From: Kiritimatiellia bacterium
Lineage (GTDB): Bacteria > Verrucomicrobiota > Kiritimatiellia > RFP12 > UBA1067
Assembly (NCBI GenBank): GCA_017450695.1
Contig: JAFSTA010000139.1
Span: forward strand, 1-45,323
Length of the DNA stretch: 45,323 nucleotides
Direction of reading: 5' to 3'
Shown here: piece by piece, positions 1 to 45,323 of the stretch
Numbering within the stretch: position 1 is the stretch's first letter
Layout of the letters: every line of letters begins with the position of its first letter
Program-made: the position numbers and the translations under genes
The notes under the pieces: generated by a model
What the model was told of the DNA's origin: nothing
Seen by the model: the letters and a program-made list of their open reading frames with translations, nothing else
Database searches by the model: none

Positions 1-247
1 ATGTCATGGCCTCACGCCAAGTTCGCCAAGTACGCGAAGTGGCCGACTTCCTTCCCTTTGCGGACTTTGCGTGAGGTTGAATCTCCGCGTTCGGTATCGC
101 AGGCATCGACATGGATCACGGTGAAAAACGCAGATGCGCCCGGCATGTTGTCTCTTTCCACTTCAGGCTTGCCACAGTGGAATGGAATCAGATAGAATGG
201 CCTGATCTGGTCTGGCATGGGTCAGGACGGAATGAAGGGGACATGAA

Positions 248-1132
248 ATGAACTGGACAAGGCGAGATTTTTTAGGTGGCGCGACAGGGTTCGCGGCAAC
301 GATGGCGTTCGGTCAGGCGGCCGCGGTAAAAACAGCGGTGGCGGAATTTCCGTCGCCCCTGATCGTGGGGACATTCGATCCGAAGGGAAACCACATCCAG
401 GGAGCGTGCGCCTCCGATGACGCGATTTACCTCTCGCAGATGAACGGACTCTACAAGTTCGACTGGTCGGGGAAACTGTTGAAACGGCTCCCGGTGATTT
501 CGCACACGGGCGACCTCTGTTTTTACAAAGGGGAGGTCTATACCTCCGTCTCCGTCTATCACAATGCGCGGAAGTGCAAGGGGCTGATCCAGGTGTTCGA
601 CTCGGATTTGAATTTCGTGCGGGAGAAAGAGCTGGATCGCGGAACCGACGGCGTGACCGTGCTGAACGGTGTTCTGTATTTGGGCATGGGGTCGGTGGGA
701 CAGGTCGGCAACAAGCCGCACCGGGAGAATCTGGTCGGCAGGTTCCGTCCGGAGACATTGGAGGAGATCGACCGCAAGCCGATCGACTGCGGCATGGAAA
801 CTTGCTTCGGGGCGCAGAACATAACGACGGACGGAAAGGACCTGTATTTCTCCTTCTATCCGGCAAAGCTCGGTGACCCGCCTTTGGCGGTCTTCCATGC
901 CGATCTCTCGTTCGACCGGATGATCCCGATGAAGCAGTCGCCGAACAACGGCTTCGACCTGCTGCCCGAGCGGCTGCGCGCGGGGCACACCCGTTTCCTG
1001 CGTGTGCAGACGTTGATGAAGTACGGGCCGGAATCCCTGCCTCACGCAAAGATCGATTTCGTCGAACGCGTCGGCGACAAAATGCGGTCGCTGACATCGG
1101 CTGGCAGGTCACGGACCGGGACTGTGCGCTAA
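248..1132 (+). CDS. Tat-exported beta-propeller-like protein of unknown function
   Basis: 294 residues beginning with a twin-arginine signal (TRRDFLGGATGFAA) and a short hydrophobic stretch, so it is probably exported folded. The body has repeated short strand-like segments (for example AIYLSQMNGLYKFDWSGK and DGVTVLNGVLYLGMGS) that resemble beta-propeller blades of the SMP-30/NHL kind; I see no catalytic motif. The ATG at 248 is preceded by AAGGGG at good spacing. The next gene starts 21 bases after the stop, so the two are probably cotranscribed. The last 20 residues (SLTSAGRSRTGTVR) look unlike the rest, while the other frame there reads ADIGWQVTDRDC, so a late frameshift is possible but unproven. 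Family assignment is tentative; export is the firm part. Confidence 0.7.
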   Translation: MNWTRRDFLGGATGFAATMAFGQAAAVKTAVAEFPSPLIVGTFDPKGNHIQGACASDDAIYLSQMNGLYKFDWSGKLLKRLPVISHTGDLCFYKGEVYTSVSVYHNARKCKGLIQVFDSDLNFVREKELDRGTDGVTVLNGVLYLGMGSVGQVGNKPHRENLVGRFRPETLEEIDRKPIDCGMETCFGAQNITTDGKDLYFSFYPAKLGDPPLAVFHADLSFDRMIPMKQSPNNGFDLLPERLRAGHTRFLRVQTLMKYGPESLPHAKIDFVERVGDKMRSLTSAGRSRTGTVR

Positions 1133-1153
1133 CCACGCGAAAGGAGTTTCACC

Positions 1154-2014
1154 ATGCGTATTTGGATTCGGGTATTCTTGATTTTGGGACTGGTGTGGTT
1201 GTCGGGTTGCACGATACCGTCGGAACGGCAACTCGCCGACTGGGCGGCAGGCAAAACGCGAATCGATCCATCAACCTTTGCCGCACGTTGTCCGGAACTC
1301 CGGCGGCAGAAGAAACTGATCTGCTTTGATCTGGACGGAACGCTCACCCAGCACCGTTCCCCCTTGTCTCCGGAGAACCGTGCCGTGCTGGATCGGCTCG
1401 GCCGGCGGTATGAACTGGTCATGTGCGGCGGCGGCAACTGCACGCGGATTTATAAGCAGATGCAGAACTATCCGATCCGAATCCTCGGCAACTACGGGAT
1501 GGAGGAGAGCGAGGTGCGTGACGGACAGTTCCGCATCGTCCGAAACGTCGCCGTTCCCATCGACCACGAGGGTTTCCTGCGGAAAACAAACGCGTTGCGC
1601 GAGAAGTACGGGTACACCAACTACTGGGGCGAGGCGCTCACCTTCCATCCCAGCGGCATGGTGACGTTCGGACTGCTCGGGACAAAGGCTCCGCTTGAAA
1701 AAATGCTGGTGTTCGATCCGGACAAGGCGAAGCGTCGCGCGATGTTCGCCGACATGACCAAAACCTTTCCCGACTGCGCGATCTTCATCGGGGGCACGAC
1801 CTCGTTCGACATCACGCCGAAACAGTATGACAAGTACCACGCGGTGATGCGGTACGCGGCGGAACACGGTTTCACGAAAGAACAGGTTCTCTTCGTCGGC
1901 GACGACATGACGGACGGCGGAAACGATAGCCACATCCGCCTGTACGGCATGGACTATATACAAGTCATGGACTACCGGAAGTTGCCCGAACTGCTCCGTT
2001 TCCTCTGGGAGTAG
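1154..2014 (+). CDS. HAD-superfamily phosphatase with lipoprotein signal, phosphomannomutase-like
   Basis: 286 residues. The N-terminus is a lipoprotein signal peptide ending in the lipobox LSGC (Cys about residue 19). The HAD fold follows: motif I FDLDGTLT near residue 58, a cap region, and the acidic motif GDDMTDGGND near residue 257. The order and the GNYGMEE segment resemble the HAD-IIB branch that includes eukaryotic-type phosphomannomutases and sugar phosphatases. The ATG has a strong AGGAG 7 bases upstream, which supports the start that includes the lipobox. HAD IIB enzymes are normally cytoplasmic, so membrane anchoring outside the cytoplasm would be unusual; a substrate cannot be named. 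It lies 21 bases behind the Tat-exported protein and is probably in one operon with it. Confidence 0.8.
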   Translation: MRIWIRVFLILGLVWLSGCTIPSERQLADWAAGKTRIDPSTFAARCPELRRQKKLICFDLDGTLTQHRSPLSPENRAVLDRLGRRYELVMCGGGNCTRIYKQMQNYPIRILGNYGMEESEVRDGQFRIVRNVAVPIDHEGFLRKTNALREKYGYTNYWGEALTFHPSGMVTFGLLGTKAPLEKMLVFDPDKAKRRAMFADMTKTFPDCAIFIGGTTSFDITPKQYDKYHAVMRYAAEHGFTKEQVLFVGDDMTDGGNDSHIRLYGMDYIQVMDYRKLPELLRFLWE

Positions 2015-2200
2015 GCGGGCGGCTGTTAAGCTAGGTAAGCGTGGAAGTCCCTCGCCCGCACTCACGCGGGAACGCACTTGAGGTCTAGTTTGTCTCGCGC
2101 GAAGTCCGCGAAGTTCGCGAAGAATAGGGAGGAACTCGCCCCGTCGCGTCCTCCGTAGCCTTGCGTAGGATGGATCGCGACCGTTTCGGCAGGGCGAATA

Positions 2201-2290
2201 TTGCTTTTGCTACGGGAAGCCTCGGAGTTTCGGAGATAGGGGACTGTTCTCCAAGTCTTCGAAACTCCCAGAAACGAAAAGGATGTTGAT
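2201..2290. repeat. 90-bp dispersed palindromic repeat, copy 1
   Basis: The sequence aligns without gaps to 28781-28870 over 90 bases. Its core CGGAGTTTCGGAGA is followed by a partly complementary arm ending CGAAACTCCC, so the transcript could fold into an imperfect hairpin. No transposase is nearby. The pair looks like a REP- or MITE-like family. Confidence 0.7.
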
Positions 2291-2441
2291 TTAGGGGGCG
2301 GGCGGGTTAGCCCGCGCGTTCAATGAAAGTTGTTCTCGATGTTGTTCCTGTTGTTTCTGCATTAGCTTGTAGCTGTTGGCGTGTAGCGGGTAGCACCCGC
2401 TCATGCGTTGCGCGAGTGATTCGATTCAGATAACTTCTCCG

Positions 2442-2534
2442 ATTGTTCACAATTGGCACAATTGTCATCATTGCCACAAATTGAAATGGCATTGTGATTT
2501 GTGACATTGTGAGCATTTGAGATTTGTGAACAAT
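2442..2534. repeat. Palindromic element with 11-bp terminal inverted repeats (ATTGTTCACAA), copy 1
   Basis: The 93-bp AT-rich unit begins ATTGTTCACAA and ends TTGTGAACAAT, perfect inverted ends. The interior repeats related words (CACAATTG, ATTTGTGA, CAAATTG). A relative with the same ends lies inside the DGR reverse transcriptase gene at 32569-32705. There is no coding capacity, so it behaves like a non-autonomous MITE-like element. Confidence 0.65.
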
Positions 2535-2717
2535 CAAGTGATAGACGAGCTTGTCGCGGGTAGGCCGCATTGTGAGCGGGAATGAAAATGAGGGTAAATT
2601 TGTTCCGCGCAGAGGAAAAGGCGTCCAATCGGGGAAGCGACACTGGGACTCGTCTCATGTCCCCGCGCTCGCATGTCGCATGTCCGGTGTATCCGGAATG
2701 TCCGGAAAATCCGGCCA

Positions 2718-2803
2718 GACACGCTTACCCGGCCTAACACGCTTACCCGGCTTGACACGCTTACCCGGCTTGACACGCTTACCCGGCTTGACACGCTTGA
2801 CCG
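2718..2803. repeat. Tandem array of an 18-bp repeat (ACACGCTTACCCGGCTTG)
   Basis: About five near-identical 18-bp units in direct repeat, the last one degenerate (CTTGACCGG). A shorter related run of TGTCCGG/TATCCGG words lies just before it at about 2680-2716. There are no spacers, so it is not CRISPR. Each unit contains TTGACA, a -35-like word, but no matching -10 is seen within the array. Confidence 0.8.
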
Positions 2804-2877
2804 GTTACCCTCGTTCACTCATCTTGGAATGCAAAAATCGTGTGGCCGGGGCGGAGGCAATTTTTTTTATCTTCGGC

Positions 2878-2906
2878 TTTTTTCCGGTTTCGATTTCTGC
2901 TATACT
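2878..2906 (+). promoter_or_regulatory. Probable promoter of the acyl-CoA dehydrogenase
   Basis: A TATACT -10 box (2901-2906) lies 17 bases after a T-run (2878-2883) in the -35 position. The -35 is a poor match. The -10 is the same as at the kinase, cotransporter and phosphoesterase promoters in this window. Confidence 0.4.
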
Positions 2907-2953
2907 ACTCGCACTTACAGCTTTTTACAGCTTGAATGAAAGGTGTTTTTGAG

Positions 2954-5032
2954 ATGGATAATTCCAGACAGACGATGAAAATGCTTCCCGGCGACGAGGT
3001 GCGTCAGATCATGTGGCGTTATTCGGATCGCTTCGATATCCAGATGGCGGTGCAGGGTGCGCGTTCGGTCGCGCGCGGGTTGGTCGCGAAACTGGTTGCG
3101 GACGGACAGCGGAACACGCACGAGTGGACGGATGCGAAGAACGCGATGTATCAGGCGTTCGATGATTCCGGAATTACGGCGGCGGGGCTGGACATGGAAT
3201 ACGGCGGCATCATTGACGGGCCGCGGAATTTCGCACTTGCCCTGCTTGCGTTCGAATTGGCTTGGGTGGACGGCGGCGCGGCGACGACCAGCCTGGTCAA
3301 CAATCTCGCGCTCGGTCCGATCGTCGAGAAGGGAACGCCGGAACAGCGTGAGCGCTACATGAAGCTTTGTGCGCCGGCGCAACCGGGAGAGGACCGTAAG
3401 GTCTGGCGCGGTTCTTTTGCGTTGACCGAGCCGTTGCCCTATGTGGGCGTGGAGACGGGCGTGATGTGCGGACGTATCAGCGTCGAGAAGTGGGAAGAGG
3501 GACAGGAGCCGATGCTCAAGGTTGAGAAGCGCGGGCGTTTCATCACGAACATGGCGGTTGCCGATTTCGTGACGGCGGCGGTCGATACCGGCGACCCCCG
3601 CATCAAGACCTCCTGCATGGTGATTCTGGAAGCAACCGATCCTGGTCTGTACGATCGCGGTTCGCCGACGCTGAAACAGGTTCACCAGCTCTCCAACACG
3701 CACGACCCGATTCTGTCGTTGACGGTTCCTGCCAGCCGTATTATCGGTGGCTACACCATCAAGGACGGCGTAATCGTGCCGAACCTGACGCACAGCGAGA
3801 TTATCGAGGCGGTGTTCGCGCGTACCCGCGTGACGGTGGGCGTGATGACTGCCGCGAAACTCCTTTCTGCCATCGAGCCGGTCATCCGTTACCAGCGTGG
3901 ACGTTTTCGTGGCGCGGCTGGCGTCGATGCCGGATCCCCCCGTTACGACCAGGGCATCCAGATGAAGGAGGACGCGGTTCAGCGTCTGGCCGACGTGTGG
4001 GCGACGGGCGAGGCTGCCGCCTCACTCGGTTTCGCCATCGCGCGTTCCTATGACGAAGCGATGCCGATTGACGAGAAGGCGAAGGAAATCCTGACCGCGC
4101 AGGGTGCGGGATCCGGCCGTGCGATGCTCAAGGCGCTTCGCCAGCCCCAGGCGGATGCCATCGAGTTGCTTCAGTTGCTGCAGGCGCCGGAAGGCGAACG
4201 CAATCAGGCTCGCATCGACGAATTGCAGAACGACACGCTGGTGCAGTATGTCCGTTACGGTGCGGTCAACAACATTCTCTGCCCGTCTTGCAAGTTGTGG
4301 GATACCGGCTGGGGTGCGACGATGATGCGCGAGGCGGTCAGCATGATGGGCGGATACGGTATCACCGAGGACTGCCCGGGATTCCTCTTCAACAAGTGGG
4401 TAGATGCCCAGCTGGAGGCGACCTACGAGGGACCCGAAGTGGTGCAGCGCCGTCAGATCAGTGTTTGCATGGCTTCCCCTGTCTTCCAGGAGCAGGTGCG
4501 GCTTTGGATCGTCGAGTTGCGTCGTTTGGATGCGGAGCAACCCGGAAACGGCTACGCGGCCTTGGCCGCCGCCTTCGAGGCATGGCAGTGGACATACGAG
4601 TACACGAAGAAGACGAAGGACGACGAAGGCAAGTTGCTCGGCAACGGTCAGCGTCACGGCGTCGTCTTCGCGTTGGCGGATGCGCTCGCCTGGCTCTGCG
4701 CGATCCACTGCTTTGTTCAGGACGTTCGGGAACTTGCCGCCAAGGGCGCGGAACATCCGGTAATCGGTCCGGAGGCGGAAGGGTACGTCAATACCTTTAC
4801 CGATCTCGCCCATGTGCAGATCGGCCGCGCAACCGGCGAGACCTTGCGCATCTGCAACGAGCTGGTTTACGGGTATCACGCGGCGGTCGGCGAGGAGGAA
4901 ACCGCTCCTTTCGCGAAGATCGTCGCGCAGGCGAACGCGGCACTGGCGGGATTCCGTCTGGCGAAAGACCGCGTGGCGCATGACCTGACGACCATCATGA
5001 TTCCGGAAGCGCTGGATTATCCCCAGGCATAA
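2954..5032 (+). CDS. Acyl-CoA dehydrogenase family protein (long form)
   Basis: 692 residues. The central FAD-domain segments and the C-terminal MMREAVSMMGGYGITED and YEGPEVVQRRQI match the acyl-CoA dehydrogenase fold; in this family the glutamate of such a YEG motif is the catalytic base that removes the alpha proton. The family oxidises acyl-CoA thioesters to enoyl-CoA and passes electrons to ETF. The protein is longer than the usual 380-600 residues because of an added C-terminal helical region. No ETF or other beta-oxidation gene is adjacent, so the substrate is unknown. ATG 2954 has AAAGG about 10 bases upstream; an in-frame ATG at 2936 (MKGVFEMDN) is an alternative start. A perfect terminator follows, so it appears monocistronic. 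Confidence 0.85.
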   Translation: MDNSRQTMKMLPGDEVRQIMWRYSDRFDIQMAVQGARSVARGLVAKLVADGQRNTHEWTDAKNAMYQAFDDSGITAAGLDMEYGGIIDGPRNFALALLAFELAWVDGGAATTSLVNNLALGPIVEKGTPEQRERYMKLCAPAQPGEDRKVWRGSFALTEPLPYVGVETGVMCGRISVEKWEEGQEPMLKVEKRGRFITNMAVADFVTAAVDTGDPRIKTSCMVILEATDPGLYDRGSPTLKQVHQLSNTHDPILSLTVPASRIIGGYTIKDGVIVPNLTHSEIIEAVFARTRVTVGVMTAAKLLSAIEPVIRYQRGRFRGAAGVDAGSPRYDQGIQMKEDAVQRLADVWATGEAAASLGFAIARSYDEAMPIDEKAKEILTAQGAGSGRAMLKALRQPQADAIELLQLLQAPEGERNQARIDELQNDTLVQYVRYGAVNNILCPSCKLWDTGWGATMMREAVSMMGGYGITEDCPGFLFNKWVDAQLEATYEGPEVVQRRQISVCMASPVFQEQVRLWIVELRRLDAEQPGNGYAALAAAFEAWQWTYEYTKKTKDDEGKLLGNGQRHGVVFALADALAWLCAIHCFVQDVRELAAKGAEHPVIGPEAEGYVNTFTDLAHVQIGRATGETLRICNELVYGYHAAVGEEETAPFAKIVAQANAALAGFRLAKDRVAHDLTTIMIPEALDYPQA

Positions 5033-5054
5033 CCCGGAATCCCGATCCATTCGG

Positions 5055-5089
5055 AAAAAGGGACGGCGTGAAAAACGCCGTCCCTTTTT
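5055..5089. terminator. Rho-independent terminator after the acyl-CoA dehydrogenase
   Basis: A perfect 15-bp stem, AAAAAGGGACGGCGT pairing with ACGCCGTCCCTTTTT around a GAAAA loop. The A-run and T-run are part of the arms, so it can act in both directions. It begins 22 bases after the stop codon. Confidence 0.95.
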
Positions 5090-5332
5090 GTTTCGCTGTG
5101 AATCTGTCAACTGATCGACGGGGGGTAGCTGCTAGGTTCGTGGCGGGCTTATCTTTTTCTTGCGTTAAATCCTTGTTATTCCTTTCCCGACCTGTTGTAG
5201 CGGCACACATCGTCCGGCAACAGGAGTATCGCTTCCCCGATTTCGCGGCAAGTCTCCCTCTCTTTATCCTCTGCGTCTGGCAAAACTATTGCCGACTTCC
5301 CCACTGCGGGCTCTCTCCAAGCAACTTTCGCC

Positions 5333-5361
5333 TTGTGCCGGCAAATTGCCGATGTTATACT
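5333..5361 (+). promoter_or_regulatory. Promoter of the kinase-AAA-membrane protein operon
   Basis: TTGTGC (5333-5338), a 17-bp spacer and TATACT (5356-5361), 53 bases before the kinase start. It is one of the clearer sigma70-like sites in the window. Confidence 0.75.
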
Positions 5362-5414
5362 GGTCGTGTTTGGTTTCGTGTGAAGCAGACCGGGATTCGA
5401 AGAGGGACATCGCA

Positions 5415-6908
5415 ATGGATGATTGGGAACTGGAAGAGACAAGACAGACGATCGATGGCGGAAACACGGGAACGGTTCTCGCGGGGCGGTATCGTATTGT
5501 GCGGCAGCTGGGGCAGGGCGGCATGGGATCGGTTTGGCTGGCAGAGGATCAGCAGCTGGACAACCGGCGCGTTGCGATCAAGATGTTGCCTTCCATCCTC
5601 ATTGCGAACAAGCGGGCTTACGCGCAGCTGAAGTCGGAAGCGCTTGTTTCGTTGAAACTCGTGCATTCGAACATCGTCGCGCTTCGCGCCTTTGAGGAAA
5701 ACGACGGAAACCCGTTTCTGGTGATGGACTATGTGGAAGGGCGGACGCTGGACGACTATTTGGCGGAGAAGGGGACGCTCTCGGAGGAAGAAACGGTTCG
5801 GATTTTGAAGCCGGTTGCCGACGCATTGGACTACGCGCACGGCAAGGGTGTCGTCCACCGCGACGTGAAACCCGCGAACGTGATGCTGGGGAAGGACGGG
5901 ACTCCGTATGTGCTGGACTTTGGAATCGCGCGCGAGATTCAGGAGACGATGACGCGGGTGACCGGCAAATCGTCCAGCGGCACGTTACTCTATATGTCGC
6001 CGGAACAACTTAAGGGCGGTAGCCCTGCGGCACAGCAGGATGTGTACAGCTTCGCCGCGATGGCATACGAGTGTCTGAAGGGGACACCGCCGTTTTCGCG
6101 CGGGCAGGTCGAGTATCAGATTCTCAACGAGACACCGCAGCCGCTGCCGTCCGGAATCGGAATCGCGGCATTGGTGATGGCGGGGCTTTCGAAGACGCCG
6201 GAAGGGCGTCCCGCAACCTGTGCGGCGGTGCTGGATGGTACGCGGCAACAGAGCCATTCGGTTGATTCGCGCGGAGGGACAGGAGCGCAGCCCGGCGCGG
6301 AGTCCCCGCATGGGACCGGCCCTCAATCGGGGGCATCCGTCGGGGGAGAAGACCTCTTGTCGATGGGGAAACGAATCTTCGAGGGATGGAAGGCTGGAAA
6401 ACAGGGAGCCGTTTCCGGCCTGAATGAGAACCTGTCGAAGATTCGGCAGATTTTCGGGATTCGACAAGGAACCACGCCGCCAGCCCAGGAAGAGGATGGT
6501 TTCGTCCCCATGCCGAAACTGGTCTCCGGACTGCGGATGGTCGGCAACGTACTCGCCTGGTTGCTTCTGATCGGGGGAATCGCGCTAGCTCTGGTGTCCG
6601 AAAAGGTGGACGACGTGGATGATATGGTGGATGCGTGGCTAGTCGCTTCTCCCTCTTTGCTTCTCTCCATCTTCTTTTTTAATTTGGCTGCGGGGCTGAA
6701 GCGCGGGATGAAGAGCGCAAGGGCACTTGCCTGTATCTTCCTCTTCATCTTCGGTGGGGTATTCCTCTATCTTCTGTCATCCTGCCAGACATGGTTCGCG
6801 TGGATGAATACGCGCCGCTCTGCCACGGGCGGATCGTTTCGGGAGAAGGCAATTCTGGCTTCCGAGATTATTTGCCTTTTTCTCTTATATCTGATCACGA
6901 GTGCCTGA
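5415..6908 (+). CDS. Hanks-type serine/threonine protein kinase with C-terminal membrane segments
   Basis: 497 residues. All key kinase elements are present: glycine loop LGQGGMGSVWLAED, VAIK lysine at 56, HRD at 148-150 in VVHRDVKPANVM, DFG at 168-170 and an SPEQ activation-segment end, so it should be active. A low-complexity Gly/Ser/Gln linker follows, then four probable transmembrane helices from about residue 376 to the end. The usual extracellular sensor (PASTA or beta-propeller) is missing; the membrane part itself may sense. ATG 5415 has AGAGGGA upstream; the open frame extends earlier but across the promoter. The AAA+ gene starts 96 bases downstream, and both are probably in one operon. 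The AAA+ and membrane proteins are plausible substrates or partners by context only. Confidence 0.92.
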   Translation: MDDWELEETRQTIDGGNTGTVLAGRYRIVRQLGQGGMGSVWLAEDQQLDNRRVAIKMLPSILIANKRAYAQLKSEALVSLKLVHSNIVALRAFEENDGNPFLVMDYVEGRTLDDYLAEKGTLSEEETVRILKPVADALDYAHGKGVVHRDVKPANVMLGKDGTPYVLDFGIAREIQETMTRVTGKSSSGTLLYMSPEQLKGGSPAAQQDVYSFAAMAYECLKGTPPFSRGQVEYQILNETPQPLPSGIGIAALVMAGLSKTPEGRPATCAAVLDGTRQQSHSVDSRGGTGAQPGAESPHGTGPQSGASVGGEDLLSMGKRIFEGWKAGKQGAVSGLNENLSKIRQIFGIRQGTTPPAQEEDGFVPMPKLVSGLRMVGNVLAWLLLIGGIALALVSEKVDDVDDMVDAWLVASPSLLLSIFFFNLAAGLKRGMKSARALACIFLFIFGGVFLYLLSSCQTWFAWMNTRRSATGGSFREKAILASEIICLFLLYLITSA

Positions 6909-7004
6909 TCCAGAAGTGAGGACAGGTGAAGCATATCGATTGGCGGGTTGTCGGAAGTGTTGGAATGGGAAAAATCTTGGTCGGTTGGATTCGGGAGGTG
7001 AGTG

Positions 7005-8417
7005 ATGGGACTTTTCATGTCAGCGGCTGAACGGAAGCGGGAGGAGCGTCGGCGTCGGCGTCGGGCGATTCGCGAGGTGACGAATGCGGTTGAGGATACG
7101 CGGGCGAAGTGCGACGATCTGCGCAAGGCGCGTGACGCGGCGTGGGAAGCTGCCCGTGCCGCCCTGCGCGAAAAACGCGAAGCGGATTTGCGGCGTCATC
7201 TCGCTGCCGTGCAGGCGAACGACGCGACGCTTGCCAGGTTGAACGCGCGTCTGGCGCAATTGGAGGAGGTTTCGCGTCAGCTGGACTGTTTGGACACGGA
7301 TGCTTCGTTGGCGGATTCCTCCGCGTTGCTGTCGAAGTTTTCTTCCGTATCGCTGCCAGAGCCTCCCGAGGTTTCCTATACGCCCGCTACGCTCGAGACG
7401 ATGACGGAACAGCTGGCGATGGAGATCGCGGAGGGAAAGACGGAAGAGGTGGCAGCTGCGAAACCCCAGCCGCGTCCGACAGCAACCGCCCCGGCGGTCA
7501 AGGTTGAGGGCGGGGAGAACGCAGACTCCTCCAAGTGGGTGGCGACGAAACCGGACGAGGTGAGACTGGCGGACGTGATCGGGTTGGAATCCGCAAAGGC
7601 GGTCGTGATGGACGCGCTGGTCAATCCGGTCAACCATCCCGACATCTACCAGACATTGCGGGCCGCGCCCGGCACGGGGTTGTTGTTGTACGGTCCGCCC
7701 GGAACCGGCAAGACGCTATTTGCGAAAGCGGTCGCGAACGAGATGGGGATGCCCTTTCTGGATGTGAAATGCGACAACCTCAAAAGCAAGTATGTGGGGG
7801 AGAGCGAGAAGAATGTAGCGGAACTATTCCGTGCCGCCCGCTCGTATGGGAAATGCGTCATTTTTCTGGACGAGTGCAATGCGATCCTCTCTCGTCGGGA
7901 TGACCAAAAGGTTTGCCTGGTAGAACAGTTCCTTGTGGAACTGGACGGTTTTGCCTCTTCGAAAGATTCGCAGTTTTTCGTGCTGATGGCGACGAACCTG
8001 CCGTGGACTCTCGATCCCGCGATCACGCGAAGCGGACGTCTGAGCGAAGCGGTCTATGTGGGGTTGCCGGAATGTGCGGACCGACGGAAACTGCTGGAGC
8101 TTTCTCTTGCGGATACCCCGTTGGCAGCCGATGTGAGTTTGGATAAACTCGCGGAAATCACGGATGGGTACAGCGGTGCCGATCTCTGCGCGAAAGGCGG
8201 CGTCTGCCACAAGGCGAAGATGAAGGCGGCTCGTCGCTGGGTAGCGCGGCGCGGTGCATTGGACAAGGAAGCGGACGCCGTTGCTTGGGAAACGGCGGAA
8301 CCGATCACATGGCGCGATTTAGAGGAAGCCCGTCAGGAAACCCCGCCGATCTCGCGGACGGCGGCTGATCTTGTACGTCGCAATCAGGACTTCGCGCTGG
8401 GCGGGGGCTTCCAATGA
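7005..8417 (+). CDS. AAA+ ATPase (classical AAA clade) with N-terminal coiled coil
   Basis: 470 residues. A highly charged Arg/Glu-rich N-terminal coiled coil (about 1-105) is followed by a linker and one AAA module: Walker A GPPGTGKT at 230-237, Walker B IFLDECN with D289/E290, sensor ATN and an arginine-finger-like segment near TRSGR. The LLLYGPPGTGKTLFAKAVANE and YSGADL segments resemble the FtsH/Vps4/spastin clade, but there is no protease domain. Such proteins remodel or unfold partner proteins as hexamers. The start is ATG 7005 with GGAGG 6 bases upstream; a GTG directly before it is less likely. The downstream gene overlaps by 4 bases, so the two products are translationally coupled and probably work together, perhaps under control of the upstream kinase. 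Confidence 0.88.
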   Translation: MGLFMSAAERKREERRRRRRAIREVTNAVEDTRAKCDDLRKARDAAWEAARAALREKREADLRRHLAAVQANDATLARLNARLAQLEEVSRQLDCLDTDASLADSSALLSKFSSVSLPEPPEVSYTPATLETMTEQLAMEIAEGKTEEVAAAKPQPRPTATAPAVKVEGGENADSSKWVATKPDEVRLADVIGLESAKAVVMDALVNPVNHPDIYQTLRAAPGTGLLLYGPPGTGKTLFAKAVANEMGMPFLDVKCDNLKSKYVGESEKNVAELFRAARSYGKCVIFLDECNAILSRRDDQKVCLVEQFLVELDGFASSKDSQFFVLMATNLPWTLDPAITRSGRLSEAVYVGLPECADRRKLLELSLADTPLAADVSLDKLAEITDGYSGADLCAKGGVCHKAKMKAARRWVARRGALDKEADAVAWETAEPITWRDLEEARQETPPISRTAADLVRRNQDFALGGGFQ

Positions 8418-9292
8418 GTCTCTTTGGACATCGCCGCGCAACGGCGCAAACGACAGCGCGGTTTCATTCTTGGACACGGGGTATTCGTGCCTTCCTGATT
8501 CTCCTGTTGCTCGGGGGCGGATGTTTTCTGTGGTGTCGGCTGGGACCGGAGAAACCGCAGGCGGACGGACAACGGCAGGAGATGGCTCGTCGGATGGCGG
8601 AAAAAGCGATCGCTAAAATCCGATCTGAACGCGGTCAGATGCAGAGTGTACGGCTGGTTCATTTCGCGAACGATCCGACCGACTGCGTGACCGATGCGTT
8701 TCGGGCGGCTCTGGATGAGACCGGTGTGTTGACGCTGGCAGACCGGAGCTTTGGCGAGAAACTGCGGTCCTTGCTGAAGATGCGCGAATCATCCTGTGCC
8801 TCGGCGAGCGCGGCGGTGAAATACGCGGGGCCGGGAACGGACTGCGTGTTGTGGGGCAGGGTGGAACGTTTCGAGTCGATTGGCGAAGGCGCCTCCCTGA
8901 AAGGAACGTGGATGCTGTTGCAGGTTCCGTTCGGAACTGCGATTTGTGAAGGGGAATTTTCAGAAAACACGATCGACGCCGCGACGGTTCCTGCTGCCGC
9001 TGAGGATCAGTCGCAGGATCAATCAACCTACGGATTCATCTGCCTTCTGGCGATTCTGCTCCTGCCGGTCGTGACGTTGCCGTGGATTCGTCGCTTGGTG
9101 GCAAAGCGTTCGAATACCGTCAACGCGTTGACGCTGGGAACGTTTACGTTGGCGGATATGATACTCATTTTCCTTCTGACAAATCTCTCGTTCGCGACGA
9201 CTGGGCGTGTCATTCTTTTCCTCTTCTTTGGGATACTCGCGTTGATCTACAATGTCGTGGTGATGAACTACGCGCTACGCTTGACGGAGTAA
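8414..9292 (+). CDS. Membrane protein with extracytoplasmic domain, unknown function
   Basis: 292 residues. There is one hydrophobic helix at about 25-42, a soluble domain of about 155 residues (45-200) and three C-terminal transmembrane helices (about 204-285). The soluble part contains VRLVHFANDPTDCVTDAF and LADRSFGEKL, reminiscent of penicillin-binding-protein activator or curli-type nucleotide-fold domains, but I do not recognise a family. It overlaps the AAA+ gene by ATGA, so its translation depends on that gene. The order kinase, ATPase, membrane protein suggests a membrane signalling or remodelling complex, which is inferred from context. It is the last gene of the operon; no clear terminator follows. 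Confidence 0.75.
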   Translation: MSLFGHRRATAQTTARFHSWTRGIRAFLILLLLGGGCFLWCRLGPEKPQADGQRQEMARRMAEKAIAKIRSERGQMQSVRLVHFANDPTDCVTDAFRAALDETGVLTLADRSFGEKLRSLLKMRESSCASASAAVKYAGPGTDCVLWGRVERFESIGEGASLKGTWMLLQVPFGTAICEGEFSENTIDAATVPAAAEDQSQDQSTYGFICLLAILLLPVVTLPWIRRLVAKRSNTVNALTLGTFTLADMILIFLLTNLSFATTGRVILFLFFGILALIYNVVVMNYALRLTE

Positions 9293-9639
9293 CGAGGGTG
9301 CCCCGCCGCTCCCGACTCATGTTAGCCCTGGGTCACGTAACCGAAATTCGTCTGTTCCCTTTCCCGAACAACGGTTTTGATCTCATTTGGAGACACGGGG
9401 ATTCTGCAGGTTTTTCGTGGATCCCACTCTATCATCCACCAAACCGGTTTTCGAACCATTCTTGTGTATGCTACGCTCCGGCGGCACTGCGTGAGACCCC
9501 AAACAAGAATCTCGCCGGAACTGTCGGAAGCGGCAAGGGGTCCGTTTCCCCGAATCGCCCCTCTCCCCAATCTCTCAGTTTCCCAGCTTCTCAGTTGGCG
9601 GCTATCAGCACCCCCTCCGCCGAAGCCTTGCATCTGCCA
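9293..9639. other. Intergenic region with a dispersed-repeat copy
   Basis: No gene is seen. Around 9488-9515 it carries a diverged copy (GCGTGAGACCCCAAACAAGA) of the GCGTGAGAACCCAAACGAGG repeat also found at 17685, 22319 (reverse) and 38448. The rest shows no clear structure. Confidence 0.6.
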
Positions 9640-9669
9640 TTGACGGATGCGGTTTGCAAAGGGTATAAT
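9640..9669 (+). promoter_or_regulatory. Promoter of the secreted glycosidase-like gene
   Basis: TTGACG (9640-9645), an 18-bp spacer and TATAAT (9664-9669), 34 bases before the start codon. Confidence 0.75.
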
Positions 9670-9703
9670 GGATGCGTAACAAGTTCATGGGAGAAGTTTG
9701 CGA

Positions 9704-11140
9704 ATGCGAAAAATCAGTTTGGGGTTTTTGTTACTGACGGTCTGTTCAGTCCGTGCGGGGGCGGTCACGGTGCATCCTTCCGATGATGGGAGAGCGTTGA
9801 TCAATCCCGACATGGGCTGGACGATGCACTACTATTCCAACGTGCCGCACAACTATGGCAGTTTTTTGAAGCCAGCTGATACAGCCGCGTGGTTTCCCGG
9901 TTGCTCGGTGGTCTATCTCCGCCTTCCGTGGGCGTATCTGGAGCCGGAGGAGGGGGTGTTCAACTGGACCGCGCTGGATACGCCCGCGCAACGCTGGATC
10001 GAGCGTGGTGGTCAGGTCGCTTTCCGTATCACCTGTTCGGAAAGCTGGTGGGAGTACGCCACGCCCAAATGGGTTTTCGACGCAGGGGCGAAAGGTGTCC
10101 GTTGGAGTTGCGGGAAGGGACCCGATGAAAAGGGGAACCTGGTCGATCCGGATTTCGCAGATCCGGTCTTCCTTGCCAAGTTGGAGAACTTCCTCAAAGT
10201 ATTCGCGCGGCGTTATGACGGACGGCCGGAGGTGGCGTTTCTCGACATCGGTACCTACGGTCTTTGGGGCGAGGGGCATACGCTGATGAGCAGTCGCTTG
10301 CCGCAGGAGAAGATGAATGCGGATGTGAAGAGGCACATCGATCTCCATGTCAAGTATTTTCCCCGTACTACGTTGGTGATCAGCGACGACGTGAGCGGGC
10401 CGCAGGACAAAAGCGGCAACTACCCGTTACTCGACTACGCGCGCTCGCTCGGCGTCGGATGGCGCGACGACAGCATCCTGGTACAGCCGCCCCCGAACTC
10501 GTGGTTCCACACGGATCAGGCGGAGCGTTATTGGAGGACGCTTCCTGTGGTGTTGGAGCACGAGCATTACGGTGCTTCGATCCAGCGCAAGGCATGGGTG
10601 CCAGAGCTACTGTTGAAGTCGGTAGAGGATCATCACGCGAGCTACATGTCGATTCATTGGAATCCGCATCAGGAGTATGTGGAGAACAGAGAGATCATCG
10701 AACGGATCACCCGGCGCCTCGGCTACCGCCTGGTTCCGCGCGAGATCACATGGCCCGACACCGTGACGGTCGGAGGGAAGGGGAGGCCGTTCGAGATTTC
10801 ATGGGCGTGGGCGAACCAGGGTGTCGCGCCTTGTTATCGGGGCGGCTTTCCTGCGTTGACAGTAAAAGACGCGGAAGGTGCGATTCTTGCGGTCCTGGCG
10901 GACGAGGGGCTGAACGTGAAAGATCTGCCCGTCGCCGAAGCGGGCAAGGCGGAGGCGCGCGGCCATGCCGCCCGGTTCTGTTTGGGTCGATGGGAGGCAC
11001 CGGTTACGTCCGCAGGAAGTTTCGATGTCTTTGTTTCCGTCGGCACCTGCGACGGAACGCCAGTGTTTGAATTGCCGTTGCCGGGTGGCGACGGACATAA
11101 GCGTTACAAGATCGGGACAATCCGTTTTGTCACCGAGTGA
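9704..11140 (+). CDS. Secreted glycoside-hydrolase-like TIM-barrel protein (DUF4832-like)
   Basis: 478 residues with a signal peptide (MRKISLGFLLLTVCSVRAGA). The body begins GRALINPDMGW and has beta-galactosidase-like segments: YLRLPWAYLEPEEGVFNW, a barrel region with EVAFLDIGTYGLWGEG and LEHEHYG, and a C-terminal beta-sandwich from about residue 340 (ISWAWANQGVAPCYRGG). This layout fits the DUF4832/DUF4874 proteins of polysaccharide-degrading bacteria, which I recall only as glycosidase-like. Glu/Asp candidates for catalysis sit in the barrel segments but cannot be assigned. ATG 9704 has GGGAGAA about 8 bases upstream; a TTG at 9698 is less likely. It probably acts outside the cytoplasm on plant or host glycans. 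Confidence 0.75.
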   Translation: MRKISLGFLLLTVCSVRAGAVTVHPSDDGRALINPDMGWTMHYYSNVPHNYGSFLKPADTAAWFPGCSVVYLRLPWAYLEPEEGVFNWTALDTPAQRWIERGGQVAFRITCSESWWEYATPKWVFDAGAKGVRWSCGKGPDEKGNLVDPDFADPVFLAKLENFLKVFARRYDGRPEVAFLDIGTYGLWGEGHTLMSSRLPQEKMNADVKRHIDLHVKYFPRTTLVISDDVSGPQDKSGNYPLLDYARSLGVGWRDDSILVQPPPNSWFHTDQAERYWRTLPVVLEHEHYGASIQRKAWVPELLLKSVEDHHASYMSIHWNPHQEYVENREIIERITRRLGYRLVPREITWPDTVTVGGKGRPFEISWAWANQGVAPCYRGGFPALTVKDAEGAILAVLADEGLNVKDLPVAEAGKAEARGHAARFCLGRWEAPVTSAGSFDVFVSVGTCDGTPVFELPLPGGDGHKRYKIGTIRFVTE

Positions 11141-11160
11141 AAAAAGTGGGCAATAAAAGA

Positions 11161-11178
11161 AGTAAACATCCGTTTACT
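11161..11178. promoter_or_regulatory. Perfect 7-bp inverted repeat, operator or weak terminator
   Basis: AGTAAAC-ATCC-GTTTACT lies 20 bases after the upstream stop and 53 bases before the next start. No T-run follows, so an operator or RNA hairpin in the leader is as likely as termination. Confidence 0.4.
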
Positions 11179-11231
11179 GATACTGTGAGCAACAACGAGC
11201 CGGGCGACCGGCGAACAGAAAGGAGCAAACC

Positions 11232-11732
11232 ATGAACAACAAAATGATGTATTGGATGACGGCCATGATCGCGGGCATTTTCTGCCTGACGGCGGTTCCG
11301 GCGGATGCGAAACCGGCGGGCGGCCCTGGGGGGGGCAAACCCCCGGCGGCGGCGAAGGCTCCTGCGGGAGGGGGAAAGAAGGTCTATCCGGTTCCCGGTG
11401 CCGCAAAGGGAGGCCCTGGCGGCGGCGTGCATGCACCCGCACCCCGTGGCGGACATCACGGCGGCGGACATGCCGCGCCTCAGCCCGCCCACCACAAGGA
11501 CAAGCACCACCATTCGGGAAGCGCCTTCGCGGGCGGCCTGATCGGCGGATTCCTCGGAGCACTGATTGAACCCGCGCCGCCTCCTCGCCCCGCGCCTCAC
11601 TACGAGGATCGCCAGGAGCGCATCTGGGTGGAAGGCCAGTGGGTCTATGGGACGGACAGCTGGGGACGCCGCACGCAGGTCTGGCAGCCTGGTCACTGGG
11701 AAGTCCGGACGGTTCGGGTCTGGGTTGAGTAA
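11232..11732 (+). CDS. Small secreted Gly/Pro/His-rich protein with glycine zipper and WxxGxW-type tail
   Basis: 166 residues with a signal peptide cleaved near ADAK. A low-complexity region rich in Gly, Pro, Ala and His follows (HHGGGH, HHKDKHHH), then a glycine-zipper-like hydrophobic stretch (FAGGLIGGFLGALIEP) at about 97-115 and a C-terminal segment with VEGQWVYGTDSWGRRTQVW and QPGHWE, like the short WxxGxW repeats of envelope proteins. The histidines could bind metal. The start has AAAGGAG at good spacing. It sits between two secreted glycosidase-like genes, so it is likely an envelope component made with them; its function is unknown. Confidence 0.75.
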   Translation: MNNKMMYWMTAMIAGIFCLTAVPADAKPAGGPGGGKPPAAAKAPAGGGKKVYPVPGAAKGGPGGGVHAPAPRGGHHGGGHAAPQPAHHKDKHHHSGSAFAGGLIGGFLGALIEPAPPPRPAPHYEDRQERIWVEGQWVYGTDSWGRRTQVWQPGHWEVRTVRVWVE

Positions 11733-11746
11733 CCAAAGGAGCGCCC

Positions 11747-13462
11747 ATGAAACAGCGGAAGTCCGTTTCTGAAATCCTGGTTGCCGCCATCATCCTCGCC
11801 CTCTGTCAAACCGGGGGGGCGGATGATGGCGCCTGCGCCATGCCGCAGAAGCATTTGATCGGTCACGGCTGGGATTTGCTTTCCGTCTCCCCGGTGGAAG
11901 TCGCGCGCCATGCCGATGAGCTGGCGAAGACGGGGTTGGATGGGGTGTCCCTCTCGCTCCGTGCCAAGCTGCCGGATGGGAAGCGCCTCTCATTCGCATC
12001 GATCCTGACAGACCCACCGTGGGAGGTGGAGACCTTCCGCAAAGAGATCGAGGCGATGCGAATGCTGCGCGGAAAGCGCGGACTCTCGCATTGTTACCTG
12101 AGTGCGTTCTGGACCCCCGCCAAGCGCCTGGCATGGAATGATGACCAGGCGTGGGCCCAGGCGATCGGAAACATGCGGACCTTGGCGCGGATTGCGCGCG
12201 AAGGTCAGGTCGAAGGACTGTTGATCGACCCTGAGGACTATTCGGAGTCCAAGCAGTTCAACTTCCAGTCTTCCGACGGTAATTTCGACGAGACCTTCCG
12301 TCTGGCACGGAAACGCGGGGCGCAGTTCATCGAGGCTGTCGCGGCGGAGTATCCGAACGCCAAGCTGCTGTTTTTCTGGCTGCTTTCCCTGTCGTACCAG
12401 GATTTCTCAACGGGGGCGGAACCGTATTCGGTTCTGACGGCGCGACGGGATCTCTGGCCGGCCTTCGTCAACGGGATGCTGGAGCGGCTTCCGGAAACGA
12501 TGAAGCTGATTGACGGTGACGAACGTGCATACCGCTACGAGGCTTCTCGTCGCGATTTCTTCCGTGCGACTTGGCAGCAGAAGCAGGGGATGCTCCCGGT
12601 CGTGGAGGAGAAAAACCGCGCGAAGTTTCTGCTGAACGTCTGCTCCGGGTCGGGCCATTATCTCGACAGCTACATCGTACCGTCGAATAGCTGCTGGTAT
12701 CTCGGTCCCGTCAACGGATCGCGTCTCAACCACTTTGCGGAAAACCTGGGACAGGCGGTTTGCTGTGCCGATGACACAGTTTGGATCTACGGTGAGAAAT
12801 GCGCGTGGATCAACTGGCGGGGTATCCAGAACGCGGGGTGGGATCGCGACCGGAAGGAGTACCAGACATGGGAGGAGGCATTGCCGGGAATCTCCGTTCT
12901 TTTGGACCGGCTCCGCAATCCCCGTGGTTGGACGGACCGGAGAATTGCGCAGAAGGAGCGGGAAGGGAAGCTCGTTAATCTCTTCCCGAATAGTGATTGT
13001 GTCTCTCCCGAAAAGCTGGAGGAGGGAAAATACCACGCGGGAAAGGTACTACCCAAGTTCTGGCCTTGGCAGAACGAGAAGGGCTTGCAGGGGACGTTTG
13101 GCATCGACACGGGAACCGGTTACGGAGACTCCTCCTCAATCAGTATCCGGGGAAGCGGAAACGGGTGTTATGTGTATGATGGGCCTAAGGTCACTTCCGG
13201 AAACTCCTTTCTGGTACGCTTTTATACAAAAGGATCTCCCCCTTCCGCTGCGGTCTATTGGAAACGCAATGGTTCGTGGGACTGGTCCATTCCAGGCTGT
13301 TTCCCATTCCGCGTGAAAGCGGCGGAGAACGGCTGGAGCCTTTACGAGATCTTGGTCCAGGTTCCGTATGGACCTGATTCGTTCTCCCTTCAGCTGGGGG
13401 CGAAGCAGACCGCGACGGAACAGATCTGGTATGATCGCATCGCGATCTATTCGCTGGACTGA
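11747..13462 (+). CDS. Secreted glycosidase-like protein with C-terminal carbohydrate-binding-like domain
   Basis: 571 residues. A hydrophobic signal (ILVAAIILALCQTGGA) leads into an alpha/beta region that resembles a TIM barrel: HLIGHGWDLLSVSPVEVARH near the start, then VEGLLIDPEDYSE and AKLLFFWLLSLSYQDF. The last 150 or so residues (from about 410, KLVNLFPNSDCVSPEKL) look like a beta-sandwich such as a family-22-type carbohydrate-binding module, ending in a typical QIWYDRIAIYSLD strand. I do not recognise a numbered GH family. It begins 14 bases after the previous gene with AAAGGAG upstream, and panB follows 29 bases later. A role in polysaccharide use is inferred from fold and neighbours. 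Confidence 0.7.
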   Translation: MKQRKSVSEILVAAIILALCQTGGADDGACAMPQKHLIGHGWDLLSVSPVEVARHADELAKTGLDGVSLSLRAKLPDGKRLSFASILTDPPWEVETFRKEIEAMRMLRGKRGLSHCYLSAFWTPAKRLAWNDDQAWAQAIGNMRTLARIAREGQVEGLLIDPEDYSESKQFNFQSSDGNFDETFRLARKRGAQFIEAVAAEYPNAKLLFFWLLSLSYQDFSTGAEPYSVLTARRDLWPAFVNGMLERLPETMKLIDGDERAYRYEASRRDFFRATWQQKQGMLPVVEEKNRAKFLLNVCSGSGHYLDSYIVPSNSCWYLGPVNGSRLNHFAENLGQAVCCADDTVWIYGEKCAWINWRGIQNAGWDRDRKEYQTWEEALPGISVLLDRLRNPRGWTDRRIAQKEREGKLVNLFPNSDCVSPEKLEEGKYHAGKVLPKFWPWQNEKGLQGTFGIDTGTGYGDSSSISIRGSGNGCYVYDGPKVTSGNSFLVRFYTKGSPPSAAVYWKRNGSWDWSIPGCFPFRVKAAENGWSLYEILVQVPYGPDSFSLQLGAKQTATEQIWYDRIAIYSLD

Positions 13463-13491
13463 TGTCGTGTGAAGAGAGGAAAGGAGCGAAC

Positions 13492-14307
13492 ATGAAAACC
13501 TGGACCACCGCGAACTTCAAAGCCAGCAAGGGGAAGCGTAGGCTCGGCTGCATCACCGCCTACGATTGCACCTTCGCGCGTCTTGCCGACGCCGCGAACG
13601 TCCCGCTCATCCTTGTCGGCGACTCGCTCGGCATGACGATGCTGGGGTACGATTCGACCCTGCCGGTGACGATGGATCAGATGATCTCCCATACCGCCGC
13701 CGTGTCGCGCGGCGTCACCCGGAATTCGCTCGTCATCGGCGATATGCCTTTCCTTTCATACCAGGCTTCCGTGGAAGAGGGGGTTCGCAACGCCGGGCGA
13801 TTCCTCAAGGAGGGGCGTGCGGACGGCGTGAAACTGGAGGGGTTCTATCCCGAACTGGTCGAGAAACTGGTGCGCACGGGAATCCCGGTCGTCGGGCATC
13901 TCGGTATGACTCCGCAGTACTTCAACGTATTCGGCGGCTTCAAGGTGCAGGCGAAAACGTGGGAAGCGGGCGAGACGCTGATTAGCCAGGCAAAGGCACT
14001 TTGCGAGGCCGGCGCATTCGCCATTACGCTGGAGTGCGTGCCGCCCGACATCGCGAAAGCCGTCACCGAAGCCGTCTCCTGCATGACCATCGGTATCGGC
14101 GCGGGACCGGATTGCGACGCGCAGTTCCTCGTCATGCAGGATCTGCTCGGCATGACGGAAAGCTCGCCGAAATTCGTCAAGCGCTTCGCGAACCTCGGCG
14201 AGGAAATCCAGTCCGCCTTCGCCGCCTACGTCGCGGAAGTTGCCGACGGTACCTTTCCCGCTTCCGAGCACTGCTACAAGCCTGCTGCGCCCAGCACAGC
14301 GGGGTAG
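13492..14307 (+). CDS. panB: 3-methyl-2-oxobutanoate hydroxymethyltransferase (ketopantoate hydroxymethyltransferase)
   Basis: 271 residues, the usual PanB length. It transfers a hydroxymethyl group from 5,10-methylene-THF to 2-oxoisovalerate, making ketopantoate for pantothenate and CoA. Conserved segments are clear: ITAYDCTFARLAD, VGDSLGMTMLGYDSTLPVT (metal-binding Asp), DMPFLSY, KLEG, PVVGHLGMTPQ, LECVPPDIA, IGIGAGPDCDAQ and QDLLGM. The ATG at 13492 has AAAGGAG 6 bases upstream; a longer in-frame start overlaps the preceding stop and is less likely. It follows a secreted glycosidase-like gene by 29 bases, a physical linkage with no obvious pathway link. The partner genes panC and panD are not in the window. 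Confidence 0.97.
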   Translation: MKTWTTANFKASKGKRRLGCITAYDCTFARLADAANVPLILVGDSLGMTMLGYDSTLPVTMDQMISHTAAVSRGVTRNSLVIGDMPFLSYQASVEEGVRNAGRFLKEGRADGVKLEGFYPELVEKLVRTGIPVVGHLGMTPQYFNVFGGFKVQAKTWEAGETLISQAKALCEAGAFAITLECVPPDIAKAVTEAVSCMTIGIGAGPDCDAQFLVMQDLLGMTESSPKFVKRFANLGEEIQSAFAAYVAEVADGTFPASEHCYKPAAPSTAG

Positions 14308-14458
14308 CCGTTCAGGGTTAGGTGGTTGGGTGGCAATCGATTGCAGTCGATCGCTTTCGATAGCTATCGATTTTTCACTACTCCCTTTCCCGCTTGTCAG
14401 GCATTGTCGCGTTCGGTTGCGCGGCATACGTATCGCGCAGCGCCTCCCCGCTTTTCGC

Positions 14459-14487
14459 TTTCCACAGGGGGCTAGGTTTGCTATACT
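14459..14487 (+). promoter_or_regulatory. Probable promoter of the Na/Pi cotransporter gene
   Basis: TTTCCA (14459-14464), a 17-bp spacer and TATACT (14482-14487), 32 bases before the start codon. Confidence 0.6.
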
Positions 14488-14519
14488 GACCCCGCATTGT
14501 GTGTGAGTAAAGGGTAGTT

Positions 14520-16217
14520 ATGTTTTTGACGATGTTGACGATGCTGCTGAAGGTCATGGGCGGCCTGGGCATTTTCCTGCTGGGGATGAAACACCTGTCG
14601 GAAGGTTTGCAGGCCGTTTCCGGAAAGCGCTTGCGCCGCATGGTGGCGGTTGCCACGACCAATCGCTTGGCGGGTGTGGCGACTGGTATCGTCTCCACCG
14701 TTATCGTACAGTCCAGCTCGGTTATCACCGTCATGCTCGTGGGTCTGGTCAACACCCAGCTGATGACACTGGCTCAGGCGATCAACGTCATCATCGGTTC
14801 GCACATCGGCACGACCGCCACAGCCTGGTTACTCTCCGTCATCCCCTCCATCGGGATGCTCGGACTGGGGATGATCGCCGTCGCCTCCATTTTCTACTTC
14901 TTCAATTCGAAGGAACGTCTGCGGAATATCGGCCTGGGCTGTTTGGGGTTCGGGCTGATTTTTTTTGGTCTCCAGTTGATGGAAGAGGCGATGGATCCGA
15001 TCGCCAGCAGCGCAGAGGTGAAAAACTGGTTTGGTACGCTGGACGCGAACAGTTTCTGGGGGTTGATCAAGTGTATCTTGGCGAGTGCGGGACTGACGGC
15101 GCTGATCCAGTCATCGGCGGCGACCACCGCCATTGTGATGGCGCTGGCGGGTAAAGGCATTATCACCTTTGAAACCGCCTGTGCCGCCGTGCTGGGTATG
15201 AATATCGGTACGACGATTACGGCATGGCTGGCCGCGATGAACAGCACGACGGACGGCAAACGGGCGGCGCTGGCGCACACGCTGATCAACTCCATCGGCG
15301 TGTTGATCTTCATCCCGCTTTTCTTCCCTGCCGTGATGCCGATCATGCGGTCGATCTTCCCGAACATCCTGCAAAGCGCGGTGGATGCGAAGGGAGCCGT
15401 CGCCTATCCGCAGATTCCGGTGGCGATGGCCTGTCTGCACACGCTCTTCAACGTCGTGAACACCTGTCTCTTCCTGCCGTTCGTCGTTCCCTTTGCCGCG
15501 CTCGTCGCCAAACTCGTGCCGTACAAAAACAAGGCGCACGAGGTGCCTCGCCTGACGATTCTCGACACGCGCATCATCCACACGCCTGAAGTTGCCGTCG
15601 AACAGGCCTTCCATGAGGTCCTTTTTATGGGCGACAGCGATTTGGAATTGCTCGCGACCTTCCGCCGTCTTCTGTCGGGCGAGGAGGATTCGCAACTGGA
15701 AGAGCACATCCTCCACCGCGAGGGGATTCTGGATGTTGTGCAGCGCGAAATCACCGACTTCCTCGGTCACTTCCTGACCGTGCGCCTCCCCGCCCACGTG
15801 GCATTCCGCGCACGAGCGTTGCTTCGAATCACGGACGAGCTGGAATCGGTCAGCGATGAAGTGGCTGCGCTGTTGAAGATGCTGCGTCGTCTCCGGGTGA
15901 ACAATCTCTCGTTCACTGAAAACGGGCGCAAGGAACTCCTGCAGGTGCATGACCAGCTGACGCAGTTCGGAACCGGCATTACGGAGGCGTTGAAGACCGA
16001 CCTGATCGGAAACCCCAACCAGCTTACCCACCTGCGTGCGGACTCGGAGAACATCAAGGTGCTGACGCGCGAGGTTCGAGCACGTCACCTGTCGCGACTG
16101 GAGAACAACAGCGCGAATCCGGCGGAGATTGTCATCTGTATGGACATCATCAACGCCTACATCCGCATGAAGGAAGAGTATGTCAACATCGCCGAAGTGC
16201 TGATCGGCGGCAAGTAA
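14520..16217 (+). CDS. Na/Pi cotransporter family protein with C-terminal PhoU-like domain
   Basis: 565 residues. The N-terminal two-thirds contains the inverted repeat of the SLC34/NptA family, each half with a QSS motif: VIVQSSSVITVMLVG and ALIQSSAATTAIVMA, each followed by a glycine/threonine segment (IGSHIGTTATAWLL, LGMNIGTTITAWLA). About eight hydrophobic helices run to about residue 335. The remaining 230 residues are helical and PhoU-like (ELESVSDEVAALLKML), as in bacterial YjbB/NptA-type proteins. The predicted role is sodium-driven phosphate import or export across the inner membrane. ATG 14520 has AAAGGG upstream. It has its own promoter and stands alone. Confidence 0.93.
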   Translation: MFLTMLTMLLKVMGGLGIFLLGMKHLSEGLQAVSGKRLRRMVAVATTNRLAGVATGIVSTVIVQSSSVITVMLVGLVNTQLMTLAQAINVIIGSHIGTTATAWLLSVIPSIGMLGLGMIAVASIFYFFNSKERLRNIGLGCLGFGLIFFGLQLMEEAMDPIASSAEVKNWFGTLDANSFWGLIKCILASAGLTALIQSSAATTAIVMALAGKGIITFETACAAVLGMNIGTTITAWLAAMNSTTDGKRAALAHTLINSIGVLIFIPLFFPAVMPIMRSIFPNILQSAVDAKGAVAYPQIPVAMACLHTLFNVVNTCLFLPFVVPFAALVAKLVPYKNKAHEVPRLTILDTRIIHTPEVAVEQAFHEVLFMGDSDLELLATFRRLLSGEEDSQLEEHILHREGILDVVQREITDFLGHFLTVRLPAHVAFRARALLRITDELESVSDEVAALLKMLRRLRVNNLSFTENGRKELLQVHDQLTQFGTGITEALKTDLIGNPNQLTHLRADSENIKVLTREVRARHLSRLENNSANPAEIVICMDIINAYIRMKEEYVNIAEVLIGGK

Positions 16218-16657
16218 CGGAACGTCTTGGATCCGCCGATTCGGAACTGATCGGCAAGAGGGTAGTCAAGCGTGAGTGAAACAGGACTCCAATCGTTTTG
16301 ATCCCTCATGCCGCTTTCATCCCTTTGCACGTGTGTACGCCGAAATACGCGAGGGGAAATCAGTTCTCGACATCCATGTTCTCGCGCAGGACGGGTACGT
16401 GACGACGATAAAATAAAGCCCCCGAGACGTGATGCGTTTTGAAGGCTGATCGCCTATCGCATTCCCGTCCCGGGGTGAAACCCTCGCCGTGCCGTTGCGT
16501 GATAAGTTTTACGGTTTACCGCTTGCGTGTTACGATGTAAGCCCTTAACCTTTACGGCTTAAACTCACATGATGTGAGTCGGTCTCATATCGTTCACGAT
16601 CTTTGAGGCGAGACAACTGTCTCGCGTAGGAGCAACGGCCGCAACGTGGATTTCAAA
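16218..16657. other. Intergenic region between convergent genes, small hairpins only
   Basis: No gene is recognised. Short inverted repeats are visible: GCCGAT/ATCGGC just after the cotransporter stop (about 16238-16253), ACTCACAT/ATGTGAGT near 16563-16579, and GCGAGACA/TGTCTCGC near 16608-16627. None has a T-run, so a terminator is not certain. This stretch and the next gene are less GC-rich than the surroundings. Confidence 0.5.
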
Positions 16658-17122
16658 TTAATCGTCTAGCTCTATTTCAATTCTTGTGCTCGCGTTGAAC
16701 TCGTCCAGTTCGTCCTGGAGTTGGTCGGCGCGCGCCTGAAGCGCGGCCACCGCGTCGAGGACCTCCTGTTTGCTGATGATCACGTCAATCTCCAGCTCGA
16801 TACGCGAACCGTAATTCGTCTCAATAAACTTTCCTTCTTTGACATTGAGACCGTTTAAGTAAGCGATTTCCGACTTGATCTCGTCGAGTTCAATAATCTT
16901 CGAGACGATTGGTTCGTTCGCCTCTGCGATCGCGCTCTTGATTGCGATCAGCCGGTCGCGCAGCACCTTCGCAAGCGCGTATGTCTCGGACACATTGATT
17001 CCCCGCGGAACCTTCTTGTCCTTTGAATTCTCCTTGTTGACCAGGTCACGCGCCTTTGCAAGACGCCCCGCAACACGATTCTTCTCCTTGAGAGCCCTAG
17101 CGATTGTCACCTTTGTTTTCAT
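16658..17122 (-). CDS. Small coiled-coil protein, DIP1984-like
   Basis: 154 residues, highly charged and mostly helical, with a Lys-rich N-terminal third (RALKEKNRVAGRLAKARDLV) and a C-terminal helix LQARADQLQDELDEFNAST. The organisation, helical pair then a short strand near the end with an N-A-S/T-T word, resembles the DIP1984 (septicolysin-like) family of unknown function, and I assign it on that basis only tentatively. The start is well fixed by AGGAGG 7 bases before the ATG. Lys-rich codon use and lower GC than the neighbours, plus the isolated position between long non-coding stretches, suggest a transferred gene. Confidence 0.65.
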   Translation of the reverse strand: MKTKVTIARALKEKNRVAGRLAKARDLVNKENSKDKKVPRGINVSETYALAKVLRDRLIAIKSAIAEANEPIVSKIIELDEIKSEIAYLNGLNVKEGKFIETNYGSRIELEIDVIISKQEVLDAVAALQARADQLQDELDEFNASTRIEIELDD

Positions 17123-17735
17123 GTTTATCCTCCTGGTTTGTAAAACTGCTTTGCCACGATGTCTTCCAGATCGCCTGAAACCACACTCGGTCCGTTTTTG
17201 GGGGGAGTATCGTTTCTGCGAGGTTCAGCGAACCAAACCTTTCGCACAATCTGTGCCAAAGAATCGATTCACGGAATATCCACAATGCGTTTCTCGGCAA
17301 GATGAGCGAGAATCGCCCCACAGGAATCGTTTTTGCCACATGTAACCGATATCGAAATAGCCAAAGGTGTTTCAGACTGCCATCTATTACCCGTAGCTCG
17401 GCACTATTATTCAGGATAAAACTATACAGATTTCTAATAGGAGATTTCCATCCATATTTTCCGTTGGCAATTTGAAAACCACGGAACACACGGCATACAC
17501 GGAAAATCATCCGTATTTTGGATCGGCGATTCCGTGAGTTCCGTGTATTCCGTGGTGAATCTGGGCGCGTTGAAATCTTGCAGACTTTCACCATTGGGGT
17601 AAATCCGTTTTCTGTGTGAACGGAGGATCGAAAAACCTCTGGTTTCGGCACTTTCTCTGTGTGCTCAGGGGTCTCAGCGGCGCTGCGTGAGAACCCAAAC
17701 GAGGAATCTAGGTTGAATGCTTGCGGCGTTTTTTC
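17123..17735. other. Intergenic region with dispersed repeats
   Basis: About 0.6 kb without a credible gene. At 17479-17555 an imperfect inverted repeat is built from CCACGGAA/ACACGGAA words and their complement (TTCCGTGTATTCCGTGG), able to form a long hairpin. At 17685-17709 there is a copy of the GCGTGAGAACCCAAACGAGG repeat also found at 22319 (reverse) and 38448. The remaining AT-richer DNA shows nothing recognisable. Confidence 0.6.
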
Positions 17736-17765
17736 TTGTGCCGATGAGTGGCGGTTTGTTATACT
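17736..17765 (+). promoter_or_regulatory. Promoter of the Tat-exported phosphoesterase
   Basis: TTGTGC (17736-17741), an 18-bp spacer and TATACT (17760-17765), 78 bases before the start codon. Confidence 0.7.
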
Positions 17766-17843
17766 GTTTGTGGTTTTTGTGAGTGGGTGTTTCCCATGCG
17801 TATGGGAACCTCATCACCGGCATTCATCATTGGGGAATCAGAT

Positions 17844-19388
17844 ATGACAAGAAGGAATTTCTTGATTGGCGGCGTGTCGTTTGCGTCGCTGGGCGCGTTC
17901 GGAGGCAATCGGTTTTTCGCGGCTGCGGCTGGATTGAAAGCTGGAGTCAGACCCAAACTTCGGTTCGGCGTCATCAGCGACATCCACATCACGCACATTG
18001 GCGCGGGCGAGAAGATGGAAGGGTGGGGGAATAACCTCACCTTCAAGCATACGCTTGAATGGTTCAGGAGTCAGGATGTCGATGCCGTCATGATTGCGGG
18101 TGACATGGCGGACAAGGGTATGGATGCGAACCTGATGGCCGTTTCCGAGGCTTGGTACTCTGTCTTCCCGAACGACAAGTATCCGGACGGACGTCCGATC
18201 GAGAAGGTGTTCGTGACAGGGAACCACGATTGGATCGGCTACACTTACGGAAACGCCGCCGCCAAGGCGTACCCAGACGAGGCGGAACGCGTGAAGCACA
18301 TCTTGCAGAAAGATATGGTGGGCTGGTGGGACAGGGCGTTTCACGAACCCTATACGCCGATCTACTCGAAAACGATCAAGGGATACACCTTTATCGGGGC
18401 GCACTGGGACGGTGCTCATGCCGCTCGCGACTGCACCAACGCGCCGTTCGGATTGATCGCAGATTTCATGGAGAAGAACGGGAAGAAGATTGATCCTGCT
18501 CTGCCATTCTTCTACGTGCAACATCCGCACCCGAAGGACACTTGCTACGGTTCCTGGGCTTGGGGACATGATAAAGGTATCGTTACGAAGACGCTGTCCG
18601 CATGGCCGAATGCGATCGCGTTCTCCGGGCATTCCCACTACTCGCTGACGGATGAACGTTCGATTTGGCAAGGCGCGTTCACCTCTGTCGGCACGAGTTC
18701 CCTCCGGTACACGGGCGAACCTTACAACGAGCTGCCGCCTGCGGGATACGAAAACACCAATGCCATCACGGGCGATGCGTGGCGGCTGAACGCGCTCAAG
18801 ACCCGGTTGCGCCTCGGTACGGGTGACTGTCGCCAAGGAATGCTGTGGAGCGTTTATGACGACTGCATTGTCGTGAAGCGGCGCGAGTTCCTTTCCGATC
18901 TGGACGTAGGCGACGATTGGGTTATGCCGCTTCCCGCCGCGGAGTCAAAGCCGTTCGCGTTCGCAGAACACGCCAAGCGGTTGCGCCCGCCGGAATTTCC
19001 GAAGGATGCCAAGCTTTCGATCGTCCCGATGAATGTCAAGATTCGGGGCGGCAAGTCGAGTGACGGGAAGGTGACGATTCCGGGCGATTCGAAGCCTGGG
19101 TTTAAGATTGTCGCGCCGGCCGTTGTCGCCGACAATGCCGCGCGTCTCTTTTCGCTGGAATTCGTCGCCGAGACATTCGACGGCAAGAAGAAGACGAAAC
19201 TCGTGTTGGCGGAAGGGTTCAACCATTCTCTGCAACACAAGAAAGCCGCATCCCATCAGTGGTGTTATTTCCGCAAGGATGAGCTGGGCACTGGCGACAT
19301 ACGCTTTACGGTCACGCCGAAGAATTGCTTCGGTGCGTGCGGGAAGCCTCTGACGGCAGAGTCCAAAGTCGGCAATGCCGTGAGCTGA
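17844..19388 (+). CDS. Tat-exported calcineurin-like metallophosphoesterase
   Basis: 514 residues. A Tat signal (MTRRNFLIGGVSFASLG) is followed by the five metal-binding blocks of the calcineurin-like fold: GVISDIHI near 48, AGDMAD near 90, GNHDW near 130, a YVQHPHP histidine near 230, and FSGHSHY near 264. The C-terminal 150 residues look like a beta-rich accessory domain. Such enzymes cleave phosphomonoesters or phosphodiesters with a two-metal centre; the substrate is unknown, and the Tat signal places it outside the cytoplasmic membrane. ATG 17844 has GGGGAA upstream; an earlier in-frame start would begin inside the promoter. It is transcribed alone and converges on ilvD. Confidence 0.9.
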   Translation: MTRRNFLIGGVSFASLGAFGGNRFFAAAAGLKAGVRPKLRFGVISDIHITHIGAGEKMEGWGNNLTFKHTLEWFRSQDVDAVMIAGDMADKGMDANLMAVSEAWYSVFPNDKYPDGRPIEKVFVTGNHDWIGYTYGNAAAKAYPDEAERVKHILQKDMVGWWDRAFHEPYTPIYSKTIKGYTFIGAHWDGAHAARDCTNAPFGLIADFMEKNGKKIDPALPFFYVQHPHPKDTCYGSWAWGHDKGIVTKTLSAWPNAIAFSGHSHYSLTDERSIWQGAFTSVGTSSLRYTGEPYNELPPAGYENTNAITGDAWRLNALKTRLRLGTGDCRQGMLWSVYDDCIVVKRREFLSDLDVGDDWVMPLPAAESKPFAFAEHAKRLRPPEFPKDAKLSIVPMNVKIRGGKSSDGKVTIPGDSKPGFKIVAPAVVADNAARLFSLEFVAETFDGKKKTKLVLAEGFNHSLQHKKAASHQWCYFRKDELGTGDIRFTVTPKNCFGACGKPLTAESKVGNAVS

Positions 19389-19413
19389 GAAACGGTGCGG
19401 CTGACGCGAAGCG

Positions 19414-21087
19414 TTATGGTTTGAGCGAGGCGCCTTTGCTGGCGTTTCCGACCAGGCTGGAGTAACGGCGGAGCCATCCGTCGAAGGAGCGCGGCTGCCA
19501 GGCGGGTTGCGCCGCCCTCCGCGACGCGATTTCCTCTTCCGACAAAAGCGCCCGCAGGGAACGGTTCGGGATGTCGATGTCGATGAGGTCGCCATTCCGC
19601 AACAGTCCGATCAGTCCGCCCTCGGCCGCTTCCGGCGAGACATGGCCGATACAGGCACCGTGTGTCGCGCCGCTGAAACGGCCGTCGGTAATCAACGCGA
19701 CGGACTCGCCCAACCCTGCACCGATGATATAGGCGGTGGGGGCCAGCATCTCCTGCATTCCGGGGCCGCCTTTCGGTCCCTCGTAGCGGATGACCACCAC
19801 CATGCCTGGTTTGACCTGACCGCCGAGAATGCCCGCGCACGCCTCCTCTTGGGAGTCGAAGCAGATTGCCTCGCCCCGGAATTTCATCATGCCAGGCGCG
19901 ACGCCCGCTTTCTTCACGACCGAACCTTGTTCCGCGAGGTTGCCCCACAGCACCGCCAATCCGCCATCTTGGGAATAGGCGTTGGGAATGGTGCGGATTA
20001 CTTCGTCATTGTGGAAGAATGCCGCGTCGATCTCTTCCCCGAGCGTCTTCCCGGAGACGGTCGGGACATCGAGGTGGAGCAGGTCCGGAATCTCTTGAAT
20101 GCGTTTCAGGATCGCCATGACGCCACCCGCCGCATGGACATCCTCCATGTGGTATCCGCAGGACGGCGCGACCTTGCAGACGTTCGGACAACGAGCGGAA
20201 AGCTTGTTGATCCGATTCATGTCGTAGGCGATATCCGCCTCCCGTGCGATTGCCAGCGTGTGCAGGATCGTGTTGGTGCTGCCGCCCATCGCCATGTCGA
20301 GCGCGAACGCGTTGTCGATCGCCTCGCGCGTGATCAGTTCGCGCGGAAGCGGTCCGCCTTGCTTCGCCATTTCGACAATCCGTTGGGCAGCGGCTCTCCA
20401 CAGTTCCTTACGGAGCGGATCGACGGCGGGAATCGTGCCATTGCCGGGTAACGCCAAACCGATCGCCTCGCACAGGCAGTTCATCGAGTTGGCGGTGAAC
20501 ATTCCCGAACACGAACCACATCCGGGGCAGGATGTCTCCTCCACCTGCGCCAGCTGCTCGTCCGTAATCTGGTTCACCTGCCGTTGCGCGACGGCTTCGT
20601 AAATCGTGTTGAAATCGCTCGCCTTTCCCGTCATGGGATTCACGCCCGCCATCATCGGGCCGCCGCTGCAGAAGATCGTGGGGACATTGACGCGCAACGC
20701 GCCCAGAATCATGCCCGGAACGATCTTGTCGCAATTGGGAATGCAGAAGAGACCGTCGAAACAATGCGCCGTCGCCATGCTCTCCACGCAGTCGGCGATC
20801 AATTCGCGGCTCGGCAGGGAATACTTCATGCCCCGGTGCGCCATCGCCAAACCGTCGCAGATTCCGATCGTGTTGAACTCGAAGGGAATCCCTCCCGCCT
20901 CGCGGATGCACTGCTTGACCCACTCGCCGACCTGATTCAGGTGGCAATGTCCCGGAATGATGTCTGTGTAGGAATTGCAGACGCCGATAAACGGCTTTCC
21001 GAAATCCTCCCGTTTCAATCCCAGGGCGAAGAGCAATCCCCGGTGGGGAGCGCGTTCCAATCCGACTTTGATCTGATCACTTTTCAT
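19414..21087 (-). CDS. ilvD: Dihydroxy-acid dehydratase
   Basis: 557 residues, the length of the shorter IlvD group. It dehydrates 2,3-dihydroxy-isovalerate and -3-methylvalerate in valine, leucine and isoleucine synthesis using an Fe-S cluster. The cluster cysteines are visible in GVCNSYTDIIPGH (C37), IPNCDKIVPGM (about 110) and SCPGCGSCSGMFTANSMNC (about 180-198). The C-terminal GRFSGATHGACIGHVSPEA and YEGPKGGPGMQEM are also typical. AAGGAA precedes the ATG. It is monocistronic with its own promoter. Its product chemistry (2-oxoisovalerate) also feeds panB, 6 kb away on the other strand, but they are not one operon. Confidence 0.97.
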   Translation of the reverse strand: MKSDQIKVGLERAPHRGLLFALGLKREDFGKPFIGVCNSYTDIIPGHCHLNQVGEWVKQCIREAGGIPFEFNTIGICDGLAMAHRGMKYSLPSRELIADCVESMATAHCFDGLFCIPNCDKIVPGMILGALRVNVPTIFCSGGPMMAGVNPMTGKASDFNTIYEAVAQRQVNQITDEQLAQVEETSCPGCGSCSGMFTANSMNCLCEAIGLALPGNGTIPAVDPLRKELWRAAAQRIVEMAKQGGPLPRELITREAIDNAFALDMAMGGSTNTILHTLAIAREADIAYDMNRINKLSARCPNVCKVAPSCGYHMEDVHAAGGVMAILKRIQEIPDLLHLDVPTVSGKTLGEEIDAAFFHNDEVIRTIPNAYSQDGGLAVLWGNLAEQGSVVKKAGVAPGMMKFRGEAICFDSQEEACAGILGGQVKPGMVVVIRYEGPKGGPGMQEMLAPTAYIIGAGLGESVALITDGRFSGATHGACIGHVSPEAAEGGLIGLLRNGDLIDIDIPNRSLRALLSEEEIASRRAAQPAWQPRSFDGWLRRYSSLVGNASKGASLKP

Positions 21088-21114
21088 GGCTATTCCTTTC
21101 CCAAAAGCGGGTTC

Positions 21115-21143
21115 ATTATACCATTGCGCAGGCAGGTACGCAA
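21115..21143 (-). promoter_or_regulatory. Promoter of ilvD
   Basis: On the minus strand: TTGCGT, a 17-bp spacer and TATAAT (plus-strand positions 21115-21120 for the -10), 28 bases before the start codon. Confidence 0.7.
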
Positions 21144-21165
21144 TCTGGGAGTTCGGCTGCCGCCC

Positions 21166-21311
21166 GCGCCCGCGCCGGTTCAGCGCCTCGCCCGTTCTGC
21201 GCCGCGCCGGTTCAGCGGTTCAGCGCCGCGCCGGTTCAGCGCCGCGCCGGTTCTTCGGTTCTACGCCGCGCCCGTTCTGCGCCCGCGCCCGTTCTGCGCC
21301 CGCGCCGGAAA
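21166..21311. repeat. GC-rich imperfect tandem repeat between ilvD and the cytochrome gene
   Basis: A run of about nine degenerate units built on GCGCCGCGCCGGTTCAGC and GCGCCCGCGCCCGTTCTGC, 14-18 bases each. The unit length varies and no reading frame of interest is preserved. It sits between divergently placed transcription signals, upstream of ilvD and downstream of the cytochrome stop, so it may slow or end transcription of the cytochrome operon. Confidence 0.75.
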
Positions 21312-21327
21312 CGGCGCGGGTCTCTCC

Positions 21328-22317
21328 TTACTTCTTCTCCGCGTGGCACGAGGTGCAGGTGAGGTGGTGGATGTCATTCGTGCTGGCAGCGTGGCGGTAT
21401 GTGGTGTCGAGCTGCCGCACGTCCCTGCCGCCGCAACGCGAGAAGGTCGGGTGGCATTGGAGGCAGCTGTCGCCCGTCTTCCCCGAATGCGGATTGTGGC
21501 AGGCGGTGCAGGAAAGCCCCTCGTGTACGCCGGTCGGCGTTCTGTCGTCGCCGGATTTCGAGAGTCCGCTGGAGAGCGGCGTATGGCATTGGAGGCAGAG
21601 CTTCGTGTTCCCGTGTTGCGAGATGCGCACGCGCCGACCCGTTTCCGTGACGAGGTGCGGCACCATCAGATTATTCGCCGCGAACCATCCCTCATCGGCG
21701 CGGGAATAGTAGAAGACGCCGTTCGTCGCCACGGCGGGATCGGTATGTCCCGCATGGCAGGAAAGGCAGTTGACCGCAGGCCGTTGGGCCTGTCCTGCCG
21801 AGACGAAGCGCCAAACCGTATTGGTGCCGTCCCTCGTCATCAGGTCGTCGAACGCCCGGTCTGCGAACATGCCGTGGCATTTGAGGCACTGCTCGGCGGG
21901 TTTTTGCTTCGCGTTGTGCTTCTCGTCCTGCAGGAACTTCCCGTAAGGACTGGCGTGACCGTTCCGAATCCAGTTCGCGAATTGGGATTGGTGGCAGGTG
22001 CCGCAACGGGTGACCATTTCGAGGACCTGTTGTTCGTTCATCCGCATCCCGTCGTGGCTCTCCTTGCGGAGGTGCGACCAGATGCGCTGGGCGTTGGCGC
22101 GGATCGCATGAAGCGACCCGACGGAGGAACCGTGGCACGCCTTGCAATCCACATTCCGGTGGGAGGACATGGCCCAGTTGGCGCGGGACGCCTGGATCTC
22201 ATGGCAGAGAACACAGGTCTTGCGCGACGGCATCAGCTCGAAATATCCGGCTCCTCCAATCGCGACACACAGGAGAAAGACAAAACAAACGGCAAGGCAC
22301 TTGAAGATCGTTTTCAT
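21328..22317 (-). CDS. Nine-haem c-type cytochrome with NapC/NrfH-like N-terminus
   Basis: 329 residues. One N-terminal hydrophobic helix (CLAVCFVFLLCVAIGGAGYF) works as signal or membrane anchor. Nine CXXCH haem-binding motifs follow: CVLCH, CKACH, CGTCH, CLKCH, CLSCH, CLQCH, CTACH, CLQCH and CTSCH. The N-terminal layout (CVLCHEIQ... CKACHG) resembles NapC/NrfH quinol-oxidising cytochromes; the C-terminal CHNPHSG resembles doubled CXXCH domains. It is the last gene of a minus-strand group with a GMC dehydrogenase and its small subunit, with a 260-base gap that holds dispersed repeats. It probably carries electrons from that dehydrogenase to quinone or to periplasmic or extracellular acceptors. 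A Gluconate_2-dh cytochrome normally has two or three haems, so this partner is unusual. Confidence 0.92.
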   Translation of the reverse strand: MKTIFKCLAVCFVFLLCVAIGGAGYFELMPSRKTCVLCHEIQASRANWAMSSHRNVDCKACHGSSVGSLHAIRANAQRIWSHLRKESHDGMRMNEQQVLEMVTRCGTCHQSQFANWIRNGHASPYGKFLQDEKHNAKQKPAEQCLKCHGMFADRAFDDLMTRDGTNTVWRFVSAGQAQRPAVNCLSCHAGHTDPAVATNGVFYYSRADEGWFAANNLMVPHLVTETGRRVRISQHGNTKLCLQCHTPLSSGLSKSGDDRTPTGVHEGLSCTACHNPHSGKTGDSCLQCHPTFSRCGGRDVRQLDTTYRHAASTNDIHHLTCTSCHAEKK

Positions 22318-22578
22318 CCTAGATTCCTCGTTTGGGTTCTCACGCGGAGCCGCCGAGAGCGCGGAGTACGCAGAGAACGGACCGAAAACAGCGGGCTTTG
22401 AAATGAAAAAGCGGTGTTGACGGACTGCACGGAAGGGGACGATCCTTCACACGATAGGAGAATCGAACATGGTTCGGGAAACTGTCGTAAACCCACAAAA
22501 TCTCCGCGTCTCCGCGCCTCTGCGAGAGATAAAACCCGTTGTTCGGGAAAGGTAACAGAGGAATTTCGGTTCATGGTT
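22318..22578. repeat. Gap with reverse-oriented dispersed repeats
   Basis: At 22319-22368 lies a reverse copy of the GAACCCAAACGAGGAATCT repeat running into CTCACGCGGAGCCGCCGAG. At 22499-22531 there is a reverse copy of the same rRNA-spacer-like word series (CTCCGCGTCTCCGCGCCTCT). No gene is seen. Confidence 0.65.
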
Positions 22579-24216
22579 TCACCCCCTCATGCTGTCCCAG
22601 TCGCGAACGATTCCCTCGCCGACGCGGAATCCGAGCGCCATGATCGTCAGGGCGGGATTGAAGCCGCCGATACTGACCAACAGGGAACCGTCGGCAATGT
22701 ACAGGTTCTCCGTCTCGTGGACTTTCCCCCAACCGTTTGTGACGGAGGTCTTCGGATCGTTCCCCATGCGGCAGGTGCCGCCCTGGTGCTGTCCGCCACC
22801 GCCATACGGAAGGTTGTTGCTTTTCCCCTGGTGCTGGACGTGTTCAGCGCCCGCTTTCTGCAAAATCTCGAATGCCCGGTCGGAGAGGAAGTTCCCCGCC
22901 TTCACATCGTTGATGTGGCCGTTGCCTTCCGAACGAACGAAGGGCAGTCCCCAACAGTCCTTTGCGGAATCGTTCAGGACCACGCGGCGTTCCCACGTCG
23001 GCATGTCTTGAATCGGTCCGATGATCCGGATCTGGCGGCGGTAGTAGCGACGCATCAAGTCCTTGTGTTCCTGTCCCCACGAGGATGTCCCGGGCACGAC
23101 AGAACCGTTGGCGAAGATGTAGGGCGTGAATTGAAAGTCCGTGTGCAGGATCCCGCCGCCGACGAATCCCGGATTGTTGTGGCTGAAATCGCAGATCGCC
23201 ACATTGGTTCCGGGACCGTCTTCGGTGAACAGTTCGTCTTTCCAGTAGCCCTTCGCGCCGACATAACGGTGTGTTTGGACATTCCTGCCGACGACATCGT
23301 GCGTGTTTCCGATCCCGTTCGGGAAGCGCGTCGTTTTCGACGCCAGCAGCAGACGCGCCGTGCCGAGAGCTGCCGCCGCCAGCACAACTACCTTGGCGTG
23401 GAGTTCCTGCATCTGATGGTTCTTGTCGAAATACTTCACGCCGATCGCCTTGCCCGTGTCGTCCGTCATCACCTCCACCACCATGCAGCGTGTCCGAAGC
23501 TCCAGGTTCCCGGTTGCGAGCGCGACCGGGATGACCGTGTTCTGCGTCCCGTTCTTCGCGTCGATCGGACACTGGTACCCCACGCAGAAACGGTTGTGGA
23601 TACAGGCGGGGCGGCCATTGAAGGGAATCGAGTTCCGCAGCAGGGGAGTCGGGAAGGGGTGCAGCCCCTGCTGGCGGAAGGCGGCATCCATGATTTTGGA
23701 TTCGGGCGTGTAGGGGAAGGGCGGCATGGGGTAGTTCTTCTTGCGCGGGCCGCAGAACGGATTCCCCTCGTCGGAACCCGCCACGCCGACCTCCCATTCC
23801 GCCTGCTCGTAGAACGGCTCCAGGTCGTCGTAGGTGAAGGGCCAGTCGTCCATCGTGGAACCTGCCAGCTCACCGTACTTCGACTTCAGGCGGAAGTCGT
23901 CCGGGAGGAAGCGCCAGCCCATCGCGCCATACGTGACCGTTCCGCTGCCGACACACGCCGCGTTGTTGGGGTACACCACGCCGTCATTCCCGTTGTTCTC
24001 GAAGTGTTCCTTGCGCGTGCGCCTTCCGTGCGGCCCAGGTCCCTGTACGAGCCGGGGCGTACGCTGTCCCGCCAGGTCGTCCTCGCCCATCGGATCCGTC
24101 CGGTTCCACTCGCCGCGCTCCAGCAGGACCACATGGATTCCTGCGGCGGCAAGCACCTTGGCGCAGCATCCGCCGCCCGCGCCCGAACCAACCACAATCG
24201 CGTCTGTGAATTCCAT
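22579..24216 (-). CDS. GMC-family FAD-dependent dehydrogenase (gluconate/sugar dehydrogenase large-subunit type)
   Basis: 545 residues. The N-terminal FAD Rossmann motif GSGAGGGCCAKVLAAAG is followed by a second strand ending LLERGEW, and the C-terminal half has the GMC signature segments GGTCRMGNDPKTSVTN and NLYIADGSLL...NPALTIMAL. There is no export signal; in this family the large subunit is exported as a complex with the Tat-bearing small subunit. The family oxidises alcohols, aldoses or sugar acids and passes electrons to cytochrome c. The small subunit gene lies 10 bases upstream, so the two are cotranscribed, and the cytochrome gene is downstream. CTCCTTAGG in the plus strand places AGGAG before the start. 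Confidence 0.93.
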   Translation of the reverse strand: MEFTDAIVVGSGAGGGCCAKVLAAAGIHVVLLERGEWNRTDPMGEDDLAGQRTPRLVQGPGPHGRRTRKEHFENNGNDGVVYPNNAACVGSGTVTYGAMGWRFLPDDFRLKSKYGELAGSTMDDWPFTYDDLEPFYEQAEWEVGVAGSDEGNPFCGPRKKNYPMPPFPYTPESKIMDAAFRQQGLHPFPTPLLRNSIPFNGRPACIHNRFCVGYQCPIDAKNGTQNTVIPVALATGNLELRTRCMVVEVMTDDTGKAIGVKYFDKNHQMQELHAKVVVLAAAALGTARLLLASKTTRFPNGIGNTHDVVGRNVQTHRYVGAKGYWKDELFTEDGPGTNVAICDFSHNNPGFVGGGILHTDFQFTPYIFANGSVVPGTSSWGQEHKDLMRRYYRRQIRIIGPIQDMPTWERRVVLNDSAKDCWGLPFVRSEGNGHINDVKAGNFLSDRAFEILQKAGAEHVQHQGKSNNLPYGGGGQHQGGTCRMGNDPKTSVTNGWGKVHETENLYIADGSLLVSIGGFNPALTIMALGFRVGEGIVRDWDSMRG

Positions 24217-24226
24217 TTGCCTCTCC

Positions 24227-24808
24227 TTAGGAAATCCGGTTGCGCCCGATGCAGGTGGGGGCGAGAACCCCCAGCATCCGATGACTTACGTAGTTGAAGT
24301 TGCCGCCGTGCGCGGGTGTCCCGTAGAATCCCTGCTTCACATGATCGACAATGGTGCCGAAGAACTGCTGCGGCGTTTTCCGGTTCCACAGTTCTTTCTC
24401 GATCCGTCCCGATTCCGCCTCCCGCAAGAGCTTCGTCTGCTCGCCCCACGGAAGATCGGGAAAGGATTTTCCTGCGCGGCGGACGGCAACTGCATCCAGT
24501 GCGCCGAGCCAGTCGCGGTATTTCTCCGCCAGATGAGAGTAGGGGGCGTGGGGCGCCAGCTGGCGGTCGATGAACACGGTGACACGCGCTTCTTTCGCGC
24601 CCGGATCCCGGTCGGTTGGAATGATCTGTTCCGCAACCGCCTCCAGAATCCGAATCTCGGCATCGGATAAAGCGAGCCAGTCACCCTTCGGCGCCGCTCC
24701 GACACGATCCAATAGATGCACGCTGCCGACACCCGCCGCAACACCGCTTCCCGCAACGGCGACCCACTTGCCGAATGTCCGCCGGTTGACTCTGTCTGTT
24801 GTTCCCAT
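24227..24808 (-). CDS. Gluconate 2-dehydrogenase subunit 3 family protein, Tat signal
   Basis: 193 residues. A twin-arginine signal (NRRTFGKWVAVAGSG) is followed by a helical domain with ILEAVAEQIIPTDRDPGAKEARV near the start, the recognisable beginning of Gluconate_2-dh3 proteins. This subunit carries the FAD subunit through the Tat pathway and stays with it in the periplasm. It is the first gene of the operon with the GMC dehydrogenase and the multihaem cytochrome. Upstream of the ATG there is a run of nine G residues in the ribosome-binding position; slippage there would alter spacing and may tune expression. Confidence 0.9.
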   Translation of the reverse strand: MGTTDRVNRRTFGKWVAVAGSGVAAGVGSVHLLDRVGAAPKGDWLALSDAEIRILEAVAEQIIPTDRDPGAKEARVTVFIDRQLAPHAPYSHLAEKYRDWLGALDAVAVRRAGKSFPDLPWGEQTKLLREAESGRIEKELWNRKTPQQFFGTIVDHVKQGFYGTPAHGGNFNYVSHRMLGVLAPTCIGRNRIS

Positions 24809-25293
24809 TTCCCCCCCCCTTTTGGCTGATACGCATAAAGTATAACAAAACGGAGTAGGGGAGGCAACAGGAAGTCGAGCCGTTGTCGATTCGTGTCAAT
24901 TTTTGGTAGGGCGCGTGATCCCTAACGCGCCGTAGCCCTGCCGTCGGTTTCGGTCGTGACGGGGGCACGGCACATTTCAGGACGCGCTTGCTTGTCCTCC
25001 GTAGCCTTGCGCAGGATGGATCGCGCCCGCTTGCGTAACGACGGCGCCCTCGCCGTCGATTTCGGTTGTGACAGGGTCACGGCACATTTCGCGTCCGCAG
25101 TCGCGATGCTGCGTGTTTCGGTCGTGACGGAGCACGACCCTCCCGGATCGAGGCACCGGATTGTTTGCGCATCGACAGATTTCACCGACTCACCCGGCGG
25201 GTTCGCCCCACCTGCATTTTGACGCTTTGAGGAACCAAACCTTATCCTTCGGTTGGTGTACCGCTTACCCGATCTCGACGGTCATGAATTCCG
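24809..25293. repeat. Repeat-rich intergenic region
   Basis: There is no credible gene. It contains several copies of short dispersed words: GGCGCGTGATCCCTAACGCG (also near 26944), CTCCGTAGCCTTGCGCAGGA (also 2150, 26684), and GGTTTCGGTCGTGACGGGG / TTTCGGTCGTGACGGAGCAC with CGGCACATTTC (also 25061, 26624, 26841, 38286). Confidence 0.65.
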
Positions 25294-25322
25294 TCCGATT
25301 GAAAGTTCAACTTTCAATCGGA
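25294..25322. repeat. 29-bp palindrome, left copy beside the ATPase gene
   Basis: Arms TCCGATTGAAAGTT and AACTTTCAATCGGA meet around a single central base. The identical sequence lies at 26535-26563, on the other side of the ATPase gene. This copy ends 5 bases past the stop codon, so it could work as a hairpin terminator. Confidence 0.85.
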
Positions 25323-25327
25323 TGGAA

Positions 25328-26488
25328 TCAGGATATCCAGTCATCCTCAAACGAATAGGCAGAGATCCCGGTCTTTGACGGCACGGAACGGCCGGCATAC
25401 ACAACGGTCGGGCGTTCGACATTCTCTGCGAATCGCGTAAACCGGAGAAGGTTGCGTCCCATGTCTGGGTGATAGGTTTGCGCGGACTTGATTTCGATCG
25501 GTCGAAGATGCTGCGCGTTTTCCTGCAGCAGGTCTATTTCCAATCCGTCTGGCGCCCGGTAAAAATGCAGGTTGATGTCTTCCGCGGCATTGCACCGCGC
25601 CTTGACGGCTTCCATGACAACCATGTTTTCGAACAGATTGCCGACGAGAGGATGTGTGGACATCTGTTCTTCCGTCCTGATTCCGAGAAGCCACGCGGCG
25701 AGTCCCGGTTCCGTGAAGTAGATTTTCGGGGCCTTGACAAGGCGCTTTCCGAAATTCCGGTAATACGGGCGCAGTATGAAGACGATGAAGGATGCCTCAA
25801 GCAACGTAATCCACGAGCGGATTGTCGGCGCGGACACGCCGACGGATCCGGCGAGATCGAGTGCGTTGACTTCCTGCCCGACACGGCCGGCCAACAGTTT
25901 GATGAAAGTCTCGAACAATCCCGCGTCGCGCAGATTCGCCAGTTGTCTCACATCGCGTTCGACATAGGTGCGGAAATAGTCGCGGTAGAGCTGTCCGAAT
26001 TGCGGTATTCCCCGGCGGGTGTCGTACAGTCGCGGCAGAAACCCCTCAAGCATCCATCCGTCCCTCGATTTCGTCAAGCCGGACCGTTTCAGTTCCGGAA
26101 TCGAAAGCGGGTACAAATCCACGAGGGCCGTCCTGCCCGCGAGTGATTGGGAGACTGCCCCGAGCAATGCCGGCTGATGGCTTCCGGTGAGGAGATACAT
26201 CTGGTTCCGTTCCGCGTCATCGACGGCAACCTGAAGGTAACTGAGCAATTCGGGGCAGCGTTGCACCTCGTCGAAAATTGCGGGCGCCGGATGTCTTGCC
26301 AAAAACGCACGCGCATCATGAACCGCCTCGTGCAGCACATCGGGGGCTTCCAGATTGACATAATCGGCGTCGGGGAACAATGTGCGGGCCAAAGTCGTTT
26401 TACCCGATTGCCTCGGCCCTGTGAGGGTGACAATCGGATATTGCGTCCACAAAGACTTGATTTTAGGGGCAACAATCCGTTCTATCAT
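25328..26488 (-). CDS. AAA_14-type ATPase with DUF4143 domain
   Basis: 386 residues. The Walker A motif is GPRQSGKTT near residue 23, Walker B IFDEVQRCPEL near 70 and sensor LLTGSHQ near 99, typical of the AAA_14 domain. The C-terminal half is DUF4143, with a winged-helix part (VSAPTIRSWITLLEASFIVF) and a nuclease-like end with EIDLLQ and IEIKSA, which resembles the PD-(D/E)XK core. The biological role of this common prokaryotic family is not known to me. ATG 26488 has GAGGAGA upstream; the frame is open to 26551, but into the flanking palindrome. Identical palindromes bracket the gene and it has no operon partner, which fits a small cargo-like unit. Confidence 0.9.
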   Translation of the reverse strand: MIERIVAPKIKSLWTQYPIVTLTGPRQSGKTTLARTLFPDADYVNLEAPDVLHEAVHDARAFLARHPAPAIFDEVQRCPELLSYLQVAVDDAERNQMYLLTGSHQPALLGAVSQSLAGRTALVDLYPLSIPELKRSGLTKSRDGWMLEGFLPRLYDTRRGIPQFGQLYRDYFRTYVERDVRQLANLRDAGLFETFIKLLAGRVGQEVNALDLAGSVGVSAPTIRSWITLLEASFIVFILRPYYRNFGKRLVKAPKIYFTEPGLAAWLLGIRTEEQMSTHPLVGNLFENMVVMEAVKARCNAAEDINLHFYRAPDGLEIDLLQENAQHLRPIEIKSAQTYHPDMGRNLLRFTRFAENVERPTVVYAGRSVPSKTGISAYSFEDDWIS

Positions 26489-26534
26489 CTGGTTTCTCCT
26501 CTCGAAATCGAAGCCGATTGTACCATAAACTTCC

Positions 26535-26563
26535 TCCGATTGAAAGTTCAACTTTCAATCGGA
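26535..26563. repeat. 29-bp palindrome, right copy beside the ATPase gene
   Basis: The same palindrome as at 25294-25322. This copy lies 47 bases upstream of the ATPase start codon, in the position of its promoter or leader. Confidence 0.85.
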
Positions 26564-27046
26564 CGGAATGCATGACGTATTTCGGGAGGGACGCGTCCGC
26601 TTGCGCCGCTCCGCCGCCACCCGCCGTCGGTTTCGGTGCGCACCGGGGCGTGGCACATTTCGGGAGGGACGCGCCCCATCGCGTCCTCCGTAGCCTTGCA
26701 CAGGATGGATCGCGTCCGCAAGCGCGAAGGTTCAGGAATCACCCCGGTCCAATTTAACCATTTAACAATTTCAAGCGCAGCGATTTAATTTCCCCAGCGG
26801 GAGGGACGCGCTCCGTCGCGTCCGCAGTCACAATGCTGCGTGTTTCGGTCATGACGGGGCACGACCCTCCCAATCGAGGAGCTGGATTTGTTTGCGTGGC
26901 AGCTCATCCGGCGGGTTCTCCCCACCATCGTCGCGCATGGTAGGGCGCGTGATCGCTAACGCGCCGCCTTTCCACGACCGCCATCGGCGGTGAATCACGG
27001 AGATGCGCTCGCCCCAGCCCTGCCCATCCCTGCAATCCAAATCCCC
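26564..27046. repeat. Repeat-rich intergenic region
   Basis: There is no credible gene. It holds dispersed words seen elsewhere in the window: GGGAGGGACGCGCCCC and GGGAGGGACGCGCTCCGTCG type units, CTCCGTAGCCTTGCACAGGA, and the GTTTCGGTCATGACGGGGCA variant. A short AT-rich stretch lies at about 26750-26790. Confidence 0.65.
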
Positions 27047-27075
27047 TTGTACCCCCAATCGGAATATGCTATAAT
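27047..27075 (+). promoter_or_regulatory. Promoter of the nucleotidyltransferase-like gene pair
   Basis: TTGTAC (27047-27052), a 17-bp spacer and TATAAT (27070-27075). The first gene starts 161 bases downstream, leaving a long leader with no recognised structure. Confidence 0.75.
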
Positions 27076-27235
27076 ACCCCCTGTTCGCAGAAAGCACTTC
27101 TAGCATTGACCGTGCAGCGGGTGTTGCACAGGGAATTTGCTGGCGGAAAGGAAAGAGCCAAATGGCAGGGGCACGCGCCTAAGCGTGGCTGATGAAACGA
27201 CACGGCAGGAGAAAATCCGACAAGGACGAATTGGC

Positions 27236-27682
27236 ATGGATACAAACTATACAGATATGTTGAAATGCCTCAACAAGAACGGAGTGGATTACATTCTTGT
27301 CGGGGGGTGGGCTGTCAATCTGTACGGCTATATCAGGGCGACTGTTGACCTTGACATCTGGATTTTTGCCGACAGAGTGAACGCCCAGCGCGTGTATGCC
27401 GCGCTCGGCGAGTTCGGCGCACCGATCTCGGATCTCAAGCCGGAGGATTTTGCCGAGGATGGCATCATCTTCCAGATTGGCGTTGCACCATGCCGTATCG
27501 ACATCATCACGCGTATCAGCGGCGTATCGTATGCCGATGCCGTCCAGCGTGCCGTGCCGAAGGAGATTGACGGCAACACCGTAAAGGTTATTTCCCTTGC
27601 GGATCTGATCACTAATAAGAAGGCGTCCGGCAGGACAAAGGATCTGGCCGATGCCGAAGTACTTGAAAGGATAGGGAGATGA
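27236..27682 (+). CDS. Nucleotidyltransferase-fold protein (DUF6036/MNT-like)
   Basis: 148 residues. The motif VGGWAVNLYGYIRATVDLDI near residue 20-40 matches the GG[W]A...[T]xDxD core of minimal nucleotidyltransferases, with the two metal-binding Asp residues in DLDIW. A later CRIDIITRI gives the third acidic strand. These proteins occur as stand-alone NTases and as antitoxin/toxin partners of the MNT or AbiEii kinds. ATG 27236 has AAGGAC about 7 bases upstream. The next gene overlaps by 4 bases, so the two form a coupled pair, as in many toxin-antitoxin-like modules, but no activity can be assigned from sequence alone. Confidence 0.78.
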   Translation: MDTNYTDMLKCLNKNGVDYILVGGWAVNLYGYIRATVDLDIWIFADRVNAQRVYAALGEFGAPISDLKPEDFAEDGIIFQIGVAPCRIDIITRISGVSYADAVQRAVPKEIDGNTVKVISLADLITNKKASGRTKDLADAEVLERIGR

Positions 27683-27888
27683 TCAAGACGATTCGGACAT
27701 ATCGAGATGCGCCGCCGGAAGAGGATTATTCCTGGGCACTGAGAATGAGCGACAACGAACGGCTGGAAGTCGCGTATCGCCTTGTCTGCGATCTTTGGAC
27801 AATGGCGCATGGCGGCGAAAGGTATCCCGAAATGGATCGTTCCAAAGCAAGGTTTGTTGCGCCGTCGCGCGAAATGGCTCACCCATGA
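27679..27888 (+). CDS. Small hypothetical protein coupled to the nucleotidyltransferase gene
   Basis: 69 residues, starting at ATG 27679 inside the stop of the previous gene with GGGAG just upstream, so translation is coupled. The middle (SWALRMSDNERLEVAYRLVCDLW) looks like a short helical region of the kind often encoded next to such nucleotidyltransferases. The tail (RFVAPSREMAHP) shows no motif. Function is unknown; the coupling is the main evidence that it is a real gene. Confidence 0.55.
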   Translation: MIKTIRTYRDAPPEEDYSWALRMSDNERLEVAYRLVCDLWTMAHGGERYPEMDRSKARFVAPSREMAHP

Positions 27889-28180
27889 CACCAATCTGTC
27901 AAGTTGTTTCTTGTTCCGAAAGACTGAAACCACCAAGAAAAGGAGAGACCGTGATGAAGAGGCGGTTGCCGGTCGGTACGCTACCCTTCGTGGCGGTTCG
28001 CCAGGAGTGTTCGCCCCACCTGTGTTTTCATGCAACAGGGGGGGGAGGGACTTTTGGCTCACGCGGAGGCGCAGAGATTTTTGAAGGCTCACGACGGTTT
28101 CCCGAACGAGGTTCGACAATCCCGCATTTGACGAACCTCTGTTCCCGGACTGAGCCGACAGGGGAGACAAGCCCTGCCAC

Positions 28181-28427
28181 GTCCGCAGTCGCAGGGCGCA
28201 TCCCAAGAATTCGCCGCATCGCTGGAATTCACAGCCGATTTTTTTGATGAGAACTGCGCAAGCGTAAGCGTGGCGCGTCTGTGTTGGTCAGTGGTTCGTT
28301 GATTAAACCACGGACGTACACGTACAGGCTTCGCTCACGCTTGCCTTGAATTGGAACTGGAACGTACTCTGTTTCGTTTACCGTTCACCGGCTTGGATCT
28401 CACGCGGAGGCGCGGAGACGCGGAGAA
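28181..28427. repeat. Long direct repeat, copy 1
   Basis: It starts GTCCGCAGTCGCAGGGCGCA and ends in CACGCGGAGGCGCGGAGAC. It aligns almost throughout to 28501-28738 with small indels (for example GGTTCGTTGATTAAACC here against GTTTAGTTTATTAAACC there). Confidence 0.85.
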
Positions 28428-28500
28428 GGCGTGTCATCGTGGGTGGGGCGTCCCACCTGTTTTTTTTCACGCAAAGCAGATAGGGGACGCGCCCAGCCAC

Positions 28501-28738
28501 GTCCGCAGTCGCAGGGCGCATCTCAAGAATGCGCCGCATCACGGGAATTCACAGCCGATTCTTTTGATGAGAACTGCGCAAGCGTAAGCGTGGCGCGTCT
28601 GTGTTGGTCAGTGGTTCGTTTAGTTTATTAAACCACGGACGTACACGGACAGGCTTCGCTCACGCTTGCCTTGAACTGAAACGCTCTCTGTTTCGTTTAC
28701 TGATGGATCTCACGCGGAGGCGCGGAGACGCGGAGAAC
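28501..28738. repeat. Long direct repeat, copy 2
   Basis: The second copy of the unit at 28181-28427, separated by 73 bases. Both copies contain AAGCGTAAGCGTGGCGCGTC and end with the dispersed CTCACGCGGAGGCGCGGAGA word. Confidence 0.85.
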
Positions 28739-28780
28739 GGGTTGCTGTCCTTGGCGACCGCTTGCTCAGAGAACCAGACC

Positions 28781-28870
28781 TTGCTTTCGCTACTGGGTGT
28801 CTCGGAGTTTCGGAGATGGGGTACTCTTCTCCAAGACTCACAAACTCCCGATACCGAAAGGAAGGTCGAT
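28781..28870. repeat. 90-bp dispersed palindromic repeat, copy 2
   Basis: It aligns without gaps to 2201-2290. Both start TTGCTTT and share CTCGGAGTTTCGGAGAT in the left arm and AAACTCCC in the right arm. Confidence 0.7.
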
Positions 28871-29414
28871 CCCAGATCCCACGTTTGGGGTTTTCACGCG
28901 GGGATGCAGAAAACGGAATGGTCGCGTTTGGCGCGACGCGCCAGTTGAAAGGCGGTGGCATTCGGGGAAGCGGCACTCCTGCCGCTTCACGCAGTGCGGA
29001 CACGACGAAGCGCGTCTCCCGTTTCAGCGTAAGGAAATGGAACGGTGGACACTCGCCTGTCGCCCGTCGCTTATCGCGTGTCCATATCTTCTCAGCCTCG
29101 CGTCTCATCTGGCGTGTCGCCCCCAATCGTTTACGCTTGACGGTGGGGGGAGGAAATGGCAAAATAAGATTCATCCATCAGCGTATTGTTCTTTGACTTA
29201 CCGTCTGGGCTGATGACGGACGGATCCTGCCCCGCGCGGCTTGCCGCAAGGGGCGGGTAGGGACCTCCGGGAGCGCGGGCTTCATTGCCCGCCCGAAGGA
29301 GGTTGTGCCGGCGGGGCCGCAAGGTTGCCGCCGGGCGTACGCAACAGCGTATGATCGCTTCAAGAGAGAAACTTCGCCAAAGTTCAAAATTTGTCAAAGC
29401 GAGATACGAGGTTG

Positions 29415-29440
29415 CGCTACGTGACGCAAGTCACGTGGCG
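29415..29440. repeat. Hairpin with GCAA tetraloop upstream of the DGR target gene
   Basis: An 11-bp stem with one mismatch (CGCTACGTGAC and GTCACGTGGCG) around the loop GCAA, a GNRA tetraloop. No T-run follows. It could act on the leader RNA or as a protein-binding site. Confidence 0.45.
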
Positions 29441-29597
29441 TGTCTTCAGATCATGTTTTGACACAGGCGTTTGGCGATGCCTCTCTTGGGATATGAGAAT
29501 GCAAGGCACGCCACCCTTTTTTCCGCGTCCGGGTGAATCGTGCTAGGGGATTATGGATTGCATGGACTCGGAACTCAAAACGGAGAGGAAGGAACGA

Positions 29598-30554
29598 ATG
29601 AAACGGATGGTCTGGATTGTGAAACGGTGGTTCGCGGCGGCTGCGATAACCGCGGTGTTGGCCGCTGCGTTCACCGCGTCCGGCGAAACGGTGACGAACG
29701 TACGCGGGCAGCAGCGAGAGAAATCCAACCTTGTCGATATCTACTACGACCTAGAGGCAACGGAGGGTGGCTCGTACACCGTCAAGGTGGAGATCGAGGG
29801 ACGGACCAACGAGGTCAACGCCGCCACCTTCACGGGCGACGTGGGCGAGGGTGTCGCGTCCGGCAAGAACAAGCACGTCGTGTGGGATGCGGGAACCGAC
29901 TGGCCCGGAAAGAAGGGCGACGTGAAGGCCAAAGTGACGGCAACGAAAGCAGAACACGATGGATGCCAGCTTTGGGAGGGCGGGCCGTACTGGGCCGACC
30001 GGAACGTCGGCGCGTCCACGCCTGAGGACTACGGCCTCTACTTCTGGTGGGGCGACACCGTGGGCTACCATCCGTCGGGAAACACGTTCGGTTTCAGCTT
30101 CGGTTCGGCAAACTGCCCCACATACAACAAGTCCGTTTCCACTCTGCAAAGCGAGGGATGGATCACGTCGGGCGGCGTTCTTGCGCCGGCGCATGACGCG
30201 GCGCACGTACACTGGGGCGGCGCGTGGCGCATGCCGACATATCAGGAACTGAACGATCTCTGCTACAACAAGTGCGACTGGACATGGACGACGATGAACG
30301 GTGTGAACGGCTGGGTCGTGCGCGGCAGGGGCGTTTACGCCTCCAACAGCATCTTCCTCCCCGCCGCCGGCTTCGGCCGCGGGACTTCGCTCAGCGTTGC
30401 CGGTTCGAGCGGCGAGTACTGGTCGTCCGTCCCGGGCTCGGACTACGACTACTTCTCGGGGGGCCTCAACTTCTACTCGGGTGGCCACAGCACGGACGGC
30501 AACATCCGCAGCAACGGTTTTTCGGTTCGCCCTGTCCAAGGGTTCAGCAATTAG
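29598..30554 (+). CDS. DGR target (variable) protein: secreted, FISUMP/C-type-lectin-fold
   Basis: 318 residues. A signal peptide (MKRMVWIVKRWFAAAAITAV, cleaved near ASGE) is followed by an N-terminal beta-sandwich-like domain (about 30-115; NVRGQQREKSNLVDIYYDLE) and then a formylglycine-enzyme/C-type-lectin-like domain of the Fibrobacter major paralogue type: CQLWEGGPYWADRNVGASTP, GGAWRMPTYQELNDLC, WTWTTMNGVNGW, SIFLPAAGF, and YWSSVP. The last 63 residues are the variable repeat. In other DGR systems this fold displays the diversified residues on a ligand-binding face. ATG 29598 has GAGGAAGGA upstream, and the frame is open a little further. It is the first gene of the DGR group. Secretion puts the variable face outside the cell; the ligand is unknown. 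Confidence 0.93.
   Translation: MKRMVWIVKRWFAAAAITAVLAAAFTASGETVTNVRGQQREKSNLVDIYYDLEATEGGSYTVKVEIEGRTNEVNAATFTGDVGEGVASGKNKHVVWDAGTDWPGKKGDVKAKVTATKAEHDGCQLWEGGPYWADRNVGASTPEDYGLYFWWGDTVGYHPSGNTFGFSFGSANCPTYNKSVSTLQSEGWITSGGVLAPAHDAAHVHWGGAWRMPTYQELNDLCYNKCDWTWTTMNGVNGWVVRGRGVYASNSIFLPAAGFGRGTSLSVAGSSGEYWSSVPGSDYDYFSGGLNFYSGGHSTDGNIRSNGFSVRPVQGFSN
30358..30546 (+). repeat. DGR variable repeat (VR)
   Basis: 189 bp at the 3' end of the target gene, matching the template repeat at 31840-32016. In a gapped codon alignment I count 26 substitutions, 25 at TR adenines, and one C-to-G (TR AAC, VR GAG at codon 11 of the repeat). The unchanged blocks (GGGACTTCGCTC, TACTGGTCGTCC, GGTTTTTCGGTTCGCCCTGT) lack variable adenines or kept them. 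The VR is 12 bases longer, in AAC tracts. The final homology, TTTTTCGGTTCGCCCTGTCC, is the initiation-of-homing region. Confidence 0.95.
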
Positions 30555-30662
30555 CGAACGAAGTGAACGCATTCCATTCTTTCATTCTTTCATTCTTCAA
30601 TCGCACGCGGAGGCGCGGAGAGGCGGAGAGCGCAGAGGGAAAGTTAAGGCCAGGAAGTTGGT

Positions 30663-31157
30663 ATGGCATCAATTGAGAACAGTCTGAAATACGAATCGGA
30701 GGTTGAGCCAGGGAAGGTACGGCTTATCGCGTCGGGCGAGTTCGTGCGCGCCTACAACCACAGCGCGTGGTTATTCTATTGCTGTATTTCAAAGTACAAG
30801 GTAATACGGAAGTATTCTAAACAACAGCAAAGGGATGTCTATTTTCTGGGGTTCCCCATAAGCAAACTCCTTGAACTGATCAACGGGCGTGAGTATGCGA
30901 AGACGGATTTCGGGTACGACATCACGTTGAAACAGGAGGAGATGCCGGTGGAAGAAGGGTACGAGGCGTGGACGAAGGAGGTGCCGGTAGAGATCGCGTC
31001 GCGCGCGGGGGCGAGCGCGTTGCCACTTTCCGGCCGGGAACTGGCGGACGCGGTCTGCAAGAAAATCCGCGAGTTCCCGCTCGAGACGAAGACGCTCGTC
31101 GAGACGGTCGTGTTTTTGAGCGAGATGCGAAAACTTCTTATTGGGGAGGGGGAATGA
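30663..31157 (+). CDS. MutS-like DGR accessory protein (probable)
   Basis: 164 residues. The segment AYNHSAWLFYCCISKYKVIRKYSKQQ followed by RDVYFLGFPISKLLELI resembles the N-terminal mismatch-recognition domain of MutS; proteins of this kind have been described beside DGR reverse transcriptases as MutS-like accessory genes. There is no ATPase domain. The C-terminal part (GRELADAVCKKIREFPLETKTLVETVVFLSEMRK) is helical. It lies between the target gene and avd, 108 bases after the VR gene. ATG 30663 has AGGA 8 bases upstream. The resemblance is by eye; a role in the mutagenic homing step is inferred from position. Confidence 0.65.
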   Translation: MASIENSLKYESEVEPGKVRLIASGEFVRAYNHSAWLFYCCISKYKVIRKYSKQQQRDVYFLGFPISKLLELINGREYAKTDFGYDITLKQEEMPVEEGYEAWTKEVPVEIASRAGASALPLSGRELADAVCKKIREFPLETKTLVETVVFLSEMRKLLIGEGE

Positions 31158-31200
31158 TGTCTCACGCGGAGACGCAGAGACGCGGAGAAATGGAGGTGGC

Positions 31201-31758
31201 TTGAAGGAGAGCGCCATATATTCCAACTTGCCTGTTTACCGTGACTGCTACGCCGTGGCTCTTGAGTTCGCCAAGGCGCGGGGAACACTGCCGCGTGACA
31301 CGCGCTATACCATTGCTCAGGATCTGAACCGGGCATTGGTCGGCATGATGGTGACGATTTACCGTGCGAACTCGTCGCGCGCGGACAAGGCACGGCTCAT
31401 CGCGGAACTGCGCCGCCAGGCTGTGGAGGTGCAGATTTACTTCCGGCTCTTATCCGATATGCACCAGCTGGGCGCCGTGAAGGCGGCGTTCTTCATGGAC
31501 AAGGTGCAGTCAATCGGCAAGCAGCTCGCCGCCTGGCATAAGAGCGCGGCAAGAGAGAGCAGGATTTCAAACGGTGCGGAGCCGCCGTCCCTGACGGACG
31601 GAAGGCCGGAATGCGCCGGGCCGCGGCCCGGCGCAGCGAGCCACAAGGTGAACCCAATATGCGGGAGTGCCGCGCTTGTCGCGTCTGTGGACGCAATGAA
31701 TTGCGTCCCTCCCGTCGTGAAAGGCGGTCTGACCGGGAACACGGAGGTGACTTCGTGA
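31201..31758 (+). CDS. avd: Avd, accessory variability determinant of the DGR
   Basis: 185 residues from TTG 31201. The first 115 or so match the Avd four-helix-bundle pattern: YRDCYAVALEFAKARGTLPRD, TIAQDLNRALVGMMVTIYRA, LRRQAVEVQIYFRLLSDMHQL and MDKVQSIGKQLAAWHKS. Avd forms a positively charged pentamer that binds the RT and the template RNA. The TTG start has GGAGG upstream; the open frame begins at 31141 but its first 20 codons are a copy of the dispersed CTCACGCGGAGACGCAGAGA repeat. The last 65 or so codons run through palindromic repeat DNA (GAEPPSLTDGRPECAGPRPG), so the true Avd may end near 31560 in origin and has been extended by repeat insertion. Confidence 0.88.
   Translation: MKESAIYSNLPVYRDCYAVALEFAKARGTLPRDTRYTIAQDLNRALVGMMVTIYRANSSRADKARLIAELRRQAVEVQIYFRLLSDMHQLGAVKAAFFMDKVQSIGKQLAAWHKSAARESRISNGAEPPSLTDGRPECAGPRPGAASHKVNPICGSAALVASVDAMNCVPPVVKGGLTGNTEVTS
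31613..31634. repeat. Perfect 22-bp palindrome at the 3' end of avd
   Basis: GCGCCGGGCCG followed by its exact complement. It is within the avd reading frame's repeat-derived tail and 206 bases before the TR, so it is in the transcript that forms the DGR RNA. Confidence 0.8.
31689..31708. repeat. Hairpin between avd and TR
   Basis: GGACGCAAT-GA-ATTGCGTCC, a perfect 9-bp stem with a two-base centre. With the 22-bp palindrome and a CCGTCC/GGACGG stem near 31587-31603 it makes the segment upstream of the TR strongly structured. Confidence 0.8.
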
Positions 31759-31839
31759 AAACGGTAAATGACAAAAAGGTGCGCGGATGTTCCATTATGC
31801 CACATCCGTCCACCAGTGAAGAAGGCCGGCCTGAAAGAG

Positions 31840-32016
31840 TCCCCGCCGCCGGCAACGGCAACGGGACTTCGCTCAACAATGCCGGTTCGAACGGCAACTA
31901 CTGGTCGTCCGTCCCGAACTCGGACAACAACAACTCGAGGAACCTCAACTTCAACTCGGGTAACCACAACACGAACAACAACAACGGTTTTTCGGTTCGC
32001 CCTGTCCAAGAGTTCA
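31840..32016 (+). ncRNA. DGR template repeat (TR), part of the template RNA
   Basis: 177 bp, rich in AAC codons, matching the VR over its whole length. It is transcribed to RNA and copied with errors at adenines by the RT; the copy replaces the VR. It has runs of AAC: three at 31925-31933 and four near 31973-31984, where the VR has four and seven NNC codons. It lies between avd and the RT, the usual order. In the reading frame of the RT it translates in the same frame as the VR and no stop separates it from the RT. Confidence 0.95.
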
Positions 32017-32117
32017 CCGCCGATCCCGGGGACGGCGTTCCGCACCGTGGCTCTTCCACGGATGTTTTTAGCCACATAGAACACAAAGAGCGCAAAGGAG
32101 AAAATCTTCTTGCGGAT

Positions 32118-33413
32118 TTGATTGTGGCGTACCATGACGCGAGGCGGCACAAGCGCGGGCGCGACTACCAGACGCATTTCGAGATGAACCAGGAGCAGGA
32201 GCTGGTGCGGCTGCGCGACGAGCTTCTGGAGCGCCGCTACGTGGCGCGTCCGTCGAGTTGCTTCATCATACACGACCTGAAGATGCGCGAGGTGTTCGCG
32301 GCGGCGTTCCGCGACCGGGTGGTGCACCATCTCTTCTACAACTACACGCACGAACTCTTCGAGCGCACGTTCATCGCGGACAGCTACAGCTGTATCGAGG
32401 GGCGAGGGACTCACTATGGGATCGGGCGGTTTCGGCATCATCTGCTCTCTTGCTCGCAGAACTGGTCGAGACCGTGCTACGTGCTGAAGCTCGACGTCAA
32501 AGGTTACTTCATGAGCATCAACCGCGCACGGCTGCTGGCCCGTTGCAGGGATTTGCTTGCCAGGGCAAAATGTTCACAAATTGCAAATGTCACAAATGTT
32601 CACAAATTGCAAATGGCAAATGGCGGAGGTGCGGGGATGCTCCGCACGGATATTTGCATATGCGGCACTGATGGAAATTGTGGACAATTGGGATTTGTGA
32701 ACAATGAAACCGCATGGATAGATTGGTCTCTCATCGACTATCTGCTGGAATCGATCTGTATGCTGGATCCGCTGAAGAACTGCCGGGTCGTGGGCGACAG
32801 GAGCGAGTGGCACCGCTTGCCGAAGGAGAAGTCGCTGTTCCATTCCAAGCCGGGATGCGGGTTGCCGATCGGCAACCTCTCGTCGCAGCTTTTCAGCAAC
32901 ATCTACCTCGGCATTTTTGACGATTTTATGAAGCGGGGGATGAAGTGCCGCCACTACGGACGCTACGTCGATGATGCTTACGTGGTTGCGTCCTCCAAGG
33001 AAGAATTGTGCGGCATTGTACCGCAGGCAAGGGATTTCCTCCGCGATGAACTGGAACTTGAACTGAACGAGGAGAAAGTACGCGTGATCGACGCCTACAA
33101 GGGCGTGGAGTTCCTCGGTGCGTATGTGAAGCCTTATCGCACGTATCCGTCAAGTCGGACGCTCCATAGGATGCGCGGGCGAATGAAGTCGCTCGACTGG
33201 AGGGAACGGCCAAGGCGGATTCAGGCGAGGGTGAACAGTATGCTCGGGGGGCTCTCGCACTACGACTGCTACCAGATGCGCAAGGTTTTGGCATGGCAGG
33301 GGCGGCTGCGAGAGTTTGGGGATGTTTCGGATGACTGCTTGAGGTTCTACCCAAATGTGTTGAGGCTTCTGACGGAAAGAAGTTCCCAAGAAACTTACAC
33401 CACTTTGTCTTGA
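32118..33413 (+). CDS. DGR reverse transcriptase, with in-frame insertion
   Basis: 431 residues from TTG 32118. It copies TR RNA into cDNA that replaces the VR, with adenine-directed errors. RT motifs are complete: MREVFAAAFRDRVVHHLFYN, LKLDVKGYF with catalytic D126, DGR-type CGLPIGNLSSQLFSNIYL (GLPIGN 248-253), and YVDD at 283-286, followed by VEFLGAYVKPY. Residues about 151-196 are a non-RT segment (AKCSQIANVTNVHKLQMANG ... GFVNN) encoded by a palindromic element; without it the length is about 385, normal for DGR RTs. The start is uncertain: no ATG lies between the TR and motif 1, AAAGGAG at 32094-32100 favours TTG 32118 or GTG 32124, and the frame is open back through the TR. Confidence 0.95.
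   Translation: MIVAYHDARRHKRGRDYQTHFEMNQEQELVRLRDELLERRYVARPSSCFIIHDLKMREVFAAAFRDRVVHHLFYNYTHELFERTFIADSYSCIEGRGTHYGIGRFRHHLLSCSQNWSRPCYVLKLDVKGYFMSINRARLLARCRDLLARAKCSQIANVTNVHKLQMANGGGAGMLRTDICICGTDGNCGQLGFVNNETAWIDWSLIDYLLESICMLDPLKNCRVVGDRSEWHRLPKEKSLFHSKPGCGLPIGNLSSQLFSNIYLGIFDDFMKRGMKCRHYGRYVDDAYVVASSKEELCGIVPQARDFLRDELELELNEEKVRVIDAYKGVEFLGAYVKPYRTYPSSRTLHRMRGRMKSLDWRERPRRIQARVNSMLGGLSHYDCYQMRKVLAWQGRLREFGDVSDDCLRFYPNVLRLLTERSSQETYTTLS
32569..32705. repeat. Palindromic MITE-like element inserted inside the RT gene
   Basis: It begins AATGTTCACAA and ends TTGTGAACAAT, inverted ends with one mismatch, matching the element at 2442-2534. The interior has repeats of AATTGCAAATG and a GTGCGG/CCGCAC hairpin. 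It is read through in frame by the RT and encodes 46 residues or so in the loop between the LKLDVKGYF and GLPIGN motifs. Confidence 0.72.
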
Positions 33414-33425
33414 AAGGAAAAAACG

Positions 33426-36400
33426 ATGAAAAAGACGATAAAATCGATGATGATGTCCACGGCGTTCACGCTACTTGCTTTTACCCTCCTGGGGGCTACG
33501 GGCAGCTCGGAGTGGTTTTATGTCGATACCACGGATGAGACGCTGAAGATCTCGGACGTGAGGAGCAAATACTTCGAGGGCGAATACGGCGGCCGGACGG
33601 GGCGCAAGTCCACCTTCCTGAACGGGGTGTCCTGCGAAATCGAGATGAGGGCGGTCATGGACGATTACTCGGAGGTGGACCATTGGCTCGTGAACGGGCA
33701 AAAGGTCACGGCGCGGACGTTCTCGGTGGATGTCGGGACAATCGAGGTCGGCGGGAAACTCGAAGTCGTCGCGGTCGGGAAAGAGGAGGGAATACGTTCG
33801 AAGCCGTTCCGGGTGAATTTCGACATCGCGGAACACGTGGACAGGGAAACAGGCGGGTTGTGGAAGGCGGGACGATCGAACAGCGAGGGAATCGACGAAA
33901 TCGTCTATACACTGTACGGCGGTTCCCCGTCAGTCACGTTCCCGTTCGCGCCGGAGAAGAAGGGCGCCAAGCCGGACAAGTTGAAGTGGCTGCCGGGCGA
34001 CGAGTGGGCGCTCACCCCCAAAATTGAACTCAAACCCGAAGTCCGCTCCGGCGGGAACGGCAGCTGCACGTTCGGCACGATTGGAGGCCAGCTGGGTACC
34101 AGCGGTTCCGAGGGGACTGCAAGCCACAAGAGGAATCGGCGCGCGGCGGGCAAGCTCGCCCGCGTGATGGACAGAGAGGTCGGCATCACCTTCACGGGCG
34201 GTCCGCTGACGCTGTCGTGGAATCCCCAGAAGCGCAAGTGGGTGGCCGAGGATGTTTCCTTCGGCGGGGAAGTGAGCGGATCGCTCGGCCTGACGCACCA
34301 TTACCCCACGCCGATCGGTCCGGTGTTCCTTGAGGTGAAGGGGGAGCTTGCGCTGGCGGGCACATTCAAGGTGTCTGGGATCGACGCCGCGTTGGACGGT
34401 ACGGGCGGGCTTGAAAGCTCGTTCACGCTCAGCAGCGAACGTCTGCCGAAGGTGTCCGTTGGGGGCGGATACGGCATCAACAACGTCGCGAACCTAAAAG
34501 GATCCCTTTCGGGGATGTCTGTCCTGAATGCGACGCACAGCAAGAGGGCGTGGACGGATGTCCGGTGGGGGCTTCGGGGATCCGGCGCGATTACGGCGAA
34601 GTTCCTTCCGTTCGAGACGACGCTGTTCGAGCTGACCTCGGAAACGCTCTGGATTATCAACAACAGCTCGCCTAATTCGGCGCGGCTCATGTCTGCGACA
34701 CCTGCCGACGGTCTCGAGTGGCGGTTGCAACCGCGCGACTACCTGACATCCGCGAAAGCGAACGCGCGACTCCTCTCGGCGCCTGGCGGTGGAGAGTTTG
34801 CGCCCGTGGATTCCGGCGGCTACCCCGAACCGGCTCCGGCGATGGCGAGCGGCGTAAAAGGCGACGCGCTCGCGTATCTGCGCGACAACGCGGCGAGGTC
34901 GTCCGCGAACCGCACAGAGCTTGTTGTGCGCATGGGCGCAAGCAACGTGTGGGGTGCGGCTGAGGTCGTGTGGGACGACGGCACGGCGGACTTCCTGCCG
35001 TCGCTGGCTTCGATGCCGGACGGCTCGATCGCGGCGGCGTGGATGAACGCTTCACGCACGTTCCCGGATGACGTGACGGTTGAAGAATTCTGCGGCTCGG
35101 AGGAGATCGCCGTTGGAATCCGCAATGCGGCGGCTGGGATGTGGAGTTGCCGCAACCTGACGGCGGACGGCGCGTTCGACTTCTCGCCCGCCGTGCGGGC
35201 GGCGGCGAACGGGAAAGTCCTTGTGGCGTGGCTGCGGAACGCATCGGGGAAGATGGCGAGTTCCGCCGCAGAGCCGACTGACATCATGGCGGCGATTTAT
35301 GCGAACGGCCAGTGGGGCAGTCCGACGGCCGTGCGGAGCGGCGTCGGCATCGTGAACGGGTTTGACGTGGCGTTCGACGGAGAGAAAGCCGTGCTAGCGT
35401 TCTCGAAAGACGCTGACGGCGATCCGTCAACATTGGACGATGCCGAGGTGTACGCGCTCCGGCTGGATGGCGGCATCTGGGGAAGCCCTGTGCGTCTGAC
35501 GGCGGCTGGCGACGCGGACGGGACGCCGCTTGTACGCGCGAACGGCGGATCGTTCGCGGTTCTCTGGACGGAGAAAGGCGCGTTGATGGAGACGGCAGAT
35601 CTGGCACTCTCCAACGCGGTTGCCGTCGCGGCGTCGGACGGGTGGAAGCTTCCCGCGAATCCCGTGATGCTTCGAGGCGCGGACGGGCGCGACGCGCTCG
35701 TGTGGAACGATGTCTCGGCGGCGGGCGGCGCGGCGGATGCGCCGACGGCGATGATGTACGACCCGGTGTGCGGCGCATGGGGCGCGCCAATACAACTGTT
35801 CGACGACGGACGCAAGGAGAGCCGCCTTTCCGGCGTGATCGGGGCGGACGGCGGACTGCGGATCGGCTACGAGTCCTCCTCGGTCGCCACGAATGTGGAC
35901 GGTTCGCTGGCATTTGGCGACGTCCAGCTCCGGACGAGGCTGATACACCCCGTTTGCGACCTGGCGGTGGACGAGTCCGGTTTCACTTTCTCTACCGACA
36001 CGTTTACGAACAAGCAGGATGTTGTCCTCACGGTAAAGGCGGTGAACCTCGGGTTTATGCCGGCGACAAACGCCGTGGTTGCGGTCTACGAGGGCGCGGG
36101 GGATTCGAAGCGGGAACTGGCGACGGTGGTCACCAATTTCCCCGGAGGGGGCGCCGTCTCCATCGCCGTCCCGTGGACGGTGGATAACACGCAGTCGAAT
36201 CTTTCGTTCACGGTTGCGATTGATGCCGGGGCAAATATGGAGCCCGCCGACGCCAAGGACAACAACGTGTATGTCTGGCAGGCGGGGGGATATTCCGTGA
36301 TGTTCGGCAGTGTGACGGTACGGAATGAAAACCGTTCACGGAGGCTCCTGACGGCAAGCGTCTCCAACGGCGGACTCGGACCGCTTCCGGCCGGCGGCAA

Positions 36401-38186
36401 AGTCGTTTTCCGGCGCGGAGGCGAGAACGGCGAAATCCTTGCTGAGGACACTCTTGGAACGGTTTCGTCGGGAGAGGACGGTGTTTACAATGCCGGTTTC
36501 GTCTGGAATCTGGACGGAACTGTCTTCACGTCGGCGTGGGAGACCGTCTGCGTACAGCTTTTCCCCGACGGCGAGGTCGGGGACGCGCTTGACGCGGTGG
36601 ACATGGCGTTCGTTCAGGTGATGACGGCTCTGGACACGGACGGGGACGGTTTGCTGGATGCGCAGGAAGAGCAGCTGGGTACGGATCCGCGCAATGCGGA
36701 CACGGACGGGGACGGCATCGGGGACGGCGACGAGGTGGACTCCGAGGGGACGAACCCGCTGGAGGTAAACATACCTTTGGCGGCGCCGGCAGTCACTTCG
36801 GTGGAGTCGAATCGCGTGGACGGTACTGTCGGGTTAACGGTGCGATGGACGGTGTCGGATGGCGCGACGGGGTATGAGGTGTGGCGTTCCGCAAATAAGT
36901 CAAGGAACGATGCCGTGCGAATTGCGGCGGTATCGGCGTTTTCCTATTTCGACGCGACGGTAAGGTTGGACGGTCTTTATACCTACTTCGTCAAAGCGGT
37001 AGGGTATTCAGGGACGAGTAACCTTGGAAAAGGATACGTATGGTCTCTGGGCGAGTTGGTCGAGGAGCCGGACACCCCAGATGATCCGGTTGTTCACGTC
37101 TATGCGCTGCACGACGCCCCGGTGTACGGCGGGATTCCCTCGTCGTACAAGGGATGCACGTTCAACGGGTATGCGGTGGACGGGAACGGGCTGATCACCG
37201 GGACGTTCGTTCTCGCGGTGAAGAAGCCCGCGAAGGGCAAGACGACCTCTGCCGCGACGTTGACCTTCACCTCGCTCGCCACCGGCAAGAAGATGAAGCT
37301 GGTCGGGAATGTGAGCCTCGCCACGGGGGCGGGCAGCGGAGGTCTGGCGGGACTGACGCTCGGCGCGAACGCGGTCGGCGGGACGGTCGCGAAGGTCGGG
37401 ACGCTGGAGGGCGGCGCGGACGCGGCGAAGGCGAAGAACGCCGCCGCGCTCTCCGTGCTGTCGAAATTCAGCGGCAAGTCCTACGTGATTGCGCTGGGAC
37501 CGGAGAATCCCGCCGCATTCGCGCAGGGCGGCTGCTCGACGCTCTCGCTTTCGATGGCGGCGAAGGGCAAGGCGAAGGTTTCGGGCGTGCTGGCGGACGG
37601 CACGAAGGTGTCGGCGAGCGGCGTGATGACGATGGGCGAGGAGTATTGCTGCGTTCCCGTGATCTACTCGAAGAAGAGCCGTTTTGGATTCGTCGCGTGG
37701 TTCAACCGCAACACCCGCGAATTGGTTGACGTAACTGCGCTGACGCCGTGGAGGAACACGGTGAAACCCGCCTTCACGATGGCGTGGACGCTGCAGGGCT
37801 TCGGCGCGAAGGGGAATTTGATTCCCGGAATCAACGAGGTGACGCTGGACGAAGAGAAGTTACTTGGTTTCGTCCCCGGCGCCATCGACGAGACGCCGGG
37901 CGAGATCGACCTGACGGTGAGCGGGACAAAATGGAACGCGGGCAAGGCCGCGAAGGTCGTGTACAAGGGCGGCGCGGTGATGGTGACGGGTGAGAACGTC
38001 TCTGGTCTGAAGCTAACCTACACCGCGAAGACGGGGCTGTTCAAAGGTTCGTTCATCGTGTACGCGGTGAAGGGCGGCAAGCTGATGAAGAACAAGTTCA
38101 GCGTCTTCGGCGCGGTCACCGGCGGTGTCGGCTACGGCACCGCCGTGCTGAAAGGCAAGGGCAGCGTGGTGGTCGCGGTCGAGTAG
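33426..38186 (+). CDS. Very large secreted surface protein with TSP3-like repeats and Fn3 domain
   Basis: 1586 residues with a signal peptide (MMMSTAFTLLAFTLLGATGS). The N-terminal 400 residues are beta-rich and contain KRNRRAAGK basic patches. A central region (about 450-850) has repeated SMPDGSIAAAW and RAAANGKVLVAW type strands as in beta-propeller-like repeats. A calcium-binding thrombospondin-type-3-like segment DTDGDGLLDAQEEQLGTDP / ADTDGDGIGDGDEVD follows at about 1070-1113, then a fibronectin-III-like domain (1118-1212). The last 365 residues carry two similar FNGYAVDGNGLITGTF / GLKLTYTAKTGLFKGSF modules, probably cell-surface anchoring. The start lies 13 bases after the RT stop, with AAAGGA upstream, so it is likely cotranscribed with the DGR. 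It has no VR, so it is not itself a target. Confidence 0.85.
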   Translation: MKKTIKSMMMSTAFTLLAFTLLGATGSSEWFYVDTTDETLKISDVRSKYFEGEYGGRTGRKSTFLNGVSCEIEMRAVMDDYSEVDHWLVNGQKVTARTFSVDVGTIEVGGKLEVVAVGKEEGIRSKPFRVNFDIAEHVDRETGGLWKAGRSNSEGIDEIVYTLYGGSPSVTFPFAPEKKGAKPDKLKWLPGDEWALTPKIELKPEVRSGGNGSCTFGTIGGQLGTSGSEGTASHKRNRRAAGKLARVMDREVGITFTGGPLTLSWNPQKRKWVAEDVSFGGEVSGSLGLTHHYPTPIGPVFLEVKGELALAGTFKVSGIDAALDGTGGLESSFTLSSERLPKVSVGGGYGINNVANLKGSLSGMSVLNATHSKRAWTDVRWGLRGSGAITAKFLPFETTLFELTSETLWIINNSSPNSARLMSATPADGLEWRLQPRDYLTSAKANARLLSAPGGGEFAPVDSGGYPEPAPAMASGVKGDALAYLRDNAARSSANRTELVVRMGASNVWGAAEVVWDDGTADFLPSLASMPDGSIAAAWMNASRTFPDDVTVEEFCGSEEIAVGIRNAAAGMWSCRNLTADGAFDFSPAVRAAANGKVLVAWLRNASGKMASSAAEPTDIMAAIYANGQWGSPTAVRSGVGIVNGFDVAFDGEKAVLAFSKDADGDPSTLDDAEVYALRLDGGIWGSPVRLTAAGDADGTPLVRANGGSFAVLWTEKGALMETADLALSNAVAVAASDGWKLPANPVMLRGADGRDALVWNDVSAAGGAADAPTAMMYDPVCGAWGAPIQLFDDGRKESRLSGVIGADGGLRIGYESSSVATNVDGSLAFGDVQLRTRLIHPVCDLAVDESGFTFSTDTFTNKQDVVLTVKAVNLGFMPATNAVVAVYEGAGDSKRELATVVTNFPGGGAVSIAVPWTVDNTQSNLSFTVAIDAGANMEPADAKDNNVYVWQAGGYSVMFGSVTVRNENRSRRLLTASVSNGGLGPLPAGGKVVFRRGGENGEILAEDTLGTVSSGEDGVYNAGFVWNLDGTVFTSAWETVCVQLFPDGEVGDALDAVDMAFVQVMTALDTDGDGLLDAQEEQLGTDPRNADTDGDGIGDGDEVDSEGTNPLEVNIPLAAPAVTSVESNRVDGTVGLTVRWTVSDGATGYEVWRSANKSRNDAVRIAAVSAFSYFDATVRLDGLYTYFVKAVGYSGTSNLGKGYVWSLGELVEEPDTPDDPVVHVYALHDAPVYGGIPSSYKGCTFNGYAVDGNGLITGTFVLAVKKPAKGKTTSAATLTFTSLATGKKMKLVGNVSLATGAGSGGLAGLTLGANAVGGTVAKVGTLEGGADAAKAKNAAALSVLSKFSGKSYVIALGPENPAAFAQGGCSTLSLSMAAKGKAKVSGVLADGTKVSASGVMTMGEEYCCVPVIYSKKSRFGFVAWFNRNTRELVDVTALTPWRNTVKPAFTMAWTLQGFGAKGNLIPGINEVTLDEEKLLGFVPGAIDETPGEIDLTVSGTKWNAGKAAKVVYKGGAVMVTGENVSGLKLTYTAKTGLFKGSFIVYAVKGGKLMKNKFSVFGAVTGGVGYGTAVLKGKGSVVVAVE

Positions 38187-38520
38187 GCGAGGGGCGCTTC
38201 GCGCCAGCAAAGAGGCTGAGAAGCTGAGAGGCTGAGAAGCATGGGGACGCGCTTGTCGCGTCCGTCGTAGCAATTCCGTGTGTTTTGGTCGTGACGGGGC
38301 ACGACCCTCCCGAATCGGGTGGGCGGCGGTCGCGCGTGGGGGAGACGCGCTCCGTCGCGTCCGTTTCTGCGAAGATGGGCGTGGAGAACGAACACCTGAT
38401 GTTTTTGCCGCCCTTTCAGGGCTTGCCAAAGCCCTCCGTGGCTTTGCGTGAGAACCCAAACGAGGAATCTGGGTTTAATCATTTAACTCTTCAATTCATT
38501 GTCCGTCCCGCATCTTCGCG
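38187..38520. repeat. Intergenic repeats between convergent genes
   Basis: AGAGGCTGAGAAGCTG in tandem at 38210-38240, copies of the GTTTTGGTCGTGACGGGGCA and GGAGACGCGCTCCGTCGCGT words, and GCGTGAGAACCCAAACGAGG at 38448-38467. No terminator with a T-run is evident. Confidence 0.65.
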
Positions 38521-41500
38521 TTAGTACACGTAAAGGCGAATTGAATCGGGGGCGAGCGCGCCTGCCGTTTTCTCGGCGCCTGGGGCGAATACGCCTTTGG
38601 ATTGTCCAAGTCCGGCAATCTCCACGGGAACCGGCTTCTCCGAAATGTTCCACACGCATACCGCGCTTGTGCCGTCATCCGCAACGAAGCGTTTCGCCAC
38701 CAGATTGTTGTCGGGGCAGGTGAATCCCTCGTTATCGACAAACTTTCCACGCAGCAAATACTTTGCATACGCCTTTTGAAATTCGCACACATCCTTCAGG
38801 TAGGCGTTCGCGACGTTCTGCGGTGTCCAATGCATTTCCGGGATGTCCGGTGGACTTTGGACCGTGCCGTAGTCTTCCCGTGACGGCACCTTGTTATCGA
38901 GGACATACAGCCGGTCTTGCATGTAGCGGATTTCGATCTCGTGGCGGAGACCGAATACGGCAACGTAGTTTGCGAGTATGCGCGGTGCCATCGGCGTGGA
39001 GAAACGCGTGGTCATCACCGTTTCCGGGAAGGTATAGCGGAAGAGTTCCGGGAAAGAATCGGCTTTGGATGGTTCAGTGGCGGCACGGGCACGGACAGCC
39101 AGGGCGTCATGCTTGAAGGAACCGGGTGTCCAAGAGTGGTAAAATCCGATGGAATCGAGAATCGAGTCGTGCAGTCCCTCCGTGAATACCGAGAATGAGG
39201 GGTATTCCTTTCGGATGCCGTCGGTGATTCGGCGAAGGAACGCGGGGCGCTCCTCGGCATAGGAGTACCACGGTGTCGGATGTCCGTGTCCCTTTCCCCA
39301 GCACTCGAACGGGCGCATCACGCCCTGCTGGTCGTACAGAATGGCGTCAGCACCGAATCCGGCGGCCTGTCTGGCAAGCGAGGACATACGGTCAGACCAC
39401 GCCTTGCCGTAGAGGCAGCCGAGCGCGAACTGGTAAACGGGAATGTCCTTGTACTTGTGGTAGGTCTGTACCAGAAAGGAACCGTCCCGTTTCGTGAGCG
39501 CAATGTCCTTGCCGGACTCCTCCCAGAATTTCGTCGCGCCGATCTGTTGGAGCTGTCCGTTTGCGTAGATACAGACGCGGATGCCACGCCGATGCGCTTC
39601 CTCGATACCTGCCTTGAGCGCCTCCACGCCACCCATTTTCGGATCTGGATCATAGTCGGGATAGAGGTGGTCGTGTCCGCCCACAGTCCACCCGAACAGA
39701 CCGATGCAGTTCAGTCCGTTGCGCTCGGCGACGTCGCAGAGTTTCGGGATGTCCGTGTAGGGCCACATCAACTCCTCGTTCTGCTGCTTCATGATGACGA
39801 GCAACCAGCCGGTCAAGTCGCGTGTCCATTCCGGTGCGGCGGACATCACCGCAGGATGCGTCGAGTCATACCAGGCGCGATAGCGTTTGGCCGCGTCGTG
39901 CCAATCGCCCGGCATCTTTTCGAACACCGTCTCCGGCAACTCCCATTTCTCGCCCCCTCGGATCGACACCGGATGGCGGAAACGGAAATCCACGCGTCTC
40001 TCGCGATTGTACCACCTGACGCCGATCGACTTTGTGCGGGCCTTCGCGTCATGCACCGCCGCGTACCATGTGCCGTTCCCCGAGTCGAGGGCCATCCACG
40101 GCATCGTCAGGTCACGGCACGGATAGTTGCTCGTTTCGAGGGTCATCATCCCGCCTCCCGTGTTTGTCCAAGGTGCGACATCCTTCGCGTCGAGCGGGAA
40201 GTGGTGCAGTCTCCGTCCGAATCCGCGGGGGATGTAGAGGCTCGCCTGGGCCGGATTGATGGTGACAGGGGCGAGTTTAGGTCCGTTGAACATCGTCACA
40301 CGCGCGCTTTTGTCGTTGTTCTCCACGATGCCCGAATAAACCTTGCCGTTCGGCGTGTTACGGATGTTCAACGTAACCTTCATGTCCAGCGTCCTGCCGC
40401 CACATGTGAGCGGACCGTAAACAAGACGGTCGTTTTGCACGTCGCATTTCTGCTGGACGCTTTCGACGGAAAGCGGATTCTGCTCGCCATCGACTTCGAC
40501 ACCCAGATTCCAGAACACCGTCACCGCACGACAGGCGCACGTGACATTGTCGAGTGCCACGTCCTTGATATCCTTGAAGAGTTCCTGCGGCGACGGATTG
40601 TCGTCAAACTCGAACACCACGTCACTGAAGCGCCAGTTTTGCACGTGATCCTGAGGGCGGAACTTGATGACGGGGGCGGATGGGGATCTGAAGCGGCAGT
40701 GCGAGAAGGAAATATCTTTCACGAACGCAATCGGCGTGGTAACCCCGAACGCGATCAAGTTGAGACGGCTACCGCAGACGATCGACATATTCGAGAAACG
40801 GATGTTCTCGGCGGAGAACGGCAAAAGCGATTCGGGCGGCGGCGGCACGAGACCGCGTCCGCGCGGAGGATCCATGTCCTCGCCCTTCGGCGCGGAAGGT
40901 ACGGTGAACCCCACACCCAAGGGAGAATGGGTCGAGATGATATTGTCGAAGGAAACGTCCTTCATCGGACCGTCCCCGCGCCAGCCCACACGGATGGCGA
41001 ACGCACCGTAGGAATTGAGGATGCAGTTGTTGACAACCACGCGTTCGCAGGGGCGCGGTTTCTTCATCTGCTCTTGGTGCGTGCGGATGATAAACGCGTC
41101 GTCCTGCGAATGGACGATACAATCGCTGACCGTGACATCGCGGCATCCGCCGAAGTGGAGGCCATCGCCGTTCGGAAACCTGCGATCCGCTTCGACACGT
41201 ACGCCGCGTACGCCCACACGGTCACAGTCGAGAAACCAGGTGCTCCATCCTGCCGGGTGGAGGATCAGGACATCATCCAGACGCACGTCTTGGCATCCCA
41301 CGAAGAAAACGCAGCGCCCCGTGATGTTCGTGTCGCTGTTTCGGAACCAGCGGTACCCGGTCCAGTTGGTTTTCGTTTCCTCGTGATGGAACTTCTCGGC
41401 GTTGCCGTCGATCGTCCCCGCGCCGGTGATGGCTACGTTGGTCTGTCCGACGGTGTAGAACATCGCGCGCTTGTTGAAACGGGGGGAACGCTCGACATTC

Positions 41501-41817
41501 CACACCTCCGTCGGTTGGAATTCGGGATACTTGTAGGGATCCTCACCGCCCTTGAGCGTCGCGCCACGGTCAATATGCAACTCGACATTGTTCTTCAGGT
41601 TCAGCGTGTAGGTCTGGTAGATGCCGCCTCCCGGCACGAGGACGCGACCGCCGCCTTTCGCACTGCACGTATCAATAGCCTTTTGAATTGCGGCCGTGTT
41701 GTCTGTCGCGTCATCCGCCTTGGCGCCGAACGCCGTTACATCAAAGATACCCGCACGAACTGAAAGAGCGGAGACCGTCCAAGCGGCGACGACTGCCATC
41801 GATTTCCAATTTTTCAT
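38521..41817 (-). CDS. Secreted two-domain polysaccharide-degrading enzyme: GH28-like beta-helix plus TIM-barrel (DUF6259-like)
   Basis: 1098 residues. A signal peptide ends near VRAGIF. The first 450 residues are a right-handed beta-helix of the polygalacturonase (GH28) type: VTAFGAKADDATDNTAAIQK, IDGNAEKF, PNGDGLHFGGCRDVTVSDC and a HSQDDAF pair, where family catalytic Asp residues lie. From about 460 to the end runs a beta-sandwich and a TIM-barrel with NGLNCIGLFGWTVGGHDHLYP, AHRRGIRVCIYANGQLQQIG, GADAILYDQQGVMR and SVFTEGLHDSILDS, resembling DUF6259 glycosidase-like proteins. A fusion of this kind should cut a pectin-like backbone and process its products. ATG 41817 has AAGGA six bases upstream; an ATG at 41823 is too close to it. 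Confidence 0.88.
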   Translation of the reverse strand: MKNWKSMAVVAAWTVSALSVRAGIFDVTAFGAKADDATDNTAAIQKAIDTCSAKGGGRVLVPGGGIYQTYTLNLKNNVELHIDRGATLKGGEDPYKYPEFQPTEVWNVERSPRFNKRAMFYTVGQTNVAITGAGTIDGNAEKFHHEETKTNWTGYRWFRNSDTNITGRCVFFVGCQDVRLDDVLILHPAGWSTWFLDCDRVGVRGVRVEADRRFPNGDGLHFGGCRDVTVSDCIVHSQDDAFIIRTHQEQMKKPRPCERVVVNNCILNSYGAFAIRVGWRGDGPMKDVSFDNIISTHSPLGVGFTVPSAPKGEDMDPPRGRGLVPPPPESLLPFSAENIRFSNMSIVCGSRLNLIAFGVTTPIAFVKDISFSHCRFRSPSAPVIKFRPQDHVQNWRFSDVVFEFDDNPSPQELFKDIKDVALDNVTCACRAVTVFWNLGVEVDGEQNPLSVESVQQKCDVQNDRLVYGPLTCGGRTLDMKVTLNIRNTPNGKVYSGIVENNDKSARVTMFNGPKLAPVTINPAQASLYIPRGFGRRLHHFPLDAKDVAPWTNTGGGMMTLETSNYPCRDLTMPWMALDSGNGTWYAAVHDAKARTKSIGVRWYNRERRVDFRFRHPVSIRGGEKWELPETVFEKMPGDWHDAAKRYRAWYDSTHPAVMSAAPEWTRDLTGWLLVIMKQQNEELMWPYTDIPKLCDVAERNGLNCIGLFGWTVGGHDHLYPDYDPDPKMGGVEALKAGIEEAHRRGIRVCIYANGQLQQIGATKFWEESGKDIALTKRDGSFLVQTYHKYKDIPVYQFALGCLYGKAWSDRMSSLARQAAGFGADAILYDQQGVMRPFECWGKGHGHPTPWYSYAEERPAFLRRITDGIRKEYPSFSVFTEGLHDSILDSIGFYHSWTPGSFKHDALAVRARAATEPSKADSFPELFRYTFPETVMTTRFSTPMAPRILANYVAVFGLRHEIEIRYMQDRLYVLDNKVPSREDYGTVQSPPDIPEMHWTPQNVANAYLKDVCEFQKAYAKYLLRGKFVDNEGFTCPDNNLVAKRFVADDGTSAVCVWNISEKPVPVEIAGLGQSKGVFAPGAEKTAGALAPDSIRLYVY

Positions 41818-41978
41818 ATCCATTCCTTCTCCGAACTGTCACTCGTCCCCTGCGTACGGAGAAGCCGTCTCCGTATCCAAGACGAGGTTTGGAACATAAG
41901 TTTGATTCTAACAAAAGAAAGTGCTTCTGTATAGTGGGAAATATGTGCGGGAATGATAGGGGGAAAGTTTTGTTTTGC

Positions 41979-42315
41979 CTCACGCGGAGCCGCTGAGACG
42001 CAGAGAGCGGGAGGGGCAGTGTCCTCGTTGCCCTGAATGGGAAGGTCGCGCCCCGTCGCGACCGCACTGCGGAATCACGCGGACCTGTCGGCTGATTCTC
42101 ACGCAGAGCCGCTGAGACGCAGAGAGCGGGAGGGGCAACGTCCTCGTTGCCCTGAACGGGGAGGGACGCGCCCCGTCGCGACCGCACTGCGGAATCACGC
42201 GGACCTGTCGGCTGATTCTCGCGCAGAGCCGCTGAGACGCAGAGAGCGGGAGGGGCAGCGTCCTCGTCGCCCTGAACGGGGAGGGGCGCGCCCCGTCGCG
42301 ACCGCACTGCGGAAC
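41979..42315. repeat. Three tandem copies of a 120-bp repeat
   Basis: The units begin at about 41979, 42098 and 42218, with period 119 and 120, and are over 90% alike by eye. Each contains CTCACGCGGAGCCGCTGAGA or a variant, CCTCGTTGCCCTGAA, the CGCGCCCCGTCGCGACCGCA arm, and ends in CCTGTCGGCTGATTCTC, except the last, which is cut near GCGGAACACGC. Confidence 0.9.
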
Positions 42316-42385
42316 ACGCTATCTAATCTACGAGTCAAGAATGAAATAACCTCATTTCCACACACAAATAACCGTTTATTTCTGC

Positions 42386-42414
42386 TTGTGCATACGCTGC
42401 TGATTTGCTAGAAT
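42386..42414 (+). promoter_or_regulatory. Strong sigma70-like promoter
   Basis: TTGTGC (42386-42391), a 17-bp spacer and TAGAAT (42409-42414). The next gene starts 328 bases downstream. Confidence 0.7.
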
Positions 42415-42420
42415 AATGCC

Positions 42421-42606
42421 CCTCAAGACGCTTGCGTGTTTTGCAGGTATACGGCTTTTTTCAGGTCGGGTGTTCTGAACCGAAAACGCCATGAAAGGGG
42501 GGGGAATTGTTTCGATATAGTACATCGTCACTTAGGGGTATATTCGAATCGAGTTTGGCGACGAAGTGCTGTGCTGACGGTCCAATGACCGCCAGAGGTT
42601 TTTTGC
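42421..42606 (+). ncRNA. Possible small RNA or structured leader
   Basis: Transcription from the promoter should begin near 42421. A stem-loop (GGCTTTTTTCAGGT and ACCGAAAACGCC, 42452-42488) and a short CGGTC/GACCG hairpin followed by CCAGAGGTTTTTT (about 42574-42605) could bound an RNA of about 185 nt. No open frame or known riboswitch motif is recognised. A further GGCGCGA/TCGCGCC hairpin lies nearer the next gene (42679-42700). Low confidence; no family assigned. Confidence 0.3.
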
Positions 42607-42741
42607 GCCGTTTACCCCCCGAAAAATCATTCATCATTGGTTGTCGCGTTGTAACGCGAAGGCAGCCCGTGAATCACAGGCGCGATGTCTCTGTCGCGCC
42701 TCGTTCCCGCTTTGTATTCATCCATCATCATGGAGGTTCGC

Positions 42742-43230
42742 ATGAAGAATCGTAAGTCCAGTCGAGTTTTCCTTTCTGTCCTGGGCGTGGTTGCCCTTGG
42801 CATCGTGGCCGGTTGCGCATCGCCCCGTGCCGACGCAACGTTCGCCAAATACGATGACGTAAAGGAGGTGAAGACGTTCGAGCTCGCGTGTACATCGCGG
42901 AGCTGGGACGGCGCGGAGCTGCCGGACTATCCCGTCGGCAAGCCGCAGCTCATCGTGAAACGCTACGTGTTCCCTCGCGGCAGCAAGCTCGGGTGGCACC
43001 ACCATCCCGTGATGAACTACGGTATCCTGCAGCAGGGCGAGCTTACGATCATCGGTCTGGACGGTAAGGAGAAGACCGTCAGGGCAGGGGAGGCCGTCGT
43101 CGAGATGGTCGGCACCATCCATCACGGCGAGAACCGTGGCGACAAGACCGTCGTCCTCGATATGTTCTACATCTCGCAGGAAGGAACGCCGACCGCCGTG
43201 CAACATCCTGAAATCAAGGAAGGCCTGTAA
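42742..43230 (+). CDS. Cupin-domain lipoprotein
   Basis: 162 residues. A lipoprotein signal ends in the lipobox IVAGC (Cys about 25). A single cupin barrel follows, with metal-binding histidines in GWHHHPVMNYGILQQGE and a second block GEAVVEMVGTIHHGENRGD. Small cupins of this type bind a metal and act as enzymes or ligand-binding proteins; nothing here chooses between these. ATG 42742 has TGGAGG 5 bases upstream. The next gene follows after 32 bases, so they may be cotranscribed. Export with a lipid anchor suggests an envelope role. Confidence 0.88.
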   Translation: MKNRKSSRVFLSVLGVVALGIVAGCASPRADATFAKYDDVKEVKTFELACTSRSWDGAELPDYPVGKPQLIVKRYVFPRGSKLGWHHHPVMNYGILQQGELTIIGLDGKEKTVRAGEAVVEMVGTIHHGENRGDKTVVLDMFYISQEGTPTAVQHPEIKEGL

Positions 43231-43262
43231 CCTTTTGTGAAAAAGAGGAAGGACGTGAGAAC

Positions 43263-44117
43263 GTGAAAAGAATCATCCAGTTGACAGTTTCGCTTCTGCT
43301 GCCGGTCGCGGCGGGGGCCGCATCGGTGGTGCCTTACGGCACGTATCTCGTCAAGGGGTCGTTCCGGGGCGACTACAACACCGTGCTGGCCGACATCGGC
43401 ACGACGACGGTGACGGTAAGGGCCCAGCGTGCGGACGGCACGGCGGTCGCCGAATCGCCGGTCAGGGCCGCGAACGCCGAGGGTGTCAATTTTATCCTCT
43501 CGATCCCGGTCGCCTCCGAGTCCATCGCGAAGGCCTGTTCGGTCGGCGAGACGCTCGACTGTACGCTCTTCACGGACGAGTGGTCTCTGACCGTGACGAA
43601 CGTCCTGACGGTCGGTGCGCCGATCCACGTCGGCAACCTGACGATCAACTACACGGATGTCGAGAGTTACACCAACTCAGTGGACGGTACGGTCGTCGAG
43701 ATTCCGGCGGAATACATCGCCGAGGCGCAGGCGTACCTTGACGAGGAGATGGGAGGCGGGACCTACGACCCCTGGGGCGACTATGACGGCGACGGCGTGA
43801 GCAACTACGGCGAGTATCTGGCCGGGACGCATCCGTTCGATGCCTCGGACGTCCTCCGCATCACTTCTTTCCGCCGGATGGGCGAACAGTTCTCGCTCCA
43901 GTTCGAGCACGTCGGCGGGCACGTCTATGCGGTTTCCGCGGCGAACACGCTCGCAAGGCCCCAGTGGGCGGCGAGGCGCGTCCGCAAGAGTGCCAAGGGC
44001 GCGGAACTCGACCAGGTGCTGGCCGACGGCGACGACGGGGAACCGGGCGTGACGGAGATTTTCATCACGCCGGCCGCCGGCGCGACGAGCGAGTTCTTCC
44101 GGCTGGAGGCGAAGTAG
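43263..44117 (+). CDS. Secreted protein with dockerin/TSP3-like calcium-binding motif
   Basis: 284 residues from GTG 43263. A signal peptide ends near AAGAAS. The region PWGDYDGDGVSNYGEYLAGT near 174-193 is a calcium-binding loop of the dockerin/thrombospondin-3 kind, a common motif in secreted proteins of the PVC group. The N-terminal 100 residues (YGTYLVKGSFRGDYNTVLAD) and the C-terminal segment (SLQFEHVGGHVYAVSAANTL) are beta-rich. No enzyme motif is visible. GAGGAAGGA lies 12 or so bases upstream. It precedes another large secreted protein, separated by a long hairpin. The role is unknown; cell-surface or extracellular structure is likely. Confidence 0.8.
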   Translation: MKRIIQLTVSLLLPVAAGAASVVPYGTYLVKGSFRGDYNTVLADIGTTTVTVRAQRADGTAVAESPVRAANAEGVNFILSIPVASESIAKACSVGETLDCTLFTDEWSLTVTNVLTVGAPIHVGNLTINYTDVESYTNSVDGTVVEIPAEYIAEAQAYLDEEMGGGTYDPWGDYDGDGVSNYGEYLAGTHPFDASDVLRITSFRRMGEQFSLQFEHVGGHVYAVSAANTLARPQWAARRVRKSAKGAELDQVLADGDDGEPGVTEIFITPAAGATSEFFRLEAK

Positions 44118-44129
44118 GAGAAAAAGATG

Positions 44130-44194
44130 CGACATTCGACGGCCGACACCCGGTTGTCGAAAGTCGAGTCCCGGCTGTCGGCCGTCGAATGTCG
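44130..44194. repeat. Long hairpin between two secreted-protein genes
   Basis: 24-base arms (CGACATTCGACGGCCGACA... and ...TGTCGGCCGTCGAATGTCG) match at 23 of 24 positions around a 17-base loop. It is a very stable RNA hairpin between the two genes, without a T-run. It may protect or process the transcript or attenuate the downstream gene. Confidence 0.85.
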
Positions 44195-44222
44195 AATGTC
44201 CCAATTTGAAGGAAACAGAACC

Positions 44223-45323
44223 ATGAAGAGAACACTGCATTCTTTGCTTCTTCTTCTGCCGGTCTCGGCGATGGCCATGCCGCACGTGGAGGAGACGCTG
44301 GAGCTGTCGAAGGGGTGGAACGCGATCTACATCGAATCGACCCCGACCAATTCGCTGTGCGAGGACTTCTTCCGCGATACGCCGGTTCTCGGCGCGGCGG
44401 TCTATCTGAGCGACGCCAACGCCGCGACCGCGCAGTATGATGCAAGCGGCAAGGAGATTGTACAGGCCCCGGTCGCATTCCTGCAGTGGATTCGCGGCGA
44501 GAGCGCCTCGACGCTCCAGTCCGTCTCTGGAGGCAGCACAGTGCTTCTCTACGCCACGGACGCGACGAACATCACCTTTGTCGGCGTGCCGTCCGCGCCG
44601 AGGGCGACATGGCACAAAATCTCGTCCGCCGAGACCAACGAGTTCCTCAACCTGGTCGGCGTCTCGTCCGACAGCAAGAAGGTCTCCATCGAAAAATACT
44701 TCGGCGAAGGTCCTTTCGGGGCGTCGAGCCCCAGCCGGGCGATTTTCTCCGTCTCCGGCGAAGACGAGAACGAGGGTCCCGATCTGAAGGACGCCGAAAA
44801 GGCCGGTTTCGGTAGGAAGGCGACGCTTGTCGGCGGCAAGGCGTATGCGCTCACCGCCACGACCGCCGGAGACTGGCCGGGCGTGATTGGCGTTCAGGGA
44901 GACGGTGTCCTCTTCGGCGCGGACGCGAACTATGCGTCCGTCAAGGTGCGGAACTGCGGTACGCAGGTCCACACGTTCCGCTTCACGATGACGGAGTCGG
45001 CGACGCACGAGCGGCTGCCGCCCATCTCCCGCCGACTGCCGCGCGCCGACGCGCTGAGCGAGCCGGGCTACACGAACGTCGAGGAGAATGTCACCTGGGA
45101 GGTTTCGCTCGAACCGGACGAGGTCACGGAGCAGATTTTCAGTCTGGACCGTTCGAATCTCCGCCCCGACAGGGAATACGGGGCGATCCTGGTGATCGAG
45201 GATCTCGGCGGCAGCCAGATGCGCGTCAGGCTGCCGGTCGCGGCGGCTGTCGGCTCCTCGGCCGCCGTCGCCTATCCGACCGGACTCTGGGTCGGCCAGA
45301 TCGCGCTCACGCAGGTTTCAGGG
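44223..45323 (+). CDS. Secreted protein, 3' end beyond the window
   Basis: 367 codons visible without a stop. A signal peptide (MKRTLHSLLLLLPVSAMA) is followed by a beta-rich region beginning ETLELSKGWNAIYIEST, which looks like a repeated surface-domain start, then LLYATDATNITFVG and KAYALTATTAGDWPGVIG. A later WEVSLEPDEVTEQIF and YGAILVIEDLGGSQMRVRL resemble beta-sandwich strands. I do not recognise a family. AAGGAA lies 9 bases before the ATG. It sits 105 bases after a secreted gene with the same orientation and is probably in the same group of surface proteins. Confidence 0.85.
   Translation, partial: MKRTLHSLLLLLPVSAMAMPHVEETLELSKGWNAIYIESTPTNSLCEDFFRDTPVLGAAVYLSDANAATAQYDASGKEIVQAPVAFLQWIRGESASTLQSVSGGSTVLLYATDATNITFVGVPSAPRATWHKISSAETNEFLNLVGVSSDSKKVSIEKYFGEGPFGASSPSRAIFSVSGEDENEGPDLKDAEKAGFGRKATLVGGKAYALTATTAGDWPGVIGVQGDGVLFGADANYASVKVRNCGTQVHTFRFTMTESATHERLPPISRRLPRADALSEPGYTNVEENVTWEVSLEPDEVTEQIFSLDRSNLRPDREYGAILVIEDLGGSQMRVRLPVAAAVGSSAAVAYPTGLWVGQIALTQVSG

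Follow-up and report, generated by a model that had tools for sequence, protein, structure and literature searches.

A chromosomal diversity-generating retroelement from Kiritimatiellae with its template repeat within the reverse transcriptase open reading frame

The DNA analysed here, referred to as the window, is the whole 45,323-nucleotide stretch of contig JAFSTA010000139.1 (assembly GCA_017450695.1) of a rumen-type Kiritimatiellia bacterium. On its forward strand lies a cassette in which a target gene, an MSL gene, avd, a template repeat (TR) and a reverse transcriptase (RT) gene follow one another in that order, the four genes sharing a single orientation. The target gene (29598..30554) encodes a secreted-type protein of 318 amino acids, whose C-terminal Lcl_C/FISUMP-like domain holds the variable repeat (VR, 30358..30546). 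It is followed by MSL (30663..31157), a protein of 164 amino acids which resembles MutS domain I, and by Avd (best read as 31201..31758), which starts at a TTG behind GGAGG and whose TGA stop codon shares bases with the GTG at which the following open reading frame is likely to start. That frame (31755..33413, 552 amino acids) runs from this GTG, behind GGAGGTGA, through a short leader, the TR (31840..32016) and a linker into the RT itself. All the parts are present, and the cassette is a genuine diversity-generating retroelement (DGR) built from parts of known kind, as an earlier note on this DNA had held when it described a complete DGR with Avd, a MutS-like protein and RT adjacent in one orientation. 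The neighbours of the cassette are ordinary or uncharacterised chromosomal genes and, with no viral relative emerging from one viral-contig scan, an origin from a prophage or phage was rejected.

The TR and VR are near-repeats which differ at TR adenines, both in the window and in the related genomes G057 and G050, where the adenine bias is equally strong. Aligned over 177 columns, the two repeats of the window show 26 substitutions, 25 of which sit on TR adenines (48 in the TR) and one elsewhere (Fisher p=4e-16), such that both the repeat coordinates and the count of 25 in 26 put forward in the earlier note are borne out. Moreover, a tabulation of the substitutions by codon, which that note had proposed as a check, puts every adenine change (18 A>G, 6 A>T and 1 A>C) in the first or second position of a target codon; the VR lies in a coding gene and its substitutions are of the amino-acid-changing kind. 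The most 3' of these, the A>G at 32011, is located in the constant 3' end of the repeat. Since the VR of G057 also has a G at the matching site, where its TR has another base, this change looks like an IMH/IMH* difference rather than a product of mutagenesis and, once it is set aside, 24 clear adenine events are left. The VR exceeds the TR by 12 nt, in two gaps of 3 nt and 9 nt, a length mismatch which does not appear in the earlier note; TR/VR length differences of 3 nt are also seen in G057, L060, L078 and L082.

The target has an N-terminus which, judged by eye, is like that of a signal peptide, suggesting that the protein is secreted. Its match to Lcl_C (1.9e-5) falls under the gathering score, seven of 12 target homologues match FISUMP, and homologues occupy the same place in the loci of relatives. 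The structural comparison also proposed at the outset, of the target with FISUMP and C-type lectin folds, gave no meaningful match, the AlphaFold model (pLDDT 59) being too poor for fold testing. The earlier description of a secreted FISUMP/C-type-lectin target accordingly stands in a weakened form, in which the weak family matches are consistent with a possible fold of this type and the appearance of the N-terminus with secretion.

The two accessory assignments fared better. For MSL, which is conserved in 11 loci, the Pfam family MutS_I is matched by nine of the 11 homologues (best 5e-4), the window protein by itself having no Pfam match. A Foldseek search with its AlphaFold model (pLDDT 80) returns MutS structures first, with probabilities of 0.66-0.93 over the first 11 matches, none of them under E 0.001, and the similarity of MSL to MutS domain I is supported. 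Avd is recognised by the models bAvd (5e-7) and NF033474 (DivGenRetAVD, 1.6e-9), in both cases below the curated cut-offs, and is retained at the same place in relatives, providing the cassette with an accessory protein of the DGR kind. Within the PDB, the RT itself is best matched by the 8ub7-8ube reverse transcriptase series (7.6e-29), which we take to be the RT of the Bordetella (BPP-1) DGR; in Pfam it is recognised by RVT_1 (3.5e-12). From the PDB-match alignment, the DGR-type motif GCGLPIGNLSSQ lies at approximately 32855..32890 and, from this alignment and the sequence, the catalytic YVDD motif lies at approximately 32964..32976. The protein carries GLPIGNLSSQ and YVDD, in other words the GxxxSQ in motif 4 and the YxDD of a DGR RT, in line with the DGR-type RT (GLPIGN, YVDD) noted at first sight. 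No other RT was found in the 5.0-Mb genome, and an Rfam search gave no match.

The closest records are the MAGs RUG14821, RGIG2765 (Kiritimatiellae, goat omasum) and UBA3783 (Verrucomicrobia), and the next-closest come from Bacteroidales, with RT identities of 46-53%. The order target-MSL-Avd-TR-RT is found in the window, in G057, in G050 and in seven Bacteroidales loci, as well as in L072 for its available part. The RT tree contains an eleven-member group (support 93/88) within which the Kiritimatiellae trio is nested at 100/100, a nesting which suggests a single transfer between Bacteroidota and Kiritimatiellae.

The history of homing can be followed by counting the differences between TR and VR at TR non-adenine sites in the window, G057 and G050. 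Comparison of each TR with the VR of its own genome gives 1 difference in 127 such sites for the window, 1 in 136 for G057 and 2 in 134 for G050. Across genomes, the counts rise to 12 in 127 for the window TR against the G057 VR, 13 in 134 for the G057 TR against the window VR, and 33-38 for comparisons that involve G050. TR and VR evolve together within each genome, which argues that homing took place in each lineage after its split from relatives. It is pertinent in this regard that the extra 9 nt of the window VR include a CGC codon which pairs with AAC AAC CGC AAC of the G057 TR. This match suggests that the window TR lost AAC/CGC codons after the VR was last rewritten; in other words, the window VR would be older than the present TR. 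The claim in the earlier note that the organism 'can therefore rewrite' an exported protein is hence sustained on an evolutionary time scale, by the concerted change of TR and VR, but is overstated for the present cell, in which the VR keeps codons that the TR has lost.

Three FISUMP-like genes of the genome, C167, C264 and C234, were also considered as products of the present TR and were rejected, since they differ from it at 24 of 123, 34 of 124 and 44 of 124 non-adenine sites, respectively, and none of them is taken to be an active VR. Against the TR of G050, however, the segment C264:1892-2080 differs at 10 of 131 non-adenine sites and at 30 of 52 adenine sites (p=2e-12), which marks it as the VR of another DGR, orphaned in the genome of the window; C167 and C234 are weaker, relic-like cases. 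Taken with the TR/VR length mismatch, the orphan VR allows homing events and template turnover to be ordered in time.

The frame that encodes the RT has received two in-frame insertions. One, of 54 nt (32052..32105), is located in the linker between TR and RT, where the alignment shows it to be missing from relatives; by eye, it is a AGAACACAAAGAGCGCAAAG-type repeat. The other (32565..32717), which adds 51 residues, lies in the RT and is a copy of a dispersed palindromic repeat (TGTTCACAAAT...ATTTGTGAACA, arms 32571-32602 and 32672-32703) which has 32 matches in the genome; this insertion is common to G065, partial in G057 and absent from G050 and Bacteroidales. Rickettsia palindromic elements are inserted in frame in genes, and the present repeat can be likened to them by description, as a dispersed palindromic repeat within a coding gene, although here, unlike in Rickettsia, the host gene is the RT of a DGR.

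An alternative reading is that the cassette is decaying or already inactive in this genome, the repeat having entered the RT, the TR having contracted and the VR being left as a relic of earlier activity. The in-frame repeat in the RT and the 12 nt of VR that are missing from the TR would fit this reading, as would the related G065, which retains the target and an RT but has lost avd, the TR and the N-terminal part of the RT, what is left of the RT forming a single frame with MSL, although this deletion and fusion may instead be an error of metagenome assembly. The window RT, however, is intact and is under purifying selection as strong as that in its relatives (pN/pS 0.19-0.24 between relatives, with the repeat present or not), with the insert alone being under looser selection (pN/pS 0.65 vs G065). 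Moreover, the repeat was probably in place before the window and G057 diverged, and concerted evolution of TR and VR has continued in G057 thereafter, such that an RT with an insertion of this kind probably still worked, and only a single non-adenine difference separates the TR and VR of the window. Decay of the cassette is thus judged to be unlikely.

The open frame of the RT begins upstream of the TR and encloses the whole of it. The earlier note is silent on this arrangement, as it is on the repeat insertion in the RT. The start of RT translation is likely to be GTG 31755, which has a perfect GGAGGTGA Shine-Dalgarno sequence in front of it and overlaps the Avd stop as GTGA, and this combination of GGAGGTGA with a GTG overlapping the Avd stop is common to all three Kiritimatiellae (window, G057 and G050). 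In each of the eleven loci grouped on the RT tree, those of Bacteroidales among them, the TR forms an in-frame part of the RT open reading frame. In the leader and linker of the 10 loci that were measured, frame 0 contains zero stops, whereas frames +1 and +2 contain 32 and 52, each locus having some in both, with the proviso that the frames of related loci are non-independent observations. The leader is 84-93 nt long and the linker 45-102 nt, all lengths being multiples of 3, such that the indels are exclusively triplets. As judged from these reading frames, translation of the RT probably takes in the template as well.

An alternative which accepts the DGR as real is that the TR is untranslated and that the RT starts at TTG 32118 or GTG 32124, the frame being open upstream of these codons because the TR copies the codon structure of the VR, and the flanks being constrained as template RNA. 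Several observations are in keeping with this. In the leader and linker, synonymous and non-synonymous differences are similarly few, which places the conservation partly at the nucleotide level, and strong protein-level selection on the leader was looked for and not seen. Outgroups which have stops likewise carry a GGTAAAT-like motif ahead of the TR. In the sister branch of five loci, TR and RT are in the same frame, with two loci open and three having a stop between TR and RT, and in Bacteroidales relatives further afield most of the TRs that were found lie outside the RT gene. L155, furthermore, demonstrates that chance can leave a frame open through the TR, since its natural MQLSLF start is retained after the TR. 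Set against these points are the absence of stops from 10 of 10 loci with triplet-only indels, when both other frames have stops everywhere, and the lack of any Shine-Dalgarno sequence before TTG 32118 or GTG 32124 as compared with the perfect one before GTG 31755. In L065, indeed, there is no ATG, GTG or TTG from the TR to the RT core, and hence no internal start. On balance, an untranslated TR appears improbable. That TR and VR might be fragments of paralogues which have drifted apart and show their bias by chance, a view for which the lectin-like paralogues elsewhere in the genome could be adduced, is scarcely credible in the face of p=4e-16, a bias of equal strength in G057 and G050 and a full DGR gene set adjoining.

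The overall explanation, which we hold to be very probable, is then of a chromosomal DGR in Kiritimatiellae with its TR in the RT frame and best read as translated through from GTG 31755. By analogy with established DGR biology, from which the steps of cDNA synthesis and homing are drawn, the RT together with Avd, and probably MSL too, would copy the TR part of the cassette mRNA to cDNA, erring at template adenines, and this cDNA would replace the VR at the end of the secreted protein, turning AAC codons into NNC. With the TR lying within the RT frame, the template RNA would double as the mRNA of the RT. Translation from GTG 31755, coupled to the Avd stop, would pass through the TR and furnish the RT with an Asn-rich N-terminal extension. 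A frameshift or stop in the TR would consequently also destroy the RT, and broken templates could then probably not reach the targets. Among the points that weigh against this picture, a search of the TR-RT linker for conserved RNA structure found none.

Set beside the BPP-1 DGR (mtd-avd-TR-brt), the window has in common the C-terminal VR in the target, Avd, the TR upstream of the RT and adenine mutagenesis. In BPP-1, TR and brt are separated by a structured spacer (PMC12875486), whereas the window has the TR in the RT open reading frame, an additional MSL gene and a chromosomal location. A TR overlapping the 5' or 3' end of the annotated RT open reading frame is the mark of structural group 3 in the DiGReF survey of 2012 (PMC3521204). 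The present DGR falls in this group through the overlap with the 5' part of the RT frame, but in its clade the whole TR is in frame (11 of 11 members), the start is conserved and two phyla are involved; in the passages of PMC3521204 that were covered, no translation or conservation test of the overlap was found. A survey from 2021 describes the TR as 'in most cases' intergenic (PMC8144416). In the limited set of papers covered, none was found that treats the TR as a translated part of the RT. The Bacteroidales DGRs L065-L072, with RTs 46-53% identical, share gene order, MSL, Avd and the TR within the open reading frame, but their genomes hold several dispersed VR-like sites, as against one local VR and relic-like paralogues in the genome of the window. 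DGR targets of the human gut include DUF1566 (now Lcl_C) and Fib_succ_major (PMC4159848), the same kind of C-terminal variable domain as that of the window target, although the host group is a different one and the similarity in the window is below curated cut-offs.

The system itself is known; its notable variant, and the feature that merits testing, is the retention of an in-frame TR within the RT gene by a clade that extends across two phyla. A tentative extension of the preferred reading, possible but on present evidence doubtful, is that the template is kept as the N-terminal coding part of its own RT, that the RT acts in cis on its own mRNA and that the frame acts as a quality check on the template, since destruction of the RT by a broken TR would prevent broken templates from being spread to targets. 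If the TR is indeed translated as part of the RT throughout the clade, the template must necessarily serve both as coding sequence and as RNA template. A translated TR would, if true, suggest a built-in check of template integrity and an RT that works preferentially in cis, on the mRNA from which it is made.

Matches to the reverse transcriptase (RT) query are found in 37 of 144 related genomes (for example, the Kiritimatiellae loci L059-L061, L076, L079 and L083), in a few of which it is the repeat insertion alone that matched, and many of the 37 hold a second type of diversity-generating retroelement (DGR) with its template repeat (TR) 3' of the RT. Several sites resembling a variable repeat (VR), on other contigs, are also seen in G144-G149, Bacteroidales genomes with a DGR of the window's kind. 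The insertion itself is a dispersed palindromic repeat, in frame within the RT (window 32565-32717) and with 32 genome matches; it is common to the window and the related genome G065, and G057 has part of it.

Among 25 related DGR RTs from Bacteroidales (L133-L155), 12 have a Q[LY]x[LI]F motif (MQLSLF type) close to the N-terminus; the motif is absent from the RT cores, which total 14,452 aa. It resembles the motif for beta-clamp binding. In the Bacteroidales loci where the TR lies within the RT reading frame, SLSLF precedes the TR in the leader. It is known that DnaN interacts with a group II intron RT (PMC8914252) and that replication direction is linked to DGR homing (PMC12875486).

In and around the window cassette, repeated intergenic GCGGAGGCGCGGAGACGCGGAGA segments occur at 28404-28743, 30607-30636 and 31166-31195, one of which separates the MutS-like accessory protein (MSL) from Avd. 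Directly 3' of the RT is a 1586-aa protein with TSP3 repeats (33426-38186), the C-terminal part of which, by eye, resembles the N-terminal part of a lectin-like protein on contig C167 of the same genome, G000. In G065, the VR is retained, avd and the TR are lost, and the RT from residue 65 is joined in frame to the MSL N-terminus (L052, 8386-9738), an arrangement that reflects either a defunct DGR or a misassembly.

Elsewhere in G000, a FISUMP-like (lectin-like) gene has a VR-like C-terminus (C264:1892-2080; L056, L004), which fits the TR of the related genome G050, differing from it at 30 of 52 adenine sites as against 10 of 131 non-adenine sites (p=2e-12). This stretch is an orphan VR, its own TR and RT being absent from G000. 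Two further FISUMP-like paralogues (C167:63560-63745 and C234:2299-3219; L055, L123) exhibit a weaker adenine bias against known TRs (p of 4e-5 and 3e-3, respectively, with the window TR), and are perhaps older VRs.
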